Positions 1-48,488 of a DNA stretch of 48,488 bases are shown here, in pieces. The stretch covers positions 1-48,488 of the forward strand of contig RFNG01000044.1 in NCBI GenBank assembly GCA_009927275.1, read 5' to 3'. The position numbers and the translations under genes were made by a program. The DNA is from Sphingobacteriia bacterium (GTDB lineage Bacteria; Bacteroidota; Bacteroidia; B-17B0; Aurantibacillaceae). The notes beneath the pieces are model-generated. The model saw nothing but the letters and a program-made list of their open reading frames with translations. It ran no database searches and was not told where the DNA came from. Positions within the stretch are counted from its first letter, which is position 1. The number at the start of each line of letters is the position of its first letter.

Positions 1-195
1 ATCTAATCTATTAAATATATCAACAAGTATTTTAGCTTTTTTAACCGAAAAATCGATATCTACACGATTCACAACAATCTTCTCCTGAAAGTTTCCTTTT
101 TTCCAATCTACATATTCTAAGCAGGTGATAAATCTATATCCAAGATCTTTTACAACTCTATACTCTTTCTCAATATATTTAAATGTAAATTTCAT
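1..195 (-). CDS. Polysaccharide deacetylase-like protein, N-terminal fragment
   Basis: The gene starts at the ATG at 195 and runs off the left edge, so only the first 65 residues are visible. Around residues 43-60 the pattern N-R-V-D-I-D-F followed by an amphipathic helix (KKAKILVDIFNRL) resembles the NodB-type deacetylase start, where an H/R-D-V-D segment precedes a helix and a 'GIKxTFF' strand. In that family the enzyme removes N-acetyl or other acyl groups from sugars using a metal bound by Asp and His. Its start overlaps the stop of the wbpG-like gene by 4 bases (ATGA), so it belongs to the same glycan operon. The assignment rests on a short segment and is tentative. Confidence 0.5.
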   Translation of the reverse strand, partial: MKFTFKYIEKEYRVVKDLGYRFITCLEYVDWKKGNFQEKIVVNRVDIDFSVKKAKILVDIFNRLD

Positions 196-1336
196 AATGC
201 CTTCTCCTCTTTTAATACACAAAACTTATCATAAAAACTACGTGTAACATACCCTTTTTTATACAATAAAAAGAAAAAAGGCCTAAGTCTTTCAAACGTA
301 CGTTTATATGTTGGATAATCGGTATAATGCTTATTGGGCGCATTCATAATGCCATCCCACTGCTTATCATCATAACTCAAACGCGTTTTTATCTCGGTTA
401 AAAGATCCTTCTCAAAAGGTTTTGGTTCTTTGATCTTTTGCAAAGCTTCGTCCCTCGACATTTGTCCACTTCGTACAAGTGCCGAATACTCACACCATCG
501 TAAATCAATTCCAAATTTTACAGGCAAATAATAATTATTAATGAAGTACGCTGTACGGTTTTCCATATGATGACCTCCATACCATTGCCAACCATATTCT
601 TTTGTAAGGAATTTCTTTGTTTCGTCTTTTTATAATCCATGTAATAAAGCGGTCTAAATTTTTTAATCTTGTTCACTACCATCCACTTTATCCATTTACT
701 TAACCATAAGAGTGGTGTTGACTTTATCTTTCCATCACCAAATTTTTTATGAATAGATTTGATGTATTTAGCATCCATATAGAACCATCCCGGAGGCGAA
801 ACACCTTCCGTGCGAAATGAATGTCCCTCCCAAATATGTTTCACTCCATACTTTTCACAAGCCATATAATGCGTAGTTGCCAAGGCGAGATCGGTTGCTG
901 CTTCAAATTCTGGAACTGATGCTTTAAGCAAAGAGCGCTGTATGGCTTCAAACTCACTATTGTCAACAACATATGTAAAAAGGTCAATGTTTAATTTATC
1001 AATTATAGTTTTAATATTTTCTACTGCGATCTTAGAATTATATGTATTGTCGAAGTGAACAGCAAGAACACGCAAACCATAAACATTCTTAGCCAAATGT
1101 AACATATACGATGAATCGCATCCTCCACTAACACCAATCACAACGTCATACGGTTTACCCATCCCATCTTTTTTCATTATCTCAACATATGCATTAATGA
1201 TTTTTCTACCCGCTTCTCCAGTAGGATATTGGGAATTCATAGAATCGTATTGCTCACAATAATTACAAATACCTTCTGTGTTAAAAGTAATCTTGGGAAT
1301 ATCAGAATGGTAAATACAACGATTACAGGTTTGCAT
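192..1336 (-). pseudogene. wbpG: WbpG/PseA-like N-acetyl sugar amidotransferase, frameshifted
   Basis: Two overlapping pieces in different frames (518-1336 and 192-566) form one protein of about 381 residues, the usual length for this family. The N-terminal part has two CxxC pairs (Cys4/7 and Cys24/27, probable zinc site) and the ATP-pyrophosphatase P-loop SGGCDS at residues 70-75. The break lies in a run of five T at 627-631; a sixth T restores a continuous frame reading K-K-D-E-T-K-K-F-L and then G-W-Q-W-Y-G-G-H-H before the C-terminal piece. Family members convert an acetamido to an acetamidino group, using ammonia supplied by the HisH2/HisF2 pair, both present in this operon. The frameshift is probably a sequencing indel but could be a real inactivation. 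Confidence 0.85.
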
Positions 1337-1923
1337 TAGATGAAATAATCAAATCGGATTTCATTTTCTGTAATAATTACAGTACCAATTTGTTTTGCCG
1401 GTGTGCCGGCCACAATAGCATATTCAGGAAATGATTTATTTACAAAACTTTGCGCAGCTACTATACAGTGATGCCCAAGTGATACATTTTTACCGATGAT
1501 AGAATGTGGTCCAATATACACATTATCGCCAATAGATACTGGTAATCGTTCAATGGGTAATTGACCATTGCTTAATGTAGCTTTTACATTATCATGTGAA
1601 TATATATGAACGCCTGCTGAAATGGTGCAGTGATTTCCAATGGATAACCCGCCAGAACCATCAAGTATCGTAAACATTCCAATCCAGCAATTTTCACCCA
1701 CTTTTACATTGCCAAATACATAACTAGAATCGTAAATATTTGTGCCTCTTCCAAAACCCAAACGTTGAGCCCTTTGCCAACGATCATTAAGATGATCGGC
1801 CATTGGCAAAGAACGCTGCAGATGCTTTAGAAATCCTTGTTCCAAAACTTCATTTAATTTATCTGCAGTCTCAAACTGATCTTGTAATGCTTTTTTTCCC
1901 TCCAGTATTTTTTTACGATCCAT
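1336..1923 (-). CDS. Hexapeptide-repeat (left-handed beta-helix) acyltransferase
   Basis: The 195-residue protein has an alpha-helical N-terminal segment (residues 1-55) followed by imperfect hexapeptide repeats from about residue 60 to 180, for example V-K-V-G-E-N, L-S-I-G-N-H, V-S-I-G-D-N and N-V-S-L-G-H, and ends with the typical V-A-G-T-P-A-K turn. This is the fold of sugar O- or N-acetyltransferases such as WbpD, MaaA and VatD. A likely role is acetylation of a nucleotide-activated sugar or of the finished repeat unit. It starts 3 bases after the epimerase stop and its stop overlaps the wbpG start, so it is translationally linked to both. The acceptor sugar cannot be told from sequence. 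Confidence 0.8.
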   Translation of the reverse strand: MDRKKILEGKKALQDQFETADKLNEVLEQGFLKHLQRSLPMADHLNDRWQRAQRLGFGRGTNIYDSSYVFGNVKVGENCWIGMFTILDGSGGLSIGNHCTISAGVHIYSHDNVKATLSNGQLPIERLPVSIGDNVYIGPHSIIGKNVSLGHHCIVAAQSFVNKSFPEYAIVAGTPAKQIGTVIITENEIRFDYFI

Positions 1924-1926
1924 TTT

Positions 1927-2883
1927 TTACTTTGTTTGATTTCTAATCCATTCTGCAGTTCGTAATACACCTTCTTCCAAATCTACCTGAGCTTTAAAAT
2001 CTAATATGTCTTTTGCTTTAAGAACACTTGGAATTCGAATGGCAATATCAGCTGATAAAGGTGGATCAAAAACAATTTTCGATTCTGATTTTAAAACACG
2101 GCAAACAAGTTGTGCCAATCCTAATATTGTAATAACAGCACGAGCATTTCCAATATTAAAACTTTCTCCAATCGCATTTGGATTCTCTATGCATCGTTTT
2201 AAACAGTCTACAAAATCTTCAACAAAACACCATGCTCTAATTTGTGAGCCATCACCATCTATATGAATATCTTGATGTTTTAACGCCTTATTAATAAAAA
2301 TTTGCATTGCGCCTTCACCCGTTTGCCCTGGACCATAAACATTAAATGGTCTTACTGTTACAACTGGTAATTGGTATTGTTTATAATATGCATGTGCTAA
2401 ATGCTCCCCAGCTAATTTACTTACGGCGTAAGTCCAACGTGCTTCACCAGCACTTCCCGCTACAGTTTGATCACTTTCAGATGATTTGAATGCCATTGAT
2501 CCAAATACTTCTGAGGTTGAGAAATCTATAAACCTACCTTTAATTCCATTTTCGTGGGCTGCCCTGAGCGTATTTGCGGTTCCCATCATATTCACTTCCA
2601 TGGTTTTAACAGGATCTTTTATTACGGTATCTATTCCTGCAATTCCTGCCGCATGAATTACAATATCACTTCCTTTCATAGCACCACTTAACATGTCAAA
2701 ATCAAGCACATCTCCTTTAACGATTTTTATATTCTTGTGATTTGCAATACTGCTTGCCGAAATAGTATCACGATGAAAATTATCGTAAACTATAATTTTG
2801 TTACACTCAATATATTGCATAATAAGCGTATTGGCTATAAACCCGGCGCCACCGGTTATAAAAAATGTTTTGTTTTGTATCAT
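1927..2883 (-). CDS. NAD-dependent nucleotide-sugar epimerase/dehydratase (extended SDR)
   Basis: This 318-residue protein shows the extended short-chain dehydrogenase pattern. The glycine motif GGAGFIA at residues 11-17 binds NAD(P). D-N-F at 34-36 follows the second strand, GDVLD is near 57, and the catalytic pair is Tyr152-Lys156 in YAVSK with Ser near 122-124 (F-S-T-S-E-V-F-G). [11 protein letters not shown] is the usual substrate-loop signature. It should convert an NDP-hexose by epimerisation or 4,6-dehydration. Start and stop overlap or nearly touch the neighbouring aminotransferase and acyltransferase genes, which suggests a keto-sugar, amination, acylation sequence. The exact reaction (GalE-like, 4,6-dehydratase or other) is not resolved. 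Confidence 0.85.
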
Positions 2884-3986
2884 TCTATCAATTTATTGAC
2901 TGTTTTTGAAATATAATCTATTTGCTGTTCGTTTAATAGGTCATACATCGGCAAAGCAAGCCCTTGCATATAAGCTGTAAATGCATTTGGAAATAATTTT
3001 TTACAATCAAGTTTATATTTCATTTGATAAGCTGTAACGTGTGGTATGCATTGAGCTCCATAATTTGTTCCTATTTTGTGTTGCTTTAACTTTTCAATAA
3101 GCGTATCCCTATTGATTCCACCCCTTACGATTACATGATAGGTTTGCCACGTATGATTGGCATAGCTTGGAACTACCGGTAAAATTAATTTATTTTGGTC
3201 AAGTTTTTGTTGATAGAGTTTTGACAATTTTTGTTTGTGTAAAATACCTTTTTGTAGACGATCCATTTGCGAAAGCACCATTGCAGCTTGAAAATCAGTC
3301 ATTCGGTAATTGTATCCAAATTCTATAAAATCCATTTTACCATCCATCACTTCAATTCCATGGTTTCTTAATTGTTTTATTTTCCTGTCGTATGCCGCAT
3401 CTTTTGTTAATAACACACCTCCTTCCCCACTTGTGATTGCCTTACGTGGATGAAAGGAAAATGAAGCAAGGTCGCCAAATGTACCAACATGTTGTCCTTT
3501 ATAAGAAGCACCAAGTGCGCAAGCGGCATCTTCAATAATAAATAACTTATACTTTTTAGCAATTATATTTATAGCATCAATATCACATGATAAACCAAAT
3601 TCGTGTACGGGAATAATAGCCTTAGTTTTTGATGTGATGGCATTTTCTATCCTGCCAACATCTATGTTAAATGTATTCAAGTCAATATCGACAAATACCG
3701 GAGTTGCTCCAACATGCTCAACAACATTAGCAGTTGCAACATATGAGAAAGCAGGAACTATAACCTCATCGCCTTGTTTAATACCAAGTATTTTTAAAGC
3801 CAAGTGAAGTGTAACAGTGCCATTACTCAAAGCACTTGCATGTATTAAGTTATTATATTGTTCAAAGGTTTTTTCTAGTTCGGTTACATATTTACCTTGT
3901 ACAAGCATGCCACTTCTAATAACCGATTCCACTTGTTGTAAGTCTTTATCGGTGATATTTGGTTTTGACAAGGGTATAAACTCCAT
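2880..3986 (-). CDS. DegT/DnrJ/EryC1 family PLP-dependent sugar aminotransferase
   Basis: The 368-residue length is typical of nucleotide-sugar aminotransferases. PLP contacts are visible: Asp153 in I-E-D-A-A-C and the Schiff-base Lys182 in S-F-H-P-R-K, followed by [19 protein letters not shown] near residue 54 binds the phosphate. Enzymes of this family move an amino group from glutamate to a 3- or 4-keto NDP-sugar (WbpE, ArnB, PseC). It overlaps the epimerase/dehydratase start by 4 bases (ATGA), so the two probably act in sequence. An amino sugar made here could be acetylated by the neighbouring acyltransferase and then amidinated by WbpG. Position specificity cannot be read from sequence. 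Confidence 0.88.
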
Positions 3987-3987
3987 A

Positions 3988-5271
3988 CTAATTTATCTTC
4001 CAAGAAGCATTTGGTCTTACATAGCCTAATTTAAAGTCGTATATTATACCTGTTGAATTATTGTTACTCACATTAAGTATGTTAATCTCCACAAGATTTT
4101 CAAGATAATCTAGAGTGAGTCCATCACTTAAATGAGCGCCAAACGTAAGAAAATATTTACCTGGCTGAAAGTTATTTTCGATATCAAGTTCAAAATATAC
4201 ACGATCAGAAGTTACATTATAATATCCATTCTTATAGGCATTCGTGGTATGCGCCAATTCAATCCCTTCAATACTCAAAATTCGAACGTCGAACATTACA
4301 TTTGAATAGTGTTCCAAGAATTCAATTTCACATTTTATAGATATAGTTTCATTAAAATATATCACATTTCCGTTTACAAATTCAGGATTTGTTAGTTCTA
4401 TCTTCCTGTAAAAAGCCTTACCTGTGTTAAAAGTGCGGTGGTGTGTTTCAATCTGTCCTCTATTTTCACTAGCGTTCAAACCAGATAAATAATAGGATAT
4501 ACCATCGGTTACAGAGCCATCAAAAGCTAAAGCTCCATCTTGCAAAACTAAAGCACGTTTGCATAAAGATTTTACAGCAGCCATATTATGGCTCACAAAT
4601 AAAACCGTTCGACCGTTTCCGGCAACATCTCTCATTTTTCCAATACACTTTTCTTGAAATTCAATATCTCCAACAGCAAGCACTTCATCTATTACTAAAA
4701 TATCCGGCTCAAGGTGGGCGGCCACTGCAAAAGCTAAACGTACGTACATTCCGCTACTGTAACGTTTTACCGGTGTATCAATATATTTTGCTACACCACT
4801 AAATTCAATTATCTCATCTAATTTCGAAGCTATCTCAAACTTTTTCATTCCAAGAATAGCACCATTTAAAAATACATTATCTCTACCCGAAAGATCAGGA
4901 TGAAAACCGGTGCCAACCTCAAGTAATGATGCTAAACGACCTTTATACCTTAGTTTTCCTTTTGTAGGCTCTGTTACTCTTGATAATATTTTTAATAGCG
5001 TTGATTTTCCGGCACCATTTTTACCAATAATGCCAACGATTTCTCCATGGTTAATATTAAAATTTACATCGCGTAATGCCCATACATACTTAGAGTCTCC
5101 TTTCATGCCAGAATTATCACGCTTATTAACTTCTCCCACTTTCAGAAACGGATCTTCGTTTCCTTTAAGTTTTGCCATTAGCCGTTGCATATCATCTGCT
5201 AGACTCGACATGCCAACAAACCCTAATTTGTATTGTTTTGAAATATGTTCAGCCTGAATGACAGAGCTCAT
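3988..5271 (-). CDS. wzt: Wzt-like polysaccharide ABC exporter ATPase with C-terminal carbohydrate-binding domain
   Basis: I chose the ATG at 5271 (427 residues), one base past the Wzm stop, rather than an upstream ATG inside wzm. The nucleotide-binding domain has Walker A GKNGAGKST (residues 83-91), an ABC signature starting YSSG near 171, Walker B ILVIDE at 191-196 and the H-loop in F-V-S-H-N. After about residue 270 comes a beta-rich C-terminal domain of the Wzt_C type, which in E. coli O9a recognises the modified end of the O-polysaccharide before export. Wzt pairs with Wzm to move lipid-linked polysaccharide across the inner membrane. The extra domain implies that a terminal modification marks the chain as complete. 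Confidence 0.93.
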   Translation of the reverse strand: MSSVIQAEHISKQYKLGFVGMSSLADDMQRLMAKLKGNEDPFLKVGEVNKRDNSGMKGDSKYVWALRDVNFNINHGEIVGIIGKNGAGKSTLLKILSRVTEPTKGKLRYKGRLASLLEVGTGFHPDLSGRDNVFLNGAILGMKKFEIASKLDEIIEFSGVAKYIDTPVKRYSSGMYVRLAFAVAAHLEPDILVIDEVLAVGDIEFQEKCIGKMRDVAGNGRTVLFVSHNMAAVKSLCKRALVLQDGALAFDGSVTDGISYYLSGLNASENRGQIETHHRTFNTGKAFYRKIELTNPEFVNGNVIYFNETISIKCEIEFLEHYSNVMFDVRILSIEGIELAHTTNAYKNGYYNVTSDRVYFELDIENNFQPGKYFLTFGAHLSDGLTLDYLENLVEINILNVSNNNSTGIIYDFKLGYVRPNASWKIN

Positions 5272-5272
5272 G

Positions 5273-6127
5273 TTAAACGGTGTCCATGAATCGTTTCTCA
5301 ACTTTTGAGAATATATACATTCCTAAAATAAGAGTTAGTAGTATAATTGTGATGTCTAATAGTAAGAGGTTTATGCTAAATAAACCATTTGAGGTAAATG
5401 CAAATTTACAACCCTCAATAATTCCAGCAAGTGGATTTGCCAATAATAATTTATAAATAAAAGAATGACTGTCTATGGCAAATAAGGGATATGCAATTGG
5501 CGTTGCGTACATTAGTAATTGTATTCCAAAACCTACCAACATTGTTAGATCGCGGTATTTAGTAGTGAATGACGACACCATCAAACCCAAACCCATTGCA
5601 AATAAAGCAAGAGCTATTAGGTAAATGGGTAATAAAAATAATGAGAGATTAGGCATAAGGCTTACCCCTTGAAAAATAACACCGTATAAATAAACAATAA
5701 GAAATAAACCAAACTGAATTGAAAATTTAAATATGCCGGATAATAACACCGAAATTGGAACGGTGAGGCGGGGAAAATAAACTTTACTAAATACGGATGC
5801 ATTCATCACAAATGTTGCCGAAATTTTATTAAAACATTCGGCAAAGAAATTCCAAAATGACAACCCCAATAAATAAAATGCAAATGAAGAAATATTTGGA
5901 GGTGTCTGAATTTTTGCTATATTACCAAATACAATAGTAAAAACGATACTTGTAAGTATAGGTTGAATAACAAGCCATAAAGGCCCCAAGATTGTCTGCT
6001 GATAACTCGACTTTATATCGCGCATTAAAAACAAAAAAATTAGATCTTTGTATTCCTTAAGCTCTTTTATTATTCTAGTCAGCTTAAACGGGTTGCCTTT
6101 TTCAATTATATGCCATTTATCAGTCAT
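5273..6127 (-). CDS. wzm: Wzm-like polysaccharide ABC exporter permease
   Basis: The 284-residue protein has six predicted hydrophobic segments and fits the ABC-2 polysaccharide/polyol exporter permease family: an amphipathic N-terminus (ELKEYKDLIFLFLMRDIK) is followed by Q-Q-T-I-L-G-P-L-W-L-V-I-Q-P, a strongly conserved signature. It forms the membrane channel for undecaprenyl-linked O-antigen or capsule, powered by the Wzt product one base downstream. Its ATG at 6127 touches the stop of the HisF2 gene, so export and sugar-modification genes share one transcript. Together Wzm/Wzt show that the glycan is polymerised in the cytoplasm before export rather than by a Wzx/Wzy route. Confidence 0.93.
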   Translation of the reverse strand: MTDKWHIIEKGNPFKLTRIIKELKEYKDLIFLFLMRDIKSSYQQTILGPLWLVIQPILTSIVFTIVFGNIAKIQTPPNISSFAFYLLGLSFWNFFAECFNKISATFVMNASVFSKVYFPRLTVPISVLLSGIFKFSIQFGLFLIVYLYGVIFQGVSLMPNLSLFLLPIYLIALALFAMGLGLMVSSFTTKYRDLTMLVGFGIQLLMYATPIAYPLFAIDSHSFIYKLLLANPLAGIIEGCKFAFTSNGLFSINLLLLDITIILLTLILGMYIFSKVEKRFMDTV

Positions 6128-6882
6128 TATTCTTGTATCACGTTTTCTCGTGTCGGAAAATTAATTAATACCCCCATTCCCTTTTTACTGTAAACAGCCA
6201 TGCTTCCAATAGCTGCAGCTTGTGCATTGCTTTTATAAAGAACCTCTTTTAAATGATTTAAATTACCGCAACCACCGGCTGCAATAACAGGAACATCTAC
6301 CGAAGAAACTACTTGTTCAATTACTTCATTATCATAACCTTCCCAAGTGCCATCTTTATCTACACTTTGCACCATCAATTCTCCTATCCCTAATTCTTTT
6401 ACTAAGTAATTTGCGTATGCTATAATATCATACTTGATTTTATGTCCTGTATACGAATGCGGTGATTTTGAACTAAACATGGGTTTTTTAAAGTCTATGC
6501 AAGCCACAACTGCTTGCGATCCGTATGCCGCTATTACATTTTTTATAGTTTCAGGATGTTCCTGAATTAAAGAATTAACAATCACTTTTTCTATTCCCAA
6601 CTTATACAAAGTTGCAAAATCATCAAAGGTTTTTACGCCACCACCGTAGGCAAAAGGCATAAAGGCTTCCCCTGCCATATCAGCTATTTTGGTAAAATTT
6701 GGTCTGCGTTTTTGTTTTGAAGCATTAATATCAATTAAAATTAATTCATCCACTTCCTTTTCATTAAAAATCTTTATGGCATTTATAGGATCCCCAATAT
6801 ACGAGGGGTTTTTAAATTTAACCGTTTTTACCAATCCACTTCCGTCGTATAGTAAACAAGGTATAATTCGTTTAAGTGCCAT
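6127..6882 (-). CDS. hisF2: HisF2: HisF-like ammonia-channel subunit for sugar amidination
   Basis: The true ATG is at 6882 (251 residues); it overlaps the hisH stop by one base (TGATG). The protein is a (beta/alpha)8 barrel close to HisF and opens with K-R-I-I-P-C-L. The position equal to catalytic Asp11 of HisF is Leu11 here, while the Asp130 equivalent is kept (C-I-D at 128-130). Loss of Asp11 argues against imidazole-glycerol-phosphate synthesis. In O-antigen loci such homologues accept ammonia from HisH2 and pass it to WbpG/PseA for acetamidino formation, and both partners are encoded here. It is therefore not evidence for a histidine operon; no other his genes are nearby. Confidence 0.88.
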   Translation of the reverse strand: MALKRIIPCLLYDGSGLVKTVKFKNPSYIGDPINAIKIFNEKEVDELILIDINASKQKRRPNFTKIADMAGEAFMPFAYGGGVKTFDDFATLYKLGIEKVIVNSLIQEHPETIKNVIAAYGSQAVVACIDFKKPMFSSKSPHSYTGHKIKYDIIAYANYLVKELGIGELMVQSVDKDGTWEGYDNEVIEQVVSSVDVPVIAAGGCGNLNHLKEVLYKSNAQAAAIGSMAVYSKKGMGVLINFPTRENVIQE

Positions 6883-7490
6883 CAAAGTTTTGCAAAATTC
6901 TCAAATACCTTCATTCCAAAATTTAAACTTTTTTCAGGATGAAATTGGGTTCCATAAATGTTCTCTTTATTTACAGCACAAGTAAATTCTCTACCAAAAT
7001 TACTTGTAGCTATACTATGTTCGCTATTAAAACATTTTACAAAATAGGAATGAACAAAATAAAATCGATTTCTTCCTTTATCCAGTAATTTATTTTCACG
7101 CTTAACATCAATATAATTCCATCCCATATGCGGTATTTTTAATTTCATTGCAGAATCAGGAATAAATTTTATGGTTTCGGCATCAATCCATCCTAATCCC
7201 GGTTTTATTCCTTCTTCACTTCGGTTTGTAAGTAATTGCATGCCTAAACAAATACCAAGTACAGGTACTTTTTCTTGTAATACTTTGTTGTTTAAGATTG
7301 GAATTAAACCCGATGCTTCCAGGTTTATCATTCCTGCATCAAATGCGCCCACACCTGGCAATAATAACTTTTGTGCTTTTGCAATTATATCCTTATCGCA
7401 TGAAATACAAACATCTTTAACGTTTAATTTTTTAAACATATTAAAAACAGAAGCCACATTTCCAAGTCCATAATCTACAATAACAATCAT
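6882..7490 (-). CDS. hisH2: HisH2: glutamine amidotransferase subunit for sugar amidination
   Basis: I place the start at the ATG at 7490 (202 residues, M-I-V-I-V-D-Y-G), four bases after the NusG-like stop; an upstream in-frame start would add a lysine-rich tail overlapping that gene. It is a class I glutaminase with the full triad: Cys81 in G-I-C-L-G-M-Q, and His184 and Glu186 in Q-F-H-P-E-K-S. It should hydrolyse glutamine to ammonia, which the HisF2 barrel then channels to the WbpG-like enzyme. Gene order hisH2-hisF2 and wbpG in one operon matches known acetamidino-sugar loci such as the Pseudomonas aeruginosa O5 wbp cluster. Confidence 0.9.
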   Translation of the reverse strand: MIVIVDYGLGNVASVFNMFKKLNVKDVCISCDKDIIAKAQKLLLPGVGAFDAGMINLEASGLIPILNNKVLQEKVPVLGICLGMQLLTNRSEEGIKPGLGWIDAETIKFIPDSAMKLKIPHMGWNYIDVKRENKLLDKGRNRFYFVHSYFVKCFNSEHSIATSNFGREFTCAVNKENIYGTQFHPEKSLNFGMKVFENFAKL

Positions 7491-7494
7491 TTTT

Positions 7495-7986
7495 TTATTT
7501 TTTTTCAAGTATTTCTGAAGGAACATGCACTGTTAATGAATACCCAATACTATCAATCGTAATGCGATATACATGACCTCCAGTAATCGCTTTAATAGCA
7601 CCCATGAGACCTTTGAATGGGCCGTACTTAATTAAAACTTTGTCGCCCGGTTGAAGTGATTGTGAAAACGATCCCTCAACGAAATACCCTTTTGCTTCAA
7701 TTGACTTTAATGCTGCTATTTCAACGTCTCTTACTATGGCATCTCCACCGTTATAGCGCACATAACTTATAACGCCATGTGCTTTAAATACGGTGTCACG
7801 TACCATATCATCCACTTTAACAAAAACATAACCATTAATTATTGGGAAACTTACCGTTTTTATTCTATCACTCCACTTGCGACGTTCTGTTCGGAGCGGA
7901 ACATAACTTTCTAAACCAAGTTCAAATAATTTTTTATTTACTTTTTTTTCACTGCGTGATGCAACGTATAATACTTTCCAATTCAT
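7495..7986 (-). CDS. NusG-like (UpxY family) transcription antiterminator of the glycan operon
   Basis: The 163-residue protein has an N-terminal NGN domain (W-K-V-L-Y-V-A-S-R-S-E-K-K-V, then S-F-P-I-I-N-G-Y-V-F-V-K-V) and a C-terminal KOW segment (P-G-D-K-V-L-I-K-Y-G-P-F-K-G-L-M-G). Paralogues of NusG at the head of capsule or O-antigen operons in Bacteroidota (UpxY) let RNA polymerase read through the long operon they belong to. It sits directly upstream of hisH2 with a 4-base gap, which fits that role. The housekeeping NusG normally lies beside secE and the ribosomal L11 genes, which are not here. I see no clear terminator in the leader on which it might act. Confidence 0.88.
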   Translation of the reverse strand: MNWKVLYVASRSEKKVNKKLFELGLESYVPLRTERRKWSDRIKTVSFPIINGYVFVKVDDMVRDTVFKAHGVISYVRYNGGDAIVRDVEIAALKSIEAKGYFVEGSFSQSLQPGDKVLIKYGPFKGLMGAIKAITGGHVYRITIDSIGYSLTVHVPSEILEKK

Positions 7987-8010
7987 ATAAATTATGTACA
8001 GCTACGCCAC

Positions 8011-8026
8011 CTCAGTCACAACTAAG
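8011..8026 (-). promoter_or_regulatory. Short hairpin in the leader of the NusG-like gene
   Basis: In the 87-base gap upstream of the antiterminator the minus strand reads CTTAGT-TGTG-ACTGAG, a 6-bp stem with one T-G wobble and a 4-base loop. UpxY-type proteins act on the 5' leader of their own operon, so a leader hairpin could be relevant. The stem is short, has no T-run, and may be chance. Confidence 0.2.
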
Positions 8027-8073
8027 TTTTAAATTTGATTTACCTTAGGCTCAAACAAGCTTTGGGGCAATCA

Positions 8074-8604
8074 TTATGAATTCCATATCAACAACGGATG
8101 CAAATCCTTTTGTTGAATGGTATTAATATCAAATTCACCGGACTTAAAACAACTGAAAGTTATTTTTTTGTTCAGTTTTTTTGCGGCTTTACCTATCAAT
8201 TCTTCTAAATATAATATGTTAATATCTCCAACAAAAACAAGCTCAATTGTGTCAGTTTCAAGCCCCTTGGCTAACTGCCCAACGAGATACACTTTTTCAA
8301 GATTTCCAATATGCTTCATTACATAATCAACCAAATGGTTTATCCCTGTTATTTTTAAAAGCATATGATGCAAATCATTAAATAATAGATGGTTTTGATT
8401 GGCTTTAAAAAGTTTTTTATTTCCTTCGGTATAAGAAATTAAAAAACCCGCCTTTTCAAACTTATTAAGTTCAAGTCTTATAGAATTAGTGGATTCGCCA
8501 AATTCTTCTTCTAACCCTCTTAAATAAGATACCGAATTTCTGTTTAAAAAAAATTTTAAGAGTACCTTAATACGTGTTTTTGAAGAAATCAGGATATCAA
8601 ACAT
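8074..8604 (-). CDS. Winged-helix regulator with degenerate nucleotidyltransferase-like C-domain
   Basis: The start is the ATG at 8604 (176 residues, M-F-D-I-L-I-S-S-K-T-R); an upstream TTG is possible but less likely. Residues 1-75 look like a winged helix: helices, then a recognition-helix region (E-F-G-E-S-T-N-S-I-R-L-E-L-N-K-F) and a wing (G-F-L-I-S-Y-T-E-G-N-K-K-L-F). After about residue 100 the pattern resembles a minimal nucleotidyltransferase fold, but its G-S and D-x-D residues are absent (V-G-Q-L-A-K-G, then D-T-I-E-L-V-F-V). I know similar proteins heading surface-glycan loci in Flavobacteria; their mechanism is unknown to me. It lies between wzc and the antiterminator, so regulation of the locus is the natural guess. 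Confidence 0.75.
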   Translation of the reverse strand: MFDILISSKTRIKVLLKFFLNRNSVSYLRGLEEEFGESTNSIRLELNKFEKAGFLISYTEGNKKLFKANQNHLLFNDLHHMLLKITGINHLVDYVMKHIGNLEKVYLVGQLAKGLETDTIELVFVGDINILYLEELIGKAAKKLNKKITFSCFKSGEFDINTIQQKDLHPLLIWNS

Positions 8605-8686
8605 ATATTGAGTAATAAATTTACTCAAAAAAATTTAAATAATCCAATACCTAATCTATATAATTTAAAATCAATTACTTATAAAA

Positions 8687-11146
8687 TTAAGTATTGGGGG
8701 GTTTTGGTGTTTCAGAATTGCGATATCCCCTATACCCACCATATCCACCATACCCACCATATCCGCCATAATTATTATACCCGTTTCCATAGCCATAGCC
8801 ATAGCCATAACCGTATCCGTAGCTATATCCGTATCCTTTGTAATAATAACGTTGTGAGGCTCTTCGAATTTCATTTAATACTAGGTTTATGGTTGAAATC
8901 TTATTAGTTTCTGCTATTTGATTTACAAAATTAACAACGCGTTTAGTAGCTGATTTTGTGTTTAAAACAAATATGGTAGTGTCAACAAATTGCATTAAAT
9001 ATAAAGAGTCGGATAGTATTCCAGCAGGTGGCGTATCTATTACAACAAATTCATAATTCTTTTTTACAAATAGAATTAATTCGTGCATTTTTTCTGAAAG
9101 AATGTACTCAGAAGGATTTGGTGGTATTGGACCCGCAAGCATGCAAAAAAGATTATCTATTTGAGATTGTATGATTATTTCATTTATATCATGCTGTCCA
9201 TTAATATAAGTTGTTATACCCTTTTCAGGAGCATTATAACCAAAGCGCTGAAAAACCCTAGGTTTGTGTAAGTCTAATTCTAAAATAATGGTTTTCTTCC
9301 CTGTTTTAGCTAATATATTTGCCAGGTTAACACTGGTAAACGTTTTTCCTTCTCCCGGAGCATGTGATGTTACTAAAATGGTTTTTAACTCTGATTCAAC
9401 ATTAATATACTTCAGATTTGTTCTGAGATTTCTGAACGCTTCTGAGATTTTTGAGTTCGGTATTTCATTAGTTACTATGCCTTCCGTTTCTTGATTTTTG
9501 ATTTTAGGAAGCCCCCCAATTAATGGTAATAATGAAACTTCTTTTAGTTGTTCTACACTTTCTATTTTTGTAAAAAAAACAAACCTCATAATTACAATTA
9601 AAATTGCAATGAAAAATCCGGTTGTTACAAACTGCTTTTCAATTGCTGGAATATTCGGAGAGTCAACACCTACATATCTTGGCGATTCAATAAGTTTAAC
9701 CTCGGGGACAATGCTGGCTTTTGCAATTTTAGTGCTTGCCTTTTTTTCAAGTAAAAAATTATATAAGTCCTCAGAGACTTTAGATTTACGTTGAATATCT
9801 ACAATACCTCTTTGTTTTGTGGGTATGTGTTTTGCATTGTACGTATACGCATTAACTTCCATCTCAATATTCTGTATTCTTTGAAATGCAGCGTTACGGG
9901 CATTTACAATATAAGTTAATAAATTCTGTTTTGTGCTTTTGATTGTAGCTTTTAGGTCAATTACGGATGGATTATCTGTTGTTGAATTTCCTGTAAGTCT
10001 ACTCAGCTCAATTTGTTTTTCATAGAGTTCGCTTACGGCACGATTCATAAATCCTGTTTTTTCAAAAACGTACATGCTAGGTGGTAAAAAAGAAGGATCC
10101 TTATCTTGAATGATATAATATTCCAAATCTTTTAAAGCCCTTAATTCCAGTTGAACTTCAGACTTCATTTTATCGTAATCCGCGATTTTTGAAAACAGAT
10201 CATTTTTTTCCCATTCTAAATCTATAATGGATTGTTTAGTTTTAAAATTCTGAAGTGTGTCTTCAATTGTTCGGAGCGAACTTGTAATATCAGATAATTG
10301 TTTATCAATAAAATCAAGAGTTCTGTCATTAAGTTCCAATTTGGATTTTAATTTACTTCTAGAATAGACATTATAAAGCGTATCAAGAACTAAAACTGCG
10401 CGCTCCCATAATATATCTTTTAATGAAATTTTAAGTATTTGAGTATACTCGGGATTTTCAATTATAAGATTGGAACGAATATCTGATATTAATTTTTCAT
10501 TTGAATGAATTTGAAATTTATATAACATGTTTTGAAGCGTGTTATTTTGAAATTGTTTGTTGTAATCTGAGGCATGTATATTGAAAATAAAATCTGTAGT
10601 AACCAATGTTTTATTAAAAAAACCAATTATTTTTTTAGTTTCATTGTTTACAATGTAGGACAATTCGTATTTATCTGAATTAATAATTTTTAAAAAAAAA
10701 GGTAGCTCGTAAAAATTAGGGCCCATGGAACTGACTTCCACTAAAAAGGGCATTCCGTTAAATTGTTCTATTGTTTTAACCTTTCCAACAATAAAATATG
10801 AAACCTCCAGCTTAGCTTTAAGCTGTGTTACAACCTCACTAATTAAATCATAAGATTGTATTATACGTTGCTCATTGGAATTGTCGATATAAGTGCTGTA
10901 ATTAACAAAATTTGCGTCAGTTACAAGGTTGTTTTTATAATACATATCATCCGATTGAATTAAAAATTCAGTTGATGCTTTATGAACTATAGTTAACCTA
11001 TATGTGTATAAATACCCCAATACATAAGCGATTAGTGGTAATAAAATCAAAATCCACCAATTTTTTACAATGATGCGTCTAATAAAATTTAAATCGCTTA
11101 AAGATAAAATTGGTGCAGTTTTTCCCTGCAAAGATATTTTTGACAT
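8687..11146 (-). CDS. wzc: Wzc-type polysaccharide co-polymerase / tyrosine autokinase
   Basis: The 819-residue protein has a first membrane helix at about 29-50, a Wzz-like periplasmic region with coiled coil (about 270-350), a second helix at about 508-526 and a cytoplasmic BY-kinase domain. Kinase motifs are Walker A APGEGKT (596-602), Walker A' LELDLHKPR (622-630) and Walker B VVIDTPPAG (701-709). The C-terminal tail (767-809) is almost pure Gly-Tyr repeats, the usual autophosphorylation cluster but unusually long. Such proteins control chain length and export of exopolysaccharide. It is upstream of the glycan operon on the same strand and diverges from the exosortase unit. Wzc normally serves Wzx/Wzy pathways, whereas this locus encodes Wzm/Wzt. 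Confidence 0.93.
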   Translation of the reverse strand: MSKISLQGKTAPILSLSDLNFIRRIIVKNWWILILLPLIAYVLGYLYTYRLTIVHKASTEFLIQSDDMYYKNNLVTDANFVNYSTYIDNSNEQRIIQSYDLISEVVTQLKAKLEVSYFIVGKVKTIEQFNGMPFLVEVSSMGPNFYELPFFLKIINSDKYELSYIVNNETKKIIGFFNKTLVTTDFIFNIHASDYNKQFQNNTLQNMLYKFQIHSNEKLISDIRSNLIIENPEYTQILKISLKDILWERAVLVLDTLYNVYSRSKLKSKLELNDRTLDFIDKQLSDITSSLRTIEDTLQNFKTKQSIIDLEWEKNDLFSKIADYDKMKSEVQLELRALKDLEYYIIQDKDPSFLPPSMYVFEKTGFMNRAVSELYEKQIELSRLTGNSTTDNPSVIDLKATIKSTKQNLLTYIVNARNAAFQRIQNIEMEVNAYTYNAKHIPTKQRGIVDIQRKSKVSEDLYNFLLEKKASTKIAKASIVPEVKLIESPRYVGVDSPNIPAIEKQFVTTGFFIAILIVIMRFVFFTKIESVEQLKEVSLLPLIGGLPKIKNQETEGIVTNEIPNSKISEAFRNLRTNLKYINVESELKTILVTSHAPGEGKTFTSVNLANILAKTGKKTIILELDLHKPRVFQRFGYNAPEKGITTYINGQHDINEIIIQSQIDNLFCMLAGPIPPNPSEYILSEKMHELILFVKKNYEFVVIDTPPAGILSDSLYLMQFVDTTIFVLNTKSATKRVVNFVNQIAETNKISTINLVLNEIRRASQRYYYKGYGYSYGYGYGYGYGYGNGYNNYGGYGGYGGYGGYRGYRNSETPKPPNT
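8731..8845 (-). repeat. Gly-Tyr coding repeats in the wzc tail
   Basis: The 3' end of wzc has short tandem repeats: hexamer units reading TATGGC/TACGGA-like codon pairs (Gly-Tyr), then 9-base units for Gly-Gly-Tyr. Because units are multiples of three, gain or loss of copies would change the number of phosphorylatable tyrosines without shifting the frame. Confidence 0.75.
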
Positions 11147-11187
11147 TTAACATACTAAGTTACTTATTTTTTATGATAAATAATTTG

Positions 11188-11195
11188 TACTTTTG
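11188..11195 (+). promoter_or_regulatory. Bacteroidota-type -7 element upstream of the exosortase cargo gene
   Basis: TACTTTTG matches the TAnnTTTG -7 consensus. It lies 8 bases before the ATG at 11204, so the transcript would have a very short leader or none. A clear -33 TTG is not obvious. Confidence 0.5.
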
Positions 11196-11203
11196 TTAGT
11201 ATA

Positions 11204-11410
11204 ATGAAATCCAAGATTAAATTCATTTTTATCATAACCTTTTGTACCCAACTTTCTGGTTTTTCAATACCCGCACCACCTACAAATAATCAACCAAACT
11301 GTTGGCCGCCCCCCTGTGTTCCCATTGACGGCGGCATTATTGCGCTTGCAGCAGCCGGAATTGCTTATGGGTTTTACAAAAGTCGTGTTTTACACAAAGC
11401 CCCAAAATGA
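11204..11410 (+). CDS. Small PID-CTERM-like exosortase cargo protein
   Basis: The protein has 68 residues. An N-terminal signal sequence (K-S-K-I-K-F-I-F-I-I-T-F-C-T-Q-L-S-G-F-S) is followed by a proline-rich stretch with two cysteines (N-C-W-P-P-P-C), then V-P-I-D-G-G, a hydrophobic helix (IIALAAAGIAYGFY) and a basic tail (K-S-R-V-L-H-K-A-P-K). The tripartite end of motif, membrane helix and basic tail is the layout of exosortase sorting signals, and PIDGG matches the PID-CTERM variant of Bacteroidota. After processing at both ends only about 20-25 residues would remain. The stop overlaps the exosortase start (ATGA), which makes it a dedicated cargo candidate. Function beyond sorting is unknown. 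Confidence 0.75.
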   Translation: MKSKIKFIFIITFCTQLSGFSIPAPPTNNQPNCWPPPCVPIDGGIIALAAAGIAYGFYKSRVLHKAPK

Positions 11411-11948
11411 CCCTTTGGTCGCAAATTTCAAACCGATTTACAAGTTTTAAAAGTCCTCAGATTGTTTTTTTAATACGCGCGTTTTTAGGGTATTCGGTTT
11501 TATTTATAACTTATCAATTTATACTAATTCCGTACACATCATTTGATCAATGGGTAATTCGAGCTTTAGTAAATCTTCTGAGGCTTTATTAAAGCCTTTT
11601 GGCCCAACCTTTTCAGCGCATGAAAATTCAGAAATGCAAGTTATTGGTATAGATGGTTCTACCGGCGTTTGGATTGGAACACCCTGTAACGGCATACATT
11701 TAATTGGTTTGTTTTCAGTCTTTATAATGGCCTACCCGGGTTCTTGGCGGCGTAAATTATATTATATTCCCTTTGGCATTTTGCTATTATTTGGCTATAA
11801 TAGCATACGCATTTGCGCTTTAGCCTGGTTATCTAAATTTCATCCGCAATGGCTATTGTTTAATCATAATTATACTTTTACCGCAAGCGCCTATATTTTG
11901 GTTTTTGTGTTGTGGATGGTTTGGGTAAAACGCTTATCTAAAACTTAA
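11407..11948 (+). pseudogene. Exosortase/archaeosortase family protein (XrtF-like), frameshifted
   Basis: Two pieces in different frames (11407-11592 and 11550-11948) make one integral membrane protein of about 180 residues, the short-form size of Bacteroidota exosortases. One extra A in the AAA at 11571-11573 joins ...R-A-L-V-K-S-S-E-A-L-L-K. The putative catalytic residues are all present after joining: Cys94 in G-T-P-C-N-G-I, Arg135 in Y-N-S-I-R-I and His154 in F-N-H-N-Y-T-F, each at or near a membrane helix. Exosortases are transpeptidase-like enzymes that cleave C-terminal signals and probably transfer the cargo to a membrane anchor. It lies between a PID-CTERM-like cargo and a small membrane partner. 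The frameshift is probably a sequencing indel; XrtF versus another subclass is uncertain. Confidence 0.82.
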
Positions 11949-11949
11949 A

Positions 11950-12417
11950 ATGCGGTTTTTAGTTATACTTATTGTGTTTCTGTGCCTAGGATTTATTCGT
12001 ATGTTTTGGTTTGAACATTATAATGTTTACCTCTACCAAACCTTTTATAATAAACCCCGATGGGATGAACAACTGTTTTGGATGTTTAAATCATACTCCT
12101 ATACTACTTTGTATTATTTCAAATTTGTATTTACAATATTTTTTGTGGCAATTTTTTATTGTTTAAGTTATTTAAGCTTTAAATGGCTTGGTGCGGCATC
12201 TGAACGTAAACCATTACAATATACTTATACAATTCTGATAGGTACCGCCTTGGTACTGGGTAGTTTAAGCTGGATTGAAAATACGCGTTTACAACAAATT
12301 GTGTACAGTATAAACTTATGGCTGATGGGTATTGCCGAATCGCCATTGCCCTTTTTATTACTTTGGGCCAGCAGAAATTTAAATCCCATACCCAAATCCA
12401 GCGTAAAAAATCCGTAA
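11950..12417 (+). CDS. Exosortase system-associated membrane protein
   Basis: This 155-residue protein has about four hydrophobic helices, at roughly 2-18, 55-78, 88-106 and 117-142, with a soluble segment around W-F-E-H-Y-N-V-Y-L-Y-Q-T-F-Y near the first helix. It starts one base after the exosortase stop. Small polytopic proteins are encoded directly downstream of XrtF in Flavobacteria and annotated only as exosortase F system-associated; length and position fit that family. No enzymatic motif is visible. It could help hold cargo or the lipid carrier near the exosortase, but this is inference from position. Confidence 0.65.
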   Translation: MRFLVILIVFLCLGFIRMFWFEHYNVYLYQTFYNKPRWDEQLFWMFKSYSYTTLYYFKFVFTIFFVAIFYCLSYLSFKWLGAASERKPLQYTYTILIGTALVLGSLSWIENTRLQQIVYSINLWLMGIAESPLPFLLLWASRNLNPIPKSSVKNP

Positions 12418-12441
12418 TTTGGAAGCGTAATCAATATTCAC

Positions 12442-13716
12442 ATGGTGCCAAAAGATCCAAGTATTTTTAAACTCATTGCTAAAGAAAAACAACGTCAAAC
12501 CCAAGGTGTTGAACTAATTGCGTCTGAAAATTATGTAAGTGATGCCGTAATGAAAGCCATGGGCAGTATTTTAACCAATAAATATGCCGAAGGCTTACCT
12601 AAAAAAAGATACTATGGCGGATGTGAAGTTGTAGACGAAGTTGAGCAATTGGCTATTGATAGGGCTAAAAACCTATTTGGTGCAGCATGGGTTAACGTAC
12701 AGCCGCATTCTGGCGCACAGGCCAATGCTGCAGTTATGCTGGCCTGTTTAAAACCCGGTGATACCATTTTAGGATTTGATTTATCACATGGTGGACATTT
12801 AACACACGGTTCGCCGGTTAATTTTTCCGGACGTCTTTACAAGGCAACATTTTATGGCGTAAAAAAATCAACAGGCCTTTTGGATTATGATGCCATGGAG
12901 CAAACCGCAATAAAAGAACGGCCTAAACTTATTATTTGCGGGGCCAGTGCCTATTCACGTGACTGGGATTATGCACGTATACGTAATATAGCAGATCGTA
13001 TTGGAGCCTTGGTTTTGGCTGATATTTCGCATCCCAGCGGCCTAATAGCCAAAGGTATTTTAAACGATCCCCTGCCCCATTGCCATATAGTAACCACTAC
13101 CACACATAAAACATTACGTGGTCCTCGTGGTGGTATGATTTTAATGGGTAAAGATTTTGAAAATCCCTTTGGTGAACGCACTCCAAAAGGCGAACTTAAA
13201 ATGATGAGCCATGTTTTGGATATGGCTGTTTTTCCGGGTACACAGGGTGGCCCCTTAGAGCATGTTATTGCGGCAAAAGCAGTAGCATATAACGAAGCGT
13301 TAAGCGACTCTTATATGCATTACATGATTCAGGTTGTTAAAAATTCTAAGGCCATGGCAAATGCCTTTTCACAAAAGGGGTATCATATTGTATCCGGCGG
13401 AACCGATAACCATTTATTTTTAATTGATTTACGTAATAAATCTATAACTGGAAAAGAGGCGCTTGCTGCACTGGAACAAGTTCATATAACTGTAAATAAA
13501 AACATGGTGCCCTTTGATGATAAATCGGCATTTGTTACATCTGGAATTCGAATTGGCAGCCCGGCCATTACTACACGTGGACTTAAAGAACAACAGTGTA
13601 TTAAAATTGTAGATTTAATTGATGAGGCGTTAATAAAACGAAATGATCCCAAGGCATTAATTAAAATAGAAAAAAAGGTTCATACCCTGATGAACAGGTA
13701 TCCATTATTTTCATAA
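12442..13716 (+). CDS. glyA: Serine hydroxymethyltransferase
   Basis: The 424 residues match the family length. Visible signatures are E-L-I-A-S-E-N-Y at 24-31, the N-K-Y-A-E-G-L-P turn, Y-Y-G-G-C near 57-61, and the PLP-binding Lys223 in [13 protein letters not shown]. The enzyme interconverts serine plus tetrahydrofolate and glycine plus 5,10-methylene-tetrahydrofolate in the cytoplasm and supplies one-carbon units. It begins 24 bases after the exosortase-associated gene on the same strand and is followed after 3 bases by the nucleoside transporter, so read-through transcription is likely even though function differs. Confidence 0.97.
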
Positions 13717-13719
13717 TCT

Positions 13720-14973
13720 ATGGAACGGTATACGGGCCTAATCGGCATATTGCTTTTGCTCGGCATTGCGTATTTGTGTTCTGAAAATCGAAAAGCCATT
13801 TCGTTACGTTTGGTTTTAAGTGGTTTAGCTTTACAAATGCTGTTTGCGCTGTTAATATTAAAAATTTCCTGGGTAACCCGTTTTTTTGCGCTACTGGGAT
13901 CCGGAATGTCTAAGCTTGAACAGTTTGCAACGCAGGGGGCCGCTTTTGTTTTTGGAGGTTTAATGGTAGGCAACACATCCGATTCGGCTATGCCTTATGG
14001 ATCGCCAAACACCTTTGTGTTTGCGTTTAGCGTTACGGCCACCATTATTTTTGTTTGCGTTTTAGTGGCATTGTGTTATCAGTTAGGGATTTTACAACGT
14101 ATAGTATCCTTACTTGCCAAAAGTATGAATCGCATCATGCGGGTAAGCGGCGCAGAAGCATTGAGTAATGTGGCAAGTGCATTTGTGGGTCAGGTGGAAG
14201 CACAAGTTATGATTCAGCCGTATTTAAATCGCATGACACGTTCTGAATTATTGGCCTCCATGACGGGTAGTATGGCGTGTATAGCCGGTGGCATTTTAAT
14301 TGTATACGTAAATATGGGTGCAAAAGCTGAATATTTGCTTGCAGCCAGTATAATGGCTGCGCCGGGCGCCTTAGTAATATCTAAAATTTTAATCCCTGAA
14401 ACGGAAATTTCAGAAACCTCTGGTATAGTAAAACTAAAAGTTGAAAAGCCCTATGCAAATACGATTGATGCCGTTTCGCATGGTGCTGCCGAAGGCATGA
14501 AAATTGCGTTAAATGTTATAGCCATGCTTATTGGATTTATTGCGCTTATCAGTCTTATTAACTATGGATTGAGCGCATTGGGTGGCATGGCAAATTGGTG
14601 TCCACAACTGAGTTTGAATTTTATTTTTGCAAAGGTGTTTTATCCTATAGCTTGGTGCATGGGCGCTAGTGGATCTGATACAGAAACCGTAGCTATGTTA
14701 ATGGGACAAAAATTGAGTATCAATGAATTTGTTGCTTTTGATACCTTAACACATAAGCTTAACCATCCATTGAGTGATAAAGCACATGCCATTGTAAGTT
14801 TTGCCATTTGCGGTTTTGCAAATTTTGCTTCTGTTGGCATGCAAATTGGCGGCATAGGCACTTTAGCGCCGGAAAAACGTCATGTAATTGCAAAATTAGG
14901 TTTAAAAGCCTTATTAGGAGGCACCTTAGCCAGTTATCTTTCAGCTTCCATTGCTGGTATTTTAATTGGATGA
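13720..14973 (+). CDS. nupC: CNT-family (NupC-like) nucleoside transporter
   Basis: The 417-residue inner-membrane protein begins with hydrophobic helices and has the core motifs of concentrative nucleoside transporters: G-N-T-S-D-S-A-M-P near residue 88, G-A-E-A-L-S-N-V-A-S-A-F-V-G-Q-V-E-A in the substrate-binding region and G-F-A-N-F-A-S-V-G-M-Q-I-G-G near the end. It should import nucleosides with Na+ or H+. The gene lies between glyA and a PAP2 phosphatase; a deoC gene for nucleoside salvage is also in this window, though 32 kb away. The stop overlaps the start of the next gene by four bases. Confidence 0.92.
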   Translation: MERYTGLIGILLLLGIAYLCSENRKAISLRLVLSGLALQMLFALLILKISWVTRFFALLGSGMSKLEQFATQGAAFVFGGLMVGNTSDSAMPYGSPNTFVFAFSVTATIIFVCVLVALCYQLGILQRIVSLLAKSMNRIMRVSGAEALSNVASAFVGQVEAQVMIQPYLNRMTRSELLASMTGSMACIAGGILIVYVNMGAKAEYLLAASIMAAPGALVISKILIPETEISETSGIVKLKVEKPYANTIDAVSHGAAEGMKIALNVIAMLIGFIALISLINYGLSALGGMANWCPQLSLNFIFAKVFYPIAWCMGASGSDTETVAMLMGQKLSINEFVAFDTLTHKLNHPLSDKAHAIVSFAICGFANFASVGMQIGGIGTLAPEKRHVIAKLGLKALLGGTLASYLSASIAGILIG

Positions 14974-15587
14974 TGCGCTTTTTAATTTGCTTTACAGTTA
15001 CGCTTTATACACTCCTTTTTAATGCTCAATCCTTACCTTGGGAGGCCCACATTGTTCAAAGAGCCAATGCAAACACAATACTTACGCCTTTTAATAAAAA
15101 CATAAGTCATTCGGTATACATATTAGGCCTTACTATACCATCGGCTTATATAATAAAAGGACTTCTTTCCAGGGACTCCATAGCAATTGGCCGGGCTTGG
15201 CGAATGGGTTTAGCCGGCGCCGGAAACATTGCAATTACATACCTTTTAAAGGAAAGTATTAAACGGCAACGTCCGTTTGAAACCTATGCTGAAATACATG
15301 CTTATGATAACTTAGCCCATGGCTATAGTATGCCGAGTGGCCACAGTGCTACGGCCTTTAATGTAGCCAGCAGTTTAAGTTTAGAATTTCCAAAATGGTA
15401 TATAATAATACCGACATATGCCTATGCCACCTGGGTTGCTTATAGCCGATTACAACTGGGTGTTCACTACCCCAGCGATGTATTTATAGGGGCGCTAACA
15501 GGAACTGGTATAGCATGGCTTAGCAAAAAAATGCAATCCCGTTGGTTAGGCCATGTGCAAACTAAAAATAAAAAAGAAAATAAATAA
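14970..15587 (+). CDS. PAP2-family membrane phosphatase
   Basis: The ATG at 14970 overlaps the nupC stop (ATGA), giving 205 residues; a second ATG follows at 14973. The three PAP2 motifs are intact: K94-E-S-I-K-R-Q-R-P at 94-102, P-S-G-H at 122-125, and S-R at 159-160 with H166 and D170 in S-R-L-Q-L-G-V-H-Y-P-S-D. An N-terminal signal-like segment is followed by a membrane-associated helical core. Family members remove phosphate from lipids such as phosphatidic acid, phosphatidylglycerol phosphate or undecaprenyl pyrophosphate. In this window an undecaprenyl pyrophosphate role would help glycan synthesis, but the substrate cannot be told from the motifs. Confidence 0.9.
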   Translation: MMRFLICFTVTLYTLLFNAQSLPWEAHIVQRANANTILTPFNKNISHSVYILGLTIPSAYIIKGLLSRDSIAIGRAWRMGLAGAGNIAITYLLKESIKRQRPFETYAEIHAYDNLAHGYSMPSGHSATAFNVASSLSLEFPKWYIIIPTYAYATWVAYSRLQLGVHYPSDVFIGALTGTGIAWLSKKMQSRWLGHVQTKNKKENK

Positions 15588-15646
15588 ACTATAACATTTG
15601 TGTATAAATGCCTTGTATCTGTTGGCGCTCTGTGATAAAGTTTGTT

Positions 15647-16297
15647 TTACGCGATGGCTCCGTCAATTAGTTTTATTGTACGATCTGCGCGAGCGGCAAG
15701 TTCAGTATTATGGGTAACAATTACAAATGTATATCCGTATTTATTGCGTAAATCAAAAAACAAATCATGTAATTTGTGGGCAGTTGCACTATCTAAATTA
15801 CCGCTGGGTTCATCTGCAAAAATAAGTTTAGGTTTATTTATAAGTGCACGTGCAACCGCAACACGTTGCTGCTCTCCGCCACTTAGCATGGAAGGTTTAT
15901 GTAACAAGCGCTCCCCTAAACCAAGTTCGGTTAAAAGTTCCTCGGCGCGGCTTTTGGATTGTGATTTACTTTTTCCGCCAATAAGTGCAGGCATCATAAC
16001 GTTTTCTAATGCTGTAAATTCAGGAAGCAATTGGTAAAATTGAAACACAAATCCCATATTCGAATTTCTAAATGCAGCCAGCTTTTTACTGTTTAATGAA
16101 CTTAAATTAACCCCCTCCATTTGTACAGTACCCGCATCGGGCAATTCCAATGTGCCTAAAATTGAAAGTAAGGTTGTTTTTCCTGCTCCTGAACTGCCTA
16201 CTATTGAAACGACTTCACCGGCATGTATTGTACACGACACGGATTTTAACACTCGAACGGAGCCGTATTGCTTTTGAATCTGATTTGCAATTAACAT
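15647..16297 (-). CDS. lolD: LolD/MacB-type ABC transporter ATPase, without adjacent permease
   Basis: I chose the ATG at 16297 (216 residues); upstream in-frame sequence is low-complexity and unlike the family. Walker A is GSSGAGKT at 34-41. The signature [15 protein letters not shown] and Walker [13 protein letters not shown] are typical of the LolD/MacB/FtsE subgroup, which powers mechanotransmission or lipoprotein release rather than classic uptake. LolD sends lipoproteins from the inner membrane toward LolA. The gene stands alone: its upstream neighbour is an LPP20-like protein and there is no LolC/E permease next to it. An orphan MacB/LolC-like permease is present at 31096-32346. Confidence 0.88.
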
Positions 16298-16349
16298 ATT
16301 AATGAAACGTGTACATGTATTTAAAAAATAGAGTTGTTTAAAAGCAACA

Positions 16350-17744
16350 TTAATATTGAAATATTTTATGTTTAATTTCAAAAAGTAACTCAGCCATTCG
16401 TGCTTTAAATGCAAAAGAGGAATAGGCTTGCATACCGGCGCGTTCTAAGGTATTTGAATATCCAAAAATATCGTTAAACTGCAGGTTTAATAATTCACTA
16501 GCATCTGATTTGCGAATTACTTTTGCTTTTAGAATCATGTTTGCCAATTGTAAATTATAATTATCAAAAAGCCAGTCGCTTTCTGCAGCTTCTTGAGTTT
16601 GGCTATAAAGTTGTATTACAATTTCAGCTTCGTTTTCTGAATTAACCCATGTGCATTCTGACCCTTGTATTTTGGATGTTAATATATTATGCAATTCCTC
16701 TGCGCTCCATAATTTACCCATATTGTAAGATTCTGTTTTTAAAAACAAACGCATGGGTTCAACTTTAAATTCAACAGCAAGCGGCTGAATTTGAATTAAT
16801 CGTTGCAGAACGCGCATACTCATTTGAGCAGCGGAATCATTTTTTAATAAGGTTTTAAAATCCGGCTCTAATGTTATTTGAGATAAATTGACATCGTTTC
16901 CGATTTCTGTTAATTTTAAAACGATTTGATTTTGATTATTAACGATTTCAGGAGATTCGGCGCTTACATGTTCCGATTCAGGAATAACTCTGAAAGGCAT
17001 GTGGGTCCACAATTTACCTTTTGGGGCATTAATGGTAATGGGCACTGGTGCATATTGTGCCTGGGCAGCTTTAAATACCGGCTGTACAGATGTTAATTTC
17101 AGGTCTTGAAATTGTGATTGGATCAGCGCCGTAATATCCGTTGGTTCTGTAACGCCTCCGGATAATGAGGCATTAAGATGCAATTCTTCATTTAAGTATG
17201 GAACTAAAAGTGAAAACGCTTGTAGCCGTTTTGTTAATGCTGAAACCATTTGACCGGATTTTTCATCCTGCAATGCTAAATTTAAAAATTGTGCTGCCTG
17301 ATCTAGTATGCGTTGTTTTTTTTGTGCTTTGGTTTTTGCGTAAAGGTCTTTATCCAGTTGATAATATACCCAATAGGTATTTTGATCTTCATATGAGTCT
17401 ATCAATTGATATCCCTCAAGATATTCACTATTTGACAATTTAATTAAAGAATTAAAACTTTCGTTGTACTGTTTATTATTTTGTACACTGTAGAGCACCG
17501 AATTGGATGATATATCTACTTTAATTTCAGAAGCCAAATCAAATAAGGCATTTTTTTTTGCCTCCATAATATAGCTTTGACCTTTTGATTTTTCAGCAAA
17601 GCCAATACCTACGTATTTAAATGCACTGTTGGGACGGCTTTTAAGCCACAAGGGTTGTGCAAGAGTACCTTGAGGTTGCTGGGAAAACAACCAATTTGAA
17701 AACACTAAAAAAATCACAACTAAATTAAATTTCATCCGGCTCAT
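16350..17744 (-). CDS. Secreted protein with LPP20-like domain, third gene of an envelope module
   Basis: The 464-residue protein has a signal peptide (residues about 4-21, ending L-F-S-Q-Q). Its N-terminal region has Y-V-G-I-G-F-A near 42-48, a helix starting [10 protein letters not shown] and, near 130, a Y-W-V-Y-Y-Q-L strand. This matches the LPP20 fold and is paralogous in layout to the 197-residue lipoprotein two genes upstream. The remaining 300 residues form beta-rich repeats I do not recognise (possibly DUF4384-like). Its ATG overlaps the stop of the CsgG-like lipoprotein gene by 4 bases. Periplasmic or outer-membrane assembly work is likely by analogy with FlgT and LpoB, but the function is unknown. 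Confidence 0.65.
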
Positions 17745-19041
17745 TTAATGCGATTTATTATACTGGTAAAACTTGTTTTGTTTTTGTCGAAAGCCTGTTG
17801 TTTTAAGGCCTCATAACTTAAAAATTTATTTCGTGCAGAAAACAAATTACGCCAGACGCCCTCACCCAGCACTATATTACCTGTAGGCCGGTTTCGGTAT
17901 AACTGATTGATATTACCTTGATATTGACCATCAAATTCATTGTATTCTATAATATCGGAAGCTTTTATGCTTTCTGATTTTGATTCAACGGAGCGGTTTT
18001 GGCGATTGTCATAAATTGAATATTCAAATTTATATTGCAAATACCGCTCGCCGCGAACATTGGCATACGAAACAGGATTATAGTCTGTAAAAACCTGATC
18101 GTTTTTTTTATACCTGTATTCTTGATACGCCGTATACGAAGTACGTCGAGGGCCAATGGTGTTTTGATTAAAGTCTGAAACGGAATATAAAACAATATGG
18201 CTTGCACCTGTAGCTTGTGCTAAAACATTTTGATGCAATTCCAATTGACTGGCAGATTTTAAAAATGTGGGTTCGTTAATGAATTCCAAGGTTGGGCTGG
18301 AAATAGAAAGAAAAGATTGGTATAATTGGGTTTCGGACTCTGACGAGGCTTTTGTGTTTTTGGGTAAAACTAAAATACGTTTTTGAAGCTTTAAAACTGT
18401 TAAATCGTATAAATCACTATAATCTTTATAATCTGTAGTAACGGTTTTAATAGTTTGTAAAGCCTGTATGGCTAATTCATATTTTTTTTGACCCAGCATT
18501 AAAACTGCTGTTTGATATTGTGGCTCACAAGATGCGATAACAAATAACTCTTCTGTATTTTTAAACTGTGGGTTAAACTTGCGGATTTTTTGAATATGTT
18601 GTAAGGCATCTGGGTACCGTTTTTTTCGAAGCCATTGCTTTGACTTTACGTATTGATCTTCTGAAAATGCTTCTAGTGCAACACTATAATCATCATCATA
18701 GGATTTAGGATAATCGAGTTGAATTTCAAATGACTGGCTTTGCTCACAATACGATTTTAGTTTTGTAAAATTTTCAAGACATGCTTCATAATCTTGAGTG
18801 CTGTAATTTTTAAAAAAATTGGTTGACAGCTGTGCCACATGGCGCTGCCCTATATCCTTAAGTTTTATACGGGCATCAATATACGTGGGTTTTGATTTGA
18901 TGGCATTTAAATACATTTCAGCCGCCATATCTATCATACCGCTTTCTTCATATTTTATTCCCTGTTTATAGTACCGTTTTGCACCAGAACAAGAACCAAA
19001 ACCAAAAATCCTAAAACTGTTATAATAAACGAGATTTTCAT
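17741..19041 (-). CDS. TPR/CsgG-like lipoprotein, start region frameshifted
   Basis: The open frame begins at 18937, but the sequence upstream encodes the missing start. From the ATG at 19041, one added base in the AA at 18994-18995 gives MKISFIITVLGFLVLVSC, a clean lipobox, followed by S-G-A-K-R-Y-Y-K-Q-G-I-K-Y-E-E-S-G and then the open frame (about 433 residues). The N-terminal half has TPR-like helices (M-A-A-E-M-Y-L-N-A-I, then Y-E-L-A-I-Q-A-L-Q-T-I). The second half, from R-I-L-V-L-P with N-E-P-T-F and A-T-G-A-S-H-I-V-L-Y-S-V-S-D, follows the CsgG/LpoB pattern. It overlaps the third module gene by 4 bases. A strong terminator sits only two bases upstream of the ATG. Confidence 0.65.
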
Positions 19042-19043
19042 AT

Positions 19044-19071
19044 AAAAAAAAAGCATCTTGCGATGCTTTTT
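19044..19071 (-). terminator. Rho-independent terminator after the LPP20 lipoprotein gene
   Basis: The perfect stem AAAAAGCATC/GATGCTTTTT with a 4-base loop is followed on the minus strand by a T-run of nine. It lies 17 bases past the stop of the 19089-19682 gene. It could also act weakly on plus-strand transcripts. Its T-run ends two bases before the ATG of the next minus-strand gene. Confidence 0.85.
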
Positions 19072-19088
19072 ATGGGATGGGGTTAAAT

Positions 19089-19682
19089 TTATGGACGGCT
19101 TTCTGCTAGTTTCTTCATTTCTTCGTCAAACACTTGCTGAAATTTCGCTTTGTCATAATCTAACTGAAGCTTTTTATCAGAACTAATGCGGGAATCCATT
19201 TTTTGAAAAATTTCATCTTTTTTGGCTTCTACCACTAAATAAACCTTGTATAAGCCCTGTTCATTGGTATAGGTTTCGGTTCCAATTTCGCGCATGTTCG
19301 CCATTTCTAAATTGGTAACCTCACGCGTCATTTCTTCAAATTTATTTTCATATTCTTTGTCTTTGCCCACGGTACGTTGGTTGGTATACTGATCAGAAAC
19401 CTTTTTCATAGTAGTTTGAATTAAACTGGCTAATTCAGACTTTGCGTTCATAAATGCAATTTTACGGGCTGCTGTTTCATCCTGAGATTCACCAATACCG
19501 CGTGCTCTGAAATGCTGATCATCACTTTTATATTGTTTATCAGATAAGGGCGATTCTACTTTTTTAAAACCGGTGTCTTTTACCGTTACCGTGGCGGCTT
19601 CTTTTTTTGATTTACATGATACCAGAACAATACCTGCAACCAAAGAAGTGGTTAGTGTCAGGGTATAAACAATTGATTTCAT
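19089..19682 (-). CDS. LPP20-family lipoprotein
   Basis: The 197-residue protein has a lipoprotein signal (V-A-G-I-V-L-V-S-C, Cys about residue 23). The mature part shows the LPP20 pattern: R-A-R-G-I-G-E-S near 61, helix A-A-R-K-I-A-F-M-N-A-K-S-E-L-A-S-L-I, a charged helical middle, and a final strand Y-K-V-Y-L-V-V-E-A-K-K. LPP20 proteins are outer-membrane lipoproteins first seen in Helicobacter; a related fold is in the flagellar protein FlgT. It has its own promoter-like element and is followed by a terminator, then the CsgG-like lipoprotein and a second LPP20-like protein. The three genes form a likely envelope module of unknown job. Confidence 0.82.
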   Translation of the reverse strand: MKSIVYTLTLTTSLVAGIVLVSCKSKKEAATVTVKDTGFKKVESPLSDKQYKSDDQHFRARGIGESQDETAARKIAFMNAKSELASLIQTTMKKVSDQYTNQRTVGKDKEYENKFEEMTREVTNLEMANMREIGTETYTNEQGLYKVYLVVEAKKDEIFQKMDSRISSDKKLQLDYDKAKFQQVFDEEMKKLAESRP

Positions 19683-19698
19683 AAGTTTTAAGTTTTAA

Positions 19699-19706
19699 CA
19701 AATATA
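19699..19706 (-). promoter_or_regulatory. -7 element for the LPP20 lipoprotein gene
   Basis: On the minus strand TATATTTG fits TAnnTTTG exactly and lies 16 bases before the ATG at 19682. It is upstream of the lipoprotein and downstream of parE, so the lipoprotein can be transcribed alone. Confidence 0.5.
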
Positions 19707-19746
19707 GCTTTAAAATTGTAAAAAATTCGTTAATAAATGCTATTTA

Positions 19747-19780
19747 TTGGCTTTAACCGTTAATTGGCTTTAACCGTTAA
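19747..19780. repeat. 17-bp tandem duplication at the parE stop codon
   Basis: Two exact copies of TTGGCTTTAACCGTTAA lie head to tail at 19747-19763 and 19764-19780. On the minus strand the junction creates the stop of parE. With a single copy the protein would end A-N-K-stop instead of A-N-stop. Confidence 0.95.
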
Positions 19781-21628
19781 TTGCGCTTCGGTATCTTTTT
19801 CCATTTTTAAATTTTGAATGATAAACTCTTGTCTATCAGGCGTATTTTTGCCCATATAATAACTTAACAGTTCTTGAATACTGGCTTTTTGATCCAATAA
19901 AACGGGCTCAAGGCGGATATCTTTGCCAATAAAATTTCTAAATTCATCAGGCGAAATTTCACCTAAACCCTTAAATCGTGTTATTTCAGGTTTTGGTCCA
20001 AGGTCGGCAATGGCAGTTACGCGTTCAGCATCTGAATAACAATAACGTGTTTCCTTTTTGTTTCTGACTCTAAACAAGGGGGTTTGCAAAATTTTTACGT
20101 GATTATTTTTTACCAAATCGGGGAAAAACTGCAGGAAAAATGTTAATAGCAACAACCTTATATGCATCCCATCAACATCGGCATCGGTAGCTATTATTAT
20201 GTTATTGTAGCGTAATTCTTCCAGTGAATCTTCAATATTTAATGCTGCCTGCAATAAATTAAATTCTTCATTTTCATAAACTACTTTTTTTCCCAAACCA
20301 AAGCAATTTAAAGGCTTTCCCTTTAAGCTAAAAACAGCCTGTGTGTTTACATCGCGGGTTTTAGTTATAGATCCGCTAGCGGAATCACCTTCACAGATAA
20401 ACAACGTGGTATCCAGTCGGCGTGCATCTTTACTGTCATCCAAATGCACCCTACAGTCGCGTAATTTTTTGTTGTGCAGCGAGGCTTTTTTGGCGCGCTC
20501 GCGGGCTAACTTTTGAATGCCCGATAACTCTTTACGCTCTCGTTCGTTAGCTTGTATTTTAACTTCAATGGCTTTAGCGGTTTCAGGATTTTTGTGTAAA
20601 AAATTATCAAGCTGTTCTTTAATAAATTCACCCACAAAACTGCGCATGCTTTGGCCGCCGGGAGCAATTTCCTGTGAACCTAATTTGGTTTTTGTTTGAG
20701 ATTCAAAAACAGGCTCTTGAACTTTTACTGAAATAGCTGCAATTATGGATTTTCGTATATCTGAAGGGTCAAATTCTTTCTTAAAAAAATCGCGTACAGT
20801 TTTAACAATGGCTTCCCGGAATGCCGCCAGATGTGTACCGCCTTGTGTTGTATACTGGCCATTAACATAGCTGTAATATTCTTCTGAAAAGTGCTCATTA
20901 CTATGTGTTAATGCTAATTCTATATCCGTTCCTTTTAAATGTACTATGGGATACAATATTTCGCCACTGATGTTTTTTTCAAGTAAATCTTTTAATCCGT
21001 TTTTAGATTCATAAACCTGGCCGTTAAAATATAACTTAAGACCCGTATTTAAAAACGCATAATTCCATAACATACGGTCGATATACTCGAGTACAAAATG
21101 AAAATTTTTAAAGATGCTGTCATCGGGCATAAACTCTACATAGGTGCCATTTTTTTCTTGTATGCCCGATTGAAGACGATGGTCTTTAACAAGCACCCCA
21201 CGGCTAAATTCAGCACTTTTTACCTGCCCGTCGCGAAAGGACGATACTTTAAACTGTTTAGACAGGGCATTTACGGCTTTAGTACCTACCCCGTTTAATC
21301 CAATGGATTTTTTAAATGCTTCACTGTCGTATTTTCCTCCTGTATTTATTTTTGAAACTACCTCTACCACTTTTCCCAAAGGGATGCCCCTGCCATAGTC
21401 TCGAATACCTACTACACCGTCTTTAAGTGAAATATCAATACGATCTCCCTCGCCCATCATAAATTCATCAATGGCATTATCCATGACTTCTTTAATAAGC
21501 ACATAAATACCGTCATCAAAGGCGCTGCCGTCGCCTAATTTACCGATATACATACCCGGTCGGGTACGGATATGATCCTTCCAGTCGAGGGATTTAATAC
21601 TGTCTTCGTTATAATTTGATTTTGCCAT
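19760..21628 (-). CDS. parE: DNA topoisomerase IV subunit B
   Basis: The 622-residue protein has a GHKL ATPase domain (E-V-M-D-N-A-I-D-E at about 46-54, then G-R-G-I-P-L-G and G-L-N-G-V-G-T-K-A), a transducer region (Q-T-K-T-K-L-G), and a Toprim domain with C-E-G-D-S-A-S-G-S and D-A-D-V-D-G-M-H-I. Length and lack of a long GyrB-type insert favour ParE over GyrB. It forms a heterotetramer with ParC to decatenate chromosomes. It is the last gene of a tight ychF-AIM24-parE run with 2-base gaps. parC, often adjacent to parE, is not next to it here. Its stop codon lies within a 17-bp tandem duplication. Confidence 0.93.
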
Positions 21629-21630
21629 AG

Positions 21631-22420
21631 TTATATTCCATCACCGTCAAACATGTTGCCCAATCCTCCAAGGATGCTGCCTTCTTCTTTTCTGCCTCCC
21701 GTACGGCCATACGATAAAATACGACCGGCTAATCTGCTAATGGGTAAGGTTTGTAACCAAAGTGTACCCGGACCTGTTAATTGTGCATAAAACAAGCCTT
21801 CGCCGCCAAATAAAGAGTTTTTAATGCCCCCAACAAATTGTATATCGTAATCGATGGTTTGAGTAAAGGCCACAATACAACCTGTATCCACTTTTAAGCG
21901 TTCGCCGGCTTGCAATTGTTTTTGAATTACATGACCCCCCGCTATGCACAAAAGCCCATCCGTCACCCTCAAGTTTTTGCATAATAAACCCCTCACCGCC
22001 AAACAAACCGGTGCCTAATTTTTTTTGAAACTCAATGCCCACAGCTACACCTTTGGCTGCACATAAAAAACTATCTTTTTGACATATGATTTTACCGCCT
22101 AACTGTGCCAATTGCAAGGGTATAATTTTTCCTGAATACGGGGCAGCAAATGTTACATTTAAACGGCGATGTGATGCATTTGTATACACGGTCATAAATA
22201 AATTTTCACCCGTTAACAATCGTTTTCCGGCTGAAAATAATTTTCCCATAAAACCGGTTTGATTGCCGTCACCAAAAAGAGTTTCCATGGTGATTCCGTC
22301 ATTCATCATCATAAAGCTACCAGGCTCCGCAATTACTGCTTCCTGTGGGTCTAGTTCAATTTCAACACATTGCATTTCTTCGCCATGCAATACATAATCA
22401 ATTTCGTGGTTTTTATTCAT
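21631..22420 (-). pseudogene. AIM24/TIGR00266 family protein, frameshifted
   Basis: Two pieces (21821-22420 and 21631-22002) together encode about 262 residues of the widespread AIM24 family: [12 protein letters not shown] near the start, [17 protein letters not shown] in the middle and [16 protein letters not shown] at the end. The break is a run of six C at 21935-21940; five would restore F-V-H-S-G-G-H-V-I-Q-K. Unlike the other frameshifts here, this is an inserted base. The fold is a beta-helix-like trimer in related structures; the molecular role in bacteria is unknown. It sits between ychF and parE with 2-base gaps. Confidence 0.88.
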
Positions 22421-22422
22421 AT

Positions 22423-23523
22423 TTATACATTAAATCTAAAATGCATGATGTCACCGTCGTTTACGGTGTACTCTTTACCTTCAATTTTCAACTTTCCGGC
22501 ATCACGGCAGGCAGACTCTGAGCCTAAGCGAATAAAATCTTCATAGGCAATAACCTCGGCTTTAATAAACCCTTTTTCAAAATCGGTATGAATAACGCCG
22601 GCGGCCTGTGGCGCTTTCATGCCTTTGGTAATGGTCCAAGCGCGAACTTCTTTTTCGCCTGCCGTAAAATACGTTTGTAATTTAAGCAAGCTGTATGAAG
22701 CTTTAATAAGCTTGTTGACGCCGGGCTCTTCGAGTCCTAAATCGCTAAGAAACATTTGCTTTTCTTCGTATGTTTCCAGTGCTGCAATTTCGCTTTCCAT
22801 TTGTGCGGTTATCACCATAATTTCTGCCTGTTCGTGAGCCACTGCTTTTTTTACGTTTTCTACATACGTATTTCCTGTTTTTGCAGAACGTTCATCAACA
22901 TTACAAACATACAGTACCGGCTTTAGTGTTAACAACTGAAGATCGGCAACCCATTCTAATTCATTGTCATCTAAATGCGCGCTGCGTGCCGCCTGACCCG
23001 ATTCTAAAACTGTTTTAACACGCGATAATACTTGAAATTGTTTAAGAGCTTCTTTGTCGGTTCCTGTTTTAGCCTGTTTTTCAATGCGTTTAAGTTTTTG
23101 GTCAACGCTCTCTAAATCTTTAAGCTGTAACTCGGTATCAATAATTTCTTTGTCTGCAACAGGATTTACCTTACCATCAACATGAATTACGTTAGGGTCG
23201 TCAAAACATCGTAGCACGTGTAAAATGGCTTGGCATTCGCGAATGTTTGCTAAGAATTTATTTCCCAGGCCCTCTCCTTTGCTGGCGCCTTTTACGAGTC
23301 CGGCAATATCTACAATTTCAACCGTTGTAGGAATTGTATGTTGAGGTTTTACCAAATTTACCAAAGCATTTAAACGCAAATCGGGAACGGTAATGGTGCC
23401 TATGTTGGGCTCAATGGTACAAAATGGAAAATTTGCAGCTTGGGCTTTGGCATTACTTAAACAATTAAACAGGGTAGATTTTCCAACATTGGGTAAACCA
23501 ACAATTCCGCATTTGAGAGCCAT
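22423..23523 (-). CDS. ychF: YchF/Ola1-type redox-regulated ATPase
   Basis: The 366-residue length is typical. Motif G1 is GLPNVGKST at residues 8-16, the switch region is [21 protein letters not shown], and N-V-D replaces the usual NKxD (C-N-V-D-E), a hallmark of YchF, which prefers ATP over GTP. A C-terminal TGS domain is present ([17 protein letters not shown]). The protein binds ribosomes and is linked to stress and translation control. A -7 element lies five bases before the ATG, so the mRNA may be leaderless or nearly so. It heads the ychF-AIM24-parE run. Confidence 0.96.
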
Positions 23524-23528
23524 AGCTG

Positions 23529-23536
23529 CAAAGATA
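23529..23536 (-). promoter_or_regulatory. -7 element for ychF
   Basis: TATCTTTG on the minus strand is a perfect TAnnTTTG. Only five bases separate it from the ychF ATG, so transcription would start at or near the start codon. The same TATCTTTGCA string precedes both tRNA genes in this window. Confidence 0.6.
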
Positions 23537-23643
23537 CGTTTTAGAGATTTTATTTTTTTTATAAATGAACCCTATAGACCACGGAGTTGTTAACAGCACC
23601 CGTATATTTTCAACAGCATTGTAAAGGCTTCATATAGTTATTT

Positions 23644-23651
23644 TACCTTTA
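23644..23651 (+). promoter_or_regulatory. Probable -7 element for the transketolase operon
   Basis: TACCTTTA differs from TAnnTTTG at the last base. A TTG lies 22 bases upstream, in the right range for the -33 box. The reconstructed tktN ATG at 23660 is 8 bases downstream. Confidence 0.35.
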
Positions 23652-23682
23652 CAAAATTGATGGAGCACTCGCTAAAACTTGT

Positions 23683-24498
23683 ATGCAAATGAGGCGTGAT
23701 ATTGTACGCATGGTGCATGCTGTAAATTCTGGGCATCCGGGCGGTTCGTTAGGTTGTGTTGAGTTTTTTGTAGCCCTTTATGGACATATTCTTAAACATA
23801 CGCCCAAGGCTTTTACCATGGACGGAATGGGTGAGGATTTGTTTTTTTTAAGTAATGGCCATATCAGCCCTGTATTTTATAGCGTTTTGGCACGTTATGG
23901 CTATTTTGAAGTACATGAATTAAACAGTTTTAGAAAACTTAATAGCCGTTTGCAAGGCCATCCCACAACACACGATCGTCTGCCTGGTGTTAGAATTGCC
24001 AGCGGTTCTTTAGGCCAAGGGCTAAGCGTTGCCATTGGTGCAGCTCAGGCGAAAACACTAAACCAAGATCCCCATTTAGTTTACAGCCTTCATGGCGATG
24101 GTGAATTACAAGAAGGTCAAATTTGGGAGGCTGTTATGTATGCGGCGGCAAAGGGAATAGACAATCTTATTGCTACCATTGATTATAACGGACGGCAAAT
24201 TGATGGCAATGTAGCCACGGTATTGGATTTGGGTAATTTAAAAACCAAGTTTGAAGCATTTGGTTGGACAACATTAATCAATGAAAATGGCAATGATTTA
24301 AAAGCTGTTATTGAAACCTTAAAATTGGCCAAAAGTTTTGCTCATAAAGGCCGGCCTGTAGTTATCATTATGCATACCGAAATGGGCATGGGGGTTGATT
24401 TTATGATGGGAACACATAAATGGCATGGTTCAGCGCCCAACGACGAGCAATTACAACGTGCGCTATCTCAACTTTCCGAAACATTAGGAGATTTTTAA
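23683..24498 (+). CDS. tktN: Transketolase, N-terminal (TPP-binding) subunit
   Basis: The intact frame starts at 23683 (271 residues). The native start is probably the ATG at 23660: one more A in the run at 23674-23677 would give M-E-H-S-L-K-T-C-M-Q-M-R-R-D-I-V. Thiamine-diphosphate signatures are present: V-N-S-G-H-P-G-G-S-L-G near the start, G-S-L-G-Q-G-L-S-V-A-I-G, and G-D-G-E-L-Q-E-G-Q-I-W-E-A. Transketolase moves two-carbon units between sugar phosphates in the pentose phosphate pathway. In this genome the enzyme is split into two genes; the C-terminal half is at 25899-26861, with a von Willebrand A-domain gene between them. Confidence 0.93.
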   Translation: MQMRRDIVRMVHAVNSGHPGGSLGCVEFFVALYGHILKHTPKAFTMDGMGEDLFFLSNGHISPVFYSVLARYGYFEVHELNSFRKLNSRLQGHPTTHDRLPGVRIASGSLGQGLSVAIGAAQAKTLNQDPHLVYSLHGDGELQEGQIWEAVMYAAAKGIDNLIATIDYNGRQIDGNVATVLDLGNLKTKFEAFGWTTLINENGNDLKAVIETLKLAKSFAHKGRPVVIIMHTEMGMGVDFMMGTHKWHGSAPNDEQLQRALSQLSETLGDF

Positions 24499-24499
24499 A

Positions 24500-25897
24500 A
24501 TGTATTTTTTTTCGCTCAAGCCGATGCTTGCTTTAATGCTAGGACTTGGATTGGGTATTTCTATTTTTTTAACCCCCTTACGTGCACAACAACCTTTTAC
24601 AAAGCTTCGTGTATTGCTAATTCTGGATTGTTCATACAGCATGTATTCAAATTGGGGACAAGAAACCCGGATGGATATTGCGAAGCGTAAAATTTCGCAA
24701 TTTATTGACAGTGTTTCCAAATTACCAAACATTGAACTGGGATTACGTTGTTATGGTCATACTACACTTTATAAACCCGATCGTAATTGTGAAGACACGC
24801 GTCTTGAAATTCCATTTGGAAAGGGAATTGAAACTGCAAACCCAATAAAAAAACGTATTAAATCGCTTGAGCCCATGGGAACAACCCCCATTGCATATTC
24901 TATTGGACAGGCCGCTTATGATTTTCCAAAAGCCGATGACTACCGCAACTTGATTTTATTAATTACCGATGGGCTTGAAGAATGCCAAGGTAATCCATGT
25001 TACATAAGCCAAGAACTGCAGAATAAAGGTATTATTACCAAACCTTACATTATTGGTTTAAACGTCCCCTTGCAAGATCAGGCCCAACTGGGTTGTATTG
25101 GCAGATATTTTAATGCAGATGCTCCCGATGCGTTTTTACCCGCCATGTATGCTGCTTTTTCTGATATGGCATTTGCAACAACCGCTCAAGTATTTTTATT
25201 GGACGAGCAACAACAGCCCACAGAAAGCGATGTGCTGATGACCTTTACTGATGAACAAGGTTATGAACGATATAACTGGATACATAGCTTAAATGCACTA
25301 GGGACCCCAGACACCTTGATTTTAAACCCTCTATACAATTACAGCATTCGTATTCATACCCTTCCGCCGGTTATTTCTAAAAAAAATTCTATTATTACAG
25401 GCAGGCATAACATAATTCCTATAGCAGTTCCTCAGGGTAGTTTGCAGCTTGATATTTCTGGTGCGCCCATTTGGTTTACACCCTCTGCTGTTATACATGT
25501 AGCAGGCCAGTCTGATTTTGTTAATGTTCAAGCGTTTCAAAGTAGTGTAAAGTATTTAAAAGGTCTTTACGATGTTGAAATTTTAACCCTGCCGCGCATA
25601 TATGCCAAAGCCGTTACAATTGAATCTCGAAAAATTAAACACCTTGAAATTCCTGCTTCTGGAGCAATAACATTTGTAAAAGCAAAACCCGGAAGTTTTA
25701 CTTTATTTGTAGTTGAACAAACTTTGCCGCGTTGGATTCATACGCTCAAGAACGAGGAGGGTGAAGAGTTAGTGTTTTTATTACCTGGCACCTACCGAAT
25801 GGTGTATCAATTTCAAAATCAAAACCGTATTGAAGGCAGTAAAACTATAGATTTTACTGTTCAATCGGGAATTCAAAAACGTATTCAAATCAATTAA
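24500..25897 (+). CDS. Secreted von Willebrand factor A-domain protein inside the transketolase operon
   Basis: The 465-residue protein has a signal peptide (about residues 1-30, ending P-L-R-A-Q). The vWA domain follows, with the metal-binding MIDAS motif Asp43-Ser45-Ser47 (D-C-S-Y-S), a Thr in M-G-T-T-P-I-A-Y-S and Asp in L-I-T-D-G-L-E-E-C. Residues 225-465 form several beta-rich segments similar to Ig- or carboxypeptidase-regulatory-like folds. vWA domains bind protein ligands through Mg2+; here the target would be periplasmic or outside the cell. It starts one base after tktN and ends one base before tktC, so it must be co-translated with a cytoplasmic enzyme it has no obvious link to. 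Confidence 0.82.
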
Positions 25898-25898
25898 T

Positions 25899-26861
25899 AT
25901 GCAATTTCAAAACACAGGATTAAAAGATACCCGTTCCGGATTTGGAGCCGGCTTACTTGAATTGGGCCAAACACACCCTGAGGTTGTCGCTTTATGTGCA
26001 GACCTAACAGGATCCTTAAAAATGGATGCTTTTCAAAAACAATTTCCTGAACGCTTTTTTCAAGTTGGGATTGCAGAAGCCAACATGATGGGCATTGCCG
26101 CCGGTTTAACCATTGGCGGAAAAATCCCGTTTACCGGCACGTTTGCCAACTTTAGTACCGGCCGCGTTTACGATCAAATTCGTCAAAGCATTGCCTACTC
26201 AGAAAAAAATGTAAAGATTTGCGCATCGCATGCCGGTTTAACGCTGGGCGAAGATGGTGCAACGCATCAAATTTTAGAAGACATCGGATTAATGAAAATG
26301 TTGCCTCACATGACGGTAATAAACACCTGTGACTATAATCAAACTAAAGCGGCTACACGGGCTATCGCTCATTACAATGGACCCGTTTACTTGCGTTTTG
26401 GACGTCCGGCAGTACCCAATTTTATACCCGAAGATTTTGAATTTCATATTGGCAAGGCCCTTATGCTAAAACCCGGAACGGATATAAGCATTTTTGCCAC
26501 GGGACATTTGGTATGGAAGGCTTTAGAAGCGGCTGAAATTTTAAAAGATCAGGGTATTTCCGCTGAGGTTATAAACATTCATACAATAAAACCATTTGAC
26601 GAAGCATCCGTTATTGCGTCTGTAAAAAAAACGGGTTGTGCTGTAAGTGCCGAAGAGCATCAAAAACATGGAGGCTTAGGCGATAGTATTGCACAGGTAT
26701 TAGCAGAACATTTTCCATCACCATTAGAATATGTAGCGGTTAATGATCGGTTTGGCGAAAGCGGTACTCCTGAAGAACTTCTGCGAAAATACCACCTAGA
26801 TACACCTGATATTGTAGCAGCTGCCACACGCAGTATTGCCAGGAAAACAAAACCTACATAA
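25899..26861 (+). CDS. tktC: Transketolase, C-terminal subunit
   Basis: The 320-residue protein corresponds to the pyrimidine-binding and C-terminal domains of transketolase. It has D-L-T-G-S near residue 33, catalytic Glu in [21 protein letters not shown] and [17 protein letters not shown], which bind thiamine diphosphate and substrate. It pairs with the N-terminal half encoded upstream. The split arrangement occurs in many Bacteroidota and archaea. It is last in its operon; only ten bases separate its stop from the stop of the convergent ligase gene, and I see no hairpin between them. Confidence 0.95.
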
Positions 26862-26871
26862 GTTAAAAGAC

Positions 26872-28440
26872 TTACATTTTACCTGGCTGTAAATGAGGTG
26901 CTTTGTGTAATGCATTATATTGCCAAACCCAAAACATCCAAAAAATCCACAAGCAAACCCCAGCCTGTGAATTTAACGTGTCTTCATAAGTAAAACCTAA
27001 TATTAAAATTACCCAAAATGGCATAAACAGATTTTGTTTAAAAGAAAAATGAACGGCCGGGTATGCAATAAATAAACCAAAACATACAAGCCCCATTAAA
27101 CCCGAACTTAATAATACGGTAATAAATTGTTGATGGGGTTTTTTATACCACTCCGAAGAAATCGCATGGTTTTCTGCATAAATTTTTAACATGTCGTCTT
27201 CTAAATCTCCGGGGCCGGTGCCCGTCCAAATATTACATTTACCATACGCCGAAATAGCTGTTTTCCAAAACAAAAAACGCATTGAAAGCGAATGACCCGA
27301 ATTAGGATTTTGTTGTTTAATGTCGCGCCCTTCGCGTAATAATTCGTAAAAGCGTTTCCATATTGGGGGCCAGCTGCGTTCGGATCTAAAATGATATCCG
27401 GCTTTGATCATAGAAATATCTTGTGGCTTAAGTTGTGATACACCGGCAGAGTCTTTGATTTCGGCTAGGGAAGATAAATACCTGATTAATACTTCGTAAC
27501 GTTTTAAATTATACGCAGGATTGTACGAAAACGAATCTTCGGGACACTTCAAATTCCATTCACGTCGTAATTCTTCCATTTGTATATTTTGATAAATGTA
27601 AACACCATTTTCACTGTCTTTATAGGGCGCAAAGTGTATGAGTGGCCTGCCGGATCGTGATTGATTTATAAGTTGATTTACATAAAGGGGTTTTATTTTA
27701 AAATATGCACTATACATCCAATACAATACACCACCTGCAGAAAATAATAAAAGTAAAAATGTATATACTATCTGTTTTTTAAATTGTATTGAAAATTGAA
27801 GTTGAAAGATTAGAAGCAGAAATGCCACAAGTAAAAATACAAGTGAACTTAAATTACCCGCTATGGTAATAACAAGCAATAGCGTAATTACTGCCAAAAT
27901 CCATATCAGCCGGCTTAACTTGGTGTGAGCGTTTTGCCATAACATCAGCGCTGCAAAAAATCCAAGAATTTGAAATTGAGAAAACCGGATATGACTCATA
28001 AACCGTGTGCTTTTACGTAAATCTAATATTCCGGATATATAAAACTGTGCAGCAATGCCATACACAAAACTGCAAACCAAACCCGCTAAAAAAAACCAAA
28101 GCACTCGTTTTAAAGCACGTAAATCAAGGGCTTCTGAGCTCATAAAAATTAAAGCCCATGAGCATAAAGGCAATTGAATTTTAACTTGTTCTAAAGCTAA
28201 ATTCATCCGATTGGAATACAAAATACCACAACATAACCAAACCCAATATGCTAATGCTGCCCAAAACCAAGTTTGCGTTTTTATGCGCTGCCATTTTGCT
28301 GAAAACTGTCCTTCTAAAATCCAGTTTAATCCTAAAACCAATTGCGGTATACTACCCGTAACCGGGCCAAAAAAAATACCAAATGCAAAAGCAGCCGTTC
28401 CGTATGTATAAATACTTTTGTGTACATGCAACCGGCTCAT
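26872..28440 (-). CDS. O-antigen ligase/polymerase-like (WaaL/Wzy_C) membrane protein
   Basis: I use the ATG at 28440 (522 residues). There are about ten or more hydrophobic helices with a large soluble loop (about residues 255-430). That loop and the next helix carry the Wzy_C pattern: R-S-G-R-P-L near the start, G-T-G-P-G-D-L-E-D-D-M around 410 and K-K-P-H-Q-Q-F-I-T-V-L-L-S-S-G-L-M-G-L, where the His is catalytic in WaaL. WaaL joins O-antigen to lipid A-core in the periplasm, while Wzy joins repeat units. With a Wzm/Wzt exporter in the window, a ligase role is more likely. No glycosyltransferases are adjacent. Confidence 0.82.
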   Translation of the reverse strand: MSRLHVHKSIYTYGTAAFAFGIFFGPVTGSIPQLVLGLNWILEGQFSAKWQRIKTQTWFWAALAYWVWLCCGILYSNRMNLALEQVKIQLPLCSWALIFMSSEALDLRALKRVLWFFLAGLVCSFVYGIAAQFYISGILDLRKSTRFMSHIRFSQFQILGFFAALMLWQNAHTKLSRLIWILAVITLLLVITIAGNLSSLVFLLVAFLLLIFQLQFSIQFKKQIVYTFLLLLFSAGGVLYWMYSAYFKIKPLYVNQLINQSRSGRPLIHFAPYKDSENGVYIYQNIQMEELRREWNLKCPEDSFSYNPAYNLKRYEVLIRYLSSLAEIKDSAGVSQLKPQDISMIKAGYHFRSERSWPPIWKRFYELLREGRDIKQQNPNSGHSLSMRFLFWKTAISAYGKCNIWTGTGPGDLEDDMLKIYAENHAISSEWYKKPHQQFITVLLSSGLMGLVCFGLFIAYPAVHFSFKQNLFMPFWVILILGFTYEDTLNSQAGVCLWIFWMFWVWQYNALHKAPHLQPGKM

Positions 28441-28472
28441 GTTAATTAAACGCACTAGCAAATACTTTAGTA

Positions 28473-30689
28473 TCAGTTGCCGAAATCTGAATAAAATTTA
28501 ATTCTAAGTACACGAACTTCATCTTCGCTAAAATCATTTTCGCCTAGTTCATTTATAGCCTCGGTGATATCATCGGATGTACTAGTTTTAAAATAGTTTA
28601 AAATTTCCTCTGCTTTTTCAGCATCAATGTGTTGCTTAATATAATAGTCAAGATTTACTTTTGTTCCTGAAAATACAATGGTTTCAATTTCTGTAAGTAG
28701 ATCTGACAGACTCATGTTTTTACTCTTAGCCATATCATTCAAATTTACTTTTCGGTCTATATTTTGAATGATAAACACTTTCAATCCGGATTTATTAATA
28801 ACCGAACGTATAACCATATCCATGGGACGCTCAATGTCATGCTCTTCAACATAGGCTTTGATGAGCTCCACAAAGGGCTTTCCATATTTTGCGGCTTTAC
28901 CTGAACCTACCCCGCCTATTTTGGTTAGTTCGTCAATAGTTAAAGGGTATTGTATTGACATTTCTTCAAGCGAGGGTTCTTGAAAAATAACATACGGCGG
29001 TAAGCCTTTGGCTTTGGCCGTTTTACGAAGTAATTCTTTAAGCATGCCAAACAATTGCTGGTCGGATGAAATAGTACCGGACTGTCGACTTGCTGTTATA
29101 ATATCATCATCGTCATCGTCTGCATCCGTATTTGTATAATTATGGTCGCGCGTTAATAACACACTATAAGGATTTTTTAAAAATTCAAGGCCCAGTTTAC
29201 TGAGCTTTAAAACGCCGTAACGTTCAATATCTTTTATAACATATCCATACACCTGGGCCTGTCTGATGATCGCTTGCCAAAAGCGTTCGTCTTTGTCTGC
29301 TTCAACGCCATCACCCCATATTTTAAGCTCATGGTGTTTATACGATTTGGTTACCGATGAACTTTGTCCCATCAATACATTTATAATATCTTTTAGCTTG
29401 TGTTTTTCTTTTACGTCTTTTATACACTTTAAAACCAAATGTAAATCGGATTTACCTTCAAATTTTTTACGTGGATGACGGCAATTGTCACACATGCTAT
29501 TACAATGGCGTTCATCAAATGATTCACCAAAATAATGCAGTAAAAATTTTCGACGACAGGTACTGGTTTCTGCAAATGAAGATGTTTCGGCAAGCATTTG
29601 TTTTCCAATTTCCTGCTCAGAAACCGGTTTATCCTTCATGAATTTTTCAAGCTTAACAATGTCGTCATAACTGTAAAAGGTTACACATTTACCTTCACCG
29701 CCATCACGTCCGGCACGACCGGTCTCTTGATAGTAGCCCTCCAGTGATTTAGGTATATCATGATGAATGACAAAGCGCACATCGGGTTTATCAATACCCA
29801 TTCCAAAAGCAATGGTAGCCACAATAACCTGTAACTCTTCCATTAAAAATCGGTCTTGGGTGCGCGCACGTTCTTTGGCATCGAGGCCGGCATGGTAAGG
29901 TGCAGCCTTAATACCGTTAACTTTTAACGCCTCCGCTATTTCTTCAACTTTTTTACGACTTAAGCAATAAATTATGCCGCTTTTACCCGCATGCTGTTTT
30001 ACAAATTTTATAACCTCTTTAATAACCTGTTGTTTCGGGCGAATTTCATAATATAAATTTTCGCGATTAAACGAGGACTTAAAAACTTCAGCCTTTAACA
30101 TGCCCAGATTTTTTTGAATGTCCTGTTGTACTTTTGGAGTAGCTGTAGCTGTTAAGGCCATTACCGGAACGTTTCCCACAGCCTCTATTATAGGTTTAAG
30201 CTTGCGGTATTCAGGTCTAAAATCATGCCCCCATTCTGAAATACAATGGGCTTCATCAATAGCAAAAAATGATATTTTAAATTCTTTAAAAAAGGCAATG
30301 TTATCTTCCTTGGTTAAGGTTTCGGGAGCTACGTATAATAATTTAGTTTTTCCGGAACGCACATCGTTTTTAACCTGAATTGTATCTGCTTTTCCCAATG
30401 AAGAATTTAAAAAATGTGCAATGCCCTGCTCTTGACTAAACCCCCTTATGGCATCAACCTGATTTTTCATTAGCGCAATCAATGGGGAGACTATTATGGC
30501 CGTACCTTCCTGCATAATTGCCGGTAACTGATAGCACAGGCTTTTTCCGCCACCGGTGGGCATTATCACAAATGCATCTTTGCCCTGTAAGATGTTACCT
30601 ATTATTTGATCTTGCTGACCTTTGAATGCATTAAATCCAAAAAAACTCTTGAGGGTTTTAAGAAGTTCTTTTTTATCGATTCCCACCAT
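28473..30689 (-). CDS. recQ: ATP-dependent DNA helicase RecQ
   Basis: The 738-residue protein is a full-length RecQ. Walker A P-T-G-G-G-K-S is at 44-50 and the DEAH box at 145-148, followed by the aromatic-rich loop C-I-S-E-W-G-H-D-F-R-P. The RQC zinc cysteines appear in C-R-R-K-F-L-L-H-Y-F and C-N-S-M-C-D-N-C. After an acidic linker with six Asp in a row comes an HRDC domain (L-R-K-T-A-K-A-K-G-L-P-P-Y-V-I-F), then about 130 further residues, including a second helix-hairpin-like region. It unwinds DNA 3'-5' in recombination repair. It follows a small membrane-protein gene at 71 bases; an inverted repeat lies in that gap. Confidence 0.97.
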   Translation of the reverse strand: MVGIDKKELLKTLKSFFGFNAFKGQQDQIIGNILQGKDAFVIMPTGGGKSLCYQLPAIMQEGTAIIVSPLIALMKNQVDAIRGFSQEQGIAHFLNSSLGKADTIQVKNDVRSGKTKLLYVAPETLTKEDNIAFFKEFKISFFAIDEAHCISEWGHDFRPEYRKLKPIIEAVGNVPVMALTATATPKVQQDIQKNLGMLKAEVFKSSFNRENLYYEIRPKQQVIKEVIKFVKQHAGKSGIIYCLSRKKVEEIAEALKVNGIKAAPYHAGLDAKERARTQDRFLMEELQVIVATIAFGMGIDKPDVRFVIHHDIPKSLEGYYQETGRAGRDGGEGKCVTFYSYDDIVKLEKFMKDKPVSEQEIGKQMLAETSSFAETSTCRRKFLLHYFGESFDERHCNSMCDNCRHPRKKFEGKSDLHLVLKCIKDVKEKHKLKDIINVLMGQSSSVTKSYKHHELKIWGDGVEADKDERFWQAIIRQAQVYGYVIKDIERYGVLKLSKLGLEFLKNPYSVLLTRDHNYTNTDADDDDDDIITASRQSGTISSDQQLFGMLKELLRKTAKAKGLPPYVIFQEPSLEEMSIQYPLTIDELTKIGGVGSGKAAKYGKPFVELIKAYVEEHDIERPMDMVIRSVINKSGLKVFIIQNIDRKVNLNDMAKSKNMSLSDLLTEIETIVFSGTKVNLDYYIKQHIDAEKAEEILNYFKTSTSDDITEAINELGENDFSEDEVRVLRIKFYSDFGN

Positions 30690-30717
30690 TATATTTTTTT
30701 AAAAGACAAGTAATAAA

Positions 30718-30752
30718 TATAACCGATTTTTTAATTCACATTGACGGTTATA
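30718..30752. repeat. 8-bp inverted repeat upstream of recQ
   Basis: TATAACCG at 30718-30725 and CGGTTATA at 30745-30752 are perfect complements 19 bases apart. This could be a dimeric operator for recQ or an unrelated palindrome in AT-rich DNA. Confidence 0.4.
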
Positions 30753-30760
30753 ACAAAAAT

Positions 30761-31099
30761 TTATAAGCCTGTACGCATACGTTTATGATATACATAAACC
30801 AGAATTAAGCCCAAACCGTGCAAAATCCATGTGATTTTAAAAATTATCCCCATTTCGAGTTGCAAAACATACTGCAGCGTTTCTTTAAAAAAAACAAAAA
30901 CTAATAAATAACTTCCCCACCAGCGCATAAATGCAATGCCGGAACATGCTAAAACTTCAATTGCAAAAAACAAACTAAAGGCCAATGCACCTATGGAAGA
31001 ACCCGTTCGAATTTGGGGTGAAAACAAATGTGGAAAATGAAATGCTGTAAATAAAAGGCTTACATACAGCCATATTTTAAGAGGCCAGGGTAGTTTCAT
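30761..31099 (-). CDS. Small polytopic membrane protein of unknown function
   Basis: The 112-residue protein has about four hydrophobic helices, at roughly 7-22, 34-56, 60-78 and 85-104. The N-terminus is K-L-P-W-P-L-K-I-W and the C-terminus is basic (Y-H-K-R-M-R-T-G-L). The layout recalls small DoxX-like or DUF membrane proteins, but I see no diagnostic motif. Its start overlaps the stop of the MacB-like permease by four bases, so it belongs to the same transcript and may assist that protein. Function unknown. Confidence 0.6.
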   Translation of the reverse strand: MKLPWPLKIWLYVSLLFTAFHFPHLFSPQIRTGSSIGALAFSLFFAIEVLACSGIAFMRWWGSYLLVFVFFKETLQYVLQLEMGIIFKITWILHGLGLILVYVYHKRMRTGL

Positions 31100-32346
31100 G
31101 CGTTACTTCGTATTGCTTCAACCGGGTCCAGTTGCGCGGCATGATACGCCGGTAAAAAACCACTTAATACACCTACTATTAATGAAATGCAAAGCGCTAA
31201 ATTAACATTTGAAAAAGTTAATGATAACGTAAAATCAGAACTTACGTTTACAATTACTATTATCAATTCAACAATGCCAATACCTATTAAGCCGCCCATT
31301 ATACTTAACAGGATGCTCTCCCATAAAAATTGGTATAAAATAAAAGCTTTTGGGCTGCCTAAACTTTTTTGTATTCCAATTTGAGACGTACGCTCGCGAA
31401 CAGAAACAAACATCATATTAGCAATTCCAAACCCCCCCACAAGAATTGAAAATCCACCAATAATCCATCCTGCAGTACCTACCAACGCAAATAAATCATC
31501 AAATCCCTTTTGTAAAATACGGGTTTCATTTAATGCAAAATTATCTTCTGCGGCCGGCTTAATTCGACGTTGCGAACGTATAATGCCACGTAATTCAGAC
31601 ATCATCTGGGCGGTACTTATATTGGATTTAGGCTTAACCATTATAGTAGGATCACTTTCTTCTTTGGTGATATCCATAAATTTATATGCCTGTTTGTAAG
31701 GAATTATAATTTGAAAGTCTGAACTTTCGCCAAACATACTTTCACCCTCTTTTTTTAATACCCCTAACACCCTGTAGGTTTGTCCCGAAATTTTAAATTG
31801 TTGTTGCAAGGGATTTTGATTATAAAATAAGCCTTTGGCAATATCAAACCCTATAACCGCATAGGGTTCTGCAGATTGTAAATCGGCATCTGAAAAAAAA
31901 CGCCCGGCTTGAATGCTTACCGATTTTAGCTTGGTGTAATCGGCGCTAATACCCACAAGTTTGGCATTGGAGAGTTTAGCGGATGCCCGGTATGCACGTA
32001 CTGAACTTTGAGCGCATTGAAATGCAACAGCGCCGGTCGTTTGACTGTTTGATTTTATAATTTGATACTCCGATATTGAGGGCAATGGACGATTGAGGTA
32101 CTTCCACCACGGATAATCCGAACTAAAACTCCAGGGCCATTTTTGTATGTAAACAACATTATTACCTATCTCCTGAATACTGCCGCGTAATTTTTGTTCG
32201 AGGCTGTCCAGAACTGTAAATACAAAGATGATGGCAAAAATACCAATGGTAACTCCCAAAACACTAAGAAAGGATCTTAAGCGCTGGGCGCGTAAAGCTT
32301 GAAGCGCCAAAATAAAACTGCCTGTAAGCAGGCCCTTAATGGTCAT
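31096..32346 (-). CDS. MacB/LolC-type ABC transporter permease, without adjacent ATPase
   Basis: The 416-residue protein has one N-terminal helix (A-L-R-A-Q-R-L-R-S-F-L-S-V-L-G-V-T-I-G-I), a MacB_PCD periplasmic domain (residues about 45-265), then three C-terminal helices of the FtsX domain (about 290-410, ending P-A-Y-H-A-A-Q-L-D-P-V-E-A-I-R). Such type VII ABC permeases work with a LolD/MacB-like ATPase to move lipoproteins, toxins or antibiotics. No ATPase is encoded beside it; the nearest matching one is the orphan at 15647-16297. It overlaps both neighbours by four bases, a small membrane protein on each side. Confidence 0.9.
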   Translation of the reverse strand: MTIKGLLTGSFILALQALRAQRLRSFLSVLGVTIGIFAIIFVFTVLDSLEQKLRGSIQEIGNNVVYIQKWPWSFSSDYPWWKYLNRPLPSISEYQIIKSNSQTTGAVAFQCAQSSVRAYRASAKLSNAKLVGISADYTKLKSVSIQAGRFFSDADLQSAEPYAVIGFDIAKGLFYNQNPLQQQFKISGQTYRVLGVLKKEGESMFGESSDFQIIIPYKQAYKFMDITKEESDPTIMVKPKSNISTAQMMSELRGIIRSQRRIKPAAEDNFALNETRILQKGFDDLFALVGTAGWIIGGFSILVGGFGIANMMFVSVRERTSQIGIQKSLGSPKAFILYQFLWESILLSIMGGLIGIGIVELIIVIVNVSSDFTLSLTFSNVNLALCISLIVGVLSGFLPAYHAAQLDPVEAIRSNA

Positions 32347-32582
32347 GGCGCAGAAGAATCGATGCTACGTTTGTACTGCTGCAATATTCGTTTTCGCTGT
32401 TGTTTACGAAGTATATAAAACAATCCCGATAAAATAAAAAAACCAAAAAAATATAAGGCCGAATCGCGATCTGAAATAATTAAAAAATAAACCATGCATA
32501 GTAGTCCTAAGCATGTTGCAACCAGCCACATACGCTCTTGCAATGTGATTATTTTTAAACGGTACGCAATTTCTTTAGTCAT
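32343..32582 (-). CDS. Small two-helix membrane protein of unknown function
   Basis: The 79-residue protein has two hydrophobic segments, about 17-35 and 42-57, and a strongly basic C-terminal tail (L-R-K-Q-Q-R-K-R). It lies one base after lptC and overlaps the MacB-like permease start. A small membrane protein at this place is common behind lptC in Flavobacteria as I recall, but it has no assigned function. It could link LptC-type export with the envelope, yet only position suggests so. Confidence 0.6.
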   Translation of the reverse strand: MTKEIAYRLKIITLQERMWLVATCLGLLCMVYFLIISDRDSALYFFGFFILSGLFYILRKQQRKRILQQYKRSIDSSAP

Positions 32583-32583
32583 A

Positions 32584-33126
32584 TTACAAATTTAATTTAA
32601 CTCGTCCTGTGATATTAAGCATTTCATATTTTGAAAAATCTGAATTGCCCGTTAAGCCATTCCCAAATAAAACCTCGTCTTGCCGTGTTATTTTTACAGG
32701 TGCATCGGTATATAATTTTCCACTTTGTTCGTCCCAGCTGAGGACTTCGGTTTCTAACTGCTCACCTTGCTGATTACGTAACACTACCTGTCCAGTGGCC
32801 TTAGAGCGTTTTTCTGAATTATATCGTATCGCTTTACGGGCAAATAATTCAGCCTGCGGTTTACCTTGTAAAGTATAAAATATCACATGTATGCCACTGT
32901 CTAATTCGGTGCGGGGTTGCGTGGTATGCATGGCATATACCCTCATGTAACGTGCACTCATTACAACGCGCAATCCGGCCGTGTCGATATAAGAAAGCAA
33001 AACCGAATCTCCAATTTGATCCGGCTGTTCATTTGCTGAAGATAAAGCAATAACTTGCTGCACAGAGTTGCTACAAGAACACCATAATACTAACGCGCCT
33101 GAAAGCATTATTAGCGATTTATACAT
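32584..33126 (-). CDS. lptC: LptC-like LPS export protein
   Basis: The 180-residue protein has an N-terminal anchor with a lipobox-like L-W-C-S-C (Cys about 16-18). The beta-jelly-roll LptC/OstA pattern follows: M-S-A-R-Y-M-R-V-Y, then G-I-H-V-I-F-Y-T-L-Q-G-K-P-Q-A-E-L-F-A-R-K-A-I-R-Y, L-S-W-D-E-Q-S-G-K-L-Y-T-D-A-P-V and G-N-G-L-T-G-N-S-D-F-S-K-Y. LptC bridges the inner-membrane LptBFG extractor and LptA so that LPS can travel to the outer membrane. It overlaps the outer-membrane barrel gene start or stop by one base and lies downstream of coaX, an order also known in other Bacteroidota. Confidence 0.85.
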   Translation of the reverse strand: MYKSLIMLSGALVLWCSCSNSVQQVIALSSANEQPDQIGDSVLLSYIDTAGLRVVMSARYMRVYAMHTTQPRTELDSGIHVIFYTLQGKPQAELFARKAIRYNSEKRSKATGQVVLRNQQGEQLETEVLSWDEQSGKLYTDAPVKITRQDEVLFGNGLTGNSDFSKYEMLNITGRVKLNL

Positions 33127-34550
33127 TAATCGTATTTATATTTTAAAAACCAACGGTCCTGAAATGTGCAACCCAAAAAGATACGACCATAGGTTATCTG
33201 TTGTCCTTTTATTCCATATTGCCCAAAACGAAACGCTACATTAAGAGCATTAAACAATTTACTTTGACCAAGAGGTAAACCTACTCCAATATTGATATTC
33301 CAATCACTAACAACAGACGAATGTATTGAAATTGGTCCGTTTTGGTACTGAATTCCGGCACGGTATACGGTTCGTTTTAGAAACGTGCCTTTACCAAAAG
33401 CCTGCTTATCGGGTTGAAACTGAAATCCGCTTGCCACACGAAATACTTTAGAATATGTATTTGAAGTCATTCGCAAACGTGTATTACTCCAATCTGCAGT
33501 TTGAAAATCTATATTCCATTGCCAAATTTCTCCAGATTTTATACCCATACCCAAACCCTGTTCAAAGGGCGCAAGGGTTGGAATTATTTCAGAAGCATTG
33601 TAAATAGTGTCACGAATAGTTTCGTTTCCGTTTGTTAAAATGTAACTGTATACATCCAATTGCTGAACGGGATTTAAAGGCGTTGGTAATTGTGCACTGT
33701 AACCAAATCCCACCCTAATGGGATGTTTTAAAGCCCGCCGATGGCCAATGCTAAGGGTACTGTCAATGGTAAATCCGGTTTGGATTCCGGAATGTAATAA
33801 ATACCCATTAACGGAAAGCGCATTTCGGGTAAGCGTATTATTATACAATATACTGTTTGGATATATTAAACGTGAGGTTTGATCAATTGAACCAAATAGC
33901 CATGAGGCCTGAGCTCCAAGTGAAAGTTCGCTGATTAACTGAACTGCTGTTTTACGAATAGCATAGGATACGCCTTTAAAACGTTTTATACTGTCGGGTA
34001 CAAAATAATTTCGGTATCGAAATGACAAGTAACGTCTTGAAAACGGATTGGTGCCAAAACCTATAAATGCACTGTTCCATCCCCCGTATGCCTGAACTTG
34101 CTGGGTTGTTGTTCCTGCCGAGGAAATTTCAGTTTGAATTAAATTATACCCGCTTTGAGAATACGGTATTATACCCAATACCAAACCGCTATGTTTTTTA
34201 ATAGGTAAAGCTAATACAGCATTTAAAAGTCTAATGTTATTATAATCGTAATACTTTGAATGCTGCTGTACACGTTGAAATTGAATATCAGTTCCCATAT
34301 CTAACGCGGTGTAGCGAATTCCTGAAAATGCAGCGGGATTGGTTAAATTAATAACTGTTGGGGGTAAGGTATCCGTTTGAAGCGCAATTCCGGATGCCGC
34401 AAGGGCTTGTTGACTGGTAACGCCTACCGGAATGCGTTCACCTAATGCATAACGTGAAAATGGATTAAATCCTGTGGTTTGCGCGCTAAGCGATAGGCCC
34501 AAAATAATTGGAATAAAAACTGTTTTATTTCGGGTGGTCAAAAAGCGCAT
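33126..34550 (-). CDS. Predicted outer-membrane beta-barrel protein
   Basis: I use the ATG at 34550 (474 residues), 26 bases inside coaX, because it gives a clean signal peptide (M-R-F-L-T-T-R-N-K-T-V-F-I-P-I-I-L-G-L-S). The mature start F-N-P-F-S-R-Y-A-L-G-E and later alternating polar/aromatic strands (R-Y-L-S-F-R-Y-R-N-Y-F-V, then W-F-L-K-Y-K-Y-D at the C-terminus) are typical of outer-membrane barrels, perhaps FadL- or PorV-like. The final aromatic-rich strand supports insertion by the BAM complex. It is encoded between coaX and lptC. A substrate cannot be proposed. Confidence 0.7.
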   Translation of the reverse strand: MRFLTTRNKTVFIPIILGLSLSAQTTGFNPFSRYALGERIPVGVTSQQALAASGIALQTDTLPPTVINLTNPAAFSGIRYTALDMGTDIQFQRVQQHSKYYDYNNIRLLNAVLALPIKKHSGLVLGIIPYSQSGYNLIQTEISSAGTTTQQVQAYGGWNSAFIGFGTNPFSRRYLSFRYRNYFVPDSIKRFKGVSYAIRKTAVQLISELSLGAQASWLFGSIDQTSRLIYPNSILYNNTLTRNALSVNGYLLHSGIQTGFTIDSTLSIGHRRALKHPIRVGFGYSAQLPTPLNPVQQLDVYSYILTNGNETIRDTIYNASEIIPTLAPFEQGLGMGIKSGEIWQWNIDFQTADWSNTRLRMTSNTYSKVFRVASGFQFQPDKQAFGKGTFLKRTVYRAGIQYQNGPISIHSSVVSDWNINIGVGLPLGQSKLFNALNVAFRFGQYGIKGQQITYGRIFLGCTFQDRWFLKYKYD

Positions 34551-35259
34551 AGAGTCCAAAAAATAGCAAATCTGGAACCTCAAAGTAACGATTTTTAAAC
34601 CCTTTTGACAAATAGGAGGCGTAACCGCCCGTTATAACGACATTAAGATTTGGCCAATGGGAATTGTAATATTGTACAAATCCTTCAATCTCTTTTAATA
34701 CAGCTGTTTGTGCGCCTGCCCAAAGGGCCTCATCGGTGGTTTGGGCGGTTTCGTTATAAAACGAAGCATTAAACGGCAACTCAGGCAAGGCATGGGTATA
34801 GGCAGCCATTGATTTAAGCCGCATTTCAATTCCCGGGCTTATAGCACCCCCATGTGCTGTTCCATCCTGTGTTAAAATTTGATATTTAATACAGGTTCCG
34901 GCATCAATAACTAAAGTTGTTGAGTTTTTATATAAAAACTGAGCGCCCGCTAATCCCAAAATTCGATCGTGTCCAAATGCTAAGCGATCGTATTTTAAAG
35001 TAAAAGGAAGTGGTGTTTGGGCACTGTATATATTAACATCTACGTGCTTGCTTTGTAAATATGCCACTATTAATTCATGCTGGCGCGTAACCGAGACGCC
35101 AACCAAGGACGTACATTTTTTTTTTGTTTTTAAAAACGCTATACAAGATTCAGCATCTTTAAATCTTCCCAAAATTTGCCATACTATAACACCCGTTTTT
35201 GAACGGAACCAAGCTGCTAATTTTATATGGGTGTTTCCACAATCGAGATAATAGCGCAT
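34525..35259 (-). CDS. coaX: Type III pantothenate kinase
   Basis: The ATG at 35259 gives 244 residues beginning M-R-Y-Y-L-D-C-G-N-T-H-I-K, the ASKHA phosphate loop D-x-G-N-T-x-x-K. Further signatures are Y-D-R-L-A-F-G-H-D-R-I-L-G-L-A-G-A and V-I-D-A-G-T-C-I-K-Y, then G-G-A-I-S-P-G-I-E-M-R and V-I-T-G-G-Y-A-S-Y-L. The enzyme phosphorylates pantothenate in the first step of coenzyme A synthesis and, unlike CoaA, is not feedback inhibited by CoA. A near-consensus -7 element (TATTTTTA, 35263-35270 on the minus strand) lies just upstream. The downstream barrel gene starts within its 3' end. Confidence 0.93.
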   Translation of the reverse strand: MRYYLDCGNTHIKLAAWFRSKTGVIVWQILGRFKDAESCIAFLKTKKKCTSLVGVSVTRQHELIVAYLQSKHVDVNIYSAQTPLPFTLKYDRLAFGHDRILGLAGAQFLYKNSTTLVIDAGTCIKYQILTQDGTAHGGAISPGIEMRLKSMAAYTHALPELPFNASFYNETAQTTDEALWAGAQTAVLKEIEGFVQYYNSHWPNLNVVITGGYASYLSKGFKNRYFEVPDLLFFGLYALFDHPK

Positions 35260-35310
35260 ATTTAAAAATACATAATTGGTATTGCATATACGTGGCAATT
35301 AAAAAAATAA

Positions 35311-35318
35311 TATCTTTG
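35311..35318 (+). promoter_or_regulatory. -7 element for tRNA-Phe
   Basis: TATCTTTG fits TAnnTTTG perfectly and lies 20 bases before the mature tRNA 5' end. TATCTTTGCAA is shared with the tRNA-Arg promoter. Confidence 0.6.
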
Positions 35319-35338
35319 CAACGCGTATTTACGCTGCT

Positions 35339-35411
35339 GGTGCCTTAGCTCAGTCGGTAGAGCAAAGGACTGAAAATCCTTGTGTCCCTGGTTCGATTCC
35401 TGGAGGCACCA
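35339..35411 (+). tRNA. tRNA-Phe (GAA)
   Basis: The 73-base cloverleaf has acceptor stem GGTGCCT/AGGCACC, D-arm GCTC...GAGC, anticodon stem AAGGA/TCCTT with loop CTGAAAA (anticodon GAA), and T-arm CCTGG-TTCGATT-CCTGG. The discriminator is A; CCA is not encoded. A -7 element precedes it and a strong terminator follows. Confidence 0.97.
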
Positions 35412-35414
35412 CAC

Positions 35415-35456
35415 AAAGGGAAGATTCTGAAAATCAGATTTCTTCCCTTTTTTTTT
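35415..35456 (+). terminator. Rho-independent terminator after tRNA-Phe
   Basis: The stem AAAGGGAAGA/TCTTCCCTTT, with an inner CTGA/TCAG pairing, is followed by a run of T. It starts four bases after the tRNA. It also works as a hairpin in the other direction but lacks a comparable T-run there. Confidence 0.88.
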
Positions 35457-35737
35457 GAGCCAATTTTCGTTTCTCCCATTTATAACTTTTATGTAACTGA
35501 AACATCCGTTATAGACGATTGTGTTTAAATACTATAAGATTATGACTTTATTAACTTGATGATATCTGTATTATAACGTACCGCATTCCCTGTTTAATAC
35601 CATGTAAAACATTAAAGCAACAACCAAGACTCAACTCTAAACTAGCCATTATTTGTAATGCTATTATTTATTACAGAAAAGTAACTGATTGTAAAATTTA
35701 TGAATCAATGTGGTTGGTTTTTATAGAAAAGTGTGTT
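35457..35737. other. Intergenic AT-rich stretch with no recognised feature
   Basis: These 281 bases between the tRNA-Phe terminator and the end of the M28 peptidase gene hold only short open frames without family resemblance. I see no strong hairpin, RNA family or long repeat; only the octamer GTAACTGA occurs twice. Confidence 0.6.
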
Positions 35738-36724
35738 TTACTTTAGGTCTCGTTTTAACTTTTGATTGCGATTGGCACATTCCAAAGCCATTCTGAAAAT
35801 TAAGTTGGTACGCTTGGCATATACATCCCATTGAATTAATTCAATTTCATCAGTGGGTTTATGATAATCGCCCAATAACATGCCATCGTAAAAAAATAAA
35901 ACGGGTACTCCTAATCGGGCAAAATTATAATGATCGCTGCGGTAAAAAATACGTTGAGGATCGGCCGGGTCATCAAATTTATAATCTAAAGTAATAGGAT
36001 TTTGTAATTTGTTTATACGTTCTAGTTCAGGTTCTAATTCAGAACTTATGCGGTTATGGCCAACCACATAAATGTAATTTAAAGTATCCGACTGGTGTCG
36101 CTCGGTATCAACTCTGCCAATCATATCAATATTTAAATCACATGATATTTTAGAGAACGATACCGGCTGGTGTTTGGAAAAATAATCACTGCCCCAAAGG
36201 CCTTTTTCTTCTCCGCTAAATAAAACAAAAAGTATCGAACGTCGTGGGCCATATCCCAAATTTTGAAGCGTTTTAAAGGTTTTAGCAAGCGTTAACACGG
36301 CAACCGTTCCGCTTCCATCGTCATCGGCACCATTGTATACAATATCGCCATCTTTTCCTAAATGATCGTAGTGTGCGGATAAAACAATATACTCGTTTTT
36401 TAAATCGCTGCCTTCTATAACTCCCATTACATTACAAGCGTTTTGATTTTGATAAGGGGTTTTATAATGCTGTCGGTATTCTTTTAAAGCCGGCAAGGGC
36501 GTAATACCCATTTGTAAAAACTGGGATTCAATATACCGCGCAGCCTTTTCAATTCCGGGAAAACCTGTTTCTCGGCCTTCAAGTGAGTCGTGTGCTAAAA
36601 CAGAAAGATGACGTTTTAATTCGCTGATGACATCAGAAGAATTGTAATTTAATGGTAAAGGTTTTTGAGCCTTTAACAAGCTACTAAAACACAAACAGAT
36701 AAAAAAAACTTTTAAGACTTTCAT
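35738..36724 (-). CDS. M28-family zinc aminopeptidase, secreted
   Basis: The 328-residue protein has a signal peptide (residues 1-20, L-L-K-A-Q). All M28 metal and catalytic residues can be found: His in S-A-H-Y-D-H-L-G (118), Asp in N-G-A-D-D-D-G-S-G (about 135), the Glu pair in S-G-E-E-K-G-L-W-G (172-173), Asp in N-I-D-M-I-G-R, and His in Y-R-S-D-H-Y-N-F. It removes N-terminal residues from peptides outside the cytoplasm with two zinc ions, so it may feed on protein or trim surface proteins. It follows the START-domain gene after two bases, and the two share a transcript. Confidence 0.92.
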   Translation of the reverse strand: MKVLKVFFICLCFSSLLKAQKPLPLNYNSSDVISELKRHLSVLAHDSLEGRETGFPGIEKAARYIESQFLQMGITPLPALKEYRQHYKTPYQNQNACNVMGVIEGSDLKNEYIVLSAHYDHLGKDGDIVYNGADDDGSGTVAVLTLAKTFKTLQNLGYGPRRSILFVLFSGEEKGLWGSDYFSKHQPVSFSKISCDLNIDMIGRVDTERHQSDTLNYIYVVGHNRISSELEPELERINKLQNPITLDYKFDDPADPQRIFYRSDHYNFARLGVPVLFFYDGMLLGDYHKPTDEIELIQWDVYAKRTNLIFRMALECANRNQKLKRDLK

Positions 36725-36726
36725 TT

Positions 36727-37362
36727 TTATTGTATTAAGGCATTAACTGCATTTGATATTTTGTTATAGTGTGTAATTATTTTTCGGATATTACAAATGG
36801 TATTATAAGGTCCAACATCCATCATGGCATTTACAGCCCAAGCCGGCAAAAACCCCCCGGGTTCAGTTTTAAGCGCATATTCAACGTGGGTATGATTTGC
36901 GTCAATTGCGGAAACCTGTATAATTGAATGTTCATGAGGTATACGAACACACGCGGTTAAAGGGTACGTTGAACCGGTAATATTTTTGGTTTCTATTTGA
37001 AATGTGTTAGCGTTTATTTTGCTTAGTTTTTGAATGCAATAATCATCCCTGTCACTCACCGGCCATGGCATTTTAAAGCGGTGGTATATAACCCGTGTAT
37101 ACGTATCAATATTTTTAATAACAGCTGATGAATCACAGGCATAAACCATTTTTTTTTGAATTGGAATATCCGTTAATAAGGACAGGGTACATTTAATATT
37201 AGCAGGTATTTGAAAAGTTGCTTTAATTTGATTAAAAGCACTACCGGGCACTTTACTCCAATATATTTTAACGCCGTTTTCTGATTTTAATAAGGTCCAG
37301 GTGTTTTGTGCAAAAATTACTGTATTACAACTAAATACAATAATAGTCACCAACGATTTCAT
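36727..37362 (-). CDS. Secreted START-domain lipid-binding protein
   Basis: The 211-residue protein has a signal peptide (M-K-S-L-V-T-I-I-V-F-S-C-N-T-V-I-F-A-Q) and one START/SRPBCC domain: W-T-L-L-K-S-E-N-G-V-K-I-Y-W, then Y-T-R-V-I-Y-H-R-F-K-M-P-W-P-V-S-D-R-D and a C-terminal helix starting G-P-Y-N-T-I-C-N-I-R. START domains form a deep hydrophobic pocket for lipids or sterols; bacterial secreted versions have no settled role. It heads a two-gene run with the M28 peptidase. The P-W-P-V-S-D-R-D motif is strongly conserved in the family, which makes the assignment firm. Confidence 0.85.
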   Translation of the reverse strand: MKSLVTIIVFSCNTVIFAQNTWTLLKSENGVKIYWSKVPGSAFNQIKATFQIPANIKCTLSLLTDIPIQKKMVYACDSSAVIKNIDTYTRVIYHRFKMPWPVSDRDDYCIQKLSKINANTFQIETKNITGSTYPLTACVRIPHEHSIIQVSAIDANHTHVEYALKTEPGGFLPAWAVNAMMDVGPYNTICNIRKIITHYNKISNAVNALIQ

Positions 37363-37505
37363 AACTTATTACGAATATAAATTTAAAAATCTTAACCTAA
37401 TGTGTTTTGGTAAAATCAAAACACCTGTTAAATGGCTTGTTTTTGAAAATTTAAAACAATCCTAAACAATCCGCAGATCCAAAAATGCAGTATAGGCAGT
37501 ACTTG

Positions 37506-37579
37506 TGACCCCGGCGGGATTCGAACCCACAACCAACAGAACCGGAATCTGTCATTCTATCCAGTTGAACTACGGAGCC
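37506..37579 (-). tRNA. tRNA-Arg (CCG)
   Basis: The 74-base minus-strand gene has acceptor GGCTCCG/CGGGGTC with two G-T pairs, anticodon stem ACAGA/TCTGT with loop TTCCGGT (anticodon CCG), and T-arm GTGGG-TTCGAAT-CCCGC. The discriminator is A; CCA is not encoded. It diverges from porZ. Confidence 0.95.
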
Positions 37580-37585
37580 GTTTTG

Positions 37586-37593
37586 CAAAGATA
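37586..37593 (-). promoter_or_regulatory. -7 element for tRNA-Arg
   Basis: The minus strand reads TATCTTTG, followed by CAA, six bases before the tRNA 5' end. The string TATCTTTGCAA is identical in front of tRNA-Phe. Confidence 0.6.
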
Positions 37594-37627
37594 CTCTGAA
37601 TTCTTAACTAATGCCGTAATATTGCCT

Positions 37628-37635
37628 TATTTTTG
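37628..37635 (+). promoter_or_regulatory. -7 element for porZ
   Basis: TATTTTTG matches TAnnTTTG and lies 16 bases before the chosen porZ ATG at 37652. This supports the choice of the downstream start. Confidence 0.5.
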
Positions 37636-37651
37636 TCGTTATCAATACCGT

Positions 37652-39991
37652 ATGCTACGCTTTTTACTTTTGTTATTATTGGTTTCTGGTTTGGCTTTTA
37701 ATGCGCAAAACGCGCCTCGAACGTGGCATGATGAATTGGGTTTTAATGCAGTAAATACGGTTTGTAAATCCGGAAATTACATTTTTGCTGCCAATTACAA
37801 CGGCTTGATATATTTTAATCAAAGCGACCGAATTCCTAAACGTCTTAACCGCAGTAATGGGCTTTACGAAACCGGCATCGTGTTATTGCGTGCTAATCCT
37901 TTTAACGGCAAAGTACTTGTTGTTTATGATAATGCACACATAGATGTAATTGATTCCGATTTTGAAATAACGCCGATGCCCGATTTACGTCTAAAAACAA
38001 TTAATGGTAAAAAAGTAATTCGTGAAATTACTTTTTACAAACAATACGCTTACCTCGCTTGTGGCTTTGGCATTGTGGTAATTGATACTGATAAATTAGA
38101 GGTTAATGATACCTATTTTATTGGAAAACGCGGGGCGGATTTAGATATTATACAGGTAGCTTTAAACGATACAATCATGTATGCTGCCAGTACTCAAGGT
38201 TTATTGCATTGCACTTACAAAATAAAATATCCCGGCGATTACCGAAACTGGAATTGGGACACCGTATCCGTTAATTCAAAACAACTTAGCGGTATTGTAA
38301 ATTGTAATAAAACTTTTTTTATTTCCTACAATTTAGGAGACACCTCAAACCAACCCAGTTTGTATAAAAGAGAGCTTTCAAAATGGCAGCCTTTTCCTAA
38401 TATACAAGCTCCTTACACGCATTTAATATTAAAGCTTCATGCAGCCGATTCCTTGCTGGGAATTATTGACGATTACAGTATAAAAGCAGTTCATTCTAAA
38501 TTTGGAACAACTCCTATTCAAATTAATTCATTTAATGGTACTGCCACGTATTACTCCATACAGGATGGAATCATTATAAAAGATAATACCTCTAATTTAT
38601 GTGCATGGGTTGCTGATATAAATGTTGGTATATACAGTAGTTTGGGTAATTATCCCTATTACAACCAGGTACCCGTTAAACTTTCCGGGATGAACGGACG
38701 GACCGCTGGCAATATAGATATTTATAAAGGCAAGGTGCGTATTTCGCCATCATACCTAAGTAATGCCGGCGTTTATAATGCTATTCGGCGCGGCATAAGT
38801 TCTAAACTAGACAGCATATGGGTATATACCGAAACACGCGATGTAAATGCAGCTGCACTGGTTGATGTATGCAGTGTACTTACTGATCGTTTAGACACTT
38901 CTGTATTTTGGGTTGGCACCTGGTTTTATGGAATTCAAAAATATAAAAACAATACTTGTATTAAGTATTATACCAATGCCAACACACCTGCAATGCCACA
39001 AATATTACCCAAAGAGCCCCGATGTACAGGCTTAACTATGGATGGTGCTGGCAATTTATGGTTTGCGCATAGCGATCAAAAGGGATTTTTAAGTGTTATA
39101 CAACGTGATGGAACATTTTTAAATTTTGAGTTTGATGCTGCACGTTTTACCCGAAAAACATTGGCCGATAAAAACGGCTTTATTTGGGCATTGCACGAGC
39201 GCGATGGCGGCCTTACAGTATATAATGCCAATGGGTTTAAGCCCCCCCTAAAAGGCATTAATTATCATGTATTAACTAAAGATATTGGTAATGGTAATTT
39301 AGAGTCAAATGCAATTTATGCAATTGCAGAAGATCTAAACGGACAAATATGGATTGGCACAGGTGCAGGCATTCGCGTGTTTTACAATCCTCAAAATTTA
39401 TTTAACAGTAATTCGGTAATAGACGCACAGCCTATTAAAATTGTACAGGATGGCAATGTTGAGTATTTGTTGGGGCGAGAAGCCGTTACGGCAATTTGTG
39501 TAGATGGTGCCAATAACAAATGGGTTGGTACATTAAGCGGGGGCGTTTATTGTTTTTCTCCTGATGGCCAAACTCAATTGTATCATTTTACAAGTGAAAA
39601 CAGTGCGCTGTATAGTAATACCATTTTGGATTTAAATTATGATATACAGAGCGGTAATTTGTATGTTCAGTCTGAAAACGGATTGCAACGCTATCAGAGT
39701 ATATATACAATTGGGCAACAACAGCTAAACCAATTAAATGTTTATCCAAACCCTGTAAAGCCCGGATTTTTGGGAACAGTTATGATTAGAAATTTAATTG
39801 ATCAAGCCCAAGTTCGTATTACAGACGAAAATGGATTTTTAGTTTGGGAATCTACTTCCAATGGTGGTCAATTGGAATGGGGTCTTTTAGATTATAATTC
39901 AAAGCCTGTAGCTGCCGGCGTATATCTGATTCAGGTTACGGACACTTATGGAACCATAAGTGCTGTTGAAAAAATTTTAGTCTTGCGCTGA
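37652..39991 (+). CDS. porZ: PorZ-like type IX secretion component with beta-propellers and T9SS sorting domain
   Basis: The ATG at 37652 gives 779 residues with a signal peptide (M-L-R-F-L-L-L-L-L-L-V-S-G-L-A-F-N-A-Q); the frame extends upstream through the tRNA-Arg gene, which cannot be coding. The body has repeated beta-propeller strands like two-component regulator propellers (N-L-W-F-A-H, Q-I-W-I-G-T-G-A-G-I-R, N-K-W-V-G-T-L-S-G-G-V). The last 80 residues are a type A T9SS sorting domain (L-N-V-Y-P-N-P-V, ending K-I-L-V-L-R). PorZ in Porphyromonas (about 776 residues) delivers anionic LPS to the PorU sortase. The stop overlaps the recO start (TGATG). Confidence 0.85.
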   Translation: MLRFLLLLLLVSGLAFNAQNAPRTWHDELGFNAVNTVCKSGNYIFAANYNGLIYFNQSDRIPKRLNRSNGLYETGIVLLRANPFNGKVLVVYDNAHIDVIDSDFEITPMPDLRLKTINGKKVIREITFYKQYAYLACGFGIVVIDTDKLEVNDTYFIGKRGADLDIIQVALNDTIMYAASTQGLLHCTYKIKYPGDYRNWNWDTVSVNSKQLSGIVNCNKTFFISYNLGDTSNQPSLYKRELSKWQPFPNIQAPYTHLILKLHAADSLLGIIDDYSIKAVHSKFGTTPIQINSFNGTATYYSIQDGIIIKDNTSNLCAWVADINVGIYSSLGNYPYYNQVPVKLSGMNGRTAGNIDIYKGKVRISPSYLSNAGVYNAIRRGISSKLDSIWVYTETRDVNAAALVDVCSVLTDRLDTSVFWVGTWFYGIQKYKNNTCIKYYTNANTPAMPQILPKEPRCTGLTMDGAGNLWFAHSDQKGFLSVIQRDGTFLNFEFDAARFTRKTLADKNGFIWALHERDGGLTVYNANGFKPPLKGINYHVLTKDIGNGNLESNAIYAIAEDLNGQIWIGTGAGIRVFYNPQNLFNSNSVIDAQPIKIVQDGNVEYLLGREAVTAICVDGANNKWVGTLSGGVYCFSPDGQTQLYHFTSENSALYSNTILDLNYDIQSGNLYVQSENGLQRYQSIYTIGQQQLNQLNVYPNPVKPGFLGTVMIRNLIDQAQVRITDENGFLVWESTSNGGQLEWGLLDYNSKPVAAGVYLIQVTDTYGTISAVEKILVLR

Positions 39992-40700
39992 TGTTTATTA
40001 AAGACCGTGGACTGATTTTACGGCAAACGCCATTACCCGGAAAAGGAAACATGATTCAGCTTTGGATGGCACGCGAAGGTTCAGTAAGTGCTGTGGTATA
40101 TCCCGGTAAAAAAAATGGAGTTGCCCCTGCTGCCTTAAAACCTTTACAGCTTTTTGATATTGAACTTCAGTACCAAGTAAAATCCAAATCGTATAAGTTA
40201 AAGAATTAAAATGCCTTGATGGGCATACAGATATTCAGTTTTTTAATGACGCTCACCTATCAGTTTACCACATAATGCATGAATTAGCATGGCGGGTGCT
40301 TCGTGATACGCCCGGTAATTTGGAAGTGTTTGAAATTTTAAACCAACATTTAAAACTACTAAACCTTAAAAATGAAAATGCCATTCTTACGCACATATCC
40401 TTTTTAGCTGCTATCATTGGATGTTCTGGAATTCAACCGTTAAACACCTCTGAGGCAAAAAGCACAGTATTTTTAAATATAAAACAAGGTGTTTATCAAG
40501 AAGCGCCTTGTGCAGAGCTTTTTGTATCAAAAGAAGATACGATGTGGTTTGAAAAAATAATTCAACAGCATTCCAATGTATTTGAAATTCCAAAAGCATT
40601 ACGTAAAACGGTTTTTAATACCCTTTTAGAATATTATTCATGGCATGTACCTGCGTTTGGCAAATTACAAAGCCTGGATATTATTCGTGAATTGTTTTGA
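39991..40700 (+). pseudogene. recO: DNA repair protein RecO, frameshifted
   Basis: The pieces 39991-40209 and 40275-40700 together encode about 236 residues. The N-terminal piece is the RecO OB-fold (R-G-L-I-L-R-Q-T-P-L-P-G-K-G-N, then M-A-R-E-G-S-V-S-A-V-V-Y-P-G), and the second is its helical C-domain. One more A in the AAA at 40200-40202 restores K-L-K-E-L-K-C-L-D-G-H-T-D-I and a continuous frame. RecO loads RecA with RecR during gap repair. No zinc cysteines are seen. The start overlaps the porZ stop. A housekeeping gene, it is more likely to be intact in the real genome. Confidence 0.9.
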
Positions 40701-40769
40701 CTTACATAAACACTAATTATACCATAATTTAAACAGATTTTGTTTGTAAATACTACCGTAGCAATGCAT

Positions 40770-42350
40770 TTAATGCAATGCCGTACAGCCACTTGGTTTA
40801 CAAATATGTAGCAGTTCGGCTAGTGTAGATGCAATTTGTGTTATGTTAACGTGCTCAAACGAATGGCCTTTTGAGATTCCGAAACCTACAAAAAGTAATG
40901 GCACATGCGTATCGTAATTGTATCCGCTACCATGTGTTGTACCCTTTGATTCGTGATCCATCCATTGCGGTTTTAGGGTATAAACCAAATCGCCGCTGTG
41001 CTCTGGCATAAAACCGTTATGAATCTGCATTATACTTGAACCGTCGGCACCAGTTGCCTGTATAATTTCATCGGCATTAAATACTTGTGCTATTCCCTGT
41101 AATTGTGTTAATGCAAACCGAAGGCTATTTATTAATTGTATTTTGGGCACATTACTACTTACTTCAGATTTAAGATATATATTATGATTGCAAACGTGCT
41201 CCACAAGTGTACTGTCTTTAAAATGAATTTGGCAATACCTTTTGAGATGTTGCAATACATTATCATCGGTTAACAAGCCTGCTGGAATATTTTGATCGAT
41301 GAGAAATTTTGGCACTTCAGCAGCGCCATGATCTGCTGATAATATCACCATATAATGTTCAGCTCCAATGCGCGCATCTAAAAATGAAAATAGTTTTTCA
41401 AACTCTATATTTAAACGAATGTAGGTATCTTCGGTTTCAACCGACCGAGGACCGGTAGCGTGGCCAATGATATCTGTACTAGAATAACTTATTGAAAGTA
41501 AATCGCAATAGGAATCTGTTCCCAATGCTTCAGCGTTAATGGCCTCCATGGCAAAATCAGTTACCAGGGCATTTCCTTGTGGACTTCCTTTTATCCATGT
41601 ACCCGGTGCATCAGTTTTAAGATATTCATAAGGGAAAACAGCGCGTGCTGAACCTGTTGGCGAAGCCTCAAATGACATAGTGTCTGGCGTAGAAGCTGTA
41701 TACGTTGAAAGGGCATAATAGGGCTTCCATCCTTTTTTTACACGATCGTAAATGTTTAAATTTTTATTAAAGGTATTTACCCATTTTGGCAGCGACTGCA
41801 TGTACCATGTTGAAGTAATAAACTGCATGTGATGTTCATCAAACCAATAGGCTGCATTGCCATGGCGCCCAGCGGGAAATATAGCACTACGGTCTTTTAG
41901 AGATACGGCAATAACTTTAGAATTATTGCTATTGCTTAATCGTAATTCATCACCTATGGTACTAGACTGTAAATGCTGCGGCGATGGTTGGTTTTTTAAA
42001 ACGGTATCATTTGTACAGTATACCATTTTTGCCTTACTGCGGCTGTACCAATGATTACCAACTATTCCGTGAACCCTTGGCGTTGTTCCTGTAAACAAAC
42101 TCGCATGTCCCGGTCCGGTATATGTAGGTACATAATTATAGTGTGCATTATTAAACACAAAACCACTATCAGTAAAACGTTTTATACCATTTGTGGTCCA
42201 ACGGTGTTTGTACCTGTGTAACATTTCGTAACGCATTTGATCTACGGTTATCCACACCACAAGTTTGGGCGTTTGGCTAACTGCACAAAAACTTAAAACC
42301 GAGCATGCAAGGGTTTTAAGCAGACGTCTGGTATTATTTATCCAACACAT
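40770..42350 (-). CDS. pafA: PafA-like alkaline phosphatase/phosphodiesterase
   Basis: The 526-residue protein has a signal peptide (residues 1-26) and all active-site residues of the Elizabethkingia PafA family. Asp37 (T-V-D-Q-M-R) and nucleophile Thr78 (P-T-Y-T-G-P-G-H) are present. Asn99, Lys152/Arg154 (S-L-K-D-R-S), Asp293/His297 (T-D-I-I-G-H), Asp340/His341 (S-A-D-H-G) and His482 (Y-D-T-H-V-P) complete the set. PafA is a periplasmic, phosphate-irrepressible monoesterase that frees phosphate from many organic esters. Its start overlaps the 3' end of the dehydratase gene by 17 bases. Residue spacing is one less than in PafA throughout the N-terminal part. Confidence 0.92.
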   Translation of the reverse strand: MCWINNTRRLLKTLACSVLSFCAVSQTPKLVVWITVDQMRYEMLHRYKHRWTTNGIKRFTDSGFVFNNAHYNYVPTYTGPGHASLFTGTTPRVHGIVGNHWYSRSKAKMVYCTNDTVLKNQPSPQHLQSSTIGDELRLSNSNNSKVIAVSLKDRSAIFPAGRHGNAAYWFDEHHMQFITSTWYMQSLPKWVNTFNKNLNIYDRVKKGWKPYYALSTYTASTPDTMSFEASPTGSARAVFPYEYLKTDAPGTWIKGSPQGNALVTDFAMEAINAEALGTDSYCDLLSISYSSTDIIGHATGPRSVETEDTYIRLNIEFEKLFSFLDARIGAEHYMVILSADHGAAEVPKFLIDQNIPAGLLTDDNVLQHLKRYCQIHFKDSTLVEHVCNHNIYLKSEVSSNVPKIQLINSLRFALTQLQGIAQVFNADEIIQATGADGSSIMQIHNGFMPEHSGDLVYTLKPQWMDHESKGTTHGSGYNYDTHVPLLFVGFGISKGHSFEHVNITQIASTLAELLHICKPSGCTALH

Positions 42351-44220
42351 TAAATTCAGAATTCATACTTATATATTCAGGAACTAAGGATTTCATAAGA
42401 CTCACAATATGCAAATTGTTTTGAGTTTCAAAAGCTTGTATAAGTTCATTAACTTGATGCTGCACGCTACTGGCATCTAGCGTACGTGTTTTGCCAATTA
42501 ATATTTTGGGATGGTGAGTGGGTAAGGTGTTTTCTTCATTTGCTAGCAGCTCTTCATACAGTTTTTCACCAGGACGAAGTCCCGTATATTGTATTTGAAT
42601 TTCGGTTTCAGGAATTAAACCTGAAAGTAAAATCATTTTTTTAGCGAGCTCGGCAATGCGAACGGGCTTGCCCATATCAAATACAAAAATCTCACCCCCG
42701 CTACCCATAGCGGAGGCTTCAAGTACTAAAACGCCGGCCTCATCCATGGTCATAAAAAACCGCGTAATTTCGGGATGTGTTACTGTTATGGGACCGCCCT
42801 GTTCAATTTGTTTTTGAAATCTTGGAATAACAGAACCGTTTGAACCCAACACATTTCCAAAACGGGTTGTAATAAACTTGGGTCCGTCAGAACGTTGTAA
42901 ACTTTGTACATACATTTCTGCTATCCGCTTACTGGCACCCATAACATTGGTTGGATTAACTGCCTTATCGGTACTAATCATAACAAAGCGCTCAACGCCA
43001 AACTGTTTTGCAAAATCTGCAACCAGCTTGCTTCCCAAAACATTAGTTAGTATGGATTCTGAGGGATTATGTTCCATTAATGGAACATGTTTGTATGCGG
43101 CCGCGTGAAAAACCAAATGGGGTTTAAAAAATTCAAACACACGGTTTAATCGATTGGCATTACGCACATCACCTAAAACCACTTCAAAATTTAATTGAGG
43201 ATATGCTGATTTTAAATTCCATTCTAATTCGTACAAGGGCGATTCGGCCTGATCAAATAATACCAATTGTTGAGGCTGGTATTTTGCGCATTGCATGGCT
43301 AACGTACTGCCAATACTGCCTGCAGCACCCGTAATTAATATGGTTTTGCCGGTTATAGCGGAACGGATTTGTATTTCATCAATTCTGATTGCATCGCGCT
43401 CTAACAAATCTTCAATTTTTAAAGGCTTAAATTGCTTTACGCTGAGTTGCCCATTAATCCATGAATGTACGGGTGGTACGTGTAATACACGAACATGATA
43501 TTTAAAGCAAAGCTCTGTAATGTACTGCTTACGTTCTGAATTAAGTTGTTGTGGTGTAATTAATAAAAGTTCGGGCTTGTGTTTTTTTAACATGCTTTCA
43601 AGTCGTTGCAATGACAATACTTGCAAGCCTTCTATTCGAAGTTGATTTTTTTTAATATCGTCGTCAAAAAAAACAATAACCTGATACGACGTATTAGGGT
43701 CGCCGTCAAGTGTACGTTTTGATAAAAGGCCCGATTCGCCGGCGCCAAAAATAAACACTTTTGTTTTTTTTAAATGATGGCTTTTTGATTGATAATACGT
43801 TGCCTTAGCAAACATTCGAATGGTTATCAGTAAAAAAGAGCTAAGTAAAAATTCAATAATAACGATTGAATGGGGTAAAACAAATGTTTTTAATTGGTAA
43901 AGCCATAACACAAGGTTAACACTTTCAATTAATATACTTCCGCTAAAAACAACCAGAAATATTCTTAGGGCATCTTTTGAACTGGTATACCTAATAACGC
44001 CTTTATATAGTTTTGACCAATAAAAACTAAACGCGCGAATACCTAAAACCAGTGTAAAGTCTAAAGGCATATTTTTAAAATCCTGATCTGGGATATTATT
44101 GAAATCAAATCGGATTAAAAACGCTAAAGCCAATGCGCCCAGCACTAAGATTAAATCCATGATGTAAATAATCCAGCGCGGCGTATTATGCTTCCAAAAC
44201 CAATTAATGTAGTTATACAT
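42334..44220 (-). CDS. FlaA1/WbpM/CapD-type nucleotide-sugar 4,6-dehydratase, membrane-anchored
   Basis: The 628-residue protein has four N-terminal membrane helices (about 15-36, 46-65, 80-105, 110-135), a first Rossmann-like domain (G-A-G-E-S-G-L-L near 158) and the catalytic SDR domain with T-G-A-A-G-S-I-G-S near 297. The catalytic segment M-I-S-T-D-K-A-V-N-P-T-N-V-M-G-A-S-K has the S-M-K triad of WbpM and PglF in place of S-Y-K. It converts UDP-GlcNAc to the 4-keto-6-deoxy sugar, the entry to 2,6-dideoxy amino sugars such as QuiNAc, FucNAc and bacillosamine. That product could feed the glycan locus at 1-7490. Confidence 0.93.
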   Translation of the reverse strand: MYNYINWFWKHNTPRWIIYIMDLILVLGALALAFLIRFDFNNIPDQDFKNMPLDFTLVLGIRAFSFYWSKLYKGVIRYTSSKDALRIFLVVFSGSILIESVNLVLWLYQLKTFVLPHSIVIIEFLLSSFLLITIRMFAKATYYQSKSHHLKKTKVFIFGAGESGLLSKRTLDGDPNTSYQVIVFFDDDIKKNQLRIEGLQVLSLQRLESMLKKHKPELLLITPQQLNSERKQYITELCFKYHVRVLHVPPVHSWINGQLSVKQFKPLKIEDLLERDAIRIDEIQIRSAITGKTILITGAAGSIGSTLAMQCAKYQPQQLVLFDQAESPLYELEWNLKSAYPQLNFEVVLGDVRNANRLNRVFEFFKPHLVFHAAAYKHVPLMEHNPSESILTNVLGSKLVADFAKQFGVERFVMISTDKAVNPTNVMGASKRIAEMYVQSLQRSDGPKFITTRFGNVLGSNGSVIPRFQKQIEQGGPITVTHPEITRFFMTMDEAGVLVLEASAMGSGGEIFVFDMGKPVRIAELAKKMILLSGLIPETEIQIQYTGLRPGEKLYEELLANEENTLPTHHPKILIGKTRTLDASSVQHQVNELIQAFETQNNLHIVSLMKSLVPEYISMNSEFNVLDK

Positions 44221-44235
44221 GTAGCGTGAAATTAC

Positions 44236-44862
44236 TTATTTTTTAGTTTTTTTAGCATTTAATACATCAATGCGCAATCCGCAAGTAACACGAATGCGTT
44301 GTTGTTCAGCAAAGACATTACAAGCACAGGTGCTCATTTTTATTACTTTTACAGTGCCGTCTGGCATTTCTGTTTGCCATGACGTTTTTAAGTTTAAAGG
44401 GCCGTCAAATTCAAATGGATCTTTAATATAATCAGCCAGCTCAATTGTTTTAAGCGTAATAGTAGTGCCAAAAAGAACTGTACGAATTGGAAATGGCGCA
44501 TGTTGTAATTGCAATTGTATTTTATTGCGCTTGGAGTTAAATTGTAATGCCATACGTCCTGTAATGGGAGTTTCATAATTTAAGCCCGCAATATGAACTT
44601 TAGCTTGTGCGGTAAAATATGTGCTGTCGGCAGAAACGTGAATAGACATTGCACTTACCGTCCAAGTGTAACTGCCTTTTAAAATTAAATACGTATACGT
44701 TTGGGTGCCTTGAATTTCACCTAATCCTTTTAAAACCTGATTGATGGCCGATTCATGCAATACCAATTCCATGTCCATTAAAGAATCTGAACAGGGTTTT
44801 AATTTGGTTTGCGCATGACCAATTACCGACCATGCAAGCATTGTAAATACACACCATTTCAT
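44236..44862 (-). CDS. Orphan secreted protein in the aldehyde dehydrogenase operon
   Basis: The 208-residue protein has a signal peptide (M-K-W-C-V-F-T-M-L-A-W-S-V-I-G-H-A-Q). The mature part is beta-rich with long alternating stretches (Y-L-I-L-K-G-S-Y-T-W-T-V, then K-I-Q-L-Q-L-Q-H-A-P-F-P-I) and four Cys, three near the C-terminus (S-T-C-A-C-N-V and V-T-C-G-L). I do not recognise the family. The gene overlaps the aldehyde dehydrogenase stop or start by four bases and lies 15 bases upstream of the dehydratase, so it is translated with them. A lipid- or sugar-binding barrel is possible; this is only a guess. Confidence 0.6.
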   Translation of the reverse strand: MKWCVFTMLAWSVIGHAQTKLKPCSDSLMDMELVLHESAINQVLKGLGEIQGTQTYTYLILKGSYTWTVSAMSIHVSADSTYFTAQAKVHIAGLNYETPITGRMALQFNSKRNKIQLQLQHAPFPIRTVLFGTTITLKTIELADYIKDPFEFDGPLNLKTSWQTEMPDGTVKVIKMSTCACNVFAEQQRIRVTCGLRIDVLNAKKTKK

Positions 44863-46301
44863 TGAAGGTATTCTGCTAATCCGTGTACACCGCCCTCTCT
44901 GCCAAAACCACTTTGCTTGTAGCCCCCAAAAGGAGATGCAGGGTCAAATTCGTTAAAGCTATTTAACCATACAACCCCGCATTGAATTTGCCTGGCCATA
45001 GCATTAGCAAGTGCTATATCTGAAGTCCATATGCCAGCGCTTAATCCCATTGGCGTATTGTTAGCTATTTGAATGGCTTCAGCAACCGATCTGAACGATT
45101 GAACGGTTAATACAGGTCCGAAAAGTTCTTCCCTGCTAAGTATATGTGTTGATCCGGTATCAAAAAATACAATTGGTTTACAATAATAGCCATTCTCTGG
45201 AAGTGAAGCGGGATGTTCAAAGCAGGATAGTCCATCGCGTTTACCTTGATGTATATACTGGCTTACTTTATTGTATTGGGTTTTAGAATGTAATGGTCCC
45301 ATTTCGGTATTTTTATCCATAGGATCGCCGATGCGAATTTTTGAAATGCGTTTTTGTAAAAGTTTTTTTACTTCTAAAGCAATAGACTCATGTACCAATA
45401 ACCGAGACCCTGCACAACACACCTGACCTTGATTAAAAAAAATACCTTTTATAACGCCTTCAATGGCTTGTGCCAATGGGGCATCTTCAAACAGTATGTG
45501 CGGCCCTTTACCGCCCAGTTCAAGGCTTAGTGCTTTTTGAAAGCGTTGTGCTGTAAATTGAATTTCACGTCCAACCTCCGTACTTCCTGTAAATGCAATC
45601 TTAGAGGGTATTGCATGAGCACACATACGCTTGCCGATTTCACCATCTCCCAATACTATATTAACCACGCCCGGCGGAAAATTGCAGATGTGAATTAGTT
45701 CGGCAAGCAAAAGAGCTGTAATTGGTGTGCTTTCAGCTGGTTTTATAACTACCGTATTTCCACAGGCCAGCGCTGGCGCAAGTTTCCATATGGCCATCCA
45801 CAGCGGAAAATTCCAAGGTATTATTTGAGCAACAACCCCGTATGGTTTTTGATGGGCTAAGGGCGTTATATAATGCCATTTATCTGCCCAACCGGCATGG
45901 TACATTAAATGCTGAATACATCGTGGTATATCAAAATTTTTAGATTCCCGTATGGGTTTTCCGGTATTTAGCGTTTCAGCCTCTGCAAATTTTCGGGCAT
46001 GTAATTTTAGTTGTTCTGCAAGGCGGTACAGGTACATTCCACGTTCAAGTCCGCTAAGTTTAGACCATGTTTTTTGATATGCGTGCTGCGCAGCCGAAAA
46101 GGCAGCATCAACCTGCAATGCATTTGCATATGTAATTGTTGTTAATTGAGTTTCGTCTGCTGGATTTAAAATAGGGTGCCGTTTTCCGGAAGGTTTAATA
46201 AATTGTCCATTTATGAAAGAACCGTACACCGCATTAAGCTTAAGTAGTTTTGCTTCCGGAGCCGGTGCAAACTTCCATGTTTTATTTAGTTTTGCACACA
46301 T
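44859..46301 (-). CDS. NAD(P)-dependent aldehyde dehydrogenase
   Basis: The 480-residue protein is a class of ALDH1/betaine-type enzyme. It has P-W-N-F with Asn164, G-S-T-E-V-G near 239-244 for the cofactor, the general base Glu261 (L-E-L-G-G-K) and the catalytic Cys295 in G-Q-V-C-C-A-G-S-R. It oxidises an aldehyde to the acid with NAD(P)+. It lies three bases after deoC, whose reaction yields acetaldehyde, so it probably removes that product as acetate, although its substrate range may be broader. There is no CoA-acylating motif. It is the second gene of a five-gene minus-strand run. Confidence 0.93.
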   Translation of the reverse strand: MCAKLNKTWKFAPAPEAKLLKLNAVYGSFINGQFIKPSGKRHPILNPADETQLTTITYANALQVDAAFSAAQHAYQKTWSKLSGLERGMYLYRLAEQLKLHARKFAEAETLNTGKPIRESKNFDIPRCIQHLMYHAGWADKWHYITPLAHQKPYGVVAQIIPWNFPLWMAIWKLAPALACGNTVVIKPAESTPITALLLAELIHICNFPPGVVNIVLGDGEIGKRMCAHAIPSKIAFTGSTEVGREIQFTAQRFQKALSLELGGKGPHILFEDAPLAQAIEGVIKGIFFNQGQVCCAGSRLLVHESIALEVKKLLQKRISKIRIGDPMDKNTEMGPLHSKTQYNKVSQYIHQGKRDGLSCFEHPASLPENGYYCKPIVFFDTGSTHILSREELFGPVLTVQSFRSVAEAIQIANNTPMGLSAGIWTSDIALANAMARQIQCGVVWLNSFNEFDPASPFGGYKQSGFGREGGVHGLAEYLQ

Positions 46302-46304
46302 ATG

Positions 46305-47174
46305 TTAATCATTTGAAAAATAACGGCTGTGCTGATGCTGGCCCGATTTTTGTTTTAACAATTGCAACATGACATCGTTTGCCAAACTGCTTGCTCCAAA
46401 ACGAAGTAATGTGGGATGTAACCATTCCTGTCCTAGAACTTCTAAAATAAGTGCAATATAGACTAAGGCCTGTTTGGTAGTTGAAATGCCCCCTGAAGGT
46501 TTTATACCAACATACTTGCCGGTTTTAAGCATAAATGCATAAATGGCTTCCAGCATAATATAAACCACTTCAGGGCGCGCGGATACGGAGCTTTTTCCGG
46601 TAGATGTTTTTATAAAATCAGCCCCTGCATATAATGCTATATCGGCAGCCTTTCGAATTTGACCCGGGCGATCCAATTCACCTGTTTCGAGTATAACTTT
46701 TAGTGTTGTTGTTCCGCAAATTGACTTTACCTTTTCAATTTCTTTAAACACGGCTTGGTATTTGCCCTCTAAAAATAATTTACGGTTTATAACCATGTCG
46801 ATTTCATCTGCACCCTGCTTTAAACACCATTCTAACTCCTTACAACGTAATGTAAATGGTACTTGCGCAGCAGGAAATGCAGTAGATACGGATGCTACAC
46901 GCACATTGGTGCCACGCGTAATACGTTTTGCTTGAGCAATATGTATTGGATATACGCAAACCGCCGCAGTTTGCCATTGCATGGCTTTTTGACAAAGTTG
47001 AACGACTCTTTGTTCGGTGTCTTTTCCTTCTAATGAAGTAAGATCTATGCAATTTAAAATTAAATCTAAGGCTTGAATTTTAAATGCGCCTTTAAAACTA
47101 CGAGATGCAATACTATGAACGCGTTCTTTAAGCATAACGGGTTCTATTGTACTTACTTTAGGAAACCTTTGCAT
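46305..47174 (-). CDS. deoC: Deoxyribose-phosphate aldolase
   Basis: The 289-residue protein has an extended N-terminus (about 35 residues) before the (beta/alpha)8 barrel begins at A-L-D-L-I-L-N-C-I-D-L-T. The family motifs are V-A-S-V-S-T-A-F-P, E-I-D-M-V-I-N near 130, K-V-I-L-E-T and the Schiff-base lysine in F-I-K-T-S-T-G-K, then K-P-S-G-G-I. It splits 2-deoxyribose-5-phosphate into glyceraldehyde-3-phosphate and acetaldehyde in deoxynucleoside breakdown. It heads the minus-strand run with aldehyde dehydrogenase directly after. No nucleoside phosphorylase is nearby, though a nucleoside importer is at 13720. Confidence 0.94.
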   Translation of the reverse strand: MQRFPKVSTIEPVMLKERVHSIASRSFKGAFKIQALDLILNCIDLTSLEGKDTEQRVVQLCQKAMQWQTAAVCVYPIHIAQAKRITRGTNVRVASVSTAFPAAQVPFTLRCKELEWCLKQGADEIDMVINRKLFLEGKYQAVFKEIEKVKSICGTTTLKVILETGELDRPGQIRKAADIALYAGADFIKTSTGKSSVSARPEVVYIMLEAIYAFMLKTGKYVGIKPSGGISTTKQALVYIALILEVLGQEWLHPTLLRFGASSLANDVMLQLLKQKSGQHQHSRYFSND

Positions 47175-47263
47175 CTGAAGGTCTAATTTATTTGGTATTT
47201 GTATATAAACATTTATTAACCAATCGTGTTATTCATAAGCCTATGTTGGTAACCTATAACACC

Positions 47264-47271
47264 TAACTTTA
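47264..47271 (+). promoter_or_regulatory. Possible -7 element for the terminal acyltransferase gene
   Basis: TAACTTTA matches seven of eight positions of TAnnTTTG and lies 17 bases before the ATG at 47289. A TTG is 16 bases upstream, slightly short of the usual spacing. Confidence 0.3.
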
Positions 47272-47288
47272 CGGGCCTAAAATTTAAA

Positions 47289-48488
47289 ATGCACAAAGTT
47301 ACCTATGCGTCACACCACATTGAATTAAGTTCAAACCTAAATGAACTTATAGACCAATGGGCATTACTTGAAAACGATTTGCCATTTTATTTAAAAAGTA
47401 AGTATGTAAGCGCATTAGAAGGCTGTTTAAACCGGCCCTTTCAACAATTTTATGGAGTAGTATTAAAAACCAATAAGCCAATTGGTGTAGTGCTCATTCA
47501 GCGTATTCGATTTGAGTGGATTGACTCTTTAAATGCACCTGGTGCAGAAACGGGGTTTTGGAAACGCTTTTTACATGCTTCAGGTCGTTATTTGTTATCG
47601 TGTTTTGGAAAAAAACTCAGTATTGAAATTAGCTCTCTGGGCAATCAAACTATCAGTGGAACCCATGGTTTTTACTTTATACCCACGGTACCTACATCAT
47701 TACAAATTGAGTTTTTGGAGTTTATTATAAATCAAATTCAAATCTACGTTCCCGCGCAAAGTCCCCTAAAGTTGGGGATTATAAAAGATTTTACTTCCCA
47801 TTCTGATTTTAAACCTACAAAACACCATGCGCCTATAATTCTAAAACTAGATCCAGAAATGGTTTTACACATTTCAGAACAAGTGCCTACTATTGAAGAT
47901 TATATATCCGGGTTTCAAAAGAAATACCGGCAACGGTACAAATCCATTAAATCAAAAGGCCAAGATATAGAATGGCGCCTTTTAACAGAATCTGAAATTT
48001 GTGCATACAGTGATGTTTTTGATACGTTGTATTCTGCAGTTTTTGAACGTTCTGAATTTCAAATGCTAAAACTTCCTAAGGGCTATTTTAAAAATTTAGC
48101 ATTGGCATTTCCTGATACATTTAACATTCTGGCGGGATTTTACAACAATCAATTGGTGGTTTTTGGTTCATGTATTAAATCGAATAAATATGAAGTATCA
48201 GCGCATTATATTGGTATAGATTTTAAATATGAACACCTTGAGTTATATCAAAATTTACTGTATCAGTTTATAGCATTTGCTATTACCAACAAGGTAAAGA
48301 CGCTTCATTTTGGAAGAACTGCAGCTGAAATTAAATCCACTGTGGGTGCCGTACCCCAGGATTTATGTATATGGATATATCCCAGAGGCCGAATAAGCCG
48401 ATGGGTTATACAAAATATAATAGCGCAATTTAAACCAAAAGCCGTAATCTACAGGTCGCCCTTTAAAAAAGCAGAACAAGAATTAAAA
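47289..48488 (+). CDS. FemAB/GNAT-like acyltransferase, 3' end outside the window
   Basis: The frame starts at the ATG at 47289 (M-H-K-V-T-Y-A-S) and stays open for 400 codons to the right edge. The protein has no signal peptide. The pattern Y-I-S-G-F-Q-K-K-Y-R-Q-R-Y-K-S-I-K near residue 205-220, V-S-A-H-Y-I-G-I-D near 300 and L-H-F-G-R-T-A-A-E-I-K near 340 matches the FemAB/peptidogalycan-type acyltransferases (tandem GNAT fold) of Bacteroidota. Such enzymes add acyl or aminoacyl groups to sugars, lipids or peptides; I cannot name the substrate here. The sequence looks nearly complete. It diverges from deoC across 114 bases. Confidence 0.75.
   Translation, partial: MHKVTYASHHIELSSNLNELIDQWALLENDLPFYLKSKYVSALEGCLNRPFQQFYGVVLKTNKPIGVVLIQRIRFEWIDSLNAPGAETGFWKRFLHASGRYLLSCFGKKLSIEISSLGNQTISGTHGFYFIPTVPTSLQIEFLEFIINQIQIYVPAQSPLKLGIIKDFTSHSDFKPTKHHAPIILKLDPEMVLHISEQVPTIEDYISGFQKKYRQRYKSIKSKGQDIEWRLLTESEICAYSDVFDTLYSAVFERSEFQMLKLPKGYFKNLALAFPDTFNILAGFYNNQLVVFGSCIKSNKYEVSAHYIGIDFKYEHLELYQNLLYQFIAFAITNKVKTLHFGRTAAEIKSTVGAVPQDLCIWIYPRGRISRWVIQNIIAQFKPKAVIYRSPFKKAEQELK

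Follow-up and report, generated by a model that had tools for sequence, protein, structure and literature searches.

In the exosortase systems described to date, proteins are exported via Sec, held in the membrane by a C-terminal tail and cut by a cysteine protease, and the exosortase genes are usually found at polysaccharide loci (PMC12188702, PMC1569441). The targets of exosortase A (EpsH), the PEP-CTERM proteins, carry a signal peptide, a short motif, a helix and a basic tail and are tied to polysaccharide loci (PMC1569441), and this system often has twenty or more targets (PMC3237569). Dedicated sorting systems, in which the single target of the genome is encoded beside its enzyme, were described for rhombosortase and GlyGly-CTERM proteins (PMC3237569). 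The XrtF system (TIGR04128 with the partner TIGR04127; Fjoh_1448/1449) pairs the gene of a small exosortase with that of a small membrane protein downstream. Deletion of xrtF or of the partner gene in Flavobacterium johnsoniae impairs biofilm formation and surface colonisation (PMC10936215), and the targets of XrtF were stated to be not yet known in a 2025 paper co-authored by the original describer of exosortases (PMC12188702). Exosortase X (XrtX, NF046081), the PID-CTERM micropeptides (NF046080) and the XrtX-associated membrane protein (NF046082) are catalogued as NCBIfam families, so that the unit analyzed here does not constitute a new enzyme type. In the open literature no paper was found on PID-CTERM, XrtX or CWPPPC.

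The window, i.e., the whole analyzed stretch of 48,488 nucleotides, originates from a draft genome of 2.29 Mb in 165 contigs. It encodes a cargo with a PID-CTERM tail, followed by an XrtX-type exosortase and by a divergent copy of the partner (Table 1), and the positions initially assigned to all parts were correct when re-checked on the sequence. With all three parts together, the window belongs to the XrtX/PID-CTERM system, as do its relatives, and the recurrence of this block throughout the order puts the unit far beyond chance. The cargo and wzc genes are divergent and share, as initially described, an intergenic region of 57 bases (11147-11203). The claim of overlapping genes holds for cargo and xrtX, as the cargo stop codon overlaps the xrtX start by four bases (ATGA, 11407-11410), but not for the partner, which starts one base after xrtX. 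Of the proposed promoter, the motif TACTTTTG is present, whereas no TTG was found at -33 spacing from it in the window sequence. TAnnTTTG was detected within 100 nt upstream in 22 of 69 regions of relatives against 10.2 ± 2.8 expected, a modest over-representation that is consistent with a putative Bacteroidota -7 element upstream of the cargo.

Table 1. Positions of the XrtX/PID-CTERM unit, its parts and its neighbours in the window.
Feature	Position	Strand	Basis
TAnnTTTG-like (Bacteroidota -7) element TACTTTTG	11188-11195	+	sequence; 16 nt 5' of the cargo ATG
PID-CTERM micropeptide precursor (cargo), 68 aa	11204-11410	+	NF046080, 35.6 bits
Cargo: putative signal peptide	about 11204-11266	+	by eye and simple rule
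Cargo: C-W-P-P-P-C	11300-11317	+
Cargo: PIDGG	11321-11335	+
xrtX, exosortase X, split frame	11407-11948	+	NF046081, two fragments; alignment
xrtX: first frame	11407-11592	+	NF046081, 18.2 bits (N-terminus of the model)
xrtX: second frame	11550-11948	+	NF046081, 140.2 bits
xrtX: catalytic Cys, Arg, His	11685-11687, 11808-11810, 11865-11867	+	alignment with C87, R128, H147
XrtX-associated membrane protein (partner), 155 aa, five predicted helices	11950-12417	+	homologues at the same place match NF046082
wzc-type polysaccharide co-polymerase/tyrosine autokinase, divergent neighbour	8687-11146	-	TIGR01007, 154.8 bits
Surface polysaccharide operon	518-7986	-	Pfam and NCBIfam matches
glyA-like gene, conserved neighbour downstream (context)	12442-13716	+	homologues downstream in relatives

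The following profile cut-offs were applied: 26 bits for NF046080 (PID_CTERM), 170 for NF046081, 90 for TIGR04128, 25.7 for PF09721 and 108 for TIGR01007. The window cargo and Wzc score above their respective cut-offs. The window exosortase stays below those of XrtF (TIGR04128, 71.2 bits) and of Exosortase_EpsH (PF09721, 20.3 bits), and the PF09721 scan of the window genome returned no match because XrtX scores below the PF09721 cut-off. The locus resembles the XrtF system in its order of a small exosortase and a small membrane partner, but in most XrtF genomes the cargo is unlinked to xrtF, and it lacks the Cys-loop found here. From the PEP-CTERM system it differs by its motif, PID-GG instead of PEP, and by having one small cargo. 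It has the layout of one enzyme and one adjacent target in common with rhombosortase, which is, however, an unrelated enzyme, a serine rhomboid protease, and occurs in scattered genomes, in contrast to the class-wide habit of XrtX. The window partner itself does not match NF046082, while 44 of 49 alignment members at the same position do. AlphaFold predicted the partner as a protein of five helices with high confidence (pLDDT 93), and the XrtX model from a relative was good (pLDDT 87). Neither XrtX nor the partner matched a solved structure in the PDB by sequence or fold, and the structures therefore add no mechanism.

The first-pass annotation had proposed that the cargo is dedicated to its exosortase. 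In the window genome a scan for PID-CTERM proteins revealed a single match, the one that overlaps the start of xrtX, which is the arrangement of one target beside its enzyme known from dedicated systems (PMC3237569). The order was sampled with 87 genomes and comprises one family; in these, XrtX was found in 78 genomes, with scores above the 170-bit cut-off in 60 of the 87, and PID-CTERM in 71. All 71 positive genomes encode exactly one PID-CTERM protein and in 68 it adjoins xrtX; the three non-adjacent cases (G063, G065 and G066) belong to one genus, and in the genus g9 of the order cargo and xrtX are located on different contigs. Two genomes missed by the PID-CTERM model (G019 and G036) have the variant CWPPPCIPADNG at the expected place. 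The four-gene block, for which a search in close relatives had been suggested, is present throughout the order in the arrangement wzc (divergent), cargo, xrtX and partner, followed by glyA. Two of the three outcomes named in the first-pass annotation as speaking against it, further PID-CTERM proteins in the genome and a lack of the block in relatives, were thus not observed. The pattern thus names one tiny candidate substrate per genome, which makes the role of an exosortase in Bacteroidota testable.

The window cargo has a hydrophobic, signal-like N-terminus, a Pro-rich mature part with the C-W-P-P-P-C motif and, on its C-terminal side, the PIDGG motif, a hydrophobic helix and a basic tail; the match to NF046080 covers residues 39-61. 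Precursor length in the order ranges from 68 to 82 aa, and the distance from the estimated signal peptide cut to PID has a median of 18 residues (range 8-28), the signal peptide ends being rule-of-thumb estimates from a simple rule and not from a trained predictor. The mature part is rich in Pro/Gly and variable apart from its end, where a Cys pair directly precedes PID in all 74 distinct cargos of the order and reads CWPPPC in 71 of them. This agrees with the initial description of a mature peptide that is short and contains a C-W-P-P-P-C loop, and the loop is the most conserved mature part among the cargos. It lies outside the catalogued PID-CTERM definition because the NF046080 model, with its 25 positions, starts after the loop motif. 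With about 20 residues the peptide is too small to act as an enzyme, and its value must therefore lie in its attachment or in its recognition by something. The prolines also allow the reading that the cargo is a translation-arrest leader, in which the poly-proline stretch stalls ribosomes and regulates xrtX, the peptide having no role at the surface. PPPPP and CWPPPC are indeed placed just upstream of the translationally coupled xrtX, but the sorting tail 3' of the prolines is conserved and the unlinked cargos L080, L081, L082, L131 and L171 keep both the Cys motif and the tail, which makes such a leader very improbable.

Across the class Bacteroidia (158 genomes sampled), PID-CTERM was found in 73 genomes, 56 of which have exactly one, and an XrtX-kind exosortase in 98. 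The exosortase is present in 72 of the 73 PID-CTERM genomes and in 26 of the 85 others (p = 1.7e-21). If strong XrtX is defined by a best match of the genome of at least 140 bits on the XrtX model, 45 of 47 strong-XrtX genomes possess a cargo, and 41 of these 45 genomes have the Cys pair, compared to 0 of 26 cargo genomes with weaker exosortases by the same rule. The 41 Cys-pair genomes span 20 families, or 21 with the window's own. A looser Cys pair, not counted by the pattern, was seen in the low-score genome G218. New here is the pattern of one cargo per genome within the conserved wzc block of the order, with a Cys-loop that holds across these families of the class. The genomes G112, G151 and G181, all from one family, carry two exosortases and two kinds of cargo, and the Cys-loop cargo adjoins the strong XrtX. 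In these genomes the gene after the second exosortase encodes not the partner but an aspartate-semialdehyde dehydrogenase-like protein (L190, L191, L197, L229 and L230), and the mature part of the second cargo may have only about 7 residues (MPPNAT before PIDGG). The top-scoring XrtX of the class sample (G140, 248 bits) differs from the window clade, as its genome has five cargos without Cys instead of one cargo with the C-W-P-P-P-C loop. Co-evolution of Cys-loop and exosortase score, considered on the basis of a class-wide Fisher test, was rejected as the tree needs just about two changes for the Cys-loop trait, which therefore reflects deep inheritance and not repeated independent coupling. 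In an independent named collection (uncultured Bacteroidia, Flavobacteriales and Crocinitomicaceae), which shares part of its genomes with the first search, nearly every locus contains the triple of cargo, xrtX and partner.

A sample of 60 Flavobacteriaceae-like genomes, the family of G208, whose name was inferred from the XrtF match, allowed a comparison with XrtF. All 24 genomes with PID-CTERM encode XrtF, and PID-CTERM was found in 0 of 17 genomes without XrtF (p = 2.4e-5, which is not a strict probability as the genomes are related). At the threshold used, 19 XrtF genomes had no detected PID-CTERM and the pairing is therefore incomplete. PID-CTERM micropeptides are thus candidates for XrtF targets in this family. 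The cargos of the family (L138, L331, L336, L342, L346 and L349) are micropeptides such as ...PPPPPPGLPIDGG.... At two further loci (L332 and L335; G279 and G253) a second, weakly XrtF-like exosortase adjoins a PID-type cargo with a Cys-rich KKCGKCGxxxxxGKC; this resembles another dedicated pair, with a different and possibly metal-binding cargo body.

The tie to wzc and to a polysaccharide locus, pointed out in the first-pass annotation, was found both in the window and in its relatives. Among 50 order loci with a wzc homologue at the unit, it is divergent in 47 and located downstream on the same strand in 3; the partner is present in 50 order loci and glyA follows just downstream in 52. Of 20 loci from the class, 14 have wzc at a distance of up to 15 kb and 8 have glyA, while wzc was not found nearby in the remaining 6. 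The window wzc heads a polysaccharide operon that encodes an N-acetyl sugar amidotransferase-like protein, a hexapeptide acetyltransferase, an epimerase, a DegT aminotransferase, a Wzt/Wzm ABC exporter, a HisF2/HisH acetamidino pair and an UpxY antiterminator. The locus of another family, L231, contains Wzx, Wzc, a hexapeptide enzyme, a PP-loop protein and a HisF-like gene. N-acetyl sugar amidotransferase and HisF2/HisH form a set typical of acetamidino sugars, of which the PP-loop and HisF-like genes recur at L231. Neighbourhood is no proof of function, as glyA is an equally conserved neighbour. At its C-terminus (8687-8800) the window Wzc ends in a long Gly-Tyr repeat tail, GYGYSYGYGYGYGYGYG..., which by eye is far richer in Tyr than the usual Wzc cluster. 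Beside wzc, a 184-aa protein (8074-8628) without Pfam or NCBIfam match is 90% identical to its copy in L070, the adjoining wzc being 51% identical, which suggests a possible recent exchange.

The observed pairing, the single cargo per genome, the conserved anatomy and the conserved wzc neighbourhood lead us to favour, by a narrow degree, a dedicated exosortase that trims a Cys-looped, Pro-rich micropeptide for use at the surface polysaccharide. By analogy to what is known of the exosortase family, the 68-aa precursor would be exported by Sec and its signal peptide removed, and the remaining Pro-rich segment of about 20 residues would be held in the inner membrane by the PID-GG, helix and basic tail, with the two cysteines probably closing the C-W-P-P-P-C loop beside the membrane. 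XrtX and its membrane partner would cut at or near PID-GG via the catalytic Cys, and XrtX would hand over the peptide, the most probable acceptor being a lipid- or sugar-linked one that belongs to the surface polysaccharide handled by the adjacent Wzc. The peptide may then cap, anchor or mark the surface glycan. The neighbouring polysaccharide genes, together with the biofilm defect of the xrtF and partner mutants (PMC10936215), make a role at the surface glycan the most likely one. If the peptide is joined to a polysaccharide or lipid, as we infer, exosortases would be shown to act as ligases and not as mere proteases.

Two other fates of the peptide bear on the same observations. If the trimmed peptide were set free as a signal or toxin-like microprotein with a disulfide loop, attached to neither glycan nor lipid, this would fit with the very short mature part before PID, the nearly invariant loop of 5-6 residues and the single copy per genome. 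Most pheromone or toxin peptides vary between species, unlike the loop of the cargo, which hardly varies, and the loci examined show no recurring gene for a receptor, for immunity or for a dedicated exporter, the recurring neighbours found being wzc, partner and glyA; we regard a free peptide as unlikely. The divergent wzc across a short shared promoter region in the order loci, and its presence near most class loci, would also agree with the peptide, or the membrane stub left after cleavage, being a small subunit that regulates Wzc or the polysaccharide exporter and is switched by the exosortase cut. The class loci without wzc nearby and the genus g9, with its cargo on another contig than xrtX, argue against such a subunit, to which we assign an equally small likelihood. 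Returning to the surface polysaccharide reading, its extension is more tentative: XrtX, and probably XrtF as well, would in much of Bacteroidia finish one Pro-rich micropeptide of some 10-30 residues that is attached to a glycan or lipid at the surface, with a Cys-x-Pro-Pro-Pro-Cys loop in the XrtX clade. We consider this general form possible though rather doubtful; if true, it would constitute a peptide-tagged polysaccharide made via an exosortase ligase, and no description of such a surface molecule was found in the literature searched.

Neither xrtX nor its cognate wzc was found in 7 order genomes. Joint loss was rejected as a sign of functional linkage since glyA is missing from the same assemblies too: all 8 tested of the 9 XrtX-negative order genomes also lack glyA, in a search that had no positive control of its own, and elsewhere the same glyA query matches relatives at 72-84% identity. 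Most of the nine negatives are therefore probably due to incomplete assembly, and nearly all members of the order may possess xrtX. In eight genomes that are up to 98% complete (G037, G053, G076, G029, G070, G072, G001 and G045) neither glyA nor xrtX was found, nor was wzc, save for a partial copy in G045, as if the XrtX locus were prone to being left unassembled or unbinned.

In the window genome the frame of xrtX is broken by a net change of one base near 11560-11590, which splits the protein, so that its match to NF046081 stays below the cut-off. The catalytic Cys, Arg and His, listed as present at first pass, are kept and align with invariant columns. It had also been supposed that the frameshift is a mere artefact; such an error cannot be assumed, because among the xrtX copies of the order that of the window evolves fastest. 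Its end branch of 1.51 is the longest of 45 and 6.9 times the median of 0.22, and the end branches of the window wzc (3.7 times the median), partner (4.6 times) and glyA (5.6 times) show that evolution is rapid throughout the lineage and most rapid in xrtX. A programmed frameshift was rejected, as there is no conserved slip site and the relatives have one intact frame. The broken enzyme frame may mean that the unit is in decay, or it may stem from a sequence error. For the window genome, we give little less than an even chance to the unit being a decaying relic without activity, the intact system existing only in relatives. Besides the frame change and the long xrtX branch, the near-invariant H122 is lost and the genome is small; on the other hand, the cargo tail, the Cys-loop, the catalytic triad and the partner frame are all intact, the fast evolution is common to the whole lineage, and mutation and error are inseparable from one draft assembly. 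Taken together, frame break and fastest branch lean towards real decay, a sequence error being possible as well. In-frame stops noted in the xrtX of several relatives were discarded, as they are mostly the terminal stop codon. Just one further xrtX in the order has a broken frame; it stems from a genome that is 56% complete (G061), and this copy (L036) is like that of the window, with a long second ORF in which the catalytic residues are kept and with the N-terminal frame lost.
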